From positions 124,001 to 188,000 of the forward strand of contig NZ_SLZR01000001.1 in NCBI RefSeq assembly GCF_004341165.1: 64,000 nt of DNA. The letters run 5' to 3'. Shown one piece after another: positions 1 to 64,000 of the stretch; within the stretch, counting starts at the first letter, position 1; each line of letters begins with the position of its first letter. A program made the translations under genes and the position numbers. This stretch comes from Reinekea marinisedimentorum (GTDB taxonomy: Bacteria > Pseudomonadota > Gammaproteobacteria > Pseudomonadales > Natronospirillaceae). The notes below the pieces were generated by a model. That model was not told where the DNA came from and did no database searches. It saw nothing but the letters and a program-made list of their open reading frames with translations.

Positions 1-15
1 GTTAAACAGATCCAT
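1..15 (-). CDS. Start of a second ABC permease (partial)
   Basis: Only five codons (MDLFN) are inside the window, starting at an ATG at 15-13, three bases after the stop of the preceding permease. BMP-type nucleoside ABC operons usually have the order binding protein, ATPase, permease, permease, and the second permease often starts with a similar short hydrophobic N-terminus. The identification rests mainly on this operon position. Confidence 0.4.
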
Positions 16-18
16 GGA

Positions 19-1140
19 TCAGGCCCCCTTCGCTTCTTGTTTGCCGACCAGTTGCGACAGTTTCAGATAAGCATTCTCCACCGGATGCTTGGTCATGTGC
101 TCAAGCGCACCGGAGAACAGAATAACCAGGCCCTGCAACACCACGATGATGCGTGGGTCGACGCCGTATTCAAACTGCAATTCACCACCGCCCTGATACA
201 AAAAGCCAAACAGCAGGCTGGCTAAGACGATACCGATCGGGTGGTTACGGCCCATCAGCGCGACCGCAATACCGGTAAAGCCCATGCCATTCACCAGGCT
301 CAGCTTGATCTGGTGCGCTTCGCCCTGAACAACATTCAGTGCAAAGAAGCCGGCCAGCATGCCGGAGATGAGCATGGTCATGATGATGGTTTTATTCAGA
401 TTAATACCGGCATATTCTGCAGCAGAAGCGTTCTGGCCCAGGGAGCGGATTTCATAGCCCCACTTAGTACGCCAGATAAAGAAGTAAACGAATACCGAGC
501 AGATCAGCGCCCAGATGATCGACAGGTTAAGCGGTGAACGCTGCATCTTAATGCCCATCGTTCCGGCCAGTTCCCAGATCTTCGGGATCCAGCTGGCTTC
601 ATGGAACACCGCGCTTTCTACCGCCATAGAACCTTCCGGCTTAAGTACTTCCACCAGCAGGTAAGCCATAAACGACGCCGCGATAAAGTTGAACATGATG
701 GTGGTAATCACCACGTGCGAACCACGTGTGGCCTGCAGCCAGGCCGGGATGAAGGCCCACAGTGCACCAAACAGGCCGCCCGCGATAATGCTCAATGGCA
801 GCAACAGTAAGAACGGGATTTTGCCGCCGAGCAGCAGACACACCAGACCAACACCCAGCGCGCCCACATATGCCTGACCCTCACCGCCAATATTAAACAG
901 GCTGGCATGGAAAGCGACTGCCACGGCTAGGCCGGTAAAGATAAAGCTGGTGGTGTAGTAAAGGGTGTAGCCCCAGCCATAAGAGCTGCCAAAAGCACCA
1001 TAGGCCATGGTCTTAACTGCATCTATCGGGCTGATGTTGAGATACATAAATACGAAACCGGAAACGATGGCCGCTAACAGGATGTTAACCAGCGGTACGC
1101 CGATAACCGTTACCCAGGCCGGAATGCGTTGTTGACTCAT
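19..1140 (-). CDS. ABC transporter permease, BMP/nucleoside type
   Basis: This 373-residue polytopic inner-membrane protein should form half of the channel of an ABC importer for nucleosides or related compounds. Hydrophobic segments begin around residues 10-33 and recur through the chain, and the layout matches the branched-chain/sugar permease superfamily (BPD_transp_2), YufP branch. Its ATG overlaps the stop of the ATPase gene by four bases (ATGA type), which indicates translational coupling. The order BMP protein, ATPase, permease, permease is typical of the family. The true substrate cannot be read from sequence; purine nucleosides are the best-known ligands of relatives. Confidence 0.9.
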   Translation of the reverse strand: MSQQRIPAWVTVIGVPLVNILLAAIVSGFVFMYLNISPIDAVKTMAYGAFGSSYGWGYTLYYTTSFIFTGLAVAVAFHASLFNIGGEGQAYVGALGVGLVCLLLGGKIPFLLLLPLSIIAGGLFGALWAFIPAWLQATRGSHVVITTIMFNFIAASFMAYLLVEVLKPEGSMAVESAVFHEASWIPKIWELAGTMGIKMQRSPLNLSIIWALICSVFVYFFIWRTKWGYEIRSLGQNASAAEYAGINLNKTIIMTMLISGMLAGFFALNVVQGEAHQIKLSLVNGMGFTGIAVALMGRNHPIGIVLASLLFGFLYQGGGELQFEYGVDPRIIVVLQGLVILFSGALEHMTKHPVENAYLKLSQLVGKQEAKGA

Positions 1141-2714
1141 GAATGCGCTTCCTTCTGTAATGCTTTAACTTCATCGGGAACAATGTTGGCCATCATCAGA
1201 CCGAGAATCTGCTCATTGGCGACATCTGTTGGCACTTCACCAACGATCTTGCCATCGAACATCACCAGAATGCGATCCGCCAGGCTCATGATCTCTTCCA
1301 GCTCGACAGAAACCAGCAGTACCGCCTTACCGGCATCACGCATTTCAATAATACGGTTGTGAATAGATTCAATAGCGCCGATATCAACACCACGGGTCGG
1401 CTGACCCACCAACAGAACATCCGGTGACTGCTCCATCTCACGGGCAATGACCAGCTTCTGCTGATTACCACCAGAAAAGTTGGCGGTTTTCAGTTTTGGA
1501 TCCTGTGGACGTACATCCCACTTTTCCATTTTTTCTGCACAGTCATTTTTAATCGCCGCCTGGTCCATTAACAGCTTAGCGTTATAGACATCGTTACGGT
1601 GGTAACCAAGAATGAAGGCTTCATCGGCGGCAAAAGAATTGACCAGACCCATCTTATGGCGGTCTTCAGGAATGTGTGCAACACCAATGTCGCGAACTTC
1701 GGAAGGGGTCAACTGATGGTTCTCGTCCAGCGTTTTGCCAGACACCTCAATTGAGCCGTGCTGAATATTTTTGATGCCCGACAGCAATTCCAGCAACTCT
1801 GACTGGCCATTACCACTGACCCCGGCAATACCCACGATTTCACCGGCGCGGACGTTAAAGTTGACGTTATCGAGACGCAATACACCGGCGCTGTCGGTCC
1901 AGGAAAGGTTGTTCACCTTAAGCAGTGTTCCAGCCGGCTTCGCTTCTGTTTTATTGACCCGCAGTAATACCTTACGACCCACCATCAGTTCGGCCAGCTG
2001 CTCACGGTTGGTTTCCGCCGTTTTGACGTGACCGACCATTTCACCGCGCCGCATAATGCTGACGTTATCGGTAACGGCCATAATTTCCTGCAGCTTATGG
2101 GTAATGATAATGACGGTATTACCCTGCTCTTTCAGCGCAGCAAGAACCTTGAACAGGTGCTCGGCTTCCTGAGGGGTTAATACACCGGTCGGTTCATCGA
2201 GAATCAGGATTCTCGCGCCACGGTACAGCGCCTTAAGGATTTCGATACGCTGCTGCATGCCGACGGAAAGCTGCTCGACCGGAACATCCAGCGGAACATC
2301 CAGACCGTATTCGCTCGCCAGTCGGGTCAGCTCTTTACGAGCCTTTTCCATGCTGACGTTCAGCATCATGCCGCTTTCCGCACCCAGAATAACGTTTTCC
2401 AGGGCAGTGAAGTTCTGAATCAGCATGAAGTGCTGATGCACCATGCCAATGCCGGAAGCGATCGCCACTTTGGAGTCACTGATTTTAGTGACCTTTTCGT
2501 CGATAAGAATCTCACCCTTATCGGCTTCATAAAAACCGTAGATGATACTCATCAAGGTGGATTTACCCGCACCGTTCTCCCCGACAATGCCGTGGATGGT
2601 GCCCTTCTCTACCTTGAGATCAATGTTTTTATTCGCGTGAACCGCGCCAAAGCGTTTGTCGATACCGCGTAATTCGATTGCCATTTGAACAGCAACATCT
2701 GTCTGAGCAGTCAT
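1137..2714 (-). CDS. ABC transporter ATP-binding protein, duplicated domains
   Basis: This 525-residue cytoplasmic ATPase carries two ABC domains in one chain, as in the sugar and BMP/nucleoside importers (YufO/RbsA-like). Domain 1 has Walker A GENGAGKS (residues 45-52), signature LSVGMQQR (149-156) and Walker B ILILDEPTG (169-177). Domain 2 has the degenerate P-loop GVSGNGQSE (298-306), signature FSGGNQQK (413-420) and a Walker B-like VGQPTRG (436-442) without the Asp-Glu pair. Such asymmetry is usual in this family and is not a defect. It overlaps the permease gene by four bases and lies downstream of the BMP gene, behind an internal terminator. Confidence 0.93.
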   Translation of the reverse strand: MTAQTDVAVQMAIELRGIDKRFGAVHANKNIDLKVEKGTIHGIVGENGAGKSTLMSIIYGFYEADKGEILIDEKVTKISDSKVAIASGIGMVHQHFMLIQNFTALENVILGAESGMMLNVSMEKARKELTRLASEYGLDVPLDVPVEQLSVGMQQRIEILKALYRGARILILDEPTGVLTPQEAEHLFKVLAALKEQGNTVIIITHKLQEIMAVTDNVSIMRRGEMVGHVKTAETNREQLAELMVGRKVLLRVNKTEAKPAGTLLKVNNLSWTDSAGVLRLDNVNFNVRAGEIVGIAGVSGNGQSELLELLSGIKNIQHGSIEVSGKTLDENHQLTPSEVRDIGVAHIPEDRHKMGLVNSFAADEAFILGYHRNDVYNAKLLMDQAAIKNDCAEKMEKWDVRPQDPKLKTANFSGGNQQKLVIAREMEQSPDVLLVGQPTRGVDIGAIESIHNRIIEMRDAGKAVLLVSVELEEIMSLADRILVMFDGKIVGEVPTDVANEQILGLMMANIVPDEVKALQKEAHS

Positions 2715-2756
2715 GACTCACCTGATGTTCAATAAAATTAATAAGAGTTAGATAGG

Positions 2757-2784
2757 AAAAAAGCAGGTGAATACCTGCCCTTTT
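2757..2784 (-). terminator. Intrinsic terminator inside the ABC operon
   Basis: Read on the minus strand, a 6-bp GC-rich stem (GCAGGT / ACCTGC, loop ATTC) is followed directly by six T. It sits between the BMP gene and the ATPase gene, so partial termination here would give more binding protein than membrane components. Confidence 0.7.
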
Positions 2785-2790
2785 CTAAGT

Positions 2791-2810
2791 TAAAACGCAG
2801 CTGCGTTTTA
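2791..2810. repeat. Perfect 20-bp palindrome in the operon gap
   Basis: TAAAACGCAG is followed directly by its own reverse complement. It lies between the terminator at 2757-2784 and a third hairpin at 2830-2848 (CGCTGACC / GGCCAGCG, one G-T pair), just after the BMP stop codon. It could be an mRNA-stabilising structure or an operator; the sequence does not decide. Confidence 0.6.
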
Positions 2811-2865
2811 TAGCTAATTTTTATAGCCACGCTGACCAAAGGCCAGCGCTTTTATAAAAGGTCGA

Positions 2866-3864
2866 TTAGTACGTGCAGCTCATGGTTGCAGTGTAATCGT
2901 GAACCTTGATCTTGCCAGCAATAATGTCTGCTTTAATGGCTTCAACCTTGGTTTTCATCTCGTCTGTGATCAGAGCTTCGTTGTACTGGTCGATTGCGTA
3001 ATCAACACCGCCGGAAGCCAGATCAAATACTTTGATGCCTGGCTGGAAGTTACCGGCTTCAGCGTCTTTCCAAGTTTGGTAAGTAGCAACACCCACCTTC
3101 TTAACCATAGAAGTCAGCATGGTGCCTGGCTGCAGGTAGTTCTGGTTAGAGTCTACACCGATTGCGTATACGCCTTCGTCTTTAGCTGCCTGGTAAACAC
3201 CGATACCGGTACCGCCAGCCGCTGCGAAAACAACATCAGCACCCTTGGCAATTTGAGATTTCGCCAGTTCAGAACCACGCGCCGGGTCACCGAATGCCGC
3301 CGGAGTAGAACCTGTCATGTTCTGGAACACTTCTGCGTTTTCAGTTACATACTTAACACCCTGCTCATAACCACAGGCAAACTTGGAGATCAGAGGGATG
3401 TCCATACCGCCTACGAAACCTACTTTGTCGGTTTCAGAGACCATTGCAGCCAGGGCACCGACCAGGAAAGAACCTTCATGCTCTGCGAACAACATAGACT
3501 GAACGTTTGGCAGATCAACAACAGAGTCGATGATTGCGAACTGAACGTCCGGGAACTCAGCTGCAACTTTGGTTACCGCAGAAGCCATGTTGAAACCAAC
3601 CGCAACGATTGGGCTCTGGCCACGCTGGGCTAAAGTACGCAGGCCCTGTTCACGCTGTTCTTCGTTCTGAGGTTCAAACTCACGAACGCGAATGCCAGTT
3701 TCTGTAACGAACTTTTCAGCACCGTTACGGAATACCGCTTCGTTGAAAGATTTATCAAATTTACCAGCTGTGTCATAAACGACTGCCGGTTTAAAGTCTG
3801 CGGCAACCGCCGCGCCAGACATGCCAATAACAGTAGCAGCAGCCAGCGTTAGAAGTGCTTTCAT
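2866..3864 (-). CDS. BMP-family substrate-binding protein
   Basis: This is the periplasmic ligand-binding subunit of the ABC importer encoded downstream (332 residues). A signal peptide covers about residues 1-21, with cleavage expected after the AVA preceding ADFKP. There is no lipobox cysteine, so it should be a soluble periplasmic protein rather than the lipoprotein form seen in Gram-positives. The BMP (Bmp/PnrA) fold is supported by YDTAGKFDKSFNEA near the mature N-terminus, by GFVGGMDIP and by YAIGVDSNQ. Family members bind purine nucleosides; the exact ligand is unknown. A closely similar paralogue is encoded at 4425-5438. Confidence 0.92.
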   Translation of the reverse strand: MKALLTLAAATVIGMSGAAVAADFKPAVVYDTAGKFDKSFNEAVFRNGAEKFVTETGIRVREFEPQNEEQREQGLRTLAQRGQSPIVAVGFNMASAVTKVAAEFPDVQFAIIDSVVDLPNVQSMLFAEHEGSFLVGALAAMVSETDKVGFVGGMDIPLISKFACGYEQGVKYVTENAEVFQNMTGSTPAAFGDPARGSELAKSQIAKGADVVFAAAGGTGIGVYQAAKDEGVYAIGVDSNQNYLQPGTMLTSMVKKVGVATYQTWKDAEAGNFQPGIKVFDLASGGVDYAIDQYNEALITDEMKTKVEAIKADIIAGKIKVHDYTATMSCTY

Positions 3865-3987
3865 GAAGGATCCCCTTTCCGTGTTTTCTTTATGTTTTTT
3901 TAATTACGTGGTGCGCAACGAGAGGTGGTGACACACCTTATTCAATCCTGACCGCACGGTCAAGTGATGGATGATTACATCGAAAGC

Positions 3988-3993
3988 ATTATA
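3988..3993 (-). promoter_or_regulatory. Candidate -10 box for the BMP operon
   Basis: On the minus strand the hexamer reads TATAAT, about 124 bases upstream of the BMP start. No good -35 hexamer is present at the right distance, so an activator or a different promoter is possible. Confidence 0.3.
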
Positions 3994-4149
3994 CACACTC
4001 GCCTTACTGTTACACGGAACACATCACGTTTCGTTCAGATAAGATTCATCTTATTTGACCAGTGCTCCAAAGTAGCTCTGATTGATAAGCATCAGCCCAA
4101 AATAAGTGCAAAGTGCTAGGCTTTCTTTAACAACTTTTGGAGTGGAAAC

Positions 4150-4335
4150 ATGGCAAAGCTATGCCCTAAATGTAACAGCGAACTCGAGGAACTGCGCGCT
4201 TGTGGCGCCGTTAACTATTTCTGCAACAGCTGCAACGAACTGGTCAGCAAGAGATCGGTTATTGATACAGAGAAAGCAGAGGAAGAAAACAAAGAAGAAC
4301 AAACGAAGAGTGAAAAACCTTCAGCAGGCGCCTGA
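4150..4335 (+). CDS. Small YfgJ-like zinc-ribbon protein
   Basis: This 61-residue protein has five cysteines: a CPKC knuckle at residues 5-8, Cys18, and Cys25 and Cys28 in CNSC. The stretch around RACGAVNYFC followed by LVSKR matches the C-terminal half of E. coli YfgJ as I remember it, so this is a one-ribbon version followed by a charged, probably disordered Glu/Lys tail. The ATG has a good ribosome-binding site (GGAG, seven bases upstream) and the gene ends just before a strong terminator. It should bind zinc; its biological role is not known. Confidence 0.75.
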   Translation: MAKLCPKCNSELEELRACGAVNYFCNSCNELVSKRSVIDTEKAEEENKEEQTKSEKPSAGA

Positions 4336-4369
4336 TTTGAACTGCGGTTTACGGTTGCCGCTGCAAATT

Positions 4370-4399
4370 AAAAAAGCACTTCGGTTGAAGTGCTTTTTT
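4370..4399. terminator. Bidirectional intrinsic terminator
   Basis: A perfect 13-bp stem with a GGTT loop has six A at one end and six T at the other, so it can stop transcription from both sides. It lies between the zinc-ribbon gene and the convergent orphan BMP gene. Confidence 0.9.
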
Positions 4400-4424
4400 G
4401 TGCCTGCCTTTGCGTTTTATAGTT

Positions 4425-5438
4425 TTAGTTACTAATAAGCGCTACCGGACACTGATTGTTATTCGCTGTGTAATCAATCACGCGAATCTTACCGCTGATA
4501 ATATCTTCGCGAATTTTATTAATCTCTTTTTCCTGCTTTACGGTGATCAGGTCGCGATTGAAAATATCCAGTTTCCAGTCGACACCGTTCTCAGCCAAAC
4601 CCAATACCTTGACGCCCGGCTTCCAGGTGCCTTCTTCAGCTTCATGCCAGGTACCGAATGCCGCAACACCGACGTTCTTCACCATAGACGTCAGCATGGT
4701 GCCCACGTGCAAAAAGTTCTGGTTTGAATCCACACCGATGGCATAAACACCGGAATTTTCAGCCGCCGCATCATAAACACCGTTACCTGCCCCGCCTGCA
4801 GCTGCGTAGATCACCTCGGCACCCGCATCTATCAGCTCAGCCGCTTTGTTGTAGCCGCCTTCCGTATCAGCGAAGCCTGAGAAGTCATCGGAGATCATCC
4901 GCGACAGCACCTGAATATTGCTGTTGATGTAGTGCGCACCCTGCGCATAACCACAGCCAAACTTGGTGATAAACGGCAGATTCACACCGCCAACAAAGCC
5001 AATTGTGTTCTTCTTCGCTTTCAGCGCGGCAACGGCGCCGACCACGAACGAGCCTTCGTATTCTTTGAATAGGATCGACTGCACATTAGGCAGGTCTACA
5101 ACAGAATCGAGAATGGTAAATTGAAGATCCGGATACTGGCTGGCCACTTCCGCCACTGCCTCCCCGTAAGAAAAGCCGACCGCAACAATCGGGCTACGCC
5201 CCTGTTCAGCAAGACGTGTCAGAACTGACACATACTCTGCTGGCGAAGCCGGTTCAATCTCAACCAGATTGTGCCCATACTGTGCCCGATAAGGTGCGAC
5301 ACCTTCACGAAACACGGCCTCGTTAAAAGAGCTGTCAAACTTACCCGCTTCCGAATAAGCAACAGCAGGACTCGCTGAAAAACTCAAGGGTGCTGCCACT
5401 ACAGCACACAGTGCAATCATTAGTTTTTTAATGTACAT
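4425..5438 (-). CDS. Orphan BMP-family binding protein
   Basis: This second BMP-type periplasmic binding protein has 337 residues. I chose the ATG at 5438 rather than the in-frame ATG at 5468 because GAGGA lies upstream of 5438 and the protein then begins directly with a signal peptide (MYIKKLMIALCAVVAAPLSFSA). It shares long motifs with the protein at 2866-3864: AGKFDSSFNEAVFREG, FTILDSVVDLPNVQS, YEGSFVVGA and YAIGVDSNQNFLHVGTML. No permease or ATPase accompanies it. It probably feeds the same transporter with a different ligand, or acts as a sensor; this is inference. Confidence 0.88.
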   Translation of the reverse strand: MYIKKLMIALCAVVAAPLSFSASPAVAYSEAGKFDSSFNEAVFREGVAPYRAQYGHNLVEIEPASPAEYVSVLTRLAEQGRSPIVAVGFSYGEAVAEVASQYPDLQFTILDSVVDLPNVQSILFKEYEGSFVVGAVAALKAKKNTIGFVGGVNLPFITKFGCGYAQGAHYINSNIQVLSRMISDDFSGFADTEGGYNKAAELIDAGAEVIYAAAGGAGNGVYDAAAENSGVYAIGVDSNQNFLHVGTMLTSMVKNVGVAAFGTWHEAEEGTWKPGVKVLGLAENGVDWKLDIFNRDLITVKQEKEINKIREDIISGKIRVIDYTANNNQCPVALISN

Positions 5439-5553
5439 CTTTTGATTTTGTCCTCTATTTCCTTCCATCGAGCGGATGTTTTGGGGGAAGTTGTTCTTTT
5501 CTCGGGAATATTTTTTTAGAAGCGCTCAAGCAGGCAACTCTTTTACCACAAAT

Positions 5554-5582
5554 AAAAAAGGCTGCCCATACGGACAGCCTTT
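5554..5582 (-). terminator. Terminator after transketolase gene
   Basis: On the minus strand an AAAGGCTG / CAGCCTTT stem is followed by a T run, 15 bases beyond the tkt stop codon. Confidence 0.8.
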
Positions 5583-5596
5583 CTATTTGCTTAAAT

Positions 5597-7585
5597 TTAG
5601 GCTTTTTCGTTCACCAGTTCGACCAGTGCTTCAGAAGTGATGCCAAAGTGCTTGAACAGCTCTCCGGCTGGGGCAGATTCACCGAATGTTTCCATTCCGA
5701 TGATGCCACCTTCCAGACCAACATATTTGTACCAGAAGTCTTTCGCGGCAGCTTCAATAGCGAAGCGCTTGACGCCGGCTGGCAATACCGCTTCTTTATA
5801 GGCAGCATCCTGCGCATCAAAGACATCGGTACACGGCATGGAAACCACCTGCACTTGCTTGCCCTGGGCACGCAGCGTATCTGCGGCTTCAACAGCCAGG
5901 CTCAGCTCAGAACCGGTCGCAATCAGCACCGCATCCGGCTTTTCAGCGGCCTGCAGCACATAGCCACCCTTGCGGATATTGGCCAGCTGCTCTGGTGTAC
6001 GCGGGTTGTGCGGCAAGCCCTGACGGGAGAACACCATAGCATTCGGCGTTTCCGTGCTTTCAATCGCATAAACCCAGGCAACAGCACTTTCAACGGCATC
6101 GGCCGGACGCCAGGTGTTCAGATTAGGCGTAGCACGCATAGCTGCAAGCTGCTCAACCGGCTGGTGGGTTGGGCCGTCTTCACCCAGGCCGATGGAATCG
6201 TGAGTATAAACATGGATCACCGGCTGCTTCATCAGCGCGGCCATGCGAATCGCGTTACGTGCATATTCCATGAACACGAAGAAGGTCGCGCCGTATGGCT
6301 TCAAGCCGCCGTGCAGCTGAATACCGTTCATCATTGCCGACATGCCGAATTCACGCACACCGTAGAAGCAGTAGTTGCCGCCAGGGTCCGTTGCGCTAAC
6401 GCCCTGAGCACCGCTCCATAACGTCAGGTTGGAACCGGCCAGGTCGGCCGAACCACCGAACAGTTCCGGCAATGCCGGTGCCAGTGCTTCGATAGAGTTC
6501 TGTGAAGCCTTACGGCTGGCGATAACCTCGCCCTTCTCGTTGACATCGTTGATGAACTTTTCCGCGATGTCCGCGAAGTTCACCGGCAGTTCGCCCTTCA
6601 TGCGGCGTTCAAACTCAACCGCCAGCTCTGGGTACGCTTCTTTATAGGCCGCAAACTTTGCATCCCACTCGGTTTCCGCCTGAGCGCCCTTCTCGGTCGC
6701 ATCCCATTCGGCTTTGATATCCGCCGGAATTTCAAAGGCCGGGTGAGACCAACCCAGCTTTTCACGGGTCAGTGCAATTTCGTCATCGCCCAGTGGTGCG
6801 CCGTGACAATCTTCTTTGCCTTCTTTATTCGGTGAACCAAAGCCAATGATGGTTTTACAGCAAATCAGGGTAGGCTGTTCTGTGTTGGTTTTTGCGGTTT
6901 CAATGGCCTGCTTAATCTCTTCTGCGTCGTGACCGTTAACACGTGGGATCACCTGCCAACCATAAGACTCAAAACGCTTCACAGTATCGTCGGTGAACCA
7001 GCCTTCAACTTCACCGTCAATGGAAATGCCGTTGTCATCGTAGAATGCGATCAGTTTACCCAGACCCAGAGTGCCCGCCAGTGAACAGACTTCATGAGAA
7101 ATACCTTCCATCATGCAGCCGTCACCCAGGAATACGTAGGTGTTGTGATCAACGATGTCGTGCCCTTCACGGTTAAACTGACCGGCCAGAACCTTTTCCG
7201 CCACGGCCATACCCACACCGTTGGCAATACCCTGACCCAAAGGACCAGTAGTGGTTTCAATACCCGGTGTATAGCCGTATTCAGGGTGACCCGGAGTACG
7301 GGAATGCATCTGACGGAAGTTTTTCAGATCGTCGATAGACAGGTCATAGCCAGATAAATGCAGCAGTGAATAGATCAGCATTGAGCCGTGACCATTTGAA
7401 AGCACAAAGCGGTCGCGATCGTACCAGTTTGGGTTTTTCGGGTTGTGCTTTAAATAGTCTGCCCACAAAACCTGGGCGATATCCGCCATACCCATAGGAG
7501 CACCAGGGTGGCCGGACTTGGCTTTTTGAACGGCATCCATGCTTAAAGCACGAATAGCATTAGCGAGATCACTGCGTGAAGGCAT
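5597..7585 (-). CDS. tktA: Transketolase
   Basis: This thiamine-diphosphate enzyme moves two-carbon units between sugar phosphates in the non-oxidative pentose phosphate pathway. At 662 residues it matches E. coli TktA (663). Visible features are the early [15 protein letters not shown] motif, the ThDP-binding GDGCMMEG and the substrate-binding [16 protein letters not shown]. The frame stays open upstream to 7696, but the ATG at 7585 gives the family-length protein and has AGGA ten bases upstream. It is transcribed away from the regulator-metK cluster, an arrangement I recall from Pseudomonas. It produces erythrose-4-phosphate, the substrate of the Epd encoded at 21415. Confidence 0.97.
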
Positions 7586-7819
7586 TGTCGTCATTTCCTT
7601 AGTATCAAGAGCAAAAGCATCGCGTCTGCTGCGCGAAGGGGCGCAGATTGTCCCAAAAATAGACAGCGCTGGCAAAGCGGAATCCTGTTTTGTCATACAA
7701 ATAGTGGGTTTATTGAAGCGTTCCGCTATCCGCCGGCCGGAAGTTGATCGAAGACGACCATTTTCAGTCAGAAGAATGCAGTTTTTATCAAAGCAAACTG
7801 GTCAATTTTAAGGGCATAA

Positions 7820-7847
7820 AACTATATCAAAATATTTTGATATAGTT
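7820..7847. promoter_or_regulatory. 28-bp perfect palindrome, probable SahR operator
   Basis: AACTATATCAAAAT is followed exactly by its reverse complement, so all 14 base pairs of the dyad are perfect. It lies 37 bases upstream of the regulator start, in the gap shared with divergent tkt. ArsR-family dimers bind such AT-rich dyads, and SahR regulators are known to autoregulate the SAM-cycle genes. The right half contains TATAGT (7841-7846), which could itself be a -10 box. Binding is inferred, not shown. Confidence 0.8.
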
Positions 7848-7848
7848 C

Positions 7849-7876
7849 TTGCAATTGAAATTTCCACTGCTATCTT
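7849..7876 (+). promoter_or_regulatory. Candidate promoter of sahR-metK
   Basis: TTGCAA (7849-7854) and TATCTT (7871-7876) are 16 bases apart and begin right after the palindrome. Transcription would then start within a few bases of the ATG at 7885, giving a leaderless or nearly leaderless mRNA. That would fit the absence of a ribosome-binding site there. Confidence 0.4.
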
Positions 7877-7884
7877 TCCACGCT

Positions 7885-8817
7885 ATGAATTTGGATCAGT
7901 TACCCGCATTTTTTAAAGCCATCAGCGACCCAACCCGCATCGCCATCCTTCAGGTGTTGGGTACGGGTGCCTATGGCGTCATGGAATTAAGCGAGATGCT
8001 GGCGGTTAAGCAGTCAGGCATGAGTCACCACCTAAAGGTCCTCAGTCAGGCCGGGTGGGTTGAAAAGCGACGCGAAGGCAACACCATTTTTTACCGCCGC
8101 TCGCTCGGCGACACGCTCGCCATGCAGCAGAAGCTGTTCCGCCAGCTGGATACCCAGCCACTGGACCAGGCCGTTTTTGAGCAGCAGCAGCGCATCAGTG
8201 AAGAGCGCCTGCAGGCCGCCAGAAAGTTCTTTATTGAACATGCCGAAGAGTTCGAGCTGCATCAGGAGCGCATCGTACTTTTTGAAAACTACGGCCCCGA
8301 GGCACTGCAATTGCTCGACAGCCTGAACCGATCGCCGCAAAGCAACGTACTGGAAGTTGGCCCGGGCAAAGGTGAGTTTCTCGCCGCCCTGGCGCAGCGT
8401 TTTACCTCGGTGACCGGGCTCGATATTTCACCCGCCATGCTGAAGCAGGCCGATGAACAGGTTCACAACCTTGAAAACGTTGAGCTGATTGAAGGCAACA
8501 CCGAACTGCTGGAGCAACAGGGCCGCCGATTCGACATTATTTTTTACAACATGGTGCTGCATCACGTTCCAATGCCGGAAAGTGAAATTGCCCAGTGCGC
8601 CAAGTTATTGAAACCCAAAGGCCTGCTGATCGTGACCGACCTTTGTCAGCACGAGCAAGAGTGGGCCAGAGAACAGTGCGGCGACCAATGGCTCGGTTTT
8701 GAACCGGACGAATTACACCTGTGGGCGCAGCGCCACGGCTTTAAACACAATCAATCCAGATTTTTAGCGCTTAGAAATGGATTTCAGGTACAGACACAGG
8801 TTTACAGCGCAGCCTGA
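7885..8817 (+). CDS. sahR: SahR-type ArsR regulator with methyltransferase domain
   Basis: This 310-residue protein joins an N-terminal ArsR/SmtB winged helix (about residues 1-95, with helix-turn-helix around LSEMLAVKQSGMSHHLKVLS) to a SAM-dependent methyltransferase-like domain (VLEVGPGKGEFL, GLDISPAML, FYNMVLHHVP). This architecture beside metK, ahcY and metF is that of SahR, a described proteobacterial repressor of the SAM cycle that responds to S-adenosylhomocysteine. I use the ATG at 7885; an in-frame TTG at 7849 would overlap the presumed -35 box. No Shine-Dalgarno sequence is seen. The methyltransferase domain probably acts as the ligand sensor. Confidence 0.85.
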   Translation: MNLDQLPAFFKAISDPTRIAILQVLGTGAYGVMELSEMLAVKQSGMSHHLKVLSQAGWVEKRREGNTIFYRRSLGDTLAMQQKLFRQLDTQPLDQAVFEQQQRISEERLQAARKFFIEHAEEFELHQERIVLFENYGPEALQLLDSLNRSPQSNVLEVGPGKGEFLAALAQRFTSVTGLDISPAMLKQADEQVHNLENVELIEGNTELLEQQGRRFDIIFYNMVLHHVPMPESEIAQCAKLLKPKGLLIVTDLCQHEQEWAREQCGDQWLGFEPDELHLWAQRHGFKHNQSRFLALRNGFQVQTQVYSAA

Positions 8818-8839
8818 CCACCAAAATTGAGGAGCATCG

Positions 8840-9994
8840 ATGAGCGAATACAACCTTTTTACTTCTGAGAGCGTTTCAGAGGGTCACCCGGACAAAATGG
8901 CCGACCAGATTTCCGATGCGGTACTGGATGCCATCATCGCCGAAGACCGGCACGCGCGCGTTGCCGTGGAAACACTGGTGAAAACTGGCATGGCGGTCAT
9001 TGCCGGTGAAGTGCGCACCTCGACCTATGTAGATCTGGAAGACATCGTCCGCGACGTCATTCTGGATATCGGCTACAACTCCTCAGATGTAGGCTTCGAC
9101 GGTGCTTCCTGTGCCGTACTGAACGCCATTGGTAAGCAATCTTCTGATATTGCTGTCGGTGTCGATGAAGCAGAAGACAAAGACCTCGGTGCCGGTGACC
9201 AGGGCCTGATGTTCGGCTACGCCACCAACGAAACCGATACGCTGATGCCTGCGCCTATCTACTATTCACACCGGCTGGTCGAGCAACAAGCCAAGCTGCG
9301 TAAAAATGGCAGCCTGCCGTGGTTGCGTCCGGATGCCAAATCACAGGTCACCCTGCGCTATGAAAACGGCAAGCCAGTCGCCGTCGACGCGGTTGTACTG
9401 TCGACTCAACACGATGAAAGCATCAAGCTGGGCGACCTGCGCGAAGCCGTACTGGAAGAAATCATCAAGCCGGTGCTGCCCAGTGAGTGGCTGCACAACG
9501 ACACCCTGTTCCACATCAACCCGACCGGCATCTTCGTCATCGGCGGCCCGGTGGGCGACTGTGGCCTGACCGGCCGTAAGATTATCGTTGATACCTACGG
9601 CGGCATGGCGCGACATGGCGGCGGCGCGTTTTCCGGTAAAGACCCAAGCAAGGTTGACCGTTCAGCCGCCTACGCCGGCCGTTATGTGGCCAAAAACATT
9701 GTTGCTGCCGGCTTAGCCGATAAGTGTGAAATCCAGATTTCTTACGCTATCGGTGTTGCGGAACCAACGTCTATCTCGATCAATACTTTTGGTACCCACA
9801 AAGTTAGCGAAGCAAAAATCGCTGAACTGGTGCGTGAACACTTCGATTTACGTCCACGCGGCATCATCGAAATGCTCGACCTTCGCAAACCTATTTACCG
9901 CCCAACCGCATCTTACGGCCACTTTGGCCGCGAAGGATTCAGCTGGGAGAATACAGATAAAGCTGATGAATTAGCAAAAGCGCTTAATGTGTAA
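8840..9994 (+). CDS. metK: S-adenosylmethionine synthetase
   Basis: MetK makes SAM from methionine and ATP in the cytoplasm. It has 384 residues, the same as E. coli MetK. The ATP-site motif GHPDK is at residues 15-19, [12 protein letters not shown] at 117-128, and the P-loop-like [16 protein letters not shown] lies in the last third. A strong GAGGA ribosome-binding site precedes the ATG, and the gene follows sahR by 22 bases. Its TAA stop codon is part of the first heptamer of a repeat array. It is probably co-transcribed with sahR and repressed through the palindrome at 7820. Confidence 0.98.
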
Positions 9995-10019
9995 GACGTG
10001 AGATGTAAGACGTAAGACG
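9992..10019. repeat. Array of four 7-bp repeats, left side
   Basis: Four heptamers stand head to tail: TAAGACG, TGAGATG, TAAGACG, TAAGACG. The first one begins with the stop codon of metK. The array is in inverted orientation relative to the array at 10397-10421, so the pair frames the four-helix-bundle gene. Confidence 0.9.
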
Positions 10020-10042
10020 AAAAAACAGTCAAGGAAGACTAA

Positions 10043-10417
10043 ATGAATCGAAGCCATCACAGATTAGAAGTCTGGCAGCTATCCATGAATTTGGTGGAAC
10101 AAATTTACGCCATGACTCAAGGGTTCCCTGCAGAAGAAAAGTTTGGATTAACCAACCAAATGAGAAGAGCGGCAGTGAGCATACCTTCGAATATTGCAGA
10201 AGGGTCAGCGAAAGGAAGCAAGAAGGAGTTTTGCAGGTTTTTACTTATAGCTCGCGGCTCTCTGATGGAGCTGGAAACACAAATTGAAATTTCAGAACGT
10301 TTGTCATTAGCACCTAAGCAAAGCAACGTTCTGGATTTACTAAATACGATCTTTGCCAAATTAAACGGGCTGATCAAATCACTTCAGGACGATGGACGTC
10401 TTACATCTTACGTCTAG
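10043..10417 (+). CDS. Four-helix-bundle protein (S23/IVP family)
   Basis: This 124-residue protein belongs to the four-helix-bundle family first known from intervening sequences in 23S rRNA genes (S23/IVP; relatives include the diversity-retroelement accessory protein Avd). Family features are the opening [16 protein letters not shown], the central [19 protein letters not shown] and the following [17 protein letters not shown]. It is not in an rRNA gene here: it interrupts the metK-ahcY spacing, is flanked by inverted 7-bp repeat arrays, and its last codons and TAG stop lie within the right array. AAGGAAGAC supplies a ribosome-binding site. The family's role is unclear; mobility of the whole unit is an inference. 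Confidence 0.88.
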
Positions 10418-10421
10418 CGTC
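10397..10421. repeat. Array of inverted 7-bp repeats, right side
   Basis: CGTCTTA, CATCTTA, CGTCTAG and a partial CGTC follow one another. They are reverse complements of the units at 9992-10019. The first three overlap the 3' end of the four-helix-bundle gene and include its stop codon. Confidence 0.85.
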
Positions 10422-10442
10422 AAACAAATGAGGAACGAATAC

Positions 10443-11825
10443 ATGACAACTTTCACCGACTACAAAGTCGCCGACATCAGCCTGGCCGAATGGGGCCGCA
10501 AAGAAATTGCCATCGCCGAAAGCGAAATGCCGGCCCTGATGGCGCTGCGCCGTAAATACAAAGCGGAACAGCCACTAAAAGACGCCAAAATCATGGGCTG
10601 TATCCACATGACCATTCAGACCGCCGTGTTGATTGAAACCCTGATCGACTTAGGTGCCGAAGTTCGCTGGTCCAGCTGTAACATCTTCTCCACGCAGGAT
10701 CACGCCGCTGCCGCCATTGCCGCCGCCGGTATTCCGGTCTTTGCCTGGAAAGGTGAAACCGAAGAAGAGTTCCTGTGGTGTATCGAGCAGACCATCCTGG
10801 CTGAAAAAGACGGCTCCGACGTTTGGGATGCCAACATCATCCTCGATGACGGCGGCGACCTGACCGAAATGGTTCACAGCAAATACCCGGATCTGCTCAA
10901 CCAGATTCACGGCATTTCCGAAGAAACCACCACCGGCGTTCACCGCCTGCTGGAAATGCTCGAAAATGGCGAACTGAAGGTTCCGGCCATTAACGTCAAC
11001 GACTCGGTTACCAAGTCAAAGAACGACAACAAATACGGCTGCCGTCACTCACTGAACGACGCCATCAAGCGCGCCACCGACCACCTGCTGGCCGGTAAGA
11101 AAGCCCTGGTTGTTGGCTACGGCGACGTCGGTAAAGGCTCTGCCGCTTCCCTGCGTCAGGAAGGCATGATCGTTAAGGTGTCTGAAATTGACCCGATCTG
11201 CGCCATGCAGGCCTGTATGGATGGCTTCGAAGTGGTTTCTCCTTACATCGACGGCAACAACACCGGCGAGCTGAGCTGCATCAACAAAGATCTGCTGGGC
11301 AACACCGACCTGATCGTCACCACCACCGGTAACACCGACGTGTGCGACAAAAACATGCTGCAGGCCGTTAAGAAAGGCGCAGTGGTTTGTAACATCGGCC
11401 ACTTCGACAACGAAATCGACACCGCCTTCATGCGTAAAAACTGGCGCTGGGACGAGATCAAGCCACAGGTTCACCAGATTTACCGCTCTGATGCATCCGA
11501 TGACTTCATTCTGCTGCTGTCTGAAGGCCGCCTGGTGAACTTAGGTAACGCCACCGGCCACCCAAGCCGAGTGATGGATGGCTCCTTTGCCGACCAGGTG
11601 CTGGCTCAGATTTACCTGTACGAGCGCAAGTTTGCCGATCTGCCGGCCGACGAAAAGCCGGCCAACGTCTACGTTAAGGTTCTGCCGAAGAAGCTCGACG
11701 AAGAAGTGGCCGCCGAGATGGTCAAAGGCTTCGGTGGTGTCATTACCACACTGACCGATAAGCAGGCCAACTACATTAATGTACCGGTAGAAGGTCCGTT
11801 CAAGCCGGAAGAATATAAGTACTAA
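10443..11825 (+). CDS. ahcY: Adenosylhomocysteinase
   Basis: This NAD-dependent hydrolase splits S-adenosylhomocysteine into adenosine and homocysteine, which removes the product inhibitor of methyltransferases. It has 460 residues. The NAD-binding [10 protein letters not shown] is at residues 225-234, and the N-terminal substrate region carries [13 protein letters not shown] and [15 protein letters not shown] use the ATG at 10443, which has GAGGAACG upstream; an in-frame ATG at 10392 would overlap the four-helix-bundle gene and the repeat array. It belongs to the SAM-cycle operon and probably shares its SahR control, unless the insertion upstream brings its own promoter. Confidence 0.97.
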
Positions 11826-11827
11826 TT

Positions 11828-11892
11828 TAAGACGTTGAACGTAAGACGTGAGACGGGAAAACAACGTCTTACGTCTAACATCTCACGTCTTA
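11828..11892. repeat. Gene-less hairpin of 4 + 4 heptamer repeats
   Basis: Four heptamers (TAAGACG, TTGAACG, TAAGACG, TGAGACG) at 11828-11855 face four complementary-type units (CGTCTTA, CGTCTAA, CATCTCA, CGTCTTA) at 11865-11892, across a 9-base spacer. The right arm read in reverse is almost identical to the array at 9992-10019. It therefore looks like the same element without the protein gene. RNA from it would fold into a long, imperfect hairpin between ahcY and metF. Confidence 0.9.
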
Positions 11893-11912
11893 CCGAGAGA
11901 CAAGGATAACCT

Positions 11913-12749
11913 ATGAACACTCCAGTCCCAGTCAGTTTCGAGTTCTTCCCGCCCAAAACTGAAGTTGGCTACGAAAAGCTGCTCAAGGCACACGATGAGC
12001 TGAAGGTAGCAAACCCGGAATTCTTCAGCGTCACCTATGGCGCTGGTGGCTCAACGCAGGAACGCACCATTGAAACGGTCATTGAGCTGAACCGCCGTGG
12101 CGTACCGGCGGCACCGCACCTGAGCTGCATTGGCTCGACTAAGGAAACGGTTCACGCCCTGCTGACCCGTTACAAAGAAGCCGGCATTAAACGTATTGTG
12201 GCGCTGCGTGGCGATTTGCCCAGCGGCATGATGGGCACCGGTGGTGATTTCAACTTTGCGTCCGATCTGGTGCGCTATGTTAAGGCAGAGTTCGGTGATG
12301 ACTTCGCCATCGAGGTTGCAGCCTACCCCGAGATGCACCCGCAAGCCGCTAACCTGGATAAAGACATCGACCACTTTGTCGCCAAAGCGAAGGAAGGTGC
12401 CGACAGCGCGATCACGCAGTATTTCTACAATGTGAGTGCCTACAAACACTTCGTCGATGAAGTCCGCAAGCGTGGTTGTGACATCGAGATTGTGCCGGGC
12501 ATCATGCCGATCACCAATTACTCGAACCTGGCGCGCTTCTCAGATGCCTGCGGTGCCGATATTCCGCGCTGGATGCGCAAAGCGCTGGAAACCTGTGGTG
12601 ATGATGTTCAACGCATCCGTTCTATTGGTCTGAACTTTGTTGTGGATCTGTGCAACGAGCTGATTGCCGCCGGCGCACCCAAGCTGCACTTCTACAGCAT
12701 GAACCAGTCTGGCCCGACGCTGGCAATTCTGGAAAAGCTGAATAAATAA
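11913..12749 (+). CDS. metF: Methylenetetrahydrofolate reductase
   Basis: MetF reduces 5,10-methylene-THF to 5-methyl-THF with FAD, supplying the methyl group that regenerates methionine from homocysteine. The 278-residue TIM-barrel protein shows FEFFPPKT near the N-terminus, FSVTYGAGGS, ALRGDLPSG, AAYPEMHP, ITQYFYNV and a C-terminal LHFYSMNQ, all typical of the family. AAGGATAAC precedes the ATG. It is the last gene of the SAM-cycle cluster and converges with the small gene at 12756, leaving a 6-base gap. Confidence 0.97.
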   Translation: MNTPVPVSFEFFPPKTEVGYEKLLKAHDELKVANPEFFSVTYGAGGSTQERTIETVIELNRRGVPAAPHLSCIGSTKETVHALLTRYKEAGIKRIVALRGDLPSGMMGTGGDFNFASDLVRYVKAEFGDDFAIEVAAYPEMHPQAANLDKDIDHFVAKAKEGADSAITQYFYNVSAYKHFVDEVRKRGCDIEIVPGIMPITNYSNLARFSDACGADIPRWMRKALETCGDDVQRIRSIGLNFVVDLCNELIAAGAPKLHFYSMNQSGPTLAILEKLNK

Positions 12750-12755
12750 GCCGCT

Positions 12756-13094
12756 TTACAGGTGCCATACCCAGTTTGAGTGTATGGCGCCGCTGGGGCC
12801 ATACCAGGGTTGCTTCATCTCCTGGATGACCCAGCCCTGATGCCGTTCCTGATTAATATCGTAATTCACCTGATAAAACTTATAGACTTTGTCCGGGTCG
12901 TGAAAGTCATCCGCAAACGCGCACTCGTGCCGGTCAACCGGCGACGCACTGATCAACAGACCACCAAGCTCTTCAACGTGATGCCGGATTTCTTCCATCC
13001 GTTCATCCTGCACCTGTCGCGACATTTTCATCCACAGCCAAACGGTGATGCCACCGGCGATGAAGGTCAGTAAAAATGCAAATGGTGTGCTCAT
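12756..13094 (-). CDS. Small membrane-anchored protein, unknown
   Basis: This 112-residue protein has one N-terminal membrane segment (about residues 5-22), then a charged helical stretch and a Trp- and Tyr-rich C-terminal part (YKFYQVNY, GWVIQEMKQPWYG). I chose the ATG at 13094 because GGGAGG lies just upstream. I do not recognise the family. The C-terminal domain probably faces the cytoplasm or periplasm as a small folded unit. The gene stands alone between metF and argC. Confidence 0.65.
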   Translation of the reverse strand: MSTPFAFLLTFIAGGITVWLWMKMSRQVQDERMEEIRHHVEELGGLLISASPVDRHECAFADDFHDPDKVYKFYQVNYDINQERHQGWVIQEMKQPWYGPSGAIHSNWVWHL

Positions 13095-13258
13095 AGCCAC
13101 CTCCCAACGAATATGCATATTTTATAAATAAGTATAAAACCTGCCTCTGCCGCCAATAGATTGTTTGGAAATGACACCGCGGCTTTATGCATCCAGCGGA
13201 AATAATCGCGTATAATCGTTGGTCAATTACAATGGCATTCAGATTCAGGTATCCACGC

Positions 13259-14206
13259 ATGAGCAAAATCACCGCATACATTGACGGCCAATACGGCACC
13301 ACCGGCTTGCAGATTCAGGAGCGTTTAAGCGCGCATCCGAACGTTGACGTTCTGAGCATTCCTGAAGAGCAGAAGAAAGACCCGGAACTGCGCCGTGAAT
13401 TCCTCAACAAGGCCGATGTGGTGTTTTTGTGCCTGCCCGATGACGCCTCTCGCGAAGCAGTGACGCTGATCGACAACCCCGAAACCGTGGTCATCGATGC
13501 CTCCACAGCCTTCCGCGTGAACCCCGATTGGGTCTACGGTATTCCGGAACTGCCGGGCTACCGCGACAAGATTAAAACCAGCAACCGCATTGCCAACCCG
13601 GGTTGCTACCCCAGCGGCATGACTCTGCTGATCGCACCGCTGGTGGAAGCCGGCATTGTGCCAAAAAGCTATGCCATGACAGTGTCGGCCATTACCGGCT
13701 ACAGCGGCGGCGGCAAGGCCATGATTGCCGACTACAAAACCAAACAGGGCGAAGCCGCCGCGATGGCTTCCGCCCGCCTGAAGAACCTCGACCTGAACCA
13801 CAAGCACCTGCCGGAAATGACCCGCGTTACTGGCCTTGAGCATGCTCCGGTCTTTGTACCCACCGTGGCCAATGTTGAACAGGGCATGCTGGTTTCTGTG
13901 GCTCTGCATGGCCATGCCATTAGCGGCGATGCTGAAAAGATCCACGCCACACTGGCCAGCACCTACGCCGGCGAGCCGTTTGTGAAGCTGTTCCCGCTGA
14001 ATGATGAAAGCCAACTGGAAGAAGGCTTCTTAGAGCCTACCGCCTGCAATGGCACCAACCGCATTGAGTTGTTTGTATTCAGTTCCGAAGACCGCATCTA
14101 CCTGACCGCCCGCCTCGATAATTTGGGCAAAGGCGCATCCGGTGCGGCCGTGCAGAATATGAACTGCCGGTTTGGGATTGATGAGACGACGGGTCTGACT
14201 ATTTAA
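13259..14206 (+). CDS. argC: N-acetyl-gamma-glutamyl-phosphate reductase, short type
   Basis: ArgC reduces N-acetylglutamyl phosphate to the semialdehyde in arginine synthesis, using NADPH. The 315-residue length and the opening ITAYIDGQYGTTGLQI fit the short (type 2) form. The catalytic cysteine is Cys116 in NPGCYPSG. The ATG at 13259 has AGGT nine bases upstream and gives the family-like N-terminus; an open extension begins at 13187 but crosses a TATAAT box (13211-13216) that may be part of the promoter. No other arg gene is nearby. The stop codon lies inside a tandem duplication. Confidence 0.95.
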   Translation: MSKITAYIDGQYGTTGLQIQERLSAHPNVDVLSIPEEQKKDPELRREFLNKADVVFLCLPDDASREAVTLIDNPETVVIDASTAFRVNPDWVYGIPELPGYRDKIKTSNRIANPGCYPSGMTLLIAPLVEAGIVPKSYAMTVSAITGYSGGGKAMIADYKTKQGEAAAMASARLKNLDLNHKHLPEMTRVTGLEHAPVFVPTVANVEQGMLVSVALHGHAISGDAEKIHATLASTYAGEPFVKLFPLNDESQLEEGFLEPTACNGTNRIELFVFSSEDRIYLTARLDNLGKGASGAAVQNMNCRFGIDETTGLTI

Positions 14207-14234
14207 GTCCATACCGGGTTAAGTCCGTACCGGG
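14203..14234. repeat. 16-bp tandem duplication after argC
   Basis: TTAAGTCCATACCGGG and TTAAGTCCGTACCGGG follow each other directly with one difference. The first copy contains the argC stop codon, and the second runs into the left arm of the large inverted repeat. Confidence 0.85.
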
Positions 14235-14343
14235 TAAGTTAGTGGGTTTAGATTATTCGGGCGCTCAAGTACGTCCATGTATCGCTCAACTTCGCACATC
14301 CATGTGCTCAGATGCCGAATAATCTAAACCCACTAACTCACCC
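14232..14343. repeat. MITE-like element with 29-bp inverted arms
   Basis: The arms at 14232-14260 and 14315-14343 pair with a single mismatch, and 24 consecutive bases (14237-14260 with 14315-14338) are perfect. The 54-base centre contains ACGTCCATGT and CACATCCATGTG, a kind of motif I associate with intergenic repeats of marine gammaproteobacteria. It codes for no protein and fills the argC-rsmE gap. A dispersed REP/MITE-type repeat is the likeliest nature. Confidence 0.85.
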
Positions 14344-14373
14344 TCCCACCTTAAAATTTTGTGCGAGTCTTTT

Positions 14374-15099
14374 ATGAGAGTCATCCGAGCCTACTTAGCA
14401 GAAGCGTCCACAGCTAACCAGCGATTAGAACTACCGCACGCCGTTTTTCAACATCTCGTCAAGGTACTTCGCCTGGGCAATGGCCAACCTCTGGAAGTTT
14501 TTAATGGTCAGGGGAAACGCTTTTCAGCCGAGCTTTGCGAGGTGAGTAAGCGCTCAGCAACCGTACAGATAAACGAAGAGATTGCCGCCACGCCAGAATC
14601 ACCCATTCAAACCCACATGGGTCTGGTGATGAGCAAGGGTGACCGCTTCGACTACGCCCTGCAGAAGGCCACCGAGCTGGGTGTGACTCACATTACGCCG
14701 CTCACCGCCGAACGCTGCGATTTAAAGCTCAATGCCGAACGGGCAGAAAAGAAAATACAGCACTGGCTGGGTGTCATCAGCAGCGCCTGCGAGCAGTGCT
14801 ACCGAGATTTTGTCCCGACACTCGCACCTGTTCAAAGCCTGGAAAGCTGGGTTACCGAGCAGATCAGCGAGGTAAAGCTGGTCATGCACACGGCCGCCAA
14901 GCAGCCGAATTGGCCAGATCAAGCCCCTAAAGCGGTCAGCTTTCTGATTGGCCCCGAAGGCGGCCTGACAGAGCGGGAAGTTGAAATGGCCCAACAGAAT
15001 GACTTTCAAAGCTGGCAGCTCGGCCCGCGTATTTTGCGCACCGAAACCGCACCGGTCGTTATGTTGAGCCTGCTGCAAGCCAAATGGGGGGATTTTTAG
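14374..15099 (+). CDS. rsmE: 16S rRNA m3U1498 methyltransferase
   Basis: RsmE methylates U1498 of 16S rRNA using SAM. The 241-residue protein (E. coli 243) starts with a small PUA-like RNA-binding domain (MRVIRAYL onward) and ends in a SPOUT knot with FLIGPEGGLTEREVE and LGPRILRTETAP. I chose the ATG at 14374 over the upstream ATG at 14359 because it gives the usual RsmE N-terminus. No strong ribosome-binding site is visible. The gene converges with the antiporter gene. Confidence 0.96.
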   Translation: MRVIRAYLAEASTANQRLELPHAVFQHLVKVLRLGNGQPLEVFNGQGKRFSAELCEVSKRSATVQINEEIAATPESPIQTHMGLVMSKGDRFDYALQKATELGVTHITPLTAERCDLKLNAERAEKKIQHWLGVISSACEQCYRDFVPTLAPVQSLESWVTEQISEVKLVMHTAAKQPNWPDQAPKAVSFLIGPEGGLTEREVEMAQQNDFQSWQLGPRILRTETAPVVMLSLLQAKWGDF

Positions 15100-15107
15100 C
15101 GGCCTAA

Positions 15108-16286
15108 TTAGGCATCGTCCAAGTGCGGGCCATGAGCCCGGCGCACCGCCAGCCGCGTCAGGATCGGCCCGACCATATCAAACAACACCGTTGAGGCGAT
15201 CACCACCGACAGCAACAATTGCTGATACTGAGGGTATTCATTCGAAGCCACCAGCGCCAGGCCAATCGGCACACCCGCCTGAGGCATCAGCGCCAGCCCC
15301 ATCCAGCGCCTTGTCGCCGGCGCGGTGCCGGCCATTCGGCAACCCAGCCAGGCACCAACAAACTTGCCACCGGCCCGGCCGAGCACATACAGGCCACCCA
15401 CCAGCCCCAGTTGACTGAGCGACATCAAATCCAGCGAAGCCCCGGCCAATACAAAAAAGACCAGCATAAACAGCCCTTCCGTCCCCTCAATGGCGTGAAA
15501 CGGGTACTCATGATGTTTGGCAAGATTACCGATCAGCGCCCCCATCACCATGGCCGAAATCAGATAAGAAAAATCCATGTACATGGCCAGGCCACCGCAA
15601 ACCGCGACTACCCCTATCGCCTCGACCAGCATGGGTTCGCCCGGTTTGATGCGACCTGTCAGCATGGCCGCCGGCCCACCCAGACCAATACCCAGCAGCA
15701 CCGAACCAAAGATTTCAACAATGGCCTCATGCACAAAACCAACCTCTCCATTGCCTTCCATATGGCCGGCAACCGCCATGCCGACACCAAACAACAGCAG
15801 CGCCCAGACATCATCGACCGCGACAATGGCCAGCAGCAATTTAGAAAAGTGAGAATTTGGATTGGTCTGCTCAACAACATCGAGAATGGCGGTCGGTGCC
15901 GTCGCTGAGGCAATGCAGCCCAGCAGAATCGCCAATGGCAGGCTAACGCCCGCCAGTACCAACAACAGCGCGACCATGAGCAACGCCAGCAAGGCCGCGA
16001 GCAGCGAGATCAGCAGAATCGAACCCGCCGCATTGGCGAACGATTCTCGGGTGAGTTTGCCGCCCAGTAAAAAGCCGACCATGAGCAGCGTCATATCCGC
16101 TACCATGTCGAAGCGCAACACAAAGAACTCGGGGATCAGATTAAGACCCTGCGGGCCAATCAAAATACCAAACAGCAGCAACAGCGTAACCCGTGGCAAC
16201 AGGGTGCGCTCGGCCAGCCCCGTAGTAACCAGCCCAAGCAGCAGGATAGCTCCGATCGTCAGAAGGAATTCGGATGTTGCAACCAC
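15108..16286 (-). CDS. Cation:proton antiporter (CPA2/Kef-like)
   Basis: This 392-residue integral membrane protein has a long run of hydrophobic segments throughout, with the family-type motifs LLLFGILIGPQGLNLIP near the N-terminus and a conserved AxxDD-like AIVAVDDVWALLLFG in the middle, expected to bind the cation. It lacks the C-terminal TrkA-N/TrkA-C domains of full Kef proteins. I chose the GTG at 16286 because AGGAG lies seven bases upstream; the GTG at 16292 would be too close to it. It probably exchanges Na+ or K+ for protons; specificity is not readable. Confidence 0.88.
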   Translation of the reverse strand: MVATSEFLLTIGAILLLGLVTTGLAERTLLPRVTLLLLFGILIGPQGLNLIPEFFVLRFDMVADMTLLMVGFLLGGKLTRESFANAAGSILLISLLAALLALLMVALLLVLAGVSLPLAILLGCIASATAPTAILDVVEQTNPNSHFSKLLLAIVAVDDVWALLLFGVGMAVAGHMEGNGEVGFVHEAIVEIFGSVLLGIGLGGPAAMLTGRIKPGEPMLVEAIGVVAVCGGLAMYMDFSYLISAMVMGALIGNLAKHHEYPFHAIEGTEGLFMLVFFVLAGASLDLMSLSQLGLVGGLYVLGRAGGKFVGAWLGCRMAGTAPATRRWMGLALMPQAGVPIGLALVASNEYPQYQQLLLSVVIASTVLFDMVGPILTRLAVRRAHGPHLDDA

Positions 16287-16359
16287 TGGCACGCTCCTGT
16301 ATCAGCTCCCTGACTTCAGTTAAGCTAACCACCCTGTTATTCGCAACAATAAAGCGCCC

Positions 16360-17007
16360 ATGACCGAACCCTGCCCGCTGTGCCAAAGCCCCGACTGCCA
16401 CGCCTTTTTCGCCGATAAGCAACGAGCCTACCGGCAATGCCGCCAGTGCCAGCTGGTGTTTGCCGAACCGGCCAGCTGGCCCAATGCCCGCGATGAAAAA
16501 GCGCTCTACGATCTGCATGAAAACAGCCTGGAAGATAAGGGCTATAACCGCTTTCTGGCGCGCATTGTTGATCCGCTCACCGACCGGGTTTCACCACCGG
16601 CGCAGCTGCTCGATTTTGGCTGCGGCCCGGCACCGGCGCTGGCCAACCAGCTGCGCCAGCTGGGCTTTGAGGTTTCGCTGTACGACAGCTTCTACTACCC
16701 TGAAACCCAGGCGCTGCAGCACAGCTATGACGCCATTGTCGCCACCGAGGTGATTGAGCACCTACACCAGCCGCGTATCGAACTGGAACGGCTGTGGGCA
16801 CACCTGCAGCCCGGCGGCTGGCTGGCGCTGATGACACAGCGGGTCATCGATGCAAAGGCGTTTAAAACCTGGCAATACAAAAACGACCCGACGCACGTGT
16901 GCTTTTTCCATGAGCGCAGCTTTCACTGGCTGGCCGGGCAGCTGAACGCCAGCCAACTTAATTTTGAAGGGCGTGATATGGTGTTCCTGCAGAAACCTGA
17001 AAACTGA
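16360..17007 (+). CDS. Class I SAM-dependent methyltransferase
   Basis: This 215-residue protein starts with a small zinc-ribbon-like module (CPLCQSPDC, then CRQCQLVF) and continues with a Rossmann methyltransferase domain. The SAM motif is LLDFGCGPAP, and a later VATEVIEHLHQP matches the Methyltransf_11/23 type with its EHL motif. It lies divergent from the antiporter gene and upstream of a small membrane-protein gene. The substrate is unknown. Confidence 0.85.
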   Translation: MTEPCPLCQSPDCHAFFADKQRAYRQCRQCQLVFAEPASWPNARDEKALYDLHENSLEDKGYNRFLARIVDPLTDRVSPPAQLLDFGCGPAPALANQLRQLGFEVSLYDSFYYPETQALQHSYDAIVATEVIEHLHQPRIELERLWAHLQPGGWLALMTQRVIDAKAFKTWQYKNDPTHVCFFHERSFHWLAGQLNASQLNFEGRDMVFLQKPEN

Positions 17008-17031
17008 CTCACTTTTAAAAGGAGCTAAAAA

Positions 17032-17250
17032 ATGAGCGGAACCTTTTGGTTTGTACTTGGCATTCTCAGCATCGTCACCGTGGGCCGGTTGGCCTCGGAA
17101 TCTATGAAAACCAAACGAAAGCTGGCCGAGGGTGCCTCAGAGGAACAGCAGGCGCGGATGAATGAGCTGGAAGAGCGAGTGAAAACGCTGGAACGCATCG
17201 TCACCGACAAGCGCACTAAGCTTGCCGATGAAATTGACTCACTGAACTGA
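17032..17250 (+). CDS. Small PspB-like membrane/coiled-coil protein
   Basis: This 72-residue protein has one N-terminal membrane segment (about residues 3-19) followed by a charged helix that looks like a coiled coil (MNELEERVKTLERIVTDKR). The layout and the ERVKTLERIV-type heptads resemble PspB, the membrane partner of phage-shock regulation, whose own gene is at 27809. AAGGAG lies eight bases before the ATG. Its TGA is directly followed by the reversed stop codon of tatD, with no base between them. PspB kinship is suggested, not proven. Confidence 0.7.
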   Translation: MSGTFWFVLGILSIVTVGRLASESMKTKRKLAEGASEEQQARMNELEERVKTLERIVTDKRTKLADEIDSLN

Positions 17251-18051
17251 TCAGAAACTGAACAGCCGGTTGGCATTGGCGTAGGTACTTGCCAGCACCT
17301 GTTCATTGGTAATGCCCTTCACCTCGGCAATCTTTTCGATAATAAACGGCAGGTATTGCGGCTCGTTCGAGCGGCCGCGGTAGGGCGCTGGCGTCAGATA
17401 GGGCGCGTCGGTCTCTACAACCACCTGCTCCAGCGGCGTTGCCGCCAGCACTTCGCGCACGTTATCCGCGGCATTGAAGGTCACAATGCCGTTAAAGCCG
17501 AGCATAAAGCCCTCACTCAGGCAGTATTCAGCCAGCGGCAATCCCGAGGTAAAGCTGTGAATAACGCCCTTCTTCGGCAATTGTGCACTGAAGTTTTTCA
17601 GAATGGCCTGCATGTCGTCATCGGCTTCACGGGTATGCACAACAATCGGCTGATTCAGCTGAATCGCTAAATCGAGCTGCTGCTCAAACACTTTGCGCTG
17701 TACCGCGCGGTCGGAATGATCGTAGTAATAATCCAGACCAATCTCGCCGACGGCGACGATCTTATCATCGTTACCGTGCGCCAGAATCTCGGCCGCTGTT
17801 TCATCGGTGAACTCTTTGGCATCGTGCGGGTGAACACCGAGCGTGCCCCACACCAATGGGTTTTGAGTCAGTTCACGCACCTTAGCGAGGTTACCAGGCG
17901 ACACACCGATGGTGACGACCCGCTCCACACCGTGCGCGGTGGCGCGCGCCAATACATCGGCAAGGTCTTCACCCTCCAGATAATCCAGGTGGCAGTGGGT
18001 TTCGATAATCGGGTGATTAAAAACAGGAATGTCGCGCTTCTTCTTGCTCAT
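17251..18051 (-). CDS. TatD-family metal-dependent hydrolase
   Basis: TatD proteins are TIM-barrel, divalent-metal DNases of the amidohydrolase superfamily. The 266-residue protein shows the metal-binding ETHCHLDY near the N-terminus, GEIGLDYYYD, the HTREADDD strand and the ETDAPYLTPAPYRG motif at the C-terminal side. These cover the expected His, Glu, His and Asp ligands. The start at 18051 has no convincing ribosome-binding site. Of the E. coli paralogues TatD, YcfH and YjjV, I cannot say which is the closest. Confidence 0.92.
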   Translation of the reverse strand: MSKKKRDIPVFNHPIIETHCHLDYLEGEDLADVLARATAHGVERVVTIGVSPGNLAKVRELTQNPLVWGTLGVHPHDAKEFTDETAAEILAHGNDDKIVAVGEIGLDYYYDHSDRAVQRKVFEQQLDLAIQLNQPIVVHTREADDDMQAILKNFSAQLPKKGVIHSFTSGLPLAEYCLSEGFMLGFNGIVTFNAADNVREVLAATPLEQVVVETDAPYLTPAPYRGRSNEPQYLPFIIEKIAEVKGITNEQVLASTYANANRLFSF

Positions 18052-18115
18052 GCTCTTCGCTTAAAGGTTCTACTGAGGCGCCACAGTGTACTGATTCATG
18101 CCCGCGGTGCCACCG

Positions 18116-19273
18116 TCAATCCGTCGACGATTCGCTCATCGACGCTGCCAGCCGCTGCGCCGCCCGCTTCAGTTGTGCCGGTGCTAAACAGCTGAAGTTC
18201 AAACGGATAGCCTCATAGCCAGGCGCACCTTCCGGCCAGAACGCCTGCCCCGGCACGACCGCCAAGCCATTGCGCAGGCAGCGCTGGGCCAGCGCCGGTG
18301 CTTCATCCTCTGTCAACCTCGCCCAGATAAACATGCCGCCCTGTGGTACGTCAAAACTGAGCGCGCTGCCAAGTTCGTGCTGCAGCGCTTCGGCCAACAC
18401 CTGCACACGCAGGCCATAGTGATGACGCAGGTTGCTTAGGTGTTGCGGAAATTCCGGGGCCTTCAATAAGGACAAAATCATCTGCTGCATTGGCAGCGAG
18501 CTATGCAGATCACTGGCCTGCTTCACCACCACCAGCGGGCTGAGCAATTCTGCTGAACCCTGCACATAACCAATACGCATACCCGGTGTGGCAATCTTCG
18601 AAAACGACTGCAACAGCAGGTGTTCACCCTTCATCAGGGCGCTGACCAATGGCAGTTCATCCCCGCGATAGCGTAATTGCCGGTAGGGCGCATCTTCGAT
18701 CAGCATCACCTTATAACGGTCGAGCAGTTCAGCCACCGCCAGGCGCGTGGCCAAACTCCAGCAGACGCCAGTAGGGTTGTGAAAATCCGGTACGGCGTAG
18801 AAAAACTTTACACCGCCCTTTGCCAACTCGGCCTCCAACTGTGCGATGTCCGGCCCGGTGTCGGTGGCCGGTATCAGGCCAATATCGATCTCTGCGAGCT
18901 GAAATATCTGCAAAGCGCCGAGATAAACCGGCGCTTCCGCGAGAATACGGTCACCGGGGTTCAGGTAAGCACGACTGATCAGGTCGAGCCCCTGCTGCGA
19001 GCCGGTGGTGATCAACAGTTGGTCAGGCGATGCCAGATTATTCTGCGTTGCGATATGGTCGACCAGCCCGGGTAAACCGGAGGTCAAGCCGTATTGGTAA
19101 ACGCCCGGGGTTTCCGCCAGCTCGTGCGCCGCCCTGGCCAGCAGCCCGGTCGGGAACAGCTGTGCATCCGGCAGGCCGCCAGCCAGCGACAGAATCTGCC
19201 TGCCCTGCGTGGCTTTGAGAATATCGCGGATATAAGACGGGCGTGTCGTGGCCATGCGTCGCGCGCTTTGCAT
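18116..19273 (-). CDS. PLP-dependent class I aminotransferase
   Basis: This 385-residue aminotransferase resembles the 2-aminoadipate/multisubstrate branch (LysN/ARO8 type, and the catalytic part of MocR regulators) but has no DNA-binding domain. The PLP lysine is expected at Lys226 in LQSFSKIATPGMRIGY; FHNPTGVCWS and LIEDAPYRQLRY supply the Asn and Asp/Tyr cofactor contacts. AAGGAG nine bases upstream supports the ATG at 19273. An AraC-type regulator is divergently encoded 113 bases away and might control it. The natural substrate is unknown. Confidence 0.9.
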   Translation of the reverse strand: MQSARRMATTRPSYIRDILKATQGRQILSLAGGLPDAQLFPTGLLARAAHELAETPGVYQYGLTSGLPGLVDHIATQNNLASPDQLLITTGSQQGLDLISRAYLNPGDRILAEAPVYLGALQIFQLAEIDIGLIPATDTGPDIAQLEAELAKGGVKFFYAVPDFHNPTGVCWSLATRLAVAELLDRYKVMLIEDAPYRQLRYRGDELPLVSALMKGEHLLLQSFSKIATPGMRIGYVQGSAELLSPLVVVKQASDLHSSLPMQQMILSLLKAPEFPQHLSNLRHHYGLRVQVLAEALQHELGSALSFDVPQGGMFIWARLTEDEAPALAQRCLRNGLAVVPGQAFWPEGAPGYEAIRLNFSCLAPAQLKRAAQRLAASMSESSTD

Positions 19274-19386
19274 TGGTAAAGCTCCTTAACAAAAGAGGCC
19301 TTCACTTTAGGCTGATGCCCTGCCCGGCTTTTGTGCTAAATTGCGGGGTGCTTTGTTCATTTGTGCTCTGTTAAGGCCATCTTTCC

Positions 19387-20265
19387 ATGCTGAAAACCCA
19401 GCAACGACGCATCAACGATGTTCTGTACCGGATTCATCGCGACATTGATCAGCCGCTTAACGCCACAGCGCTGGCGCAGACGGCCAACTGGTCGAGCTTT
19501 CATTTTCATCGCTGCTTTAAGGCGGTGACCGGCGAAAACGTCAACGACTATATCCGTCGTGTCCGGCTGGAAATGGCGGCCAATCAGCTGATGTTTTTCC
19601 CGCAGCAATCCATTGGCCAAACCCTGCAGCAGTGCGGTTTTGTCTCTCAAGCCTCATTCAGCCATGCCTTTAAGAAGCATTTCGGTTGCACCCCCGGCCA
19701 GTGGAGAAGCAACGGCTATCAGGCGCTGGCGCAGCAGAACCAGCAACAATGGCATGATGACCTTAAAGACCGGGCCAGCCGAGCCGAGCACTACCCCATG
19801 CCCAGTGTGCAGGTAAAAACCCTGCCGGCACGCAAAGCCGCTTATGTGCGTCACGCAGGCTACGGCCGCGACATCCGTCGGGCATGGGAGAAGCTGGAGG
19901 TATGGGCACGCCAGCAATCGCTCAACTGGGAAGCACTGCCGAAGTTTGGGCTGCACCATTCCAATGCCGACATCATACCGCTGAGCCAGTGCCACTATGT
20001 TGCCTGCATCGAGCTGGACACCAGCCCGCAACAGTTGCTGCCATTGAACCAACTGACCATTCCCGGCGGCAGCTATGCCTGCTTTGATCTGCAGGGCGTC
20101 TATGGCGATTTGCTGCCGGTGCTGCACAAGTTTTATCACGACTGGCTGCCCAACAGCGGTTACAGCCTGGCACCCACGCCCGGCTATGCTCACTACCGGC
20201 GCTGTCATTTTATGGATGCGGAAGAGCGCTTTGATCTGACTTTTTGCGTGCCCTTGTGGTTATAA
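19387..20265 (+). CDS. AraC regulator with GyrI-like effector domain
   Basis: This 292-residue transcription factor has two AraC helix-turn-helix motifs in about residues 1-105 (including WSSFHFHRCFKAVTGENVNDYI and CGFVSQASFSHAFKKHFGCTPG) and a C-terminal GyrI/SbmC-like ligand-binding domain from about residue 140. This is the Rob/MarA-like architecture used to sense small hydrophobic or drug-like molecules. It is transcribed away from the aminotransferase gene. The ligand and targets cannot be told from sequence. Confidence 0.92.
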   Translation: MLKTQQRRINDVLYRIHRDIDQPLNATALAQTANWSSFHFHRCFKAVTGENVNDYIRRVRLEMAANQLMFFPQQSIGQTLQQCGFVSQASFSHAFKKHFGCTPGQWRSNGYQALAQQNQQQWHDDLKDRASRAEHYPMPSVQVKTLPARKAAYVRHAGYGRDIRRAWEKLEVWARQQSLNWEALPKFGLHHSNADIIPLSQCHYVACIELDTSPQQLLPLNQLTIPGGSYACFDLQGVYGDLLPVLHKFYHDWLPNSGYSLAPTPGYAHYRRCHFMDAEERFDLTFCVPLWL

Positions 20266-20347
20266 AACACCTGAAGGCGCCGGTTTATAAGATGCCGGCC
20301 AACAGCAAAAAAGGTAGAATGCGCGCAAATTTTCTGGAGATGCCCTC

Positions 20348-21364
20348 ATGCGCCGTGAACTCGCCTTTAACTTTTCCCGTGTAACCGAAGCCGCCGCCCT
20401 TGCCGGATACAGCTGGCTGGGCCGTGGCGATAAAAACAAAGCCGATGGCGCTGCTGTGGAAGTCATGCGCGCCATGCTCAACAAGATCGAGTTTGATGGC
20501 GAGATTGTCATCGGTGAGGGCGAGATCGATGAAGCGCCGATGCTCTACATTGGCGAAAAGGTTGGCACCGGCGGCGACGCCTGCGATATCGCCGTCGACC
20601 CGATTGAAGGCACCCGCATGACCGCCATGGGCCAGGCCAATGCCATCGCTGTGATGGCCGTTGGCGAGAAGGGTTCATTCCTGAAAGCACCGGATATGTA
20701 CATGGAAAAGCTGGTGGTTGGCCCGGAAGCGCGCGGCTTTATCGATCTGGATATGCCGCTGGAACAGAACCTGAAGATCGTCGCCAAAGCACTGAATAAA
20801 GACTTGTCCGAGCTGGTTGTCGTCACCCTGGCTAAGCCACGCCACGATGCCGCCATTCAGCAGATGCAGGAGATGGGCGTACGCGTTTTTGCCCTGCCCG
20901 ACGGCGACGTAGCCGCCAGTATTCTGACCTGCATGCCGGAAAGCGAGGTCGACATGATGTACTGCGTCGGTGGCGCACCAGAAGGCGTGGTTTCTGCAGC
21001 GGTCATCCGCGCATTGGGTGGTGATATGCAGGGCCGCCTGATTCTGCGCAAAGATGCCAAGGGCGAAGACGAAGAAAGTCTGCGCATCAGTGCAATTGAA
21101 GAAGAGCGCTGCAAACAGATGGGCGTAGAACCCAATAAGGTGTACCAGCTGAACGACATGGCGCGCTCCGACGATGTGGTATTTTCTGCCACCGGCATCA
21201 CCAAGGGTGACCTCCTCGACGGCATCAAGCGCAAGGGCGATCTGGCCACTACAGAAACACTGTTGATTCGCGGCCGCTGCCGAACAATCCGCAAGATTCA
21301 GTCGACGCACTACCTGGACCGCAAAGACGATGACATCAAGAACACCATTCTGAGACAGGGCTAA
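20348..21364 (+). CDS. glpX: Class II fructose-1,6-bisphosphatase
   Basis: GlpX dephosphorylates fructose-1,6-bisphosphate in gluconeogenesis. The 338-residue protein (E. coli 336) has the family hallmarks VIGEGEIDEAPML, the metal-binding DPIEGTRM and VGGAPEGVVSAAVIRALGG. GGAG is eight bases before the ATG. It is followed after 50 bases by epd, so both central-carbon genes are likely expressed together. Confidence 0.97.
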   Translation: MRRELAFNFSRVTEAAALAGYSWLGRGDKNKADGAAVEVMRAMLNKIEFDGEIVIGEGEIDEAPMLYIGEKVGTGGDACDIAVDPIEGTRMTAMGQANAIAVMAVGEKGSFLKAPDMYMEKLVVGPEARGFIDLDMPLEQNLKIVAKALNKDLSELVVVTLAKPRHDAAIQQMQEMGVRVFALPDGDVAASILTCMPESEVDMMYCVGGAPEGVVSAAVIRALGGDMQGRLILRKDAKGEDEESLRISAIEEERCKQMGVEPNKVYQLNDMARSDDVVFSATGITKGDLLDGIKRKGDLATTETLLIRGRCRTIRKIQSTHYLDRKDDDIKNTILRQG

Positions 21365-21414
21365 TGGCCCTGCTCTGCGCTCTGTAAGCTGTCATCACAG
21401 AAAGGAACCAAACC

Positions 21415-22497
21415 ATGCAACACCGCTCCAGCACCGGCGATAAGCCCATCCGCATTGCTATTCATGGCTTTGGCCGCATCGGGCGCTGTGTGCTGCGAGC
21501 GTTGTATGAGGCCGGCCTGCAGGAAAGCCTCCAGATCGTTGCCATTAATGAGCTGGCCGAGCCGCAGGCTATCCGTCACCTCACCCAGTTCGACTCCACC
21601 CACGGCCGCTTCTTCTTACCGGTAACCCTCGGTGATGGCCTGCTTTGGGTGAAAGAAGACGCCATTAAACTCAGTCACGAAGCCGACATCCGCAAGTTGC
21701 CGTGGGCTGAACTGGCGATCGACATCGTTTTTGACTGCACCGGTAAAACCTACAGCAAAGCCGATGCCCAGCAGCACATCGATGCCGGAGCAAAGGCGGT
21801 ATTGCTGAGCCACCCCGGCGCTGCCGATATGGATGCCACCATCGTTTACGGGGTAAATGAGCACTTACTTTCTGCGCAGCATACTGTGGTTTCCAATGCC
21901 TCCTGCACCACCAACTGCTGCATTCCGGCGCTCAGCGTGCTGGATAACGCCTTTGGCATTGAGCGTGGCGCCATTACCACCATCCATTCTGCGATGCATG
22001 ACCAGCAGGTGATCGACGCCTACCACAGTGACTTGCGCCGAACGCGCGCCGCCGGACAATCCATTATTCCGGTGGATACCAAACTCGCCGCCGGTATTGA
22101 ACGCATTCTGCCGCATCTGGAAAACAAGTTTGAAGCGATTGCCGTGCGCGTGCCGACCATTAACGTCACGGCCATGGATTTATCACTGACGCTGAAAAGC
22201 CGGGTCGATATTCAGAGCATCAATGCCGCGCTGCAGCAGGCCGCTGTGGAAAACTTCGAGGGCATTGTTGCCTACACCGAAGAGCCGCTGGTTTCGTGCG
22301 ATTTTAATCACGACCCGCATTCCTGCATTGTCGATGGCAGCCAGACCCGGGTTTCCGACGGGCATCTGGTTAAGCTGCTGCTCTGGTGCGATAACGAGTG
22401 GGGCTTCGCCAACCGCATGCTGGATACCGCTCGCGCAATCGCTAACGTGCGCCTGAATGCCCACGAACCGGCGCAATCGGCACCCGCAGAAATTTAA
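21415..22497 (+). CDS. epd: Erythrose-4-phosphate dehydrogenase
   Basis: Epd oxidises erythrose-4-phosphate to erythronate-4-phosphate, the first committed step to pyridoxal phosphate. It is a GAPDH relative of 360 residues: NAD-binding GFGRIGR (19-24 region), catalytic Cys164 in NASCTTNC. The stretches [17 protein letters not shown] and DLRRTRAA are typical of Epd rather than glycolytic GAPDH. AAGGAACC precedes the ATG. The C-terminus is slightly longer than in E. coli (339). No pgk or fba follows, unlike the usual epd-pgk-fba order. Confidence 0.93.
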
Positions 22498-22545
22498 CAT
22501 TTGCCCCTTAGGCTGACCGCTGAGTATACAAAGGAAGTGATTTTT

Positions 22546-23160
22546 ATGAGCGCAACCATCAAACATCTGGTCTTCGATATGGGCGGTGTCCTGGTGCAGA
22601 TCGACTGGCACAATCAGGTATCTAAAATTCTCGGTGAAGACATTCCATTCGAGCAGATCCATGCCCGCTGGGCCAATTCCAAAGCCGCGACCGATTTTGA
22701 AGAGGGCAACATCAGCTTTGATGAATTTGCACAGCAGCTGATTGCCGAGAATAACCTGAACACCAGCGAAGCTGAGGTAAAAGCCGCCTTCCGCGCAATT
22801 CTGCTCGACGATTTCCCCGGCATTGTCGAGCTGCTGCAGCAACTCAAGCCCAACTACACGCTCAGCCTGCTGAGCAATACCAACAGCTTTCACTGGGAAA
22901 TTTTAAACCAGCGCAATTCCTTTATTCCATTGCTTGATAACCCCTTCACCAGCATGGATTTCGGCGTGATGAAGCCCGACCCGGAAATTTACCGCAAGCT
23001 GGTTAGCGCATTGAACTGCGAACCGCAGGAAATTCTGTTCTTTGATGATGGCGTCAAGAACGTCACCGCAGCCCGCGAGCTGGGCCTGAATGCCGAACAG
23101 GTTTTTGGCCCGGATGACATTAAGGCCGTTCTGCCAAAATATGGTGTTCAGCTTGGCTGA
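22546..23160 (+). CDS. HAD-superfamily hydrolase (YihX-like)
   Basis: This 204-residue phosphatase of HAD subfamily IA has motif I FDMGGVLVQ (the second Asp is replaced by Gly, as in YihX-type members), motif II LSNTNSFH, the KPDPEIY lysine and the acidic motif FFDDGVKN. YihX of E. coli is a glucose-1-phosphate phosphatase, but substrates vary widely in this group. The ATG at 22546 has AAGGAAG upstream and gives the usual N-terminus; an in-frame TTG at 22501 is less likely. It follows epd by 48 bases and could be in the same transcript. Confidence 0.9.
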   Translation: MSATIKHLVFDMGGVLVQIDWHNQVSKILGEDIPFEQIHARWANSKAATDFEEGNISFDEFAQQLIAENNLNTSEAEVKAAFRAILLDDFPGIVELLQQLKPNYTLSLLSNTNSFHWEILNQRNSFIPLLDNPFTSMDFGVMKPDPEIYRKLVSALNCEPQEILFFDDGVKNVTAARELGLNAEQVFGPDDIKAVLPKYGVQLG

Positions 23161-23265
23161 GGAATTCCGCAACGAAACTTAAAGAAACGTTAAATTTCGG
23201 AGAACGAGCTTCTTTCACGCCTGCAACCTGACTAGCATTCAGGGAGTCAATTTGGAAATCTTTCT

Positions 23266-23805
23266 ATGAGCCTAACTACTGCGGTCGTCGTTATAGATGT
23301 GCAACAGGCCTTGTGCTCCGGCCCTTTTCAAACCTTTGAATCCGACCGGGTGATCGCCACCATTAACCGTGTTACCGATAAAGCCCGCGCCGATGGCGTT
23401 CCGGTGTTTTTTGTTCAGCACGAAACCGAAACCGGCCCGATGGTGAAAGGATCTGCAGGCTGGCAACTGGCCGAGGGGCTGCACCAGTCGGAAGAAGATG
23501 CCTACATCAGCAAGCGGTTTTCCGATGCCTTTAAGGAAACGGAATTACAACGCTACTGCGATGATCAGGGCATTGGCCATTTGATTATTTGTGGCATGCA
23601 GAGTGAGTTCTGTGTCGACAGCACCACCCGCCATGCACTGGCGCGGGGCTTTGAAGTGACGATCATCGCCGATGGCCATACCACGCTCGATACCAGCGTG
23701 CTGCCGGCAGAGAAAATTTCAGCACACCACAATGCAACCTGGCAGAATCTGACCAGCTATCAGAATACTGCGCAGGTGGTGCATGCCAATGAACTGGAAA
23801 TCTGA
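23266..23805 (+). CDS. Isochorismatase-family cysteine hydrolase
   Basis: This 179-residue protein has the alpha/beta cysteine hydrolase fold. The catalytic triad is visible as Asp11 (VVVIDVQQA), Lys83 (YISKRFSDAF) and Cys116 (ICGMQSEFCVDSTTR). Relatives hydrolyse amides such as nicotinamide, N-carbamoyl compounds or peroxyureidoacrylate, and the specificity is not evident here. The gene appears to be single, with the 105-base gap upstream showing no clear promoter. Confidence 0.9.
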   Translation: MSLTTAVVVIDVQQALCSGPFQTFESDRVIATINRVTDKARADGVPVFFVQHETETGPMVKGSAGWQLAEGLHQSEEDAYISKRFSDAFKETELQRYCDDQGIGHLIICGMQSEFCVDSTTRHALARGFEVTIIADGHTTLDTSVLPAEKISAHHNATWQNLTSYQNTAQVVHANELEI

Positions 23806-23856
23806 TGCAATTTTCTGCGTGAAAAGCGTGTTCAACCCAGAATAAAAAGCCCGGTA

Positions 23857-24396
23857 TTACACCAGCGTTTTCAATAAGGCGCGCAGCTCTGCAGCCAGCT
23901 GTTCATTCACCAGTTGCCGACTTTCTTTATCGAAGTTCTTACCGAAAAACGGAACCGACAAGCTGCCCCGCAATTCCGCACCGAAGTGAGGTGCAGACTC
24001 TACCGCCAGCTTCAGTACATTTTTAGCGCCGCTGGGGCCGGGCGATGTGCCCAGCGCAACCATGGGTTTGCCCTGAAAGACCTGCTTATCGATCCGCGAT
24101 GCCCAATCAAAAATATTCTTAAAGGCGGCGGTGTAGTTACCGTTATGTTCCGCGTAGGAAACGATCAGCGCATCGGCACTGCCAATCTTTTTAAAGAAGG
24201 CCTTGGCGTCATCCGGAATACCCCAGGCAGCCTCACGGTCGCTGCTGAAGATCGGCATTTCAAAGGCGTTCAGATCGATCACTTCGACTTCCGCTTCCAC
24301 GGCCAGCTCCTGCTTTAACACCATTGCTGCATGAGTAACCAACGCTTTATTAATTGAAGCTTTACTGCTGCTTGCTGCGAAGGCCAGCACTTTCAT
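23857..24396 (-). CDS. NADPH-dependent FMN reductase family protein
   Basis: This 179-residue flavodoxin-like protein begins with the phosphate-binding loop AASSSKASINK and has the flavin-binding strands YAEHNGNYTAAFKNIFDW and ALGTSPGPSGAKN. It should use NAD(P)H to reduce FMN, quinones or azo compounds. I chose the ATG at 24396, with GGAGAG upstream, over a longer open frame that begins at 24495. No partner gene is nearby. Confidence 0.88.
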   Translation of the reverse strand: MKVLAFAASSSKASINKALVTHAAMVLKQELAVEAEVEVIDLNAFEMPIFSSDREAAWGIPDDAKAFFKKIGSADALIVSYAEHNGNYTAAFKNIFDWASRIDKQVFQGKPMVALGTSPGPSGAKNVLKLAVESAPHFGAELRGSLSVPFFGKNFDKESRQLVNEQLAAELRALLKTLV

Positions 24397-24516
24397 AACA
24401 CTCTCCAGAGCTTGATCTACGGTCAGATAATTCGGCCAATTTTGGCACAAAACAATAAGACCAATGAAGGAAAAAGTGCGTGGTAACAGCAACAACAGAT
24501 GATCTGCAGCAAGCGC

Positions 24517-26127
24517 CTAATGCATAACGACGATGCGGTCTTTGCCGGTGCGCTTTGCCTGATACATGGCGGCATCGGCGAACGACATCAGCCGTTCTGC
24601 CGACTCATCATTATTCAGGCAGGTCAGGCCGATACTCAGGGTAATGCTGATTTCGCCATTGGCGGTATAGAACCGCTCTTCTCTGATCTGCTGCCTCAGG
24701 CGCTCGGTAATGTAACGGGCATGCTCCAATGAGGTATCCCGATACAGCATCACAAACTCTTCACCACCAATGCGCGCGCAGAAATCGCCGGAGCGAACTT
24801 CGCGCTGGAAGAATTGCCCCACCTGCTGCAGCACTTCATCGCCCGTTGAATGGCCGTAGCGGTCGTTAATCTGTTTGAAGTTATCGATCAGGCTTTGCTG
24901 GTTGCGACGGGCATGCTCAAGATCGCGGTTCAGTACCTCGAAGAAGTGGCGGCGGTTTGGCAGCCGGGTCAGGGCATCGGTGCGGGCATCGTCTTCGGCG
25001 AGCAGCTTCGCCTTGTGCAGCTCCAGCGTACTCTTCAGTACCCGCTTTCTGAGCATCAGGTTGTGAAACAGCAACAGCAGAGCAATAACCACAATCACAC
25101 CAACGTGGAATTGCAGCTGGTTCTGGCGGTAAAAATCCATAAAGCTAAGATGTTCCGCCGGCGGCTGGTAAATGAATGAGTTAAGGTTTACCGGGTACTC
25201 TATGCTGCCGAACTGCTGAAAGGTATTGACGATGTGTTGCCAGCGTTCGGGGTTCATATAACCCACCGGTACAAGACCCGGCAGGATAAGGCTAACAATC
25301 TGTTCCGCCTCAAACGCCAGCTGCTCGCGGCTTTTATTCTGCGTGTTGTATTTAGCCAGGATCACATCGATGGCTTCATCGACGTTTGCCAGTGCGTAAT
25401 CCCAACCCTGCAACGATGCCCGACGGAAATCTTCCACCAGCTGCGGAGACTGCTCGATCATTCTCGGCGTTGTGGTCAGAATATCGCCGTAAAAATCGAC
25501 ACCGTAATCAACCGGCTTAAACAGCCGGTAACGGATGCCAAGCTGATCGAGCATATAGGGCTCATTGCTCAGGTAGCCATTTAATGCCTCCAGGTCACCG
25601 TCAACAAACGCCTGTAACGACAGATCACTGGCTGCAATATCGACGTCGAACATGCTCAGACCCGCCTTTTGAAACATCGCCAGCAGCTCAGCATTACTGT
25701 AACCCTGGCTGTTTCGCAGTCGCTTGCCCTTTAGCTCTGTCAGCTCAGTGACCTGAGCATCTTCACGAACAATCAGGATCGAAGGGGAATGCTGAAAAAT
25801 GGCCGCCAGTGCAACAATAGGCGCGCCCCGGGAAAAATAGATCACCGAACCTGGATCACTGACACTGAAGTCTGCAACGCCTTCAATCAGCGGCTTGATG
25901 CTCGACATATTGGCTTGCCGCTCATGAATAGTGACGTCCAGGCCGACATCAGCATAGAAGCCTTTTTCTTTGGCCATGTAGTAGCCGGCAAACTGAAACT
26001 GGTGCAGCCACTTTAGTTGCAGGCTGACCGACTGTGCCGTAGCAACAGAACAAACCCCGAAACTGGCCAGCAAAATACTGGCTGCTATGCAGGCACGTCG
26101 GAAGCTAAATAAAAGGCGTCTCTTCAA
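24517..26127 (-). CDS. NMT1-like sensor fused to a damaged GGDEF domain
   Basis: This 536-residue protein has an N-terminal signal region, a periplasmic NMT1/THI5-like ligand-binding domain (about residues 35-330, starting LQLKWLHQFQFAGYYMAKEKGFY), one membrane helix (about 345-365) and a cytoplasmic GGDEF domain. The GGEEF signature and the RSGD inhibitory-site motif are present. But where family members read roughly SLLLLDIDNFKQIND, this one reads SLIDNFKQIND: about six residues, including the first metal-binding Asp, are absent. The start is a TTG at 26127 without a clear ribosome-binding site. It may be an inactive cyclase working as a c-di-GMP or ligand receptor. Confidence 0.85.
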   Translation of the reverse strand: MKRRLLFSFRRACIAASILLASFGVCSVATAQSVSLQLKWLHQFQFAGYYMAKEKGFYADVGLDVTIHERQANMSSIKPLIEGVADFSVSDPGSVIYFSRGAPIVALAAIFQHSPSILIVREDAQVTELTELKGKRLRNSQGYSNAELLAMFQKAGLSMFDVDIAASDLSLQAFVDGDLEALNGYLSNEPYMLDQLGIRYRLFKPVDYGVDFYGDILTTTPRMIEQSPQLVEDFRRASLQGWDYALANVDEAIDVILAKYNTQNKSREQLAFEAEQIVSLILPGLVPVGYMNPERWQHIVNTFQQFGSIEYPVNLNSFIYQPPAEHLSFMDFYRQNQLQFHVGVIVVIALLLLFHNLMLRKRVLKSTLELHKAKLLAEDDARTDALTRLPNRRHFFEVLNRDLEHARRNQQSLIDNFKQINDRYGHSTGDEVLQQVGQFFQREVRSGDFCARIGGEEFVMLYRDTSLEHARYITERLRQQIREERFYTANGEISITLSIGLTCLNNDESAERLMSFADAAMYQAKRTGKDRIVVMH

Positions 26128-26206
26128 AGCTGTAAATTACCATTCCGTGGACGCCTACAGTGTAGTCGTTATTTTTAACGGATGAGAATGAGAATAGAGT
26201 GCTTTC

Positions 26207-26659
26207 TTATGACATCGCCTTTAACTTGAGTATCAGTTCCTGAATCTCCATAGGCTCTGGTGGCCGACTATTACTGTAGACCAACCGGCTCGGACAATAC
26301 TGCCGCAGATAGCTGACCTGTTCGCACAGCGCACGGAAGTTATCTGCGCATTCGGCTTCCGGACCGCCATAGGCCAACACCACCGCTTCAGGGTCGGCAT
26401 CGCTTTCATGAATAGGGTCGTCATCGCCATTGATCAGCGCACGGTGAGACAAATAGTGAGGGGAAATAATAGACCAGTGCTCAGGGATGTCGTCAGCATT
26501 CAGGTTACTGGCGAAGCGTCTTTCGAGATCGACAAAGACCATATCGGTATTGGGGATCGGCCCGTACAGCTGATAGCCAATGCCATTTACCTTGAGCTGA
26601 TGAAGCAGGTAAACCAGTGCAGGGTGCACCGGAAAGGCTCCGCCAAAACAGTCAGACAT
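26207..26659 (-). CDS. Conserved-looking hypothetical protein, 150 aa
   Basis: I do not recognise this 150-residue soluble protein. It has no signal peptide or membrane segment; it is acidic, with a cluster DGDDDPIHESDADPE-type stretch in the middle and several cysteines (Cys4, and three in the last third). AGGAAG upstream supports the ATG. It follows the psp genes on the same strand after 48 bases and precedes the NMT1-GGDEF gene by about 80 bases, so it may be part of a long transcript. Confidence 0.6.
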   Translation of the reverse strand: MSDCFGGAFPVHPALVYLLHQLKVNGIGYQLYGPIPNTDMVFVDLERRFASNLNADDIPEHWSIISPHYLSHRALINGDDDPIHESDADPEAVVLAYGGPEAECADNFRALCEQVSYLRQYCPSRLVYSNSRPPEPMEIQELILKLKAMS

Positions 26660-26707
26660 GAATGCTTCCTAATCCAAATAAGAACACGTCTGCCTGAGCT
26701 TAGCAGC

Positions 26708-27247
26708 TTACGGTGCGGATGTCCGGTCTGCAAAACCGGCACTGTGTAAAAAGGCTTCGGCACGCTGCTGGCGAGTTTCACTGCTGGGCTTATAGAGCAC
26801 AGACACCTTAATCCACCGGTCACCCTGCAGATACCAGCGATGTTCCTGCACCCGTGATTCGGCATCAAAGAAGGCATAGCTGGCGTAGCTCTCCTGCCAT
26901 TGCAACGGCGCCTGCACGGCCCCGCCAACGGCGAGACGATCCTGCTCTGCAATGCGCGCCACCAGCTCGGTAAAGGCGCCATTCAGCTGGTCGCTCTGTA
27001 CCAGAAACGACATCCCCTTGCGCGTTAATCCCCAAACTTCGGGCGCACTGTCGTTCTGTAACACCGGCGACTCCTCCCAGGCGATACGGAACCCGGAATC
27101 CAGGGTTTGCCAGACATAGCTCGGCTCTTCGACTGGTTTGACGCGGCTTGGCCACTGCACATACAGGAAGCCGGCAACCATCACCAATAGAATCAGCCCG
27201 GTGGGCTCTTTAAGAATACGGGGAAATTTTTCAGGTAATAGGCGCAT
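26708..27247 (-). CDS. Membrane-anchored protein downstream of pspC
   Basis: This 179-residue protein has a short cytoplasmic N-terminus, one membrane segment (about residues 16-32, LILLVMVAGFLYVQW) and a periplasmic domain with many Trp and Glu residues. I do not recognise the family. The ATG at 27247 is used; a GTG at 27292 is also in frame. It begins 76 bases after pspC on the same strand, so it may belong to the phage-shock transcript and act at the inner membrane. Confidence 0.65.
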   Translation of the reverse strand: MRLLPEKFPRILKEPTGLILLVMVAGFLYVQWPSRVKPVEEPSYVWQTLDSGFRIAWEESPVLQNDSAPEVWGLTRKGMSFLVQSDQLNGAFTELVARIAEQDRLAVGGAVQAPLQWQESYASYAFFDAESRVQEHRWYLQGDRWIKVSVLYKPSSETRQQRAEAFLHSAGFADRTSAP

Positions 27248-27323
27248 AGACTGGCAGGCTGAACATGAACGGGCAGTATAGGCGATACGCACTCGTCACT
27301 GAAAGTGCGCATCGGGACAGTCT

Positions 27324-27803
27324 TTAGCGGATTTTTGAAAACTCTTTATCGAGCTGATAGCGCCGGGAGGTGACGTAGCGCTCCATCTCGGCGGTGCGCT
27401 TAACCGCATCTTCCATGCGCGTGCGTGCGGTTTGCAAGCGCTCGCTGGCACTGGGCTGAGACTGCAGCATATTCACTGGCCGGTCTTCATGAGCAGACTC
27501 ATCGTAGCGGTAGCGCTGCGGCCTGGCCTTGCCGAACTTGGGGCGCGGTGCCAGTAGCACCCAGCAAGCGATATACACCATCACCATCACCGGCGGGCTG
27601 ATAAAAAACACACCGGCAATAAAGAGGCCCCGGGGCACCCAACGGTCGACATTGAGATGATCGGCAACGCCAGCACAGACGCCGGCAATCTTCCTTTTCT
27701 TCACATTGCGGTACAGGTTCATGCCGTAGCCATCGGCCCTGCGACGCGACCAGGGTGCCTGCCCTTGAGCACCGTTACGCGAGTCGTACTTGTTTTTACT
27801 CAT
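27324..27803 (-). CDS. pspC: Phage shock protein C
   Basis: PspC is the inner-membrane sensor that, with PspB, draws PspA off PspF when the envelope is stressed. The 159-residue protein has a PspC domain (LYRNVKKRKIAGVCAGVADHLNVD, then hydrophobic FIAGVFFISPPVMVMVYIACW) and an extra C-terminal helical region (ERLQTARTRMEDAVKRTAEMERY). E. coli PspC is shorter (119). AAGGAG eight bases upstream supports the start. It is separated from pspB by 5 bases. Confidence 0.95.
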   Translation of the reverse strand: MSKNKYDSRNGAQGQAPWSRRRADGYGMNLYRNVKKRKIAGVCAGVADHLNVDRWVPRGLFIAGVFFISPPVMVMVYIACWVLLAPRPKFGKARPQRYRYDESAHEDRPVNMLQSQPSASERLQTARTRMEDAVKRTAEMERYVTSRRYQLDKEFSKIR

Positions 27804-27808
27804 GCGGG

Positions 27809-28054
27809 TTACTCCTTCACTGCGTCTTCACGCCAGCGCGGATTGCTGTCATCGAGAATGGCTTCCAGCGTTTCGATACGCTCGGATAACTTATCCAGAT
27901 TGCGCAGCAGGTCATCCAGCGCCTGGTGATCATTTTCATTCAGCGCACCACCGGCACGGCCCTGCGCGCGGTAGTGCAATATCAGCCAGATGGGCATAAC
28001 AATGGTTATGAACAAAATGGCGGGCACAAACATAAAATCAAAAAACTGCATCAT
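27809..28054 (-). CDS. pspB: Phage shock protein B
   Basis: PspB is a small membrane protein and a partner of PspC in stress sensing. The 81-residue protein has an N-terminal membrane helix (FMFVPAILFITIVMPIWLIL) and a cytoplasmic helix ending in LETLEAILDDSNPRWRE, the classic PspB C-terminus. The second of two adjacent ATG codons (28051) is better spaced from the GGAG than the first. It lies between pspA and pspC. Confidence 0.95.
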   Translation of the reverse strand: MMQFFDFMFVPAILFITIVMPIWLILHYRAQGRAGGALNENDHQALDDLLRNLDKLSERIETLEAILDDSNPRWREDAVKE

Positions 28055-28082
28055 TCACTCCTGTTGCGTTAGCAGACATGAC

Positions 28083-28763
28083 TCAGCTTTTATCTGAACC
28101 GGCTTGCAGCTCTGCTTTTAACTGCGCCAGTTCTTCGCTGACGGAGTCATCCTGTGCCAGCGATTCAATCTCAGTCTTCAGACCCTGTTTCGGATCTCGA
28201 CCCAGCTCATCGGCCTCGAGCTGACTTTCCATGCCATCGATCCGCTGCTCATAACGCTCGAACTTATCGAAGGCATCCTGAAGCTGCTCACGGTTCAGCT
28301 GACCGCGCACCTTCTGGCGGTTGGTGACAGAGGTCTGCCGCATCATCAGCGTTTTCTGTTTCGCTTTTGCGTCATTCAGCTTCTGCTGCAACTGACTGAT
28401 TTCATCGGAAAGATGCAACAGGTGATCGTCTAGCGCGTTGAACTCCTGGGTGACCACCGCGACCTCTTCCTCAATCGACTGCTTTTCCGCCAGTGCCGCC
28501 CGCGCCAGATCTTCACGGTCTTTTTCCAGCGCCAACCGGGCTTTGCCCTGCCACTCGGTCACTTCTGCCTGCAGGCGGCTTAGCCGACGTTGCGCGTCTT
28601 TTTTATCGGCAATCACACGTGCCGAGCTGGATCGCACTTCCACCAGCGTTTCTTCCATTTCCTGAATGATCAGGCGGATCATCTTTTCCGGGTTTTCTGC
28701 CCGGTCCAACAAAGAATTCAGATTGCTGTTAATGATGTCGCTCAGTCTCGAAAAAATACCCAT
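28083..28763 (-). CDS. pspA: Phage shock protein A
   Basis: PspA is an ESCRT-III-like coiled-coil protein that binds stressed membranes and inhibits PspF under calm conditions. The 226-residue protein (E. coli 222) starts MGIFSRLSDIINSNLNSLL with the amphipathic N-terminal helix and continues as a long coiled coil (for example KIDGMESQLEADELG-type heptads). AGGAG precedes the ATG. It is the first gene of the pspABC transcript, under a sigma-54 promoter about 40 bases upstream. Confidence 0.97.
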   Translation of the reverse strand: MGIFSRLSDIINSNLNSLLDRAENPEKMIRLIIQEMEETLVEVRSSSARVIADKKDAQRRLSRLQAEVTEWQGKARLALEKDREDLARAALAEKQSIEEEVAVVTQEFNALDDHLLHLSDEISQLQQKLNDAKAKQKTLMMRQTSVTNRQKVRGQLNREQLQDAFDKFERYEQRIDGMESQLEADELGRDPKQGLKTEIESLAQDDSVSEELAQLKAELQAGSDKS

Positions 28764-28803
28764 GGCTGCTCTCCTGTTATTTGGCCAATGCTGCTATCGG
28801 TAT

Positions 28804-28819
28804 TACAGAATGCGTGCCA
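28804..28819 (-). promoter_or_regulatory. Sigma-54 promoter of pspABC
   Basis: Read on the minus strand, TGGCACGCATTCTGTA has a perfect -24 element (TGGCACG) and a -12 element CTGTA in place of TTGCA, with correct spacing. It stands about 40 bases upstream of pspA and fits activation by the divergently encoded PspF. Confidence 0.7.
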
Positions 28820-28931
28820 GTTTGCTAACACATTGATTTATAAGGCTATTCATAAAAGCCGCTCGATATTCTTCGACATATTTAGCCAATCAGACTAAAT
28901 TAACTGGCGAATATCACTAAGGTGGAGCGCC

Positions 28932-29927
28932 ATGGAACGCAGCCAACCTCAACGCATCGTCGGTGAAAGCTCGGTGCTTTCTGACGTTCTCGATCAGGTG
29001 TCTCTGCTGGCGCCGATCAACCGGCCGGTGCTGATCACCGGCGAACGCGGCACCGGCAAGGAACTGATCGCCGAACGACTGCACTACCTATCAGGCCGCT
29101 GGGATCAGCCCTTTCTGAAGATCAACTGCGGCGCAATCAATGAAAACCTGCTCGATGCCGACTTATTCGGCTACGAACCCGGTGCCTTTACCGGTGCCAA
29201 CCGCACCCATCAGGGCCGCTTCGAACGCGCCGATGGCGGTACGCTGTTTCTTGATGAGCTGGCGAATATGTCTTCGGCACTGCAGGAAAAACTGCTGCGT
29301 ATTATTGAATACGGGGAGTTTGAACGGCTTGGCGGTCAGCAGACCCGTTATGTTGATGTCCGCATCGTTGCCGCCACCAACGAAAACCTGCCCGGGCTTG
29401 CCGCACAGGGCGATTTCCGCAAAGACCTGCTCGATCGCCTCGCCTTCGATGTATTAACGCTACCGCCGCTGCGCGCCCGGGGCAGCGACATCGAAAGGCT
29501 GGCAGAACATTTCGCCATCGGCATGAGTATAGAGCTTGGCCGCGAGAGCTTCCCAGGCTTTGGTGACAACGCCTTGCGCCAGCTTTATGCACACCCCTTC
29601 CACGGCAATATTCGCGAGCTGAAGAACGTCATTGAGCGCAGCCTGTATCGCTGGCAGGAAGCCGATCAACCGGTCGACGCACTCATCCTCGACCCGTTTG
29701 CTTCGCCCTGGCTGGAAACCGAGAAGCCAGGCAAGCTGCCGCAGACGGATCTATCCACAGGCTTCGGTGAACTGGTCGCCCGCTACGAGCAGGCATTGCT
29801 GGAACAGGCACTGGATAGCAATGACCGCCATCAGGGCAAGGCGGCCGATGCGCTGGGGCTCAGCTATCATCAGTTTCGCAGCCAGCTGAAAAAGCATGGC
29901 ATCATCGGCCAACCAAAAGGCTTATAA
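28932..29927 (+). CDS. pspF: Sigma-54 activator PspF
   Basis: PspF drives sigma-54 transcription of psp genes and is held in check by PspA. The 331-residue protein (E. coli 325) has an AAA+ domain with Walker A GERGTGKE, the sigma-54 contact loop GAFTGA and Walker B GGTLFLDELANM, then a C-terminal Fis-type helix-turn-helix (QGKAADALGLSYHQFRSQLKK). It has no N-terminal receiver domain, as is usual for PspF. GGTGGAG precedes the ATG. It is divergent from pspABC, 168 bases away. Confidence 0.96.
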   Translation: MERSQPQRIVGESSVLSDVLDQVSLLAPINRPVLITGERGTGKELIAERLHYLSGRWDQPFLKINCGAINENLLDADLFGYEPGAFTGANRTHQGRFERADGGTLFLDELANMSSALQEKLLRIIEYGEFERLGGQQTRYVDVRIVAATNENLPGLAAQGDFRKDLLDRLAFDVLTLPPLRARGSDIERLAEHFAIGMSIELGRESFPGFGDNALRQLYAHPFHGNIRELKNVIERSLYRWQEADQPVDALILDPFASPWLETEKPGKLPQTDLSTGFGELVARYEQALLEQALDSNDRHQGKAADALGLSYHQFRSQLKKHGIIGQPKGL

Positions 29928-29994
29928 ACCTTGGTCGAATTGCGCATCGGCCACCTTTGAACCTTAATGAATGACAGTTTCAGAGGAGAACCCT

Positions 29995-30327
29995 ATGGCC
30001 ATACAACGAATAACAACCGGCGCCATCCTGATGACCTTAAGCCTGTTCACTGCCAGCCTGTTTTTAAATTCCCCTTACCAGCTTTGGGGCCTGATGGCCG
30101 TGGTCGGTCTGATTACCGGTGCCAGCTTCAGGCTCGGTCAGCGCCACGTCATCACCGGGTTTGGTATTGGCATCGCCCTAACGCTGGCCCGCGAAGCGCT
30201 GACCTACGGCCAGTTGGTTAAGGTGACCGCACCGGTTTACGCCGCCGGCTACCTGTTTGCCGTTGCGACCACCCTGCTGGTCAGCTACTTGCTGCTAACC
30301 CTGTTCGTTCGCCGCAACGCCCGATAA
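29995..30327 (+). CDS. Small hydrophobic membrane protein, unknown
   Basis: This 110-residue protein is mostly hydrophobic, with three to four membrane segments (for example ITTGAILMTLSLFTASLFL and APVYAAGYLFAVATTLLVSY). The ATG at 29995 has GAGGAG just upstream; an earlier ATG at 29971 is less likely. I recognise no family. It follows pspF on the same strand by 67 bases and could be co-expressed with it. Confidence 0.7.
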   Translation: MAIQRITTGAILMTLSLFTASLFLNSPYQLWGLMAVVGLITGASFRLGQRHVITGFGIGIALTLAREALTYGQLVKVTAPVYAAGYLFAVATTLLVSYLLLTLFVRRNAR

Positions 30328-30342
30328 AGCCACAGGCACAAA

Positions 30343-30365
30343 AAAGGCTGCACGAGGCAGCCTTT
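30343..30365 (-). terminator. Terminator after the P-II gene
   Basis: A 9-bp stem (AAAGGCTGC / GCAGCCTTT) with loop ACGAG on the plus strand ends in six T when read on the minus strand, 20 bases past the P-II stop. On the plus strand the T run is short, so it mainly serves the minus-strand gene. Confidence 0.8.
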
Positions 30366-30385
30366 AATATCGGGTTTACAGCTTA

Positions 30386-30733
<348 letters not shown>

Positions 30734-30815
30734 TTAACTTCTACTTGTTTTGATTGCAGCTAAACTTTCCCGGCAGGTTCCGGGCGGTCAGCCCAACCCT
30801 GTAACAGGCTTAAGC

Positions 30816-31376
30816 TTAGTTTAATTCTGTAACCTTTCGAATTACCTTGCTGACAATACCATATTCTATTGCTTCATCCGTGGTCATCCAATTGTCACGT
30901 TCGATATCCAAACGAACACGCTCAATTGGCTGGCCGGTTTGCGCTGCAATAGTTTTAGCCAGACGCTCGCGCATACGGATAATCTGCTCCGCCTGAATGG
31001 CAATATCGCTGGCCTGACCGCCAACGCCACCGGAAGGCTGGTGAATCAGGAAGCGGGTATTTGGCAAACAGTAACGGTCTTCCTTTTCTGCTGCCAGAAA
31101 AATATGCGTACCAGCACTGGCAACATAGCCGGTACCAATCACCTTCACGCGTGGCGTGATGAACTGAATAATATCGTGGATGGTGTCGCCGGCTTCAACA
31201 TGGCCACCCTGGCTGTTGATAAACAACAGAATGTCATCGTCGGATTCTTCCGCCAGTGCCAGCAGTTGAGCAGCCACCTTCTTTGCCATGGTCTGATTGA
31301 TTTCTTCACAAATAAGCACTTTACGACCCGTAAAAAGGCGCTCACCTACCGGATCAAAATGTTCATCGGATTTCAC
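30816..31376 (-). CDS. ClpP-family serine protease, second type
   Basis: This 186-residue cytoplasmic protein is a ClpP protease subunit with all catalytic residues: Ser87 (YVASAGTH), His112 (FLIHQPSGG) and Asp161 (ERDNWM). It differs clearly from canonical ClpP around the nucleophile, and no clpX, tig or clpA gene lies next to it, so it is probably an extra paralogue. I chose the GTG at 31376 because AAGGAG stands six bases upstream; an ATG at 31400 is also in frame but lacks such a site. The partner unfoldase and the targets are not known. Confidence 0.85.
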   Translation of the reverse strand: MKSDEHFDPVGERLFTGRKVLICEEINQTMAKKVAAQLLALAEESDDDILLFINSQGGHVEAGDTIHDIIQFITPRVKVIGTGYVASAGTHIFLAAEKEDRYCLPNTRFLIHQPSGGVGGQASDIAIQAEQIIRMRERLAKTIAAQTGQPIERVRLDIERDNWMTTDEAIEYGIVSKVIRKVTELN

Positions 31377-31693
31377 TGTATTCTCCTTGGATGACTTCAT
31401 AAATCTGAGTATAGACAGAGTTCGGTTTGCACCGTTACTTCTACCCTCACTTTACAATTTGTCAGCACCTGATGGCACTGGCAATTACCTGATTATGAAC
31501 ACGAAGCGGTTGAGCGCTTCGCACGTGTGTATCAACTTTTTACTGCCTTTAAACAGGCCCCCATCTGAACAGGTAAGCGCATGATTTTATTCAAGTTTTC
31601 CAGCCTGCTCATTTTAAACTCAAAATCCTGACACCCTGGGCCCAGTGCTTTGCAGCCACATACAAAGACGTTATCCAGCGAGTTATCCACAGA
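31377..31693. other. Intergenic region with hairpin and DnaA-box-like site
   Basis: This stretch of about 317 bases between the clpP-like gene and the ABC-F gene codes for nothing I can support. A hairpin (ACACGAAGCG, loop, CGCTTCG and CGTGT) lies at about 31499-31530. TTATCCACA at 31683-31691 matches the DnaA box consensus, and it sits in a small dyad that spans the stop codon of the ABC-F gene. I see no clear promoter. Confidence 0.4.
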
Positions 31694-33589
31694 TTATGTG
31701 GATGACTGCATTTCTTCCAACGCCTCGGATGCTTCCATCCAATCGAGCTCTGCTGCTTCAAGCGCGGCCTTCACTTCGCCCTGTTCCAGCAAAGCCTTCT
31801 GCAGTGGTGCTTTGTTCACTGTTTCATAGATAGTTGGGTCCGCCAGCTCGTTTTCAATTGCATCAAGCTTAAGCTGCAGTTTTTCCATCTTCTGCTCGGC
31901 TGCTTTCTGTTGTCGGAGCAACGGCTTCAAGCGCTCACGTTCAGCCGCCCGAGCCTGACGCTGCGCTTTTTTATCACCCACTGCCGTTGCTGTTGAAGCC
32001 AACGGGTTGCTCTGCTGTGTGGGTGCTTTTAGCAATGCCTGAAAGTAATCGGCCAGATCACCGTGGTAATCTTCCACCCGGCCGTCACGAACCCACCAGA
32101 ATTCTTCTGCCGTGGTATTCAGCAGGTAGCGGTCGTGCGAAACCAATATCACCGCGCCCTCGTATTGCTGAAGCGCTAGGTTAAGTGACTCACGCATATC
32201 CAGATCGAGGTGGTTGGTTGGTTCATCGAGCAGCAACAGATTCGGTTTCTTCCAGGCAATCATTGCCAGCGCAACACGCGCTTTTTCACCACCGGAAAAA
32301 TTAATTACCGGCTCCAGCGCACGATCTCCGGAGAAGCCAAATCGGCCGATGAAATTCTTAATGTCCTGATCGCGAGCGTCAGGATCGATGCGACGAATAT
32401 GCAAAAACGGGCTGGCGTCATCATCCAGAGATTCCAGCTGATGCTGCGCAAAATAACCCACCTCAATGTTTTGCCCGTAGTGGATATGACCCTGCTGAGG
32501 AGTCAGCTCCTTCGACAACGCCTTAATCAGGGTCGACTTACCGGCACCATTCACACCCAGCAGGCCCAGGCGCGTACCCGGATGGAGGCTGAGATTCAGG
32601 TTATGCAGAATGGTTTTATCGCCATAGCCGAGGTTTACATCATGCAGGCTAATGACCGGATCGGAAACCCGGCCACCGGCACTGATGCTCAGGTCATAGC
32701 CATGACTCATAATCGCCGGCGCTTCCAGCGTCAGTTTTTCCAGCATCTTCACGCGGCTCTGCGCCTGTTTGGCTTTGGTCGCCTTGGCTTTAAAGCGGCG
32801 GACAAACGATTCCAGATGCTCGCGCTGACGCTGCTCGTTTTCAAACGCGGCCTGTTGCTGAGCCAGGCGCTCGGATCGCTGGCGCTCAAACTGCGAATAG
32901 TTGCCACGATAAAGCGTCAGCTTCTTCTGATCGAAACCGACAACCTGAGTGGCCACGCCATCCATGAAGTCGCGGTCGTGTGAAATAAACAGCAGTGTGC
33001 CTTCAAACTGACGTAACCAGCCTTCCAGCCAATAGCAGGTATGCAAATCAAGGTGGTTGGTCGGTTCATCCAGCAATAGCAGGTCTGCCGGGCACATCAG
33101 CGCCCTGGCCAGATTCAGGCGCACGCGCCAACCGCCGGAGAAGCTGCCTACCGGGTTTTGGAATTGCTCAACGGTAAAGCCTAGGCCGGCCAGCAGTTGC
33201 TCAGCCTGATGCTGCTTATTGAAGGCCTGATAGTTATCTAAAGCGCCCAAACACTCGGCAATGATATGGTCATCACCCTGCTGCTGCGCTTGCTCTAGCT
33301 CGGCTTCCAGTTGCCGTAAGGTTTTATCGCCATCTAAAACAAAGGCCAGTGCACTGCGGTCAACGGCGTCGACCTCTTGCGCCATATGCGATAAACGCCA
33401 CTGCTTCGGCACCAGACATTCTCCGGCATCGACCGAAAGCTCGCCCTGAAGCACCCGAAACAGTGTGGATTTGCCGGTGCCATTTGCGCCAATAACGGCG
33501 ATGCGTTCACCGGGATTAAAGGTGACGGATGCGTCTTCAAGCAGAGACTTGCCACCGAGCTGTAATGAAATATTGGATAGTTTGATCAT
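31694..33589 (-). CDS. ABC-F ATPase (YheS-like)
   Basis: This 631-residue soluble protein has two ABC domains and no membrane segment, the ABC-F design. Domain 1 carries Walker A GANGTGKS and signature SFSGGWRVRL; domain 2 carries GVNGAGKS and FSGGEKARVAL; both Walker B motifs are LLLLDEPTNHLD. A charged linker lies between them and a coiled-coil-like tail (KKAQRQARAAERERLKPL) ends the chain. ABC-F proteins act on ribosomes to rescue or regulate translation. The length and tail fit YheS better than Uup or EttA. Confidence 0.92.
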   Translation of the reverse strand: MIKLSNISLQLGGKSLLEDASVTFNPGERIAVIGANGTGKSTLFRVLQGELSVDAGECLVPKQWRLSHMAQEVDAVDRSALAFVLDGDKTLRQLEAELEQAQQQGDDHIIAECLGALDNYQAFNKQHQAEQLLAGLGFTVEQFQNPVGSFSGGWRVRLNLARALMCPADLLLLDEPTNHLDLHTCYWLEGWLRQFEGTLLFISHDRDFMDGVATQVVGFDQKKLTLYRGNYSQFERQRSERLAQQQAAFENEQRQREHLESFVRRFKAKATKAKQAQSRVKMLEKLTLEAPAIMSHGYDLSISAGGRVSDPVISLHDVNLGYGDKTILHNLNLSLHPGTRLGLLGVNGAGKSTLIKALSKELTPQQGHIHYGQNIEVGYFAQHQLESLDDDASPFLHIRRIDPDARDQDIKNFIGRFGFSGDRALEPVINFSGGEKARVALAMIAWKKPNLLLLDEPTNHLDLDMRESLNLALQQYEGAVILVSHDRYLLNTTAEEFWWVRDGRVEDYHGDLADYFQALLKAPTQQSNPLASTATAVGDKKAQRQARAAERERLKPLLRQQKAAEQKMEKLQLKLDAIENELADPTIYETVNKAPLQKALLEQGEVKAALEAAELDWMEASEALEEMQSST

Positions 33590-33611
33590 GGCCGCGAGTT
33601 TAACGTATAAA

Positions 33612-33635
33612 AAAAAGGAGCCGAAGCTCCTTTTT
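33612..33635 (-). terminator. Strong terminator with UUCG-type loop
   Basis: A perfect 10-bp stem (AAAAAGGAGC / GCTCCTTTTT) with CGAA loop, which reads TTCG on the minus strand, is followed by a T run. It ends the transcript of the AlgP-like gene 28 bases past its stop codon. Confidence 0.92.
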
Positions 33636-33662
33636 CTTTATCTGCTATTTTATCCGTTGCGA

Positions 33663-34847
33663 TCAGGCGTCAGATTTCGGATCGAACAGGCTGCGACCTT
33701 CGGATTCAGCCGCTGGATTAACGGCAGGTACCGGTGCTGGCTCAGCTTTTGGTACTTCCGGAGCCGGCGCAGGTGCTGGCTTCGGTTCGGCCTTCACAGG
33801 CTCAGCTTTAACCACCGGGGCCGGTTTGACTGCCGCAGGCTCAACGGCTGCCTTTGGCGCTTCTGCTGTGACCGCAACCTTCTTAACAGGAGCCTTTCGG
33901 GCAACGACCTTTTTCGCCGCTGGCTTAGCCGCCGGTTTTTCTGTCGTTTTAGCGGCAGGCTTTTTAGCTACCGGCTTTTTCGCTGCAGGCGCTTTCTTGG
34001 TCGCCGGCTTCTTAGTTGCTGGCTTGGTGGCTGCTTTAGTCGCCGTTTTCTTGGCTGCAGTTTTGGTTGTGGTCGTTTTAGTGGTGGTAGCTTTTTTCGC
34101 TGCTGGTTTGGCGGCAGTTTTTCGGGCAGTGGGCTTAGTGGCTGTTTTTCGGGCCGTTGATTTGGCTGCAGTTTTACGGGTTGCTGGTTTAGCTGCCGCT
34201 TTCTTTGCTTCCGCGCGGGCTTTCGCTGCCGCTTTTCTGGCTTCCGCTTTTTCTTTCTTGGCGGCTTCTGCGGCTGCTTTCTTCTCTGCCATGGCTGCTT
34301 TTCTGGCTTCGGCTTTAGCACGCGCTTCACGTTCTTTGTCTTCTGCTTTACGCAGGCGTTCCAAACCTTTTGCTACCTTAGCCGCAAGCTTCATTTCAAA
34401 CTTGGCAGTCGCTAAGGCACTCTTCGCTGTTGCCAGCTCAGTTTTCAGTGCGGACAGTTCATCCTTTGCTGCGGCCAGAGCTGCAGTGGCAGTATCGAGA
34501 GATTTAACGGCCGCGGCTGTTTTTGATGTACGGGCACGCAACGCTGCTTTCTGCTTTCGCTCTGTCGCTTTTTTGGTTTTGGTCGTAGCGGTTGCTACTT
34601 TTTTTGCAAGCGCAGTAATCTGCTTTTCTGTAGTGGTTACTTCTTTTGCCTGCGCAGCAGCGAAGGATGCTTCCAGTTTCAGCAATTCAGCTTTGATTTG
34701 GCTGGCAGCAGAGGCTGCTACTGTTTTAGCAGGTGCTTTTTTTGCTACAGGTTTTTTTGCGGCGGTTTTGCGAGTAGTTGTTGCCCGCGTTTTTTTTGCA
34801 GCTGCAGCTGCTGGTTTTCGAGTAGTTTGTTTTTTAGCAACGGCCAT
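33663..34847 (-). CDS. AlgP-like histone H1-type protein
   Basis: This 394-residue protein is made largely of Ala, Lys, Thr and Pro in short repeats (KPAAK, RKTAAK and KKPA types) with a central coiled-coil-like region of about 150 residues (LAAAKDELSALKTELATAKSALA). The composition and repeats recall AlgP (AlgR3) of Pseudomonas and eukaryotic H1 tails, so it should bind DNA non-specifically through the Lys-rich tail. The nearby algQ/rsd gene strengthens the AlgP comparison. The ATG at 34847 has GAGGA upstream; a GTG at 34862 is also in frame. Repeat number is likely to vary between strains. Confidence 0.8.
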   Translation of the reverse strand: MAVAKKQTTRKPAAAAAKKTRATTTRKTAAKKPVAKKAPAKTVAASAASQIKAELLKLEASFAAAQAKEVTTTEKQITALAKKVATATTKTKKATERKQKAALRARTSKTAAAVKSLDTATAALAAAKDELSALKTELATAKSALATAKFEMKLAAKVAKGLERLRKAEDKEREARAKAEARKAAMAEKKAAAEAAKKEKAEARKAAAKARAEAKKAAAKPATRKTAAKSTARKTATKPTARKTAAKPAAKKATTTKTTTTKTAAKKTATKAATKPATKKPATKKAPAAKKPVAKKPAAKTTEKPAAKPAAKKVVARKAPVKKVAVTAEAPKAAVEPAAVKPAPVVKAEPVKAEPKPAPAPAPEVPKAEPAPVPAVNPAAESEGRSLFDPKSDA

Positions 34848-34964
34848 GACCCCAGTCCTCACGAGTTGAATTGCACAACGATTAATTACAACGCTGTACT
34901 ATTGACACCGAGGCCTGAAAATTCAAGCATTAGTTGGAAATTTCAGAAACTTTTTCTCAGTTAT

Positions 34965-35690
34965 TTAATGAGAGTCAATCCACTCGACAAGTTTCAGCCA
35001 GTCTGAGACGTCTCTTTTCTCCGGGTTCTTTAAATCATGAATTCCCAGACCGTATTCGGAAGCACGAATATAATACTGCGTATCTCTAAATGAAGAGATA
35101 AAAGGTATTTTTAAACTCTTTAAAAACAACTCCAGCTTGGCATACACAAGCGTATTTTTGCGCACGCGATTAGCAACTACAGCAATCTTTTTCGGCGCCG
35201 TTCGATGTGCCGGTGTTAAAAATAAATCTTTAATGAAGTTGGTTGTCGCTCTTATATCAATCGGTGATGGCGTTACCGGAATGATGACAAAGTCGCTTTC
35301 TCTTACCAGATCATTCAACAGCATTCCGCTAAGCCCTGCCGGGGTATCCATAACCACCTTGGTGGTTTCTGCCGGCAGGTTACGTAAGTACCAGGTGCGG
35401 GTCATTTGTGCAGTCGATTTTTTATAGGCAGACACGCCGTGAATCTTTGAACGCTCCGACTGCCTTAACTGCAGCCATTGGCTTGCTGAGCCCTGCGGAT
35501 CAAAGTCGATCAGTGCGCACGGTTCATTGCGCGCTGCAAACAAGCTGGCCAGGTTGGTGGCAATGGTTGTTTTACCGCTGCCACCCTTGGCGTTAGCGAT
35601 CAATATGCGTGTTGGCCTGGGAGCATTGATTACCCGGGTTCGGGCTTCACCCTGATTGATCTGTTCCTTCACTCTGACCTCTCCACTCAT
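34965..35690 (-). CDS. Orphan ParA-family ATPase
   Basis: This 241-residue ParA/MinD ATPase has the deviant Walker A NAKGGSGKTT, followed by DFDPQGSASQW (Walker A' region) and VVMDTPAGLSG (Walker B). No parB-like gene is adjacent, so it is not part of the chromosome partition pair. The ATG at 35690 has a G-rich ribosome-binding site; a GTG at 35705 is also in frame. Neighbours on the same strand are the WD40 lipoprotein and the AlgP-like protein. Family members of this orphan type place proteins or chemosensory clusters in the cell; that role is only a guess. Confidence 0.9.
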   Translation of the reverse strand: MSGEVRVKEQINQGEARTRVINAPRPTRILIANAKGGSGKTTIATNLASLFAARNEPCALIDFDPQGSASQWLQLRQSERSKIHGVSAYKKSTAQMTRTWYLRNLPAETTKVVMDTPAGLSGMLLNDLVRESDFVIIPVTPSPIDIRATTNFIKDLFLTPAHRTAPKKIAVVANRVRKNTLVYAKLELFLKSLKIPFISSFRDTQYYIRASEYGLGIHDLKNPEKRDVSDWLKLVEWIDSH

Positions 35691-35749
35691 AACGCCCCCG
35701 TTCACCTGTCTGTTATACAGCTATCCGATTGGCTATTACGCTCTGCCAA

Positions 35750-36694
35750 TTACTGAAATGTATAAAGAAAACCATTCGAACCAATTGCCAATAATTTTGA
35801 GCCTTGCTTTGCCACATCGAGCACAATAGCACTCTTAAACGATTGCTTACTCTCTGTGCCAATTTGATAAGTTACCAGCTTCTTGCCGGTGTCAGCGTCA
35901 AACTCAAAAATATTCCGGTGTGTGGTGCCCACAATTAAACTGGCATCACCTATAAATCGCGCGCTGTATATTCTGAATTTAGCGGTAGACAGCGAAGCGC
36001 GCTTTACTAAATTCGTCGTTGTCCAGATTTCAGCCTTTTCGTGTGCCGGAGCGATAAGCATCAGAGCACCGGAATCGCTTAATTTAACGACGGACACCTG
36101 ATTATCGTGAGGAAAGGTTTTTACCAGCTCAGCGTTGCGGATATTCCACAACTTTGCCGTGGAATCTTCCGAGCCGGTTAACGCCAGCCCTGCAGACACA
36201 TTGATGGCAACCGAGACAACCGGCCCCTGATGTTCAAACTCGCGCAGCAGGCCACCATTTTGCGCATCAAACAGTACCGCCTTATTGTTATCCAAGCCCA
36301 GCATCACAAAGCGACCGTCAGCAGATAAATCCGCCGCTTCAATACGCGCCGGTGCCGACCAGAACCAAACCGGAAGGCCGGTCTGTGTATCCCACAAAAC
36401 CAGGTTGTAATAGTTCACGGTAATCGCAAAGCGGCCGTTATCTGAAATGTCGGTGTAGAGAATTTCCGTCAGGAAGCCCTCTCGGTGATTCCAGTTAAAT
36501 TCGCGCGATTGCTTGTGGATATCCCAGAACGAGCCACCATGTTGAAACGAACCCACTACCAGCGAAGCGCCGTGTTTTTCCAACGCCGCTGAATAGGCAC
36601 CCTGTGTTGCCAGTTGCAACTTGGCCTGCGGTCGTTCAGCACAACTGCTCATCAGCAGAGTGAAGATAAGAAGAACTGATAGGAATGGTCTCAT
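35750..36694 (-). CDS. WD40-repeat lipoprotein
   Basis: This 314-residue protein has a lipoprotein signal (LLMSSC, cysteine at about residue 18) followed by a beta-propeller of WD40-like repeats (for example GRFAITVNYYNLVLWDTQTG, then GLALTGSEDSTAKLWNIRNA). WD40 propellers bind other proteins. After the lipobox comes AERPQ, without an Asp at +2, so outer-membrane sorting is likelier. It lies 60 bases upstream of the ParA gene on the same strand. I recognise no specific function. Confidence 0.88.
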   Translation of the reverse strand: MRPFLSVLLIFTLLMSSCAERPQAKLQLATQGAYSAALEKHGASLVVGSFQHGGSFWDIHKQSREFNWNHREGFLTEILYTDISDNGRFAITVNYYNLVLWDTQTGLPVWFWSAPARIEAADLSADGRFVMLGLDNNKAVLFDAQNGGLLREFEHQGPVVSVAINVSAGLALTGSEDSTAKLWNIRNAELVKTFPHDNQVSVVKLSDSGALMLIAPAHEKAEIWTTTNLVKRASLSTAKFRIYSARFIGDASLIVGTTHRNIFEFDADTGKKLVTYQIGTESKQSFKSAIVLDVAKQGSKLLAIGSNGFLYTFQ

Positions 36695-36795
36695 AGCATC
36701 GGTTTGACTACTCTTTCATCAGAAGTGTAGCACTGTATGAGACAACGGAAGATGTCAGGCCAGCGAGTACAGCCAGCCGGAATTGAATGATTGGC

Positions 36796-37257
36796 TTACG
36801 CGAGATGTTCGTGGGCGTTGTGTAAGCGCTCGATCAGACGGTCTTCAATGGCAAAACGCTCGGTCATTTTTTCACCCATAGATGAAAGATCGCCCTTCAG
36901 CGAGCCGATATTCGCTTCAACCATGGAGCCGGTCGCGTATTTATCGTTAAAGTCGAGAATGAATTGAGTGGTTGCATCGATAAGCGGATACAACTCTTTG
37001 GCAAGTACAAGGCCGCCGTCATCAAATTCTTTGGCTTCCCGGAACAGCTGCTCATAAACCTCGAAATGGCCTTCAGAAACATAATCAACCAGCCGTCGGT
37101 TGAACTCTTCCACGGCAGTGGTGACGTCTTCTTTTCCTTCGGCATCATAAATGGCAAAAAACGCCACCAACGCCTGCTGCCGGCCAAGTAACCAGCGATC
37201 AATGATTTCGTGGGTACCGCCCCAACGTTCCCGTGCATTCTTACAGTTTTCGAGCAT
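36796..37257 (-). CDS. Anti-sigma factor AlgQ/Rsd
   Basis: Rsd/AlgQ binds the primary sigma factor RpoD and favours alternative sigma factors. The 153-residue all-helical protein begins ENCKNARERWGGTHEIIDRWL, which matches the start of AlgQ, and continues with LVDYVSEGHFEVYEQLF and a C-terminal RFAIEDRLIERLHNAHE, all family hallmarks. AGGATT is a fair ribosome-binding site. In Pseudomonas algQ lies beside algP; here the two are separated by the WD40 and ParA genes, all on the same strand. Confidence 0.9.
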   Translation of the reverse strand: MLENCKNARERWGGTHEIIDRWLLGRQQALVAFFAIYDAEGKEDVTTAVEEFNRRLVDYVSEGHFEVYEQLFREAKEFDDGGLVLAKELYPLIDATTQFILDFNDKYATGSMVEANIGSLKGDLSSMGEKMTERFAIEDRLIERLHNAHEHLA

Positions 37258-37489
37258 AAATCCTGACCTGTGAGACGTTATAAGAGTATGCCTGGCATCC
37301 TTCTGCTGCCAGCCGTTTCATAACAATATATGCTCAGTCAATGTTACAAACAAGCTAACATTGTAATTTAAAGAGACTCAAGAACGGCCCAACTCCGCCG
37401 ATACCCCAATCAAAGCGGCAGTACACACAACAGCGTCTATATTTCACTTGATGACAGGCATGAATCAAATCTTCTTATCGGGAGCACCC

Positions 37490-37909
37490 ATGAGCTTCAG
37501 AGTTATACGCAATTTCAAATTTCTGATCATTGCTCTGATCGCTACCTGTGCGGGCAGCGTCTTTTCTGCAGACGACGACAGTGCGATAGTACCGGGCTAC
37601 GTGGAACTGGACCCGTCGTTCACCCTGAATTACGGCGATATCCGCCGAACCCGCTATATCCAGACGACGATGACACTGCGCTTGAGCGACTCAAGCACAG
37701 AGCTCGATGTTAAAGCCCATAATGATGCCATCCGGCACACGATCATCATGCAATTCTCCGAACAAAGTGCCGAAACGCTGAAATCCACTGAAAAGCGCGA
37801 TGAGTTTCTAAGCCAGCTCACTGCCGCGCTGCAAGAATTAATGGTGCAGGAAACCGGTGAACCGCTGATAGAGCGCGTGCTGCTGACGACCTTTATCATG
37901 CAGCCATAA
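37490..37909 (+). CDS. FliL-like exported protein
   Basis: This 139-residue protein has a signal peptide or anchor (about residues 1-26, LIIALIATCAGSVFSA) and a FliL-type domain with YVELDPSFTLNYG and a C-terminal pattern VQETGEPLIERVLLTTFIMQP. Real FliL supports the flagellar stator, but no flagellar gene is near. Pseudomonas and relatives carry such stand-alone FliL-like proteins; their job is not known. The ATG at 37490 has GGAG upstream; an ATG at 37448 is in frame but would precede the signal peptide badly. Confidence 0.78.
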   Translation: MSFRVIRNFKFLIIALIATCAGSVFSADDDSAIVPGYVELDPSFTLNYGDIRRTRYIQTTMTLRLSDSSTELDVKAHNDAIRHTIIMQFSEQSAETLKSTEKRDEFLSQLTAALQELMVQETGEPLIERVLLTTFIMQP

Positions 37910-37991
37910 CGCGGAGCATTGATTATTTTAAAGTGGAATATTTAGCCGGAAACACTGTTCCGGCTGAGCAGCTGTTTTAAAGCCAGAGATG

Positions 37992-38192
37992 TTATGCGAA
38001 GCGCACCTGTTTGCGTTCTTTAATTGATCGCTGATACTGGAACAAACCATCGTCTTTACCGGCTTCCCAGGCGGCCACCAAAACGTCGTTATCGTACGGA
38101 CATTCAGAATCTGACTTTCCAGCCAGCCCGGTCATGTAACCCTGCTGATACGCTTTGTTAAGCGATTCCAACGTCCATTGTATTTCCGGCAT
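37992..38192 (-). CDS. Ribosome modulation factor-like small protein
   Basis: The 66-residue protein contains AYQQGYMTGLAGKSDSECPY, which resembles the RMF core (RAHQRGYQAGIAGRSKEMCPY in E. coli, as I remember it), followed by a helix with AAWEAGKDDG. RMF dimerises and inactivates ribosomes in stationary phase. This protein is acidic where RMF is strongly basic at the N-terminus, so ribosome binding is not assured. AAAGGTAG lies before the ATG. It is a single gene between the FliL-like gene and gshA. Confidence 0.65.
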   Translation of the reverse strand: MPEIQWTLESLNKAYQQGYMTGLAGKSDSECPYDNDVLVAAWEAGKDDGLFQYQRSIKERKQVRFA

Positions 38193-38358
38193 ATAAACTA
38201 CCTTTTGCTTTTCTTCCTGTTAGCACACACCCGCCAGTGAATCCTTGGCCAGTACTTAAAAAGACACAATAGAAATGATTGTATTGATTCGCCAGTTCTT
38301 AATTGACAACCAAGTCACATATTGAATTTAAAGTCGTTACTTAACTGTAACTTTTGCG

Positions 38359-39906
38359 TCATTGCTCGAGGTAATTCGCCAGAAACTGTTCAAACGGGCC
38401 CTGATCTGACATTTCAATATCCCGCTGACGACGCCAACTCTGTTTCGACTCATTCACCCGAAACTTTAGCCTTTGTTCGCTTAACGGCTGCTGAAGCAGC
38501 GCCATCGTTTCTGCTGACCGGCTCAGTGTAAACTGCCGAAACGAGCCCGATTTTTTTACATCCGCCAGAACTCTGCTGGAGAGCAGGTTTTCCGGTGTTG
38601 CTATCTTACTGCGTTGTGCTTCACAGGCATTCTGATAGTCGTCAGTCTGTTTTAGCTGATCAATATTTTTAGCAAAGCGACAGATCGAATCAATTAACTC
38701 GCTGGCCAGTTCTGCCGGTTTACGAGACTGACCATTCACAACGATTTCCAGTTCAGGGTCACGCCCGCGTATCGCGACCAACTCGCTGTTTTTCTGCAGC
38801 TGACGGCATTCCTCTGCTGAAATGGTCGGGTGGTCTTGCACCATACACCACAATAAAAACAGATCGATAAAATCAATTTGGGTTTTATCAACACCCAATG
38901 GCAAATAGGGGTTCACATCCAGGCAGCGCACTTCAATATATTCAACACCGCGGGTTCTCAGCGCATGTATCTGCTTTTCACCAGAATAGGCCACCCGTTT
39001 CGGTCGAATATCGCTGTAGTATTCGTTCTCAATCTGCAGGATAGAACTGCTCAACTGGTTGTATTGCTCGCCAACCTTCACGCCAATTTTTTCGTACTTC
39101 GGGTACGGCTGTCTGATCGCTTCTGCAAGTGTTTTGGCATAGGATTCCAGCGAGTTAAAACAGACAAATAATTCTGCTTGAGCCTGATTGGAATAACCCA
39201 CATTGCTCATACGCAAACTGGTTGCATGCGGTGCATAAAGGGTTTCATCATTCAGTTCTGAAAGCTGGTTTGAAACAGAATCCAGAAACGACTTATCCGC
39301 TGCAGGTGAAGCGCCGAACAAATACAGCAGCAACCAGCTGTGACGTCTGAAGCTGCGGATCAGGCCGAAATATTCATCGGTTTTAAAATCAGTTAGGTCA
39401 CCGCTTTTACCATTCAACAATGCCCATTGCCGCCAGAAGCTATCGTTCAGCGACCAGTTGTAGTGCAGCCCGGCAATGGTCTGCATCTTGCGGCCATAGC
39501 GGTGCCATAAGCCGTGACGGTATATGGTTTTCAGCCGGCCAATATGGCTGTCGCCATACTGCGCGATTGGAATCTGCTCCTGCGCCGGTAACGGTGACGG
39601 CATACTGCCGGACCAGAACATTTCATCTTCGAGCTGGCTGCTGGTAAAGCAATGCAATTCTGAAAGCTCATCCAGCAAGCTTTGGGTATCGGTATGCACG
39701 CCGGTGATAAATTCAAGCAGGCTTTCCGAGTAATCGGTGGTTATCGAGCCGTGGGTTAAAGCCGAACCCAGGGCCTGGGGATGAGGCTTTTGGCTGAGCG
39801 TGCCCTGTTTGTCGACACGCAGCGTTTCCCGCTCTATGCCGCGTTGAAAGTTGAAGGCATTAGGGCGAAGTTGCTCAAATAATGAAAAGCGGGAGATGGC
39901 AGCCAA
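38359..39906 (-). CDS. gshA: Glutamate-cysteine ligase
   Basis: GshA joins glutamate and cysteine in the first step of glutathione synthesis. The 515-residue protein is of the proteobacterial type: RGIERETLRVD near the N-terminus, HGSITTDYSESLLEFITG, and RGVEYIEVRCLDVNPYLPLGV in the centre. The start is a TTG at 39906 supported by a strong GAGGA eight bases upstream, which probably lowers translation. It follows tex on the same strand after 88 bases, a neighbourhood I also recall from Pseudomonas. Confidence 0.95.
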   Translation of the reverse strand: MAAISRFSLFEQLRPNAFNFQRGIERETLRVDKQGTLSQKPHPQALGSALTHGSITTDYSESLLEFITGVHTDTQSLLDELSELHCFTSSQLEDEMFWSGSMPSPLPAQEQIPIAQYGDSHIGRLKTIYRHGLWHRYGRKMQTIAGLHYNWSLNDSFWRQWALLNGKSGDLTDFKTDEYFGLIRSFRRHSWLLLYLFGASPAADKSFLDSVSNQLSELNDETLYAPHATSLRMSNVGYSNQAQAELFVCFNSLESYAKTLAEAIRQPYPKYEKIGVKVGEQYNQLSSSILQIENEYYSDIRPKRVAYSGEKQIHALRTRGVEYIEVRCLDVNPYLPLGVDKTQIDFIDLFLLWCMVQDHPTISAEECRQLQKNSELVAIRGRDPELEIVVNGQSRKPAELASELIDSICRFAKNIDQLKQTDDYQNACEAQRSKIATPENLLSSRVLADVKKSGSFRQFTLSRSAETMALLQQPLSEQRLKFRVNESKQSWRRQRDIEMSDQGPFEQFLANYLEQ

Positions 39907-39994
39907 GGTGATGTCCTCGTAAAACGAAGCTGGAAGTATGAGGTTAAATCAGCGCAGTTCAAGGAACTGCGCCTTATATTTAGTAGGAGTTTAC

Positions 39995-42301
39995 TTAGCG
40001 TTTTTGCTTCTTAAACGCCTGATCAAACAGAGAGTCGAGCGTGTTGGCCGGTGCGGCTTTTTGCTTTGGTGCGCGCTGCTGCGGCTTGCGGCCTCCGCCG
40101 TTCTGGCGGTCACCGGAGCTCTGATGCTCACTGGCATCGTCATCCAGACGCATCGACAGTGCAATGCGCTTACGCTGTACATCCACATCCATCACCTTAA
40201 CTTTGACAATGTCACCCGCTTTCACAACCTTAGACGGGTCATCCACATACTGGTGGCTGAGTGCGGAGATGTGTACCAGGCCATCCTGATGCACACCGAT
40301 ATCCACAAAGGCACCAAAGTGAGTAACGTTGGTAACCACCCCTTCGAGGGTCATATTTGGGCGCAAATCCTTCAGTGTTTCCACCCCATCCTGGAACTGT
40401 GCGGTTTTAAATTCCGGCCGCGGGTCGCGCCCCGGTTTATCCAGCTCTTTGATGATGTCGGTAACGGTAGGAATACCGAAGGTTTCGTCGGTGTAATCTG
40501 CCGCGTTTAGCGCCTTTAGGAAGCGGGTGTCACCTATGACTTCCTGCACCGTTTTCTGTTTTGCCTGCACGATCTTATTGACCACGCTGTAGGCTTCCGG
40601 GTGCACGCCGGAACGGTCCAGCGGGTCGGAGCCATTCATGATACGCAGGAAGCCGGCGGCCTGCTCAAAGGCCTTTGGCCCCAGGCGCGGCACATCTTTT
40701 AATTGCTTGCGCGAGTCGTAAGCGCCATTGGCATCACGGAAGGCAACAATATTGTTGGCAATGGTCTGATTCAAACCCGAAACACGCGCCAGTAGCGGCG
40801 CCGATGCGGTGTTCAGATCTACGCCAACAGAGTTCACACAGTCTTCAACCACCGCATCGAGCTGGCGCGCCAGGGCAACCTGAGAAACATCGTGCTGATA
40901 CTGACCCACACCGATGGACTTTGGATCGATCTTCACCAGCTCGGCCAGCGGGTCCTGCAGGCGGTGGGCAATAGAGATGGCCCCCCGAATGGTGACGTCT
41001 AAATCCGGAAATTCTTTCGCCGCATACTCCGAGGCGGAGTACACCGAGGCACCGGCTTCATTCACCATGACAGCCTGCGCTTTAATCTGCGGCTGCTTTT
41101 TCAGGAAATCTTTAACGAAGCGCTCGGTTTCGCGGCTTGCGGTACCGTTACCGATAGCGATCAGTTCCACGTTGTGCTGCTGACACAGCTTTAACAGGAC
41201 GGCTTCGGCTTCCGGGATTCGGTTCTGTGGCGGCGTCGGGAAGATGGCTCCGTGATCCTGCACCTTACCGGTGGCATCCACCACCGCTACCTTCACCCCG
41301 GTACGCAAGCCAGGGTCTAAGCCGATGGTGGCTTTCGGGCCGGCCGGTGCGGCCAGTAACAGGTCTTTCAGGTTTTTGGCGAATACATCGATTGCAGCCT
41401 GCTCTGCGGTTTCACGCACGCGGGAGAACAGATCGGTTTCAATATGGGTGAGCAACTTGATACGCCAGGTCCAGCGGCAGACATCTTTCAGCCAGGCATC
41501 TGCCGGCCGGTTCAGGTCTTCAACGTGGTAATGCTCTGCAACCATAACGGTACCGGTACCGCCGCTGCGGGCATCTTCATTCGGAATCACCAGCGACAAC
41601 GACAGAACACCCTCGTTTCGACCACGGAACATCGCCAAGGCGCGGTGACTCGGTACCTTCTTGATGGCTTCGTCATGCTCGAAGTAATCCTGGAATTTTT
41701 CACCTTCAGCCTGCTTGCCTTCAATGACACGGGCCTGCATTTCGGCGTTATGCCACATGAAATCTCGCAGTTTACCGAGCAGATCGGCATCTTCTGCAAA
41801 ACGCTCCATCAGAATATAACGCGCGCCATCCAGGGCCGACTTGGTGTCTTCAATGCCGGCGTCTTTATTAAGGAAATCTGCCGCGAACGATTCCGGGTTC
41901 AGATTCGGATCTGCCAATAAGCCTTCGGCCAGAGGTAGCAAGCCCGCTTCAATGGCAATTTGGCCTTTAGTGCGGCGCTTCTTCTTATAGGGCAGATACA
42001 AATCTTCCAGTTCGGTTTTGGTTTCGGCTAAGGCAATTTTTTTGCTGAGCTCCGGCGTCAGCTTGCCCTGCTCTTCAATGCTGGAAATGATGCTGGTTCG
42101 GCGATCGTCCATTTCACGCAGATAGCGCAGGCGCTCTTCCATCTGGCGCAACTGGGTATCGTCCAGCCCACCGGTGACTTCTTTACGGTAACGGGAAATA
42201 AAAGGAACCGTTGCGCCTTCATCTAACAGTGTGACCGCTGCGGTAACCTGAGCAACGGCGACATTTAATTCACTGGCAATTTTTGCTTCGATAGCTGACA
42301 T
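39995..42301 (-). CDS. tex: Transcription accessory protein Tex
   Basis: Tex is a conserved RNA-binding protein related to Spt6 that acts in transcription. The 768-residue chain (E. coli YhgF 773) has the N-terminal helical region with [17 protein letters not shown], a YqgF/RNase H-like fold ([17 protein letters not shown]), helix-hairpin-helix motifs ([21 protein letters not shown]), and a C-terminal S1 domain ([18 protein letters not shown]). After the S1 domain there is a tail of about 50 residues rich in Arg, Lys, Gln and Asn. The start at 42301 is the expected one. Confidence 0.96.
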
Positions 42302-42507
42302 GTAATACCCGATTAATCTGTACCTGAAAAAACCGCCACATCATTTAGAAATTAACCGGCAATTGCAAGCAACCGCCGTCGCTAAGCCATTGATAACGAA
42401 GGTAACTTAAAAGCTTGTGAAAAGTGTCATAGCCGCGCGCCGGAAATTTCCAATCGTTCCACCAAAAGAACAGTGTTAAATTGGCTTATTCGGAAGGAGT
42501 TAATGAG

Positions 42508-43104
42508 ATGAAAAAGCTTATTATCGTTCGTCATGGCGAAACAGACTTTAATCGCCAGCGGTTAATGCAGGGCCAGCTGGATACCGAGCTGAACAAGACC
42601 GGCCATAAGCAGGCACATTGCGCCGCTCTGGCTTTGAAAGGGGAACAGTTTGATGCTATCTGGAGCAGCCCGCTGCAGCGTGCCAAGGCAACCGCCCGCT
42701 ATATCCATGCCCACCACGACTGCCCGATTGAAATTGAACCGCTGCTGACTGAGTGTTCCTTTGGCGAGTTTGAAGGCCGGCCCATTACAGAGTTGATTCA
42801 GGCCGAGCAACAGGCAGAGCGCAGCGGCGAAACCTTTGTAGCCAGAGGAGCGGAAAGCAAGCCAGAGCTGGTCATCCGCGCACAAACACTCAAACAGAAA
42901 GTTCTGCAGTCGTCCGCAAAAACACTGGCACTGGTTTGTCATGCCGGCATCGCCAAGCCGCTGATTGGCCAGTTTCTCAATCACTCCATCGAGGAGTGGT
43001 TTCAATTGCCGCAAGGTAATGCCTGCATTAATACACTGCTCATTGATGCAGAAGGCCGTGTTTTAGCCTGCCAGTTGAATGAGACCGCACACTGCGACAG
43101 CTAA
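42508..43104 (+). CDS. Histidine phosphatase family protein
   Basis: The 198-residue protein belongs to the phosphoglycerate mutase/CobC-like superfamily: catalytic His9 in IVRHGETDFN, SSPLQRAKATARYI, the acidic ECSFGEFEGRP and VCHAGIAKPLI with the second catalytic His. Members are phosphatases for alpha-ribazole phosphate, sugars or other metabolites; there are no cobalamin genes nearby to suggest CobC. The ATG at 42508 has AAGGAG nine bases upstream; the frame is open from a TTG at 42481. Confidence 0.9.
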   Translation: MKKLIIVRHGETDFNRQRLMQGQLDTELNKTGHKQAHCAALALKGEQFDAIWSSPLQRAKATARYIHAHHDCPIEIEPLLTECSFGEFEGRPITELIQAEQQAERSGETFVARGAESKPELVIRAQTLKQKVLQSSAKTLALVCHAGIAKPLIGQFLNHSIEEWFQLPQGNACINTLLIDAEGRVLACQLNETAHCDS

Positions 43105-43180
43105 GCCGACAAACTGGAGTGGTGACAAGTTATCGCCTACTATGCCAGCTGTAATTTAATGAATCGTTGTTGGCCTTGAG

Positions 43181-43705
43181 ATGAAGCTAAAGATGTACAA
43201 GCCATCGTTATCGAGTGGGTTCACGCTGATTGAGTTAATACTGACTATTGTTCTGCTCGGTGTGCTCTCAGCGTTTGCATTACCCAGGTTCGCCAATTTG
43301 GGGAGCCAGGCGAAAACGGCGGTTATTGAAGGAATTGCAGGCACAATGGACTCGACTATTGCCATTGTAAAAGCCACCGCCAGAGTGCAAGGCGTCACCG
43401 TTAAATCCAATTCATCCAGCCAGCAAGACAATGTCATTGAAATGAGCGGCATTTCTGTTGAGGTTGACTGGAGAAACCTGTGCCCGGAAAGCAGTGCCGA
43501 ACTGGGCGATGCCGTCGATATGCTTTATTTCCTGAACATTGATACCAGCTCGGCAGCGGGCAGTGGTTTGTTAACGAGCGTCACCAACCGATATACCCTC
43601 GTCGGCTATGATTTGGATGACAGCAGTGCCAACGCTTGCTACGTTGAATATGACTCTTTTGGCGACCCTAACTGTACCGTAACGGTCAATACTTCCGGCT
43701 GCTGA
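43181..43705 (+). CDS. Type IV/MSHA-like prepilin
   Basis: This 174-residue protein has a class III signal: a 13-residue leader ending in Gly13, cleavage before Phe14 (FTLIEL) with Glu at +5, and a hydrophobic stalk (LILTIVLLGVLSAFALPRFANLG). The rest is a small globular domain with two C-terminal cysteines that may form a loop (NPNC-type to GC at the end). It resembles MSHA pilins, but no assembly genes are nearby, so it must rely on a pilus or secretion machine encoded elsewhere. It converges with the HD-GYP gene. Confidence 0.88.
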   Translation: MKLKMYKPSLSSGFTLIELILTIVLLGVLSAFALPRFANLGSQAKTAVIEGIAGTMDSTIAIVKATARVQGVTVKSNSSSQQDNVIEMSGISVEVDWRNLCPESSAELGDAVDMLYFLNIDTSSAAGSGLLTSVTNRYTLVGYDLDDSSANACYVEYDSFGDPNCTVTVNTSGC

Positions 43706-43707
43706 GA

Positions 43708-44952
43708 TTAATCTTCCATCAGCTGTTGGGCGTAGTCTTCCACCCGAATCCCCAGATGCCCGTCCGGAAAGACGTTAGTGATATGAACACGTTCACCCTT
43801 GGCCGATGCTTCCATTTCTGACAAATTCCATTTCGCGCCGAGCCGGTAGCCACGGCTGGTGGGTATCAGAATTCGTACGTTCGGATAGAGCCGCTGGCCT
43901 TCAACCGCCTGCACAACCACGCCTATATCACCGGTCGAAAGCTCAACGATCGCCCCCGGAGTCACCCAGCCCAGAAACTGAATAAAGCGCTCAACCATAG
44001 TGTGATCGAACTGTTTGCCGCGCATCGCCCAGAGAATGCTCATGGCGTCATGATGGGATCTGGCATTCTGATAGACCCGGTCGGATGTGATGGCATCATA
44101 AGCATCAACGATAGCGACCACCCTGGCCATCTCGTCAATCTGCAGATGATTTAACCCCTTCGGATACCCCTTACCATCGGGCCGCTCATGATGCTGTAAA
44201 ATACCGGCAAGCACCCGCTGCGGCAGGTCCGGTTCATCCTTTAGCCTGGTAAAGCCCCTCATCGGGTGCGTTTTCATTATTTCAAATTCTTCTTCGGTCA
44301 GCTTGCCCGGCTTGTTGAGCACCGCCGAATCAATATCGATCTTACCCAAATCATGCAGCAGACCTGCAACCCCAACCTGAGCAACCATTTTTTGATCCCA
44401 GCCCAGTGCCGCACCAAGCCCCATCGCCAGAATACAGACGTTTATGCAGTGCTCGGCGGTGTATTGGTCTTCATGCTTAATGCGTGTTAACCACACCAGT
44501 GCCGGCAGGTTCTTGCTGATTGATGAGGAAATATCCTTAACCAGCGTGATGTTTTTACGGATGTCTTGCCGATCCAGCCGGTGAAAATGGTTGGTGATAT
44601 GCATCGCCCGTTCACGAAGATTCAAATAGGCGGTGAGCGATTCACGCATAGACACGCTTGTTATCGGCTGGGTTCTGAGCACCTTGGCTTCTTTAGGGAC
44701 GGGCTTAACATCGGCCTTTTTAGCCGGCTGAGTCTTTCGCTGGCTTTTTTTCAGGTCGATAATGACCCAATGGCAATGGTTTCTAATCCAGTCGAGCTCT
44801 TCCAGATCACTGACAACAAAGCCCTGAATCAGAAAGGGCGTTTCACTCCAGGGCGACGATAATTGCGCGACAAAATGCCCCAGTTTCAGCTCATGGGGGG
44901 CAATCTGTTGCTGGTTTTCCCAGACTTTATTTTCAGGAGGAAGATTATACAT
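43708..44952 (-). CDS. HD-GYP phosphodiesterase with DUF3391
   Basis: This 414-residue protein should degrade c-di-GMP. After an N-terminal DUF3391-type region (LKLGHFVAQLSSPW and IQGFVVSDLEELDW) the HD-GYP domain shows HCINVCILAMG, the metal site HDLGKIDID, HPMRGFTRL and the extended HHERPDGKGYP motif that carries GYP. The C-terminal part (FIQFLGWVTPGAIVEL) is usual in this family. No membrane segment is seen. Either the ATG at 44952 or the GTG at 44964 may be the start. Confidence 0.93.
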   Translation of the reverse strand: MYNLPPENKVWENQQQIAPHELKLGHFVAQLSSPWSETPFLIQGFVVSDLEELDWIRNHCHWVIIDLKKSQRKTQPAKKADVKPVPKEAKVLRTQPITSVSMRESLTAYLNLRERAMHITNHFHRLDRQDIRKNITLVKDISSSISKNLPALVWLTRIKHEDQYTAEHCINVCILAMGLGAALGWDQKMVAQVGVAGLLHDLGKIDIDSAVLNKPGKLTEEEFEIMKTHPMRGFTRLKDEPDLPQRVLAGILQHHERPDGKGYPKGLNHLQIDEMARVVAIVDAYDAITSDRVYQNARSHHDAMSILWAMRGKQFDHTMVERFIQFLGWVTPGAIVELSTGDIGVVVQAVEGQRLYPNVRILIPTSRGYRLGAKWNLSEMEASAKGERVHITNVFPDGHLGIRVEDYAQQLMED

Positions 44953-45108
44953 TGGGTTACACACCTACCCAGTCATATGAATTGATTAGCTGCAGACAAG
45001 ATAAAAGATCATTGGCATCTTATATTGTCTGGAAAACTCACTCTATAATATACGAACAACGTCAGTATAGACGACTCCCCCAAACACCTATCTTTTAAGG
45101 ATATTTCA

Positions 45109-45438
45109 ATGGCTAAGAAAATGACTGCCATCAAAGAGCGCTACACGAAGACTCAGATTGTTTCTGAAATTTCGGAAAATACAGAATTAACAAAAAAAGA
45201 AGTTCAGGCAGTTCTGGACGAACTCGCCGATGTCATTGAGCGCCACATTAAGAAGCGTGCCTGCGGTGAGTTTGTTCTGCCGGGTCTGATGAAGATTCAA
45301 ACCATCAAGAAGCCAGCCCGTAAAGCTCGACCAGGTGTTAACCCATTCACCGGTGAAGAAATCATGATCTCTGCCAAACCGGCAAGCACCGCTGTTAGAG
45401 TTCGCCCGTTGAAAAAACTGAAAGACATGGCTCTTTAA
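45109..45438 (+). CDS. HU-family DNA-binding protein
   Basis: This 109-residue protein has the HU/IHF fold: helices with TKTQIVSEISENTELTKKEV and the beta-arm region GVNPFTGEEIMISAKPAST, with the conserved NP motif that intercalates DNA. It is longer than HU (90), with an N-terminal extension of about 10 residues and a basic arm (IKKPARKARPG). It therefore belongs to a separate HU-like branch present in many gammaproteobacteria. AAGGATAT precedes the ATG and a clear terminator follows. Confidence 0.93.
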   Translation: MAKKMTAIKERYTKTQIVSEISENTELTKKEVQAVLDELADVIERHIKKRACGEFVLPGLMKIQTIKKPARKARPGVNPFTGEEIMISAKPASTAVRVRPLKKLKDMAL

Positions 45439-45450
45439 GTGAAAGCTTTT

Positions 45451-45481
45451 CAGCTGGCCTAAACAGCCAGCTGTTTTATTT
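45451..45481 (+). terminator. Terminator after the HU-like gene
   Basis: An 8-bp stem CAGCTGGC / GCCAGCTG with a 7-base loop is followed by TTTTATTT. Confidence 0.88.
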
Positions 45482-45507
45482 AAAGTCACCTAAGGTAAGG
45501 GTAACGA

Positions 45508-46017
45508 GTGGCCAGCGAAAACAGCAAACAGCGCCAACTGGACAGAATTGATTTCAAGATCATGAAGGCACTGCAGGAAAATGCCCGCCTGTCTTACGTT
45601 GAGCTTGCCCAAACGGTTGGGCTGTCGACCACACCCTGTCTGGAGCGCGTTAAGCGCCTGGAAAGCTCCGGCTACATTCAGGGCTATCATGCCCGTTTGA
45701 ATACCGATGCACTGGGCCTGGAGCTGCTGGTATTTCTCGAAATTACCCTGGCGGTGCAATCACCTGAAACCTTTCAGGAGTTTAAAGCCGCAGCCGAAAA
45801 GCTTTCCTATGTTCAGGAATGCCATCTGATATCCGGGCAGTCTGACTACCTGCTGAAGATACGCATCAGCGATCTGAAAAACTATCGGAAGCACCTAGGT
45901 GAGCTTCTGCTAGCCTTACCGCATGTGCGTGAATCGAAAAGCCACATTGTTATGGAAGAGGCCAAGCAATCCGGCCTGATACCTCTGGATATCATCAGTC
46001 ACCGGTTTAAAAACTAA
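45508..46017 (+). CDS. Lrp/AsnC-family regulator
   Basis: The 169-residue protein has an N-terminal helix-turn-helix (MKALQENARLSYVELAQTVGLSTTPCLERVKRL) and a C-terminal RAM ligand-binding domain (VQECHLISGQSDYLLKIRISD). Lrp-family regulators respond to amino acids. The start is a GTG at 45508. The HTH pattern is Lrp-like, but no amino-acid catabolism gene is adjacent, so a global role as Lrp itself is possible. Confidence 0.92.
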   Translation: MASENSKQRQLDRIDFKIMKALQENARLSYVELAQTVGLSTTPCLERVKRLESSGYIQGYHARLNTDALGLELLVFLEITLAVQSPETFQEFKAAAEKLSYVQECHLISGQSDYLLKIRISDLKNYRKHLGELLLALPHVRESKSHIVMEEAKQSGLIPLDIISHRFKN

Positions 46018-46110
46018 GCCGTTGGCAACGTTGCCTTTAATCCAATCCGTTAAATGAATATTAAATGTCGGGCTCTCCCGGCAGAGTGCTTAAACAAGGA
46101 GCAAACTGAT

Positions 46111-46785
46111 ATGAAACGTTGGACCCATATTGCCCTTCCTTTTGCTATTTCCGGGGCTGTACTGTCTGGCTGTACCACTCTGGACGCCTATACCGGTGAA
46201 ACGCAGGTCAGTAATACCTCTAAGGGAGCTATTGCCGGCGGGCTGATTGGAGCAGTCATCGGTGCCGCTACCGCCCCGAAAGATGAGCGGGCTAAGCGCG
46301 CCATTATCGGTGCCGGTATTGGTGGTGTCGCAGGTGGTGGTGTCGGCTACTACATGGACAATCAGGAAAAAGAACTGCGTGAAGAACTGGTCGGTACCGG
46401 TGTTCAGGTTAAGCGTACAGAAGAAGGCAGTATCGATCTGATCATGCCCGGCAACATTACCTTCGACGTGAACAGCTCCAACGTGCAAACCTCGTTCATT
46501 GGCACGCTGACCTCTGTCGCTAAGGTACTGAAAGAGTACGAAAATACTCTGGTAACCATCTCTGGCCATACCGACAGCACCGGCAGCGAGCAATACAACC
46601 AGCTGCTGTCCGAGCAACGCGCCACCTCAGTGGCTAATGTCATCCTACAGCAGGGCATTGCTGTTGAGCGGGTTGCCGCCATCGGTTACGGCGAAAGCTA
46701 CCCGATTGCCGACAACAGCACCGCGGCAGGGCGTGCGGAAAACCGCCGCGTTGAAATTACACTGGACGCTATCGTCGCCGAATAA
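46111..46785 (+). CDS. OmpA-family lipoprotein with glycine zipper
   Basis: This 224-residue protein is exported as a lipoprotein (signal ending AVLSGC, lipobox cysteine about residue 21) and has a glycine-zipper stretch (KGAIAGGLIGAVIGAATAP, GAGIGGVAGGGVGYYMDNQ) followed by an OmpA C-terminal peptidoglycan-binding domain (ITFDVNSSNVQTSF, GHTDSTGSEQYNQLLSEQRA, GRAENRRVEI). The design is that of YiaD. It should link the outer membrane to the cell wall. AAGGAG lies nine bases before the ATG. Confidence 0.93.
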   Translation: MKRWTHIALPFAISGAVLSGCTTLDAYTGETQVSNTSKGAIAGGLIGAVIGAATAPKDERAKRAIIGAGIGGVAGGGVGYYMDNQEKELREELVGTGVQVKRTEEGSIDLIMPGNITFDVNSSNVQTSFIGTLTSVAKVLKEYENTLVTISGHTDSTGSEQYNQLLSEQRATSVANVILQQGIAVERVAAIGYGESYPIADNSTAAGRAENRRVEITLDAIVAE

Positions 46786-46800
46786 TACTCTCTCCGTTCC

Positions 46801-46830
46801 GGTGGATGAGCCCTTCATCCACCCTTCTTT
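46801..46830 (+). terminator. Likely terminator after the OmpA gene
   Basis: A 9-bp stem (GGTGGATGA / TCATCCACC) is followed by a pyrimidine-rich CTTCTTTCTT. The T run is broken, so efficiency may be moderate. Confidence 0.6.
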
Positions 46831-46852
46831 CTTGTAACACAGGTTGTCTTTC

Positions 46853-47755
46853 GTGGAACTTCTAGGCTATTCGGCTGCATTGCTGGCAGCGACACTCTGG
46901 TCGGTTACCGGCCTGTTGGCCACCGGCCCGGTCCGTTCAATCGGCGTAATACCCTTTAATGCATTGCGCATGCTGTCGGTCGGTCTGCTGTTGATGGTCT
47001 GGTTGCTGCTGACCCGGCAATGGCAATGGCCAGAACCCGGCGCAATGACCGCGCTCATTCTCAGCGGCTTTGTCGGCATTTACCTCGGCGACACCCTGCT
47101 CTTTTTCAGCGTTAAAATTCTGGGCCCGCGTATGGCCGGCTTACTGTTTGCCACCAATGCACCCATCAGTTTTCTGTTCGGCGTTTTTATTCTGCATGAA
47201 TCCTATTACTGGCTGAATCTGGTCGGTGTTGTGGCTGTTTCGGCCGGCGTATTCATTGCTATTCTCAGCCGGGCCAAGGCTGGCACTCACCATCTGGAAG
47301 CCGCAAACGGCAATGTAAAGCTGGGTTTGATCACAGGATTTGGTTCGGCACTCTGTCAGGCACTGGGCACTCTCATTCTGTTCAATACCATGCGCAGCGG
47401 TCAGGACCCGGTGTTTGCCAGTATGGTGCGCATCAGCGTTGCCTCACTGTTTCTGATCAGCAGCCTGTTTTTTCCGGCCTTTTCCGGAGGCTTTAAAAGC
47501 TACCTTAAGCTCAACAGAAAGATATACAGTCAAATCCTGTTAAGTGGCGTTCTCGGTATGGGCATTGGTATGAGCCTTTTGTTGTGGGCGGTCAAGGTTG
47601 CGCCACTTGGCATTGTCTCTATCCTTTCGGCAACCACGCCAGTAATGATTTTACCGATCCTGTGGATCTGGACCGGTCAGCGGCCTGCACTGCCATCGTT
47701 TATTGCGGCCGCCATTCTGGTTACCGGAACCTCCATGATCTTCTTTGCGGCTTAG
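46853..47755 (+). CDS. DMT (EamA) family transporter
   Basis: The 300-residue protein has ten predicted membrane segments in two EamA repeats (first ALLAATLWSVTGLLA, second half GLITGFGSALCQALGTLIL). Such proteins export metabolites, often amino acids or drug-like compounds. The GTG at 46853 has an AGG spaced nine bases upstream; a TTG at 46844 is also in frame. The small membrane-protein gene follows after 13 bases. Confidence 0.9.
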   Translation: MELLGYSAALLAATLWSVTGLLATGPVRSIGVIPFNALRMLSVGLLLMVWLLLTRQWQWPEPGAMTALILSGFVGIYLGDTLLFFSVKILGPRMAGLLFATNAPISFLFGVFILHESYYWLNLVGVVAVSAGVFIAILSRAKAGTHHLEAANGNVKLGLITGFGSALCQALGTLILFNTMRSGQDPVFASMVRISVASLFLISSLFFPAFSGGFKSYLKLNRKIYSQILLSGVLGMGIGMSLLLWAVKVAPLGIVSILSATTPVMILPILWIWTGQRPALPSFIAAAILVTGTSMIFFAA

Positions 47756-47768
47756 TTAGGTATAAACG

Positions 47769-48113
47769 ATGAAAATGAAGACCCGCATTTATCGTTTTAT
47801 TAAACCCATAGCGCACCTGTACCCCGTACCGGTCTTCCTGGCTATGGCACAGGCGGTTTTTACCTTTGTATTACCGCTGATTTACCCCGGCCTCGACGCC
47901 GCCTATTGGTTGCTCTCTTTCAGCGGCTGCGCCTTCTGGCTCACCAGTTTTGTACTGCTGAAACAGGCTCATCACGCAGCAGAGCCTGCGAAGGGTTTTA
48001 AAGCCCGCATCAGAAATTATTGGGAAAATTTAATGTTCATGCTGTGGTTGATTACGTCTGTACTGCTGGTGATCTGGCTGCTGAAAATCGGTGTGTTCCT
48101 GCTGCAAAATTAG
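47769..48113 (+). CDS. Small membrane protein, unknown
   Basis: This 114-residue protein has three hydrophobic segments (FLAMAQAVFTFVLPLIY, LLSFSGCAFWLTSFVLL and MLWLITSVLLVIWLLKIG) linked by basic loops. I recognise no family. It follows the DMT transporter gene by 13 bases, so the two are probably co-transcribed. Confidence 0.7.
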   Translation: MKMKTRIYRFIKPIAHLYPVPVFLAMAQAVFTFVLPLIYPGLDAAYWLLSFSGCAFWLTSFVLLKQAHHAAEPAKGFKARIRNYWENLMFMLWLITSVLLVIWLLKIGVFLLQN

Positions 48114-48139
48114 CCTTTAGGTTCGTAAACGCTCAGCGG

Positions 48140-50281
48140 CTAATAAGACTTCACACCGCCCTTGCCTTCCCGCTTCACTTCATACATCGCGCTGTCTGCA
48201 TTGTGCATCAGTGCATCCAGGTCGTTGCCCTGCAACGGAAATTGCGCAATACCGATGCTGGCAGAAACATAAAGCTGAGCATCTTCAACATCGATGCGTT
48301 TTTCAATAACCTGCAAGAGCCGCTGTAAAAAGTTTTCCAGATCTGCCTTCAGGCTGAACTCATCAACCACCAGAATGAATTCATCACCGCCGATACGGGC
48401 TGCAAAATCGCGTTGCCGCAAAGAGTCTTTAATTCGCCGACTGAGACAAATTAACACCTCGTCGCCAACACGATGGCCGTATTTATCATTCACCGGTTTG
48501 AATCTATCAAGATCGATATATACCAAATGAAAAGGCCGCTTCTGAACCTTGATGCGACGATCAACAAAAACCTCCAGCCCCTGGCGATTAGGCAGTGACG
48601 TCAGCGAGTCGTGAAAGGCCATATGAGCAATGCGCTTCTGTGCGTTTTCAATCGCCTGCTTTTCATCTGAAAGAATCTGATTTAACTGCTGAACCTTTTC
48701 GTGCGATAAAATATTGCTGACCGAGACCGAAATAAATTTGGAAATAGACAGCATCAACTGAATTTCATTTCTTCCGAACCGTTCCGGTATTGGCGACTGA
48801 ATGGAAAAGACACCAATAACCGCCCCCTCAAGAAACAGCGGCATGAACAGCATGGTTCGGGGCATAACATCGGCATCGCCAATCTGATTGCCTATACCTT
48901 CTACTTCGGTATCGCGTACTAAAATATGCTGGCGCGTCTTTACCACTGAAGCGGCATAGCTTTTGTCATGCGCGATAGGAATATCGGCTTCCTTGAGCAT
49001 AACGCCGCTATCGACAATAAAACGGAAGGACAATGCCTGAGCGTCTTCATTGATGGTCATCAACGAAATAAAGTGCACATCCAGGTGAGTCGCAAGAATC
49101 TTAAACAGCCGGTTGCCCAGGTCTTCAAAGTTCAGCGTTTGGCCAACCTGATGCGCGATCTCATTGACCAGGCTTAAGCGCTGGTGACTTGCCTTCAGCA
49201 ACTCGTTCTGGCGCTCGGTTAAATCCTGCTCCAGTAAACTCTTGCCATGTTGGCTCCTGATCTTGCTGCGTACAACCAGATCCTGGTCCTGAGAGTATTG
49301 CTCTGAGCGTTCAATATTGACGATCTCGCGCAGAGTAATCACCTCTTTGGCCAGATCCTTTTTCAGCCGATAGCCAAAGGCAATCTGATCGAGCACCTTG
49401 AGCCGCATTAAATTATTACGCGGTGGGTCCACTAAACCAATACCACGCTTCAGTGTTTCAATCGCCTTATCGGTTTGCTTAAGCGCAAAGTAGGCTTTGG
49501 ACAGCTCCAGAAAGTACTCCAGCGCATCGGCACCGACATTCTCTACGGTTGGCTGATGAGTCAACAGTTCCAGAATATCTCTGGCGGCTTCATAGTTGTG
49601 CTGAAGCCGGTGAATGCGGCCCAGCAGAAGCTGGCTGCTGAAGATGCCGGTGTGGTAATTTGCCTTGCGAGCCAGAGCTTCAGCTCGTTCTGCCACCTGC
49701 CAGGCTTCGTCGTAGCGAGCCTCATGGATGAGCGTGCGGGCCTCAAGCAGACAAACAACGGCGATATTTTCATCCGAAACGCCCTCGAAATTCAGACCCA
49801 GCACCTCAGTCAGAATTTCCGTTGCCGAATCAACATCACCCACATCAAACAACAGCGTGCCGGAATTAATTAACGGCGCTAACAGCAGGGAATCATCCCC
49901 CAGAGTCCGCGAATAGTCGGCAGCAAAACCGTAGTGCTCCAGCGCAACCTCATAGTTGCCCAGCGAGTGGTAACACATACCCAATGTATTGTTGGCCAAA
50001 CGGGCGTTTTCGTTTTGCTCCAGGCGGGCAGCCGCCAGTGCGATATCACTTAAGATATCCACGGCTTCGGTAAAGCGACCGGCATAAAAGTGGCACATGC
50101 CCAGATAGCAACGGGATTGCAAATAGAGTTCAGATTCCGGTTGTGTGCTGTGTTCCGCCGCCTGTGCCAGAGCCAAAGCACGCTCTGCGTCACTGGTCAT
50201 CAGATCCCAGCAATCCTGTAAAACAGTCTCAATGCTGCTTTGGGGTATGGGCGATATCGTTTTAGGGTCGTCGACGGTCAC
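48140..50281 (-). CDS. TPR-GAF-GGDEF diguanylate cyclase
   Basis: This 713-residue soluble protein has an N-terminal helical TPR array (about residues 20-330), a GAF domain (about 375-520, HLDVHFISLMTINEDAQ) and a C-terminal GGDEF domain. The cyclase core looks intact: VYIDLDRFKPVNDKYGH with both metal-binding Asp, IGGDEF, and RQRD as the inhibitory site. It should make c-di-GMP in response to signals at the TPR or GAF part. The start is a GTG at 50281 with weak ribosome binding; a later start is possible. Confidence 0.92.
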   Translation of the reverse strand: MTVDDPKTISPIPQSSIETVLQDCWDLMTSDAERALALAQAAEHSTQPESELYLQSRCYLGMCHFYAGRFTEAVDILSDIALAAARLEQNENARLANNTLGMCYHSLGNYEVALEHYGFAADYSRTLGDDSLLLAPLINSGTLLFDVGDVDSATEILTEVLGLNFEGVSDENIAVVCLLEARTLIHEARYDEAWQVAERAEALARKANYHTGIFSSQLLLGRIHRLQHNYEAARDILELLTHQPTVENVGADALEYFLELSKAYFALKQTDKAIETLKRGIGLVDPPRNNLMRLKVLDQIAFGYRLKKDLAKEVITLREIVNIERSEQYSQDQDLVVRSKIRSQHGKSLLEQDLTERQNELLKASHQRLSLVNEIAHQVGQTLNFEDLGNRLFKILATHLDVHFISLMTINEDAQALSFRFIVDSGVMLKEADIPIAHDKSYAASVVKTRQHILVRDTEVEGIGNQIGDADVMPRTMLFMPLFLEGAVIGVFSIQSPIPERFGRNEIQLMLSISKFISVSVSNILSHEKVQQLNQILSDEKQAIENAQKRIAHMAFHDSLTSLPNRQGLEVFVDRRIKVQKRPFHLVYIDLDRFKPVNDKYGHRVGDEVLICLSRRIKDSLRQRDFAARIGGDEFILVVDEFSLKADLENFLQRLLQVIEKRIDVEDAQLYVSASIGIAQFPLQGNDLDALMHNADSAMYEVKREGKGGVKSY

Positions 50282-50443
50282 AATCTGCTGCCAGCTATTG
50301 TTTGATAAAAGTATATCGATTACAGGCCTGGAAACTGTGCAGGCGGTTACATAGTGACGCCCTTGCGCTTGAAGCGGTTCCCAATCTTCATAAGTAAGTA
50401 ATCCCGAATGAGAACCATATCTAAAAAAAACCGACCAAGTGAA

Positions 50444-50881
50444 TCAGTTTTCTAATAAAAACGTGACAGGGCCATCATTTTGAAGAAAAACCTGCATATC
50501 GGCACCGAATTGACCGGTTTTTGTGAATTTATGTCGATGATGAACATGCTCAACCACCCGATTGAACAACCGCTCACCTTCACTGGGGGTTGCCGCCGTT
50601 GAAAAGCCCGGCCGCAGCCCTTTCCTGGTTTCGGCTGAAAGCGTGAACTGTGAGACCAGAAGAATTTCACCGTTGGACTGCTGAACATTCAGGTTCATCT
50701 TTCCCTGCTCATCAGCGAACAAGCGGTACTTCAGCAGCCTTTCTGCCAGGGCGGTAACTGTTGCATCTGTATCGTGTGCATCGATACCCACCAGCACCAG
50801 CATGCCTGCGTTAATGGATGAAACAAGCTGGTTATCGACCTCGACACGGGCCTGCTTAACCCGCTGAATTAATGCTTTCAT
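50444..50881 (-). CDS. dtd: D-aminoacyl-tRNA deacylase
   Basis: Dtd removes D-amino acids and glycine wrongly attached to tRNA. At 145 residues it equals the E. coli protein. The family motifs LVSQFTLSAETRKGLRPGFS and the C-terminal TGQFGADMQVFLQNDGPVTF, including the NxGPVT motif, are present. Its ATG overlaps the stop of pip by four bases, so it is translated after pip. Confidence 0.97.
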   Translation of the reverse strand: MKALIQRVKQARVEVDNQLVSSINAGMLVLVGIDAHDTDATVTALAERLLKYRLFADEQGKMNLNVQQSNGEILLVSQFTLSAETRKGLRPGFSTAATPSEGERLFNRVVEHVHHRHKFTKTGQFGADMQVFLQNDGPVTFLLEN

Positions 50882-51846
50882 GCTTCGCTTTCCGGAGACC
50901 CTAATCGTTTAGCCATACGGCAGGTTGAACCGACCAACGCATCGATCATAGCCTCATCAAACGCTGAATGGCCACCCTCACGCACCAGGAGCAGTTCTCC
51001 ATCCTGCCATTGCTCGCTCAGCGCAAAGGCCTGATCCGGTGGGCAGATCATGTCGTAGCGGCCATGGATGATATAGCCGGGTATGCCATTGAGCTTACCG
51101 GCATTTTCCAGTATCTGGTTTTCTTCAATAAAGCTGTGGTTACGGAAGTAATGGCTGGAAATCTTCGCCAGTGCAATCGCGGTGTGAGTCGCAAGGAAGT
51201 AATCGGCAGAGGTTTGGCTGGGTCGCAGTGTGCTGATTTCTACCTCCCAACGTGCCCAGGCCTTGGCAGCCGAGATCCGTGCCAGCTCATTTTTACCGTC
51301 CAGGCGCTGATAGTAGGCTTCGATAAGGTCTTCGCCGGTTTTACCCTCAACCTCTTTGATGAAGTGATGCCATTCATCCGGGAAGTAACGCCCGGCACCT
51401 TCTTTATACAGCCAGTTTAAATCCTGTTGGCGCGACAGGAATACGCCACGTAACAGCAGCCCGCACACCTGCTGCGGGTATTGTTCGGCATACAGCAGCG
51501 CCAGTGTTGCTCCGAAACTGCCACCAAACAGAACCCATCGGGTTATTCCCAGATGGTTACGGATACGTTCCATATCGGCGATGGTATGCTGAACGGTATT
51601 GAATTCAGTACTGGCATGGGGAATGGAGCGGCCGGCACCCCGCTGGTCAAACAGGATAATGTGGTAACGCTCCGGATCAAAAAACCGCCGCATCTGTTCC
51701 GATGCCCCGGCACCCGGGCCGCCATGTAACACCAGCACAGGAATGCCTGTTTCTGTACCCGAGCATTCAATGTACAGCTCGTGGCCTTCTCCGACCGAGA
51801 GTAATTCAGTGCGATAAGGACGTATCTCCGGAAATAAGGTTTTCAC
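50878..51846 (-). CDS. pip: Proline iminopeptidase
   Basis: This alpha/beta hydrolase (322 residues) removes N-terminal proline from peptides. It has the oxyanion GGPGAGASEQM, the nucleophile elbow GGSFGATLALLYAEQYP, RYDMICPPDQA (acid) and EGGHSAFD (catalytic His). The start is a GTG at 51846 with GGGG upstream. It overlaps dtd by four bases, a pairing seen in other gammaproteobacteria. Confidence 0.94.
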   Translation of the reverse strand: MKTLFPEIRPYRTELLSVGEGHELYIECSGTETGIPVLVLHGGPGAGASEQMRRFFDPERYHIILFDQRGAGRSIPHASTEFNTVQHTIADMERIRNHLGITRWVLFGGSFGATLALLYAEQYPQQVCGLLLRGVFLSRQQDLNWLYKEGAGRYFPDEWHHFIKEVEGKTGEDLIEAYYQRLDGKNELARISAAKAWARWEVEISTLRPSQTSADYFLATHTAIALAKISSHYFRNHSFIEENQILENAGKLNGIPGYIIHGRYDMICPPDQAFALSEQWQDGELLLVREGGHSAFDEAMIDALVGSTCRMAKRLGSPESEA

Positions 51847-51990
51847 GCTGGTGCCCCGCTTATTCTGATTGTTCTATTAATTCTATCGGCTTTTACAGCA
51901 AAATCGACTCGAACAGGATTCAGACCAGCCGTCTTTGTACCTACTGCTGATCTGGTTCAGTTGGCTCTACGGACCTAACCCGGTCTCAAC

Positions 51991-52641
51991 CTATTGCCCG
52001 ATCAGTCGGGTCAGAGCAGTAACGATATGCGCTGGCCTGTGTGGCGGACGCATTAACGCCACAAATTTGCCATTCGGATCAATGATCGCGTAATTGTCGC
52101 TGTGTGCAACGGTGTAGCCTTCGCCATCGCCTTCCCGGTAATAGACAGCGCTCAACTGGGTTGCGAGCGTGGCGATAGACTCTGGCTTACCCGTTAAGCC
52201 GACAAAATCGGGATGAAAGAACGGAACATAGAGTGACAGCTGCTGCGTACTATCCCGTTCAGGGTCAACGGTCACCATCCAGAAATTCACCTGATCGGCC
52301 AGGCCAGCCTCAGCCAGCTGGTTATAGGCAATCTTCATATCCGCCATATTGGTGGGGCAGATATCCGGGCAGTAGGTATATCCGAAATTCACCAGATCCC
52401 ACTGTCCACTGAACTGTGCGCTTGTAAATGGTGAGCCGTCGTGTCGGTTCAGTTCAACAAAAGGAACGGATCTCGGCTCAGTGAAAAGCAGAACATTGTT
52501 TTCTTCCAACACGGTCTTCAGGTTATCACCGGTTGCCACCAGTCGATAAACCAAAAACGGCACGAGCAGCAGCGTTACCACAATGACGGTAATTAATACG
52601 GGCTTCAACGTTTTACTCTGATTTTCAACTGAACCTTGCAC
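51991..52641 (-). CDS. SCO1/SenC copper chaperone
   Basis: The 216-residue protein is anchored by one N-terminal segment (about residues 14-34) and carries a periplasmic thioredoxin-like domain with the copper site CPDIC and the distal His in VAHSDNYAII. SCO proteins deliver copper to the CuA site of cytochrome c oxidase. No oxidase gene is in view. The start is a GTG at 52641 with AGAGGG upstream. Confidence 0.94.
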   Translation of the reverse strand: MQGSVENQSKTLKPVLITVIVVTLLLVPFLVYRLVATGDNLKTVLEENNVLLFTEPRSVPFVELNRHDGSPFTSAQFSGQWDLVNFGYTYCPDICPTNMADMKIAYNQLAEAGLADQVNFWMVTVDPERDSTQQLSLYVPFFHPDFVGLTGKPESIATLATQLSAVYYREGDGEGYTVAHSDNYAIIDPNGKFVALMRPPHRPAHIVTALTRLIGQ

Positions 52642-52803
52642 TGGATTTCCCTCTGCTCTTCACCTGGCTGGCAAATCTAAGAATCGTACGCGAATGATTT
52701 TTAGCTGCCGTAGTAGCAAAATAGCATACCGATGGCCTGGGTTACGCTTTATATTGATGTAGCCTTTGTAAACTTCTTTATTTATGCCTGCCAGAGCTTT
52801 GCT

Positions 52804-54126
52804 ATGACGCTTTCAGAAAACACACCCTCGCTATCCGCTTCACTGCTGAAAACCTGGCACCTTGCCTGGCCCGTTATTCTCGCCAACCTATCGTTGCCTC
52901 TGCTTGGCTTGGCCGATGCCGCCATTCTCGGGCACCTGGAAAGCAGCCTCTATCTTGCCGGAGTGACCGTTGGCACCAGTGTCATGGCCTATGTTTTTTG
53001 GGGGTTTAATTTTCTCGGCATGGGTCTTTCCGGTTTTACTTCTCAGGCCTTAGGTGCAGAAAAACACCTGCAGGTGATTCATCAGTTAATGCGCTATGCC
53101 ATCGTCGCAGCGGTACTCATCTTCGTACTGCTGGTTTTCCACCGCTTCTACATTAACGCCGGGCTCCATGTGATATCGCCCGAAGCCGACGTCTTCGATC
53201 AGGCGGAACTCTACCTTAAGGTTCGTATGATCGGCGTGCCGGCAATCGTCTTCAACAGTATGCTGCTTGGTTTTTTTATTGGTTTGCAGAACACCCGCAT
53301 CAGCCTTTATACGCTGTCCGTCACACAAATTCTAAATATTGGATTTAACTTTCTGTTTGTTTACGGCCTCGGTTACAAAACGGCCGGTATCGCAATAGGC
53401 ACGGTGATCAGTGAATATCTCGGGCTTATTCTAATTCTGTACCACTTAAGAAGAACGCTTCGCGAGCTGAATACCGAAGTAACAGAACCGATGCCATTCG
53501 TTTTTCAACTAAAAGACTTTCTGCCAATTTTTCACGTCAGCTCTCACCTGTTTGTGCGCACCTTTGTCTTGCTTTCAGCTTTCATCTGGTTCAATAGAAT
53601 AGCAGCAAACTTTGGCGAACTGACGTTAGCAACCAATGGTGTACTACTCACATTTTTTACCCTGATCGCGCATTTTCTCGATGGCACTGCCGCCGCGGCA
53701 GAAGCTCAAACCGGGCATGCCTACGGACAGAAAAACCAGCAGCAACTCACTCAGGTCTGGCGCGCCAGCGCACTGTTGAATGGTGGTTTTATGCTGTTGC
53801 TTGCACTGTTATTTGTTATTTTTGGTTTACAGATTTTTGATCTGCTGACTAATCAGCAAGATTTGATTGCCAAGGCCAGAGAAGTCATGCCCTGGGTGGC
53901 TTTGTTACCGGTAACGGGTGGCATAGCTTTTTGGCTGGATGGTGTATTTATCGGTGCGCGACGTTCTAAAGATTTAAGAAACAGTGTCCTTGCCGCCTTC
54001 TTAACTTTTTGTCTCAGCAGCCTATATTTTGCAGATAATAACGTTGATCTTTGGATTTGCTTTAACGCTTTCTTTGCCGTTCGTTCCATCTGGTTACTGA
54101 ACGTTTTTTTCCGAAAGATGTTATGA
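52804..54126 (+). CDS. MATE-family efflux transporter (DinF-like)
   Basis: This 440-residue membrane protein has about 12 hydrophobic segments and the MATE features WPVILANLSLPLLGLADAAILGHL, the repeat-half boundary near residue 235 and MLLGFFIGLQNTRI. It is expected to exchange Na+ or H+ for drugs. The ATG at 52804 gives the usual N-terminus; an in-frame ATG at 52732 would add 24 hydrophobic residues and is less likely. It is convergent with purK. Confidence 0.9.
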   Translation: MTLSENTPSLSASLLKTWHLAWPVILANLSLPLLGLADAAILGHLESSLYLAGVTVGTSVMAYVFWGFNFLGMGLSGFTSQALGAEKHLQVIHQLMRYAIVAAVLIFVLLVFHRFYINAGLHVISPEADVFDQAELYLKVRMIGVPAIVFNSMLLGFFIGLQNTRISLYTLSVTQILNIGFNFLFVYGLGYKTAGIAIGTVISEYLGLILILYHLRRTLRELNTEVTEPMPFVFQLKDFLPIFHVSSHLFVRTFVLLSAFIWFNRIAANFGELTLATNGVLLTFFTLIAHFLDGTAAAAEAQTGHAYGQKNQQQLTQVWRASALLNGGFMLLLALLFVIFGLQIFDLLTNQQDLIAKAREVMPWVALLPVTGGIAFWLDGVFIGARRSKDLRNSVLAAFLTFCLSSLYFADNNVDLWICFNAFFAVRSIWLLNVFFRKML

Positions 54127-54157
54127 ACTTTAGCCGTGCAGTCTGATTAACTAAGCC

Positions 54158-54192
54158 AAAAAAAAGAGCCGTAAACCTTTAGGAATACGGCC
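54158..54192 (-). terminator. Terminator after purK
   Basis: On the minus strand GGGCCGTATTCC pairs imperfectly with GGTTTACGGCTC and is followed by eight T, about 35 bases past the purK stop. Confidence 0.8.
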
Positions 54193-54227
54193 CTGCTTTG
54201 ATAAACAGTTAAAACCAATGAGCAGGT

Positions 54228-55322
54228 TTAAACACCCAGATCATTGACCAGCAATGCTTCAACCTGGCTACAACGACTGTTCAGTTGCTCTGCGCTTTCT
54301 GATGTCACGGTGAGGTGTGCAATCTTTCTTCCGGCGCGTTCGCTCTTGCCATAGTTGTGCAGATGAACTCCCGGGATAGCGAGGATTTTTTCGATGACCG
54401 GCAGCTTACCAATAATGTTGTACATGGCCACGTCACCACGCGTTTCTGTACTGCCCAAGGGTAAACCGGCAACCGCTCTGACGTGATTTTCAAACTGGCT
54501 GGTGGCACTGCCTTCAATTGTCCAGTGGCCTGAATTGTGGACCCGGGGCGCAATTTCATTAGCGATCAACTGATCGTCTTTCACAAAAAACTCAAACGCC
54601 AGTGTGCCAACATAGTTCAGTGAATCCATGACCTTTTTAACCACTGATTCAGCCTGGCTCTGTAAGCTGCTGTTCAGAATTGGTTGGCTTCGGTACAGAA
54701 TACCCTGACGATGCTCGTTGTGAATAAGCGGGTAAAATACACAGTCGCCGCTGGCGGAGCGTACCCCGATACAGGACACCTCGTATTCAAACTCAACAAA
54801 GCTTTCCATAATTAACGGCACAGAGCCCAAAAATGCAAACGCCCCTGCTGCATCCTGCGTGCTTCGTAAAACCTTCTGGCCTTTACCGTCATAACCCAGT
54901 GTGCGGGTTTTCAATACCGCCGGACAGCCGAGCCTTTCAACGGCTGCATCGAGCGTTTCCTGATCATCAATTTTTTCAAACGCCGGCGTATCGATACCCA
55001 GATCGCGGAACATGGATTTCTCAACCCAGCGATCCCTTGCAGTTGCCAGTGCATTCGCAGGCGGGTAAGCCGGTAAACTCTGAGACAGCTTTTCTACCGT
55101 TAAGGGCGGGACATTTTCAAATTCAAAAGTAACCGCACTAACACCTTCAGACAGCTGTTGGATTCCTTCTGCATCATCATAGGCTGCACAGATCAACTGA
55201 CCCGCAGCAGCGGCACAGGATTGCGCAGACGGATCTAAAAACTTTGTTTCAATACCCAGCGGCAAGGCCGCCTGTGCCAACATGCGGCCTAACTGACCGC
55301 CCCCTACGACTCCGAGCTTCAT
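54228..55322 (-). CDS. purK: 5-(carboxyamino)imidazole ribonucleotide synthase
   Basis: PurK carboxylates AIR with ATP and bicarbonate in purine synthesis. The 364-residue ATP-grasp protein (E. coli 355) begins [16 protein letters not shown], has [15 protein letters not shown] in the ATP-grasp fold and ends in ARKIAHLTV-type residues of the family. Its ATG overlaps the stop of purE by four bases, so the pair is translationally coupled. Confidence 0.96.
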
Positions 55323-55828
55323 AGCGTTTTACCTGGAATCGGGTTAGACAGAACCTTTTCCGTCTGCTCTGCCCGGAAGGCCTTGAGTGCGGCTTTGGTT
55401 TTCTCGCATTTATTCGACAGAATGCTCGCAGCCAATAGCGCGGCATTGATCGAGCCGGCCTTACCAATCGCCAATGTTCCGGTAGGAATACCAGCCGGCA
55501 TCTGAACAATACTGAGCAGTGAATCGACACCGCTGAGCATGCTGCTTTGCACCGGCACACCCAAGACTGGCAGATGCGTTTTAGCCGCGCACATACCCGG
55601 TAAGTGAGCAGCGCCGCCAGCACCAGCAATAATTACTTCGATGCCCCGCTGTTCAGCGGTTTCAGCATATTCAAAAAGTAAGTCGGGTGTACGATGAGCA
55701 GAAACGACTTTACACTCATGCTCAATTCCTAATTTCTGCAGTGTTTCGGAAGCATGGCTCATGGTGGACCAATCCGATTGTGAACCCATTATTATTCCAA
55801 CGCGGATAGGTGCTTCTGTAGTCGACAC
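55319..55828 (-). CDS. purE: N5-carboxyaminoimidazole ribonucleotide mutase
   Basis: PurE rearranges N5-CAIR to CAIR, the step after PurK. I chose the GTG at 55828: it has AAGGA seven bases upstream and gives 169 residues, the length of E. coli PurE; a TTG at 55849 would extend it by seven codons and run into yheV. Signature motifs are [34 protein letters not shown] and [11 protein letters not shown]. Confidence 0.96.
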
Positions 55829-55841
55829 GATGTATTCCTTC

Positions 55842-56072
55842 TTACTCAATAATTTTTACGATCTGCACCGGTGCTTCATCTTCACTCTTCTGAGGTGAAA
55901 CACGGGTATCTAATTCTTTCGGTGAATTGACCTGGGTACTGATTCGGTCAGTAAAGCCACACGCCACACATTCACGGATCAGGGCTTTTTCTTCTTCGTT
56001 GTTCACAGCAACGATGGTATCGAGAGCACCGCATTTAGGGCAGGTGACTCCGGCAATAAAACGCTTTTTCAT
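55842..56072 (-). CDS. yheV: YheV-family zinc-ribbon protein
   Basis: This 76-residue small protein has two cysteine pairs (CPKC and CVAC) that should bind zinc, and the family sequence [20 protein letters not shown]. The C-terminal third is acidic and probably disordered. Its function is unknown. It ends 13 bases before purE on the same strand, so the three genes may form one operon. Confidence 0.85.
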
Positions 56073-56155
56073 AGGCAGCTCCCGATAACAGGCCTGTAAT
56101 TATAACTGCGGCTGGCAGCAACGTCATTGAACATAAACTGACCAATCGTTCAGAT

Positions 56156-56767
56156 CTAGTCGATCGTTTCGGTCAGCTGACCGTTCAGCCATTCACTTAA
56201 CTCATTCACACCTTCTCTTTTCAGCGAGCTGTACAGCTGAGCACTAAGCCAGGGGGCACGAGAGCGCAGTTCATTATTGATTTTGAGGTAGGTATTCTTA
56301 GCCGGGCCTTTCTTCAGCTTGTCTGACTTCGTCAACAGAATGCGCATTGGCATTTCAGTTTGCACGGCCCACTCCACCATTCTCTGGTCGAACTCGGTCA
56401 TCGGATGACGGATGTCCATAACCAGAACGACCCCCCTCAAGCTGACCCGCTCTGCCAGGTATTCTCCGATGTTTTCTTCCCAGTCTTCTTTCATGGTCCG
56501 GTTTACTTTCGCAAAGCCGTAACCGGGTAGGTCGACCAGTCGATAATCGCCGCCACTGAGAGAGAAAAAGTTTAACAGCTGGGTTCGGCCCGGGGTTTTT
56601 GATGTTCGGGCCAGCTTAGAGTTGCGGGTCAGGGTGTTCATAGACGAACTTTTACCCGCATTGGAACGGCCAGCAAAAGCAACTTCTGCCCCGGTATCTG
56701 ATGGGCATTGAGAGTACTTTTGTGCACTGGTGAGAAATTCCGCAGAATCGTATTTTATCGTTTGCAT
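56156..56767 (-). CDS. engB: Ribosome biogenesis GTPase EngB (YihA/YsxC)
   Basis: EngB helps assemble the 50S ribosomal subunit. The 203-residue GTPase (E. coli 210) shows G1 [10 protein letters not shown]2/G3 with [11 protein letters not shown] and [10 protein letters not shown], and G4 LTKSDKL. G5 is less clear. No Shine-Dalgarno sequence is obvious before the ATG at 56767. In Pseudomonas the gene lies beside cytochrome c4, as here, though the downstream neighbours here are purine genes. Confidence 0.95.
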
Positions 56768-57073
56768 TGCTTATATATGACTTAAGTAAAGGTTGTCGGC
56801 TATTGTAGCTTTTTCATGCAAACATTTCTGGAAATTGCAGACTGGCCCTCAGTCACAACACTGCGATCAGCAACAAAGAAGACGTTTTAACCCGGCTTAC
56901 ACAACGCAACCACGGGTTATAGCCTATTTTCTGTAACCCTCTCGTTCTAAGGTCTTACATCATTGGCTGGGCAATTTCTTCTATAAAATGCTGCTACTCT
57001 ATATACTACGAGCTTTTCGGGCGAACCAAGATTATGCCCTTCAGGACTATAAAACTAATAAACAGGTACAAGC
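56768..57073. other. Intergenic region engB / cytochrome c4
   Basis: These 306 bases between divergent genes contain no supported gene. TATACT at 57002-57007 and TATAAA at 56982-56987 are possible -10 boxes for the cytochrome gene, but neither has a good -35 partner. AACCCG / CGGGTT at about 56889-56918 forms a weak dyad without a T run. Spot 42- or ErsA-like RNAs occur near engB in other species; I could not find a convincing one here. Confidence 0.4.
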
Positions 57074-57706
57074 ATGAAGAAACTGATCGCAAGCATCTTG
57101 GTAATGGGTAGCTTCATCGGTCTGGCAAATGCTGCTGGCAATGCCGAGTCCGGACAACCCTTAACTGCCATTTGTTCAGCCTGTCACGGCGTCGATGGAA
57201 ACAGTTTAACGGGAACTTTTCCTAAGCTGGCCGGTCAAGGAAGTAGCTATTTAGTTAAGCAGATGCAGGACATTAAAAGCGGTGATCGCGTCATCCTGGA
57301 GATGACCGGAATGCTGGACGCTTTTTCTGACCAACAGATTGAAGATATTGCAGCCTATTATTCTTCCCAGGCAGTACTGGTCGGTGAAGCCGATCCGGAA
57401 TTGGTTCAGCTGGGTGAAGCTCTCTACAAAGCTGGTAACGCTAAAACCGGTGTACCTGCTTGTATTGGATGTCATGCACCGGACGGCAGTGGTTTAAGTC
57501 TGGCAACCTTCCCGGCATTGGGCGGTCAGCATGCAGACTATATCGAGAGCCAGTTAGTGAAGTTCCAGAAGGGTTACCGGGCGGATCAACCTTCTACCGA
57601 GGCCCGCATGAATGATGGCGATGCACAGATCATGCGATCAATTGCTTTCAATCTGAAAGATTTTGAGATCGAAGCACTGGCAAGCTATATCCAGGGGCTC
57701 CACTAG
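57074..57706 (+). CDS. Dihaem cytochrome c4
   Basis: This periplasmic electron carrier has a signal peptide (about residues 1-20, ending GLANAA) and two c-type haem sites, CSACH and CIGCH, in two similar halves of a 210-residue protein. Each half has a Met in the expected ligand region (for example MLDAFSDQQIEDIAAYY). Cytochrome c4 donates electrons to cbb3- or aa3-type oxidases. AGGTACAAGC precedes the ATG. It is followed by a terminator and then dsbA. Confidence 0.96.
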   Translation: MKKLIASILVMGSFIGLANAAGNAESGQPLTAICSACHGVDGNSLTGTFPKLAGQGSSYLVKQMQDIKSGDRVILEMTGMLDAFSDQQIEDIAAYYSSQAVLVGEADPELVQLGEALYKAGNAKTGVPACIGCHAPDGSGLSLATFPALGGQHADYIESQLVKFQKGYRADQPSTEARMNDGDAQIMRSIAFNLKDFEIEALASYIQGLH

Positions 57707-57747
57707 AATCTGATTCAGTGCCTGTTAATCTGCAGTAAATATAATGA

Positions 57748-57783
57748 AAAGCGGTAAGGGATGATCCCTAGCCGCTTTTTTTA
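57748..57783 (+). terminator. Terminator after cytochrome c4 gene
   Basis: AAAGCGG / CCGCTTT outer stem with inner AGGGAT / ATCCCT, followed by seven T. Confidence 0.9.
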
Positions 57784-57837
57784 GCGCCAAGGTTAAGGCA
57801 ACATTTTTTGTCATTCGATTTAGAGGAAAATATCCCG

Positions 57838-58479
57838 ATGTTTAAACGGTTTTTTGTAATTACGCTTTTAATTACAGCAGCTTCACTGATTCATGCCGAA
57901 GACTCCGCAAGGTATGTTGATGGTAAGCACTACACAACCCTGTCAACGCCTCTTAAGACCTCCTATCGTGGAGAGGAAATTGGCGAAATTATGGAATTTT
58001 TCTCATACAGCTGTATCCACTGCGCCCGTTTGGAGGCAAGCATTCCGGCTTTTCTTGAGCAAAAACCGGACAATATCCGCTTCACACAAGTACCCGTAGT
58101 ATTTAACGAATACCAGAAGCCGGAAGTAAGGGCTTACTACGTCGTTGAGCTTCTGGGCTTGGGCGAAACAGCGCATATTCAGATTTTTAACGAGATTAAT
58201 GTCAACCGTAACCGCATGAATACTGACGCTAAGTTTGCTGACTTTTTCACCCGCTTTGGCATCTCCAAAGAGGAATACATGAAGCAGGCTTATTCATTTG
58301 CCGTAAATGCCAAAATGAACCAGTCCATCATCCTGACCCGCGATAGCCAAATAACCGGTACGCCGTCTGTGGTTGCCAATGGTAAATACCGTATTGACTC
58401 CGGTGCTGTCGGTTCCAATGAAATGGCGCTGTATGCGGCTCAATGGGTTATTCAAAACGAGGCTGCTACGGCAGAGTAA
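57838..58479 (+). CDS. dsbA: Thiol:disulfide oxidoreductase DsbA
   Basis: DsbA introduces disulfides into periplasmic proteins. The 213-residue precursor has a signal peptide (about residues 1-20, ending IHA), then a thioredoxin domain with active site CIHC (Cys59 to Cys62) in FFSYSCIHCARLE and the cis-Pro loop TGTPSVVANG. The ATG at 57838 starts the signal peptide; an in-frame ATG at 57808 would add 10 charged residues and is less likely. DsbB is not in view. Confidence 0.93.
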   Translation: MFKRFFVITLLITAASLIHAEDSARYVDGKHYTTLSTPLKTSYRGEEIGEIMEFFSYSCIHCARLEASIPAFLEQKPDNIRFTQVPVVFNEYQKPEVRAYYVVELLGLGETAHIQIFNEINVNRNRMNTDAKFADFFTRFGISKEEYMKQAYSFAVNAKMNQSIILTRDSQITGTPSVVANGKYRIDSGAVGSNEMALYAAQWVIQNEAATAE

Positions 58480-58580
58480 CCTTACTCTCCCCTGCATTAT
58501 TCTTCACGGGTTCCCTCCATATAACGGCAGGGAACCTGCTAAACTGACAGTCGGATTCACAACTTTTCAGAAGTTACGTT

Positions 58581-59399
58581 ATGCGATTATCAGGCTTTCA
58601 AAACAAACAGTCTGCCATTCATCTTGAGCCTTGGCACAACTTCATGCGTGAAAGTGAGTATGAAAGCAGTCACACGCTAAGGCTGCTCTCTTACAATATC
58701 CAGGTTGGAATTCATACCAGGAAGTTTCACGACTATGTGCTTAACGCCTGGCAGCATGTCTGGCCCAGCCATAAGCGCGAACACAACCTCGAACAGATCG
58801 CTGAGCTTATCCGTCACTTTGACCTTATTGCCCTGCAGGAAGTCGATGGTGGTAGCTTCAGAACCAAGTATGTAAACCAGATTCATTACCTCGCCAAGGC
58901 TGCGAATAAAGAGTACTGGCACCAGCAGTTAAACCGTAACCTGGGCCGTTTCGCTCAGCACAGCAACGCCATAATTGGCAATGTTAAGCCGATTAATGTC
59001 GATAACCACGCGCTTCCCGGGTTGAAGGGCCGTGGTGCCATAGCCTACGAAATTCAGTCTAAATCTGAGCCCGTTTTAGTCGTGGTTGCGCATCTGGCGC
59101 TGGGTAAGAAGACTCAGGATCAACAGCTGAAGTTCATCCATGACCTGATCAAACCATACGATAACGTTATTGTGATGGGTGATATGAATACCGACGTAAA
59201 CCGGATTCTCAATCATACAGCTTTAAAAGACTGCAACTTAAAGGCCGCCCACAGCCATGCCACCTATCCAAGCTGGCAACCAACCAAATGCTTCGACCAG
59301 ATTTTGCTGAGTAAGCATATCTCTGTGACTAAGATGGGAGTTCTGGACTTCAGGCTTTCTGACCACCTGCCCGTTGCACTGGAAATTGACCTGCCCTGA
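58581..59399 (+). CDS. Endonuclease/exonuclease/phosphatase family protein
   Basis: The 272-residue protein has the EEP fold: LLSYNIQVGIHT near the start, IALQEVDGG with the metal-binding Glu, VMGDMNTDVN and the final SDHLPVALEI with catalytic His. Members cleave DNA, sugar phosphates or phospholipids. There is no signal peptide, so it is cytoplasmic. The neighbourhood dsbA, EEP, GGDEF is one I recall from Pseudomonas. Confidence 0.9.
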   Translation: MRLSGFQNKQSAIHLEPWHNFMRESEYESSHTLRLLSYNIQVGIHTRKFHDYVLNAWQHVWPSHKREHNLEQIAELIRHFDLIALQEVDGGSFRTKYVNQIHYLAKAANKEYWHQQLNRNLGRFAQHSNAIIGNVKPINVDNHALPGLKGRGAIAYEIQSKSEPVLVVVAHLALGKKTQDQQLKFIHDLIKPYDNVIVMGDMNTDVNRILNHTALKDCNLKAAHSHATYPSWQPTKCFDQILLSKHISVTKMGVLDFRLSDHLPVALEIDLP

Positions 59400-59481
59400 C
59401 GCGGCTCAGCCTCTCTATTAATCAGAACTGCTTCGACTATACTTTCTTGAAGCTAATAATAATTCGATGAAGGAAACAATA

Positions 59482-60906
59482 ATGTCCAATGAGCAGCAGC
59501 CATTGATTCGCGGTGCTCAGAGCTTAAGCCTGATGTTAACCGGCTATGATCGCGATATGGATGCCAAGCTTTCAGAGCTGCGCAAGACGCTTAAAGACAA
59601 CGCTTTTAATCAGCAACGCTTTAATGAAGTTCTGCAAGAAGTCGAAACTGCATACGACAATATTGAAGAGTTAAAAAGCAAGGGCATAAAAACCTTCAGA
59701 GACACCCTGGATTCAATTCTCGATAAAAGCAACCGTGAGATTATTTCTCCGCTGCAGACTGAAAACCCCACCATCACCGATCTGTTAAGCGTTGCGGAGC
59801 CGTTGTTCAAAGAGCTCACCATCCTGGATGCCGCTGAACCCGACGGGGTAAGCGAGACAACCGATTTAGATGAGCTTCGGCTCAGGCTTACCAAGCAATT
59901 AAAGACCGTTTTGAAGACCTTATCGGCTATGAACATAGAAGATCAATCCTGTGAAAAGCTGATCAGTCAGCTTAAACAGATGCCTAGCTGGAAGGATCTG
60001 GATGTTATTACCGATGAAACGCTTTACTTAGTCCAGAGCCGATTAACCGAAGAAAAGAAGCAGTTTGAAGGCTATCTGGCTAAGGTAAACGCCAAGCTCA
60101 GCCATATCACCCAGATAGTAGAAACCGACTCTAATACACTGGTCGATTTAAAAGCATTAAACCAACAGTTCAATGAAAGTATCCATGATCAAATGCGGGA
60201 AGCGCGGCAGAAGATTGATGAAAAGTGCTCCGTTACTACATTGAAAGAGGAACTGCTGCAGTCTCTCGATAACATCGCGGACAGGCTTAAAGACTATCAG
60301 ACCAATTACGAGTCAAAGCTCAATGATCTACAGCAAAGTAAAGAACAGATGAACATTCAGGTTCAGCAGCTGGAAAAAGAAAACCTGAACTTAATTTCTG
60401 AACTGAACAAAGAACGCAAGCTGAGCATGATAGATACCCTAACCCAGCTGCCCAACAGACAGGGCTTTAACACCAGGCTGGCAGAAGAGCTCTCAAGAGC
60501 TGACAGATACGGTTACACCACGAGCCTCGCCGTTATCGATATCGACTACTTCAAACGTATTAATGATCAGTACGGACACCTGGTGGGCGACAAGGTGCTG
60601 AAAATGATCGGTAAGGAAATGCGCCGCGTCTGCCGCGAATCCGATTATCTGGCCCGTTACGGCGGTGAAGAGTTCATACTGCTGCTTCCACAAAGCAACC
60701 TGGACGAAGCTTTTACAGCGGTGGAGAAGATTCGCGAGCACATTGAGAACTGCCCTTTTCATTTTCAGAATACACCGGTATCCATTACGGTCTCTGGTGG
60801 TGTCGCTGAGAGGCAGGCCTCAGAGCCTGTTGAAAAATGGATCAACCGGGCTGACACCAGTCTTTATGCCAGCAAAGGCAATGGCCGTAACCAAATTACG
60901 GCCTGA
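59482..60906 (+). CDS. Diguanylate cyclase (GGDEF), DgcH-like
   Basis: This 474-residue soluble protein has an N-terminal helical, coiled-coil-rich sensor part (about 300 residues) followed by a complete GGDEF domain: VIDIDYFKRINDQYGHLVGD with both metal-binding Asp, RYGGEEF and the inhibitory RESD. It should be active and product-inhibited. The ATG at 59482 has AAGGA upstream; an in-frame ATG at 59467 is possible. Context (dsbA, EEP, GGDEF) resembles Pseudomonas, where the homologue is DgcH. Confidence 0.93.
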   Translation: MSNEQQPLIRGAQSLSLMLTGYDRDMDAKLSELRKTLKDNAFNQQRFNEVLQEVETAYDNIEELKSKGIKTFRDTLDSILDKSNREIISPLQTENPTITDLLSVAEPLFKELTILDAAEPDGVSETTDLDELRLRLTKQLKTVLKTLSAMNIEDQSCEKLISQLKQMPSWKDLDVITDETLYLVQSRLTEEKKQFEGYLAKVNAKLSHITQIVETDSNTLVDLKALNQQFNESIHDQMREARQKIDEKCSVTTLKEELLQSLDNIADRLKDYQTNYESKLNDLQQSKEQMNIQVQQLEKENLNLISELNKERKLSMIDTLTQLPNRQGFNTRLAEELSRADRYGYTTSLAVIDIDYFKRINDQYGHLVGDKVLKMIGKEMRRVCRESDYLARYGGEEFILLLPQSNLDEAFTAVEKIREHIENCPFHFQNTPVSITVSGGVAERQASEPVEKWINRADTSLYASKGNGRNQITA

Positions 60907-60933
60907 TAGCTTTTTGGAGTCATTCGCCTGCTT

Positions 60934-61233
60934 ATGCTCAAAGCTGATCAACAAGCCATCTTCTATCACACCCTCGCCTCTATTCCCGCTGGGCGCTATA
61001 CCACCTATGGCGCGCTCGCTAAGCTCTGCCAGGTCCATGTAAGACAAATTTTGGCCTGGCTGAAGAAACTTCCGGACGATACGGATTTGCCCTGGCACCG
61101 GGTTATCAACAGCCAACACAAAATATCTAGTCACCCAAACTGCCATTTGCAGTATGAGCTGTTAAAGGACGAGGGACTGATTCCGGACCAGAGAAGTAAG
61201 TACGCCAAAGATTGGCTTTGGCCTTCGCACTAG
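60934..61233 (+). CDS. Alkyltransferase-like protein (ATL)
   Basis: This 99-residue protein is related to the C-terminal domain of O6-methylguanine methyltransferase but has Trp in place of the catalytic Cys: PWHRVINSQ instead of PCHRVI. Such proteins bind O6-alkylguanine in DNA and flag it for nucleotide excision repair. IPAGRYTTYGALAKLC is also typical. The nearest GGAG is 14 bases upstream, so the start is slightly uncertain. Confidence 0.9.
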   Translation: MLKADQQAIFYHTLASIPAGRYTTYGALAKLCQVHVRQILAWLKKLPDDTDLPWHRVINSQHKISSHPNCHLQYELLKDEGLIPDQRSKYAKDWLWPSH

Positions 61234-61279
61234 TATACTTTTGCTTTTCTGAATCCACTCTAGAACCTACCTACCATTC

Positions 61280-61777
61280 ATGACTATAGAAATCCGGCAC
61301 CTTGAAACTCAGGATGAGAGCAGCATTGTCTCCATCCTAAACCACTACATCGAAAATACCGCCATCACCTTCGATACCGAGCTTTACAGTGTCGAAACAA
61401 GAAAGCCCTGGTTTAATCAATTTAAAAAGACCGGCAGACATCAGTGTCTGGTCGCTGTTTTTGATGGTCAGGTTGTCGGTTACGCCAACAGTGCACCCTT
61501 TCGCCCTAAGCGAGCGTACGACACCTCCATAGAGGTCAGCATCTACCTGAAGAATGATCTTGCCCGTAAAGGCGTTGGCTCTATGCTTTATACCGAGCTT
61601 TTTAACCGGCTCGAAGGTGAAGATGTTCACCGCGCTCATGCTCTGATTACTTTGCCGAACGAAAAGTCGATCAACCTACACAAAAAGTTTGGTTTTGAGG
61701 AAGTCGGTGCCTTGAGCGAGGCTGGAAGAAAATTCGAGAGATACCATACGGTGTATCTGATGGAAAAAAGGCTCTGA
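61280..61777 (+). CDS. GNAT acetyltransferase (Pat/MnaT-like)
   Basis: The 165-residue protein has the GNAT fold with acetyl-CoA loop LARKGVGSML, the opening IEIRHLETQDESSIVSILNHY of the phosphinothricin/methionine-sulfone acetyltransferase branch, and the C-terminal LHKKFGFEEVG. Relatives acetylate methionine derivatives or phosphinothricin. The stop codon is part of the terminator stem that carries a parS-like site. Confidence 0.9.
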   Translation: MTIEIRHLETQDESSIVSILNHYIENTAITFDTELYSVETRKPWFNQFKKTGRHQCLVAVFDGQVVGYANSAPFRPKRAYDTSIEVSIYLKNDLARKGVGSMLYTELFNRLEGEDVHRAHALITLPNEKSINLHKKFGFEEVGALSEAGRKFERYHTVYLMEKRL

Positions 61778-61806
61778 ATGTTCCACGTGAAACAATCAGA
61801 GCCTTT
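61767..61806 (+). terminator. Terminator with a parS-like loop
   Basis: An 11-bp stem (AAAGGCTCTGA, 61767-61777, with TCAGAGCCTTT, 61796-61806) encloses an 18-base loop that is a 16-mer parS-like site flanked by A on both sides. The stem includes the stop codon of the acetyltransferase gene. The T run on the plus strand is short (CTTTC); on the minus strand six T follow. Confidence 0.75.
61779..61794. promoter_or_regulatory. parS-like ParB-binding site
   Basis: TGTTCCACGTGAAACA fits the parS consensus TGTTNCACGTGAAACA at every fixed position. It is an inverted repeat broken only at the central C-A pair. Location near gyrB, in a likely origin-proximal region, fits chromosomal parS. ParB binding is inferred. 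Confidence 0.85.
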
Positions 61807-61843
61807 CAGGGATTTTTAAGCTTAGCTGAGCGAAACAGCCGAC

Positions 61844-64000
<2,157 letters not shown>

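Follow-up and report, generated by a model that had tools for sequence, protein, structure and literature searches.

The window considered here is the whole 64-kb stretch of Reinekea marinisedimentorum DNA. Two successive gaps of one operon, between metK and ahcY and between ahcY and metF, contain tandem heptamer arrays (Table 1), and the first of them, which lies outside any 23S rRNA gene, also harbours a small S23/IVP gene. The left array of this unit consists of GTAAGAC, GTGAGAT, GTAAGAC and GTAAGAC followed by a single G. The right array is made up of about 2.7 clean units and one degenerate unit (lag-7 score 12); it shares the final codons and stop (10415-10417) with the IVP ORF, and 8 nt separate its end from the ribosome-binding site of ahcY. 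Both arms form an inverted repeat (20 nt at 95%, or 33 nt at 79%), and the lag-7 segments and their orientation confirm the original prediction that this gene is located between heptamer arrays facing opposite directions. Upstream of metK (7849-8817) there is a gene in which an ArsR-type DNA-binding domain is fused to a methyltransferase domain, and which we take to resemble the SahR regulator.

Table 1. Genes and repeat arrays of the metK-ahcY-metF region (positions in the window)
Feature	Position	Strand	Remarks
metK, upstream host gene	8840..9994	+	TIGR01034
Left heptamer array, GTNAGAY, about 4 units	9991..10022	+	Best lag-7 segment, from the metK stop codon (TAA, 9992-9994)
Shine-Dalgarno-like AAGGAAG	10031..10037	+	5 nt upstream of the IVP start codon; read from the sequence
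S23/IVP gene (23S_rRNA_IVP, four helix bundle), 124 aa	10043..10417	+	PF05635, TIGR02436, predicted structure
Right heptamer array, inverted with respect to the left one	10396..~10421	-	Overlaps the IVP ORF at its 3' end
ahcY, downstream host gene	10443..11825	+	TIGR00936; ribosome-binding site GAGGAACG at 10430-10437
Inverted pair of GTNAGAY arrays (same heptamer) without a gene, in the ahcY-metF gap	~11827..11893	.	Predicted hairpin fold, z -5.06
metF, next operon gene	11913..12749	+	TIGR00676

A chance origin of the arrays was ruled out by simulation. Two lag-7 segments with a score of at least 13 are present in the 64-kb window (the unit described above and 11864-11893, which belongs to the gene-less pair that the original prediction leaves unmentioned), whereas 100 simulated Markov-1 windows contained 0.04 on average and 1 at most; besides, the window holds one inverted pair of 20 nt, mismatched at no more than one position and with arms 100-600 bp apart, against none in 30 simulations. 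Ordinary transposon ends around a transposase were ruled out as well: there is no transposase or integrase ORF between the arrays, where the IVP gene is the only plus-strand ORF of at least 80 aa and the minus-strand ORF at 10117-10377 is antisense to it. No Rfam element was matched anywhere in the window. When the transcript 9985-10440 is folded in silico, the arms are predicted to pair around the whole ORF (MFE -125.3 versus -103.3 for shuffles, z -3.94). Elsewhere in the window there are a 27-bp tandem repeat of about 3.5 units (34099-34193) and other short periodic stretches at 33947-34193.

The protein encoded by the unit matches PF05635 with 123.8 bits (cut-off 33.8, E 4.2e-36) and TIGR02436, "four helix bundle protein", with 124.9 bits (cut-off 24, E 1.5e-36). 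Its AlphaFold2 model (pLDDT 91.8) is a four-helix bundle whose best match in the PDB is XCC0516 (2gsc; TM 0.82-0.87, about 51% identity), and another S23 protein, 2rld, is matched too. A weaker structural match is Avd of the diversity-generating retroelements (DGRs) (4dwl; TM 0.62-0.69, 10-13% identity, Foldseek E above 0.1), a link at which a distant PHROG match (phrog_3206, E 2.5e-4) also hints. The idea of a defence gene was rejected, as no PADLOC family was matched at E 0.1 by either of the two IVPs of this genome.

Related to the dispersal of the repeats, the window heptamer pattern gives 177 matches in the genome (114 forward, 63 reverse), and the reversed-pattern control gives none. In the 20 stretches inspected for arrays of the window type, all 29 such arrays are placed between ORFs and display no orientation preference with respect to neighbouring genes; the gene-less arrays of this genome are not biased towards the transcribed strand, which counts against the reading as a mobile element. 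The second IVP gene of the genome lies on another contig (C20), between gmd and fcl, and is enclosed by tandem heptamers in both orientations; their unit, TAGATGC/TAGCATC and relatives, is unlike that of the window. A de novo census covering 400 kb yielded 7 arrays of period 7 scoring at least 16, and all 7 consist of the units that flank the two IVP genes, some of them mixed (by consensus and by eye). Copies elsewhere in the genome, as the original prediction had anticipated, therefore exist both as pattern matches and as a second IVP gene with its own arrays.

The comparison with relatives reveals a patchy distribution. In 37 related genomes the window heptamer pattern is found 0-7 times each, versus 177 in the genome under study, and IVP genes are present in 9 of the 38 genomes, this one included. 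Three of the six congeners (G002, G003, G005) have neither gene nor array in the metK-ahcY gap (lag-7 scores 4, 5 and 3 over 420 bp); the other three (G001, G004, G006) have no gene there, show short arrays of a different, AGCTGC-type heptamer (scores 12, 10 and 17), and carry an IVP gene elsewhere in the genome. A fixed vertical feature of the operon is consequently ruled out for the genus, and the empty gaps of half of the congeners support the proposal that the unit is small and mobile with the repeats as its ends; relatives do not all carry the same gene and arrays at the same place. In a member of another genus (G015) the same gap is occupied by an IVP gene with AAGCTTG-type arms, and in one of another family (G222) by an IVP gene that is interrupted by a stop codon and whose flanks show no detectable arrays. 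Taken together, these states mean either repeated occupation of the gap or repeated loss of the element. The IVPs located there in three genera form no reliable grouping, in an unsupported tree. With regard to ahcY-metF, a reading by eye that placed arrays in all IVP-bearing congeners was dropped after lag-7 scoring: the score of G001 (6) is no better than those of the array-free congeners (6, 3 and 6), and G004 and G006 reach 8.

Two sets of loci were used to analyse IVP genes at large: the 80 best of 591 loci obtained by scanning bacterial and archaeal species, 75 of these 80 having enough flank, and 64 loci from a phylum-wide search in which 62 of 398 genomes were positive, with enough flank in 62 loci. 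Of 40 stretches, L201-L205 (gene fragments) were left out, and L192 duplicates L191. Period-7 arrays occur within 300 bp of the gene at 33/75 left and 39/75 right flanks of the first set, against 50/1360 control windows taken from the same loci, and at 25/62 left and 33/62 right flanks of the second one, against 9/342. Arrays of period 8 are less frequent (8/75 on each side versus 6/1360 controls, and 3/62 on each side versus 0/342), and periods other than multiples of 7 or 8 never appear at more than 2 loci per side in either set. The arms are mainly inverted. Comparison of the left flank with the reverse complement of the right one, which took in 144 of 152 loci, reaches a score of at least 16 in 85 of them (14/432 mismatched pairs), and the comparison in direct orientation does so in 23 (0/432); the window locus scores only 11 in this test because its right arm overlaps the ORF, which the test cut away. 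Where both arms have a clear unit, agreement in at least 5 of 7 positions is inverted in 26 of 45 loci and direct in 1. On the sense strand the upstream units are G-rich (0.35) and C-poor (0.14), and stop codons are mildly enriched in the sense unit (68/112 versus 57.3 expected, sd 4.4, related units being non-independent). Unit length, 7 or 8, is not a clean marker of protein clades, with 9 changes on a tree of 115 columns with many unresolved forks, the shuffled mean being 12.5.

According to their record titles, the best 80 of 591 loci come from Pseudomonadota, Bacteroidota, Acidobacteriota, Nitrospirota and Patescibacteria, among other phyla, and include one locus, with arms, from a Methanophagales archaeon. 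Phage cargo was discarded, since none of 50,697 phage records gave a match at E 1e-5. The IVP is matched by 33 plasmid records, mainly from cyanobacteria, and arms are present on both sides in 5 of 6 cyanobacterial plasmid stretches (two of the five being near-duplicates). On plasmid pANA02 of Anabaena sp. 90 (L365), a type I-D CRISPR operon has an IVP gene with CAGGTGA arms (2489-2857 of the stretch) lying between its cas6 and cas4 genes. Calothrix brevissima NIES-22 has the same IVP unit on two plasmids (L361 and L362), within a 3.6-kb block that is 97.5% identical between them. In plasmid pNe_5 of Nostoc edaphicum (L363, 2489-2857) an IVP gene with AGTAGGG arms lies between the ribonucleotide reductase subunit genes nrdA and nrdB and is antisense to both of them, which counts against the reading of these units as intercistronic elements.

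The original prediction regarded a metabolic operon as an unusual setting for an IVP gene; this did not hold. The flanks match 23S rRNA in only 3 of 152 IVP loci (L048 and L191 lie inside 23S rRNA according to Rfam, with tandem 7-mers at both ends), and many of the loci are found between genes of related function. Recurrent gaps are gmd-fcl, nuoC-nuoD, sdhA-sdhB, cysD-cysN and metK-ahcY, the names coming from locus clusters in which one example per gene pair was named by NCBIfam. The IVP gene is co-oriented with both neighbours in 98/136 loci versus 115/195 control triplets, a modest difference (p 0.015) based on a crude gene caller that picked an antisense ORF over nuoC upstream of one locus (L079). 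Co-orientation is no stronger where the arms are clear (56/80 versus 42/56), which tells against a mobile element seated between co-transcribed genes.

The states that a single gap can take were followed in the genus g141, at a site (site A) between an acyl-CoA-dehydrogenase-like gene, an identity that is our own reading as there was no NCBIfam match at 1e-20, and a 3-hydroxyisobutyrate dehydrogenase gene. Among the 30 gaps read, from the most similar of 61 genomes, 14 are clean and empty, 11 hold a full IVP gene and 2 an unrelated insert; the remaining ones are a remnant, a GTAGTGA array pair without gene and a degraded IVP gene with octamer arms. Clear GTAGGCA arms accompany 10 of the 11 full units, those of L272 having decayed, and the stop codon of the upstream gene marks the beginning of the arrays. 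Most differences among the 11 ORFs fall on third codon positions (549, 334 and 1857 differences at the three positions), which indicates purifying selection. As the divergence of these IVPs tracks that of the upstream gene (rho 0.64), inheritance at site A appears to be mainly vertical, with losses, which weighs against the reading as a mobile element. The remnant (L270, in G487) retains the IVP gene's 3' end together with one CTGCCTA unit and shows decay in place. The unrelated insert (L267 and L271) measures about 55-60 bp, starts near ATGCATGTCGCCCAAAAGTGCGCAGCGGTTTTGGG and seems to be another dispersed intercistronic element.

Array dispersal is only loosely tied to an intact cognate IVP gene, which counts against the reading as a mobile element. 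GTAGGCA matches elsewhere in the genome differ between the 11 full and the 14 empty genomes with p 0.08, empty genomes having up to 101, and octamer matches between a set of 6 genomes and one of 10 with p 0.095, two genomes without IVP-B having 53 and 73. Over 398 genomes, GTAGGCA arrays are present in 10 of 62 with an IVP gene and in 5 of 336 without it, a comparison uncorrected for kinship. Random stretches yielded 3 arrays in 10 IVP-bearing genomes and none in 10 others, in an under-powered sample, and the de novo census found no array in 100 kb of the IVP-bearing congener G001.

A family search in 8 g141 genomes gave 14 IVP places, 13 of which could be read; L345 was left out because the motif was absent. 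These places fall into four additional groups that each have a unit of their own: the octamer TAGGGCAG in group B, GTGAATG in group C, GCGAATA/GCGAGTA in group D and the octamer GAATTGAA/GAACTGAG in group E. Several groups coexist in one genome, each keeping its own unit (B and C in G447, B and D in G484, and B, D and E in G485). The degraded group-A IVP gene of G447 has as both arms the octamer of the intact IVP-B of the same genome, an arm exchange that supports the reading as a mobile element. G476 has GTAGTGA arms at site A yet only a group-E IVP, which counters a simple rule linking unit and protein.

When 127 loci were compared in pairs, which are non-independent, the unit tended to track the IVP protein rather than the site. 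For loci at different sites, the unit is shared within one mismatch in 114 of 5132 pairs (2.2%) below 50% protein identity, 54 of 1988 (2.7%) at 50-60%, 30 of 271 (11%) at 60-70% and 7 of 14 at 70-80%. For loci sharing one site, these bins give 1/26, 3/42, 8/26 and 7/14, and pairs with 80% identity or more give 25/28. One locus, L079, takes part in 5 of the 7 different-site matches of the highest bin, and clear transposition thus rests on one event. This locus is located in the nuoC-nuoD gap, where IVPs of several lineages are found with the units GTAGTGA, GTAGGCA-like, GCGAATA, GGCGAAT and GTGAATG, every array starting from the nuoC stop codon. L079, with the unit GCGAATA, is 76-79% identical to group-D proteins that have the same unit in a different operon. 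Its DNA homology with the group-D locus L339 covers 1434-1911 in the former and 1438-1902 in the latter, where the upstream genes end with stop codons at 1431-1433 and 1433-1435 and the following genes begin at 1921 and 1912, respectively; in other words, the homology runs from just past the upstream stop codon to 9 bp short of the next start codon. This is the trace that a gene and its arms would leave if they moved as one. The notion of a small mobile unit gains support from it, as one IVP type of another genus appears in two operons that are unrelated and have homology over the unit only.

On balance, the unit at 9991-10421 is probably one copy of a widespread intercistronic element that has no transposase and whose ends are the arrays. 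Such an element would consist of a small S23/IVP gene for which no separate promoter is evident, inside inverted arrays of 7-nt (elsewhere 8-nt) units, and would extend from the stop codon of the upstream gene to the ribosome-binding site of the downstream one, between co-transcribed genes. In the transcript the arms are predicted to pair, in such a way that the stem would close off the IVP ORF, and by analogy with the published Coxiella 23S intervening sequence (IVS) this stem could be cut by RNase III. The IVP, an Avd-like bundle of which a Xanthomonas relative is a pentamer, may recognise the array that belongs to it, as RNA or as single-stranded DNA, and may take part in copying the element, gene included or not, to further intercistronic gaps by means of host enzymes. 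No catalytic activity is visible in the IVP protein, and this counts against such a role. A broader proposal, held tentatively and at slightly less than an even chance, is that these units constitute a new class of mobile elements of about 0.4-0.5 kb, lacking a transposase, with ends of 7- or 8-nt arrays matched to a four-helix-bundle protein and seated in gaps between stop codon and ribosome-binding site of co-transcribed gene pairs. The protein would spread the element and seed gene-less pairs; the 23S IVS would be the form inserted in rRNA, and the heptamers of Xanthomonas and cyanobacteria would be gene-less copies.

It is rather unlikely that the arrays came first, spreading by slippage and hairpin-primed copying by polymerases, with the IVP gene as a cargo that landed in them or recombined between them. 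Such an order of events is suggested by the gene-less arrays of the genome under study, which far exceed its IVP genes (177 pattern matches versus 2) and include two-unit mixed arrays, by the up to 101 GTAGGCA matches of some genomes devoid of IVP-A, and by the Xanthomonas arrays, which are described as having no connection with mobile elements (PMC4692102). Nevertheless, units agree with the identity of the IVP protein and not with the site, arrays flank IVP genes of diverse phyla much more often than they occur in control windows taken from these loci, and the excess of GTAGGCA arrays in IVP-bearing genomes, although uncorrected for kinship (10/62 versus 5/336), points in the same direction.

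A service to the host, in which stem and gene would tune the ratio of the co-transcribed genes through processing, stability or translational coupling, appears very unlikely. The ORF is under purifying selection, the predicted stems are stable and the gaps (metK-ahcY, gmd-fcl, nuoC-nuoD, sdhA-sdhB and cysD-cysN) separate co-functional genes, as would be expected from such a function; however, the unit is patchy, with clean empty gaps at 14 of 30 orthologous sites and in 3 of 6 congeners, and a single gap can hold different IVPs with different units. Extremely improbable is a purely vertical history of inheritance, loss and genome-wide concerted drift of the unit, in which the gene never transposes. 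At site A the IVP follows the upstream gene (rho 0.64), same-site elements whose proteins are at least 80% identical mostly share the unit (25/28), and the units of the window family are alike by eye (TAGCTGC, TAGATGC), all of which would be compatible with it. Against it stand L079 and the D-type loci, which in different operons have a common protein type, a common unit and homology limited to the element, the several IVP lineages and units of the nuoC-nuoD gap, and the metK-ahcY IVPs of three genera, which are not reliably grouped in an unsupported tree.

If the interpretation as a mobile element is true, it joins three matters that have been considered apart: the unexplained IVS of 23S rRNA with its S23 gene, the unexplained intergenic heptamers, and a common small protein without assigned function. 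It would also provide a testable claim for the S23/IVP protein, namely recognition of its own 7- or 8-nt unit, and would add to the known mobile elements one that spreads without a recognisable transposase.

Among known systems, REPIN/RAYT resembles the IVP arrays in that a gene is placed between inverted short repeats and many inverted copies lack the gene. RAYT is a transposase and its ends are single REP hairpins, whereas the IVP protein has, to our knowledge, no known catalytic activity and the ends of its unit are tandem arrays of a variable unit. Avd of the DGRs is related to the IVP by a distant sequence match and a similar fold, but the IVP unit contains no reverse transcriptase, template or variable repeat, and its neighbours are metK and ahcY. 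The available text of one paper already remarks on the link between IVP and DGRs (PMC10053308), and a 23S rRNA IVP is listed in a figure legend in the accessible part of a CRISPR-discovery paper (PMC10910872).

The 23S rRNA IVSs of Leptospira and Coxiella have the same protein family and an inverted terminal stem around the ORF, like the window unit, and differ from it in their location, in rRNA instead of an mRNA gap. According to the available part of the Coxiella account, tandem GACAGAT heptamers lie upstream of the S23 ORF, the terminal stem has 28 bp and RNase III cleaves where the first repeat begins; that part contains no description of dispersed arrays without a gene or of units matched to the protein (PMC4990558). 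Intergenic heptamers are known from Xanthomonas (GGGAATC), Nostoc (STRR-like) and Beggiatoaceae (TAACTGA). As far as the accessible text of these papers goes, they are tandem and mostly intergenic, often form convergent inverted pairs near or over stop codons, and have been proposed to act as G-quadruplexes or in translation, with no mention of an S23 or four-helix gene (PMC4692102, PMC4679880). In the open-access papers no work linking S23/IVP genes in general to heptamer arrays was found. The parts are known, that is, the S23 genes of rRNA IVSs, the Coxiella heptamers and the repeats of Xanthomonas, Nostoc and Beggiatoaceae, and the general link between S23 genes and arrays is apparently undescribed. 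Two IVP loci of Xanthomonas (L093 and L101) have flanking arrays of GGGAATC type, as in the intergenic repeats of this genus, and the IVP genes of the Nostoc and Anabaena plasmids are flanked by heptamers.
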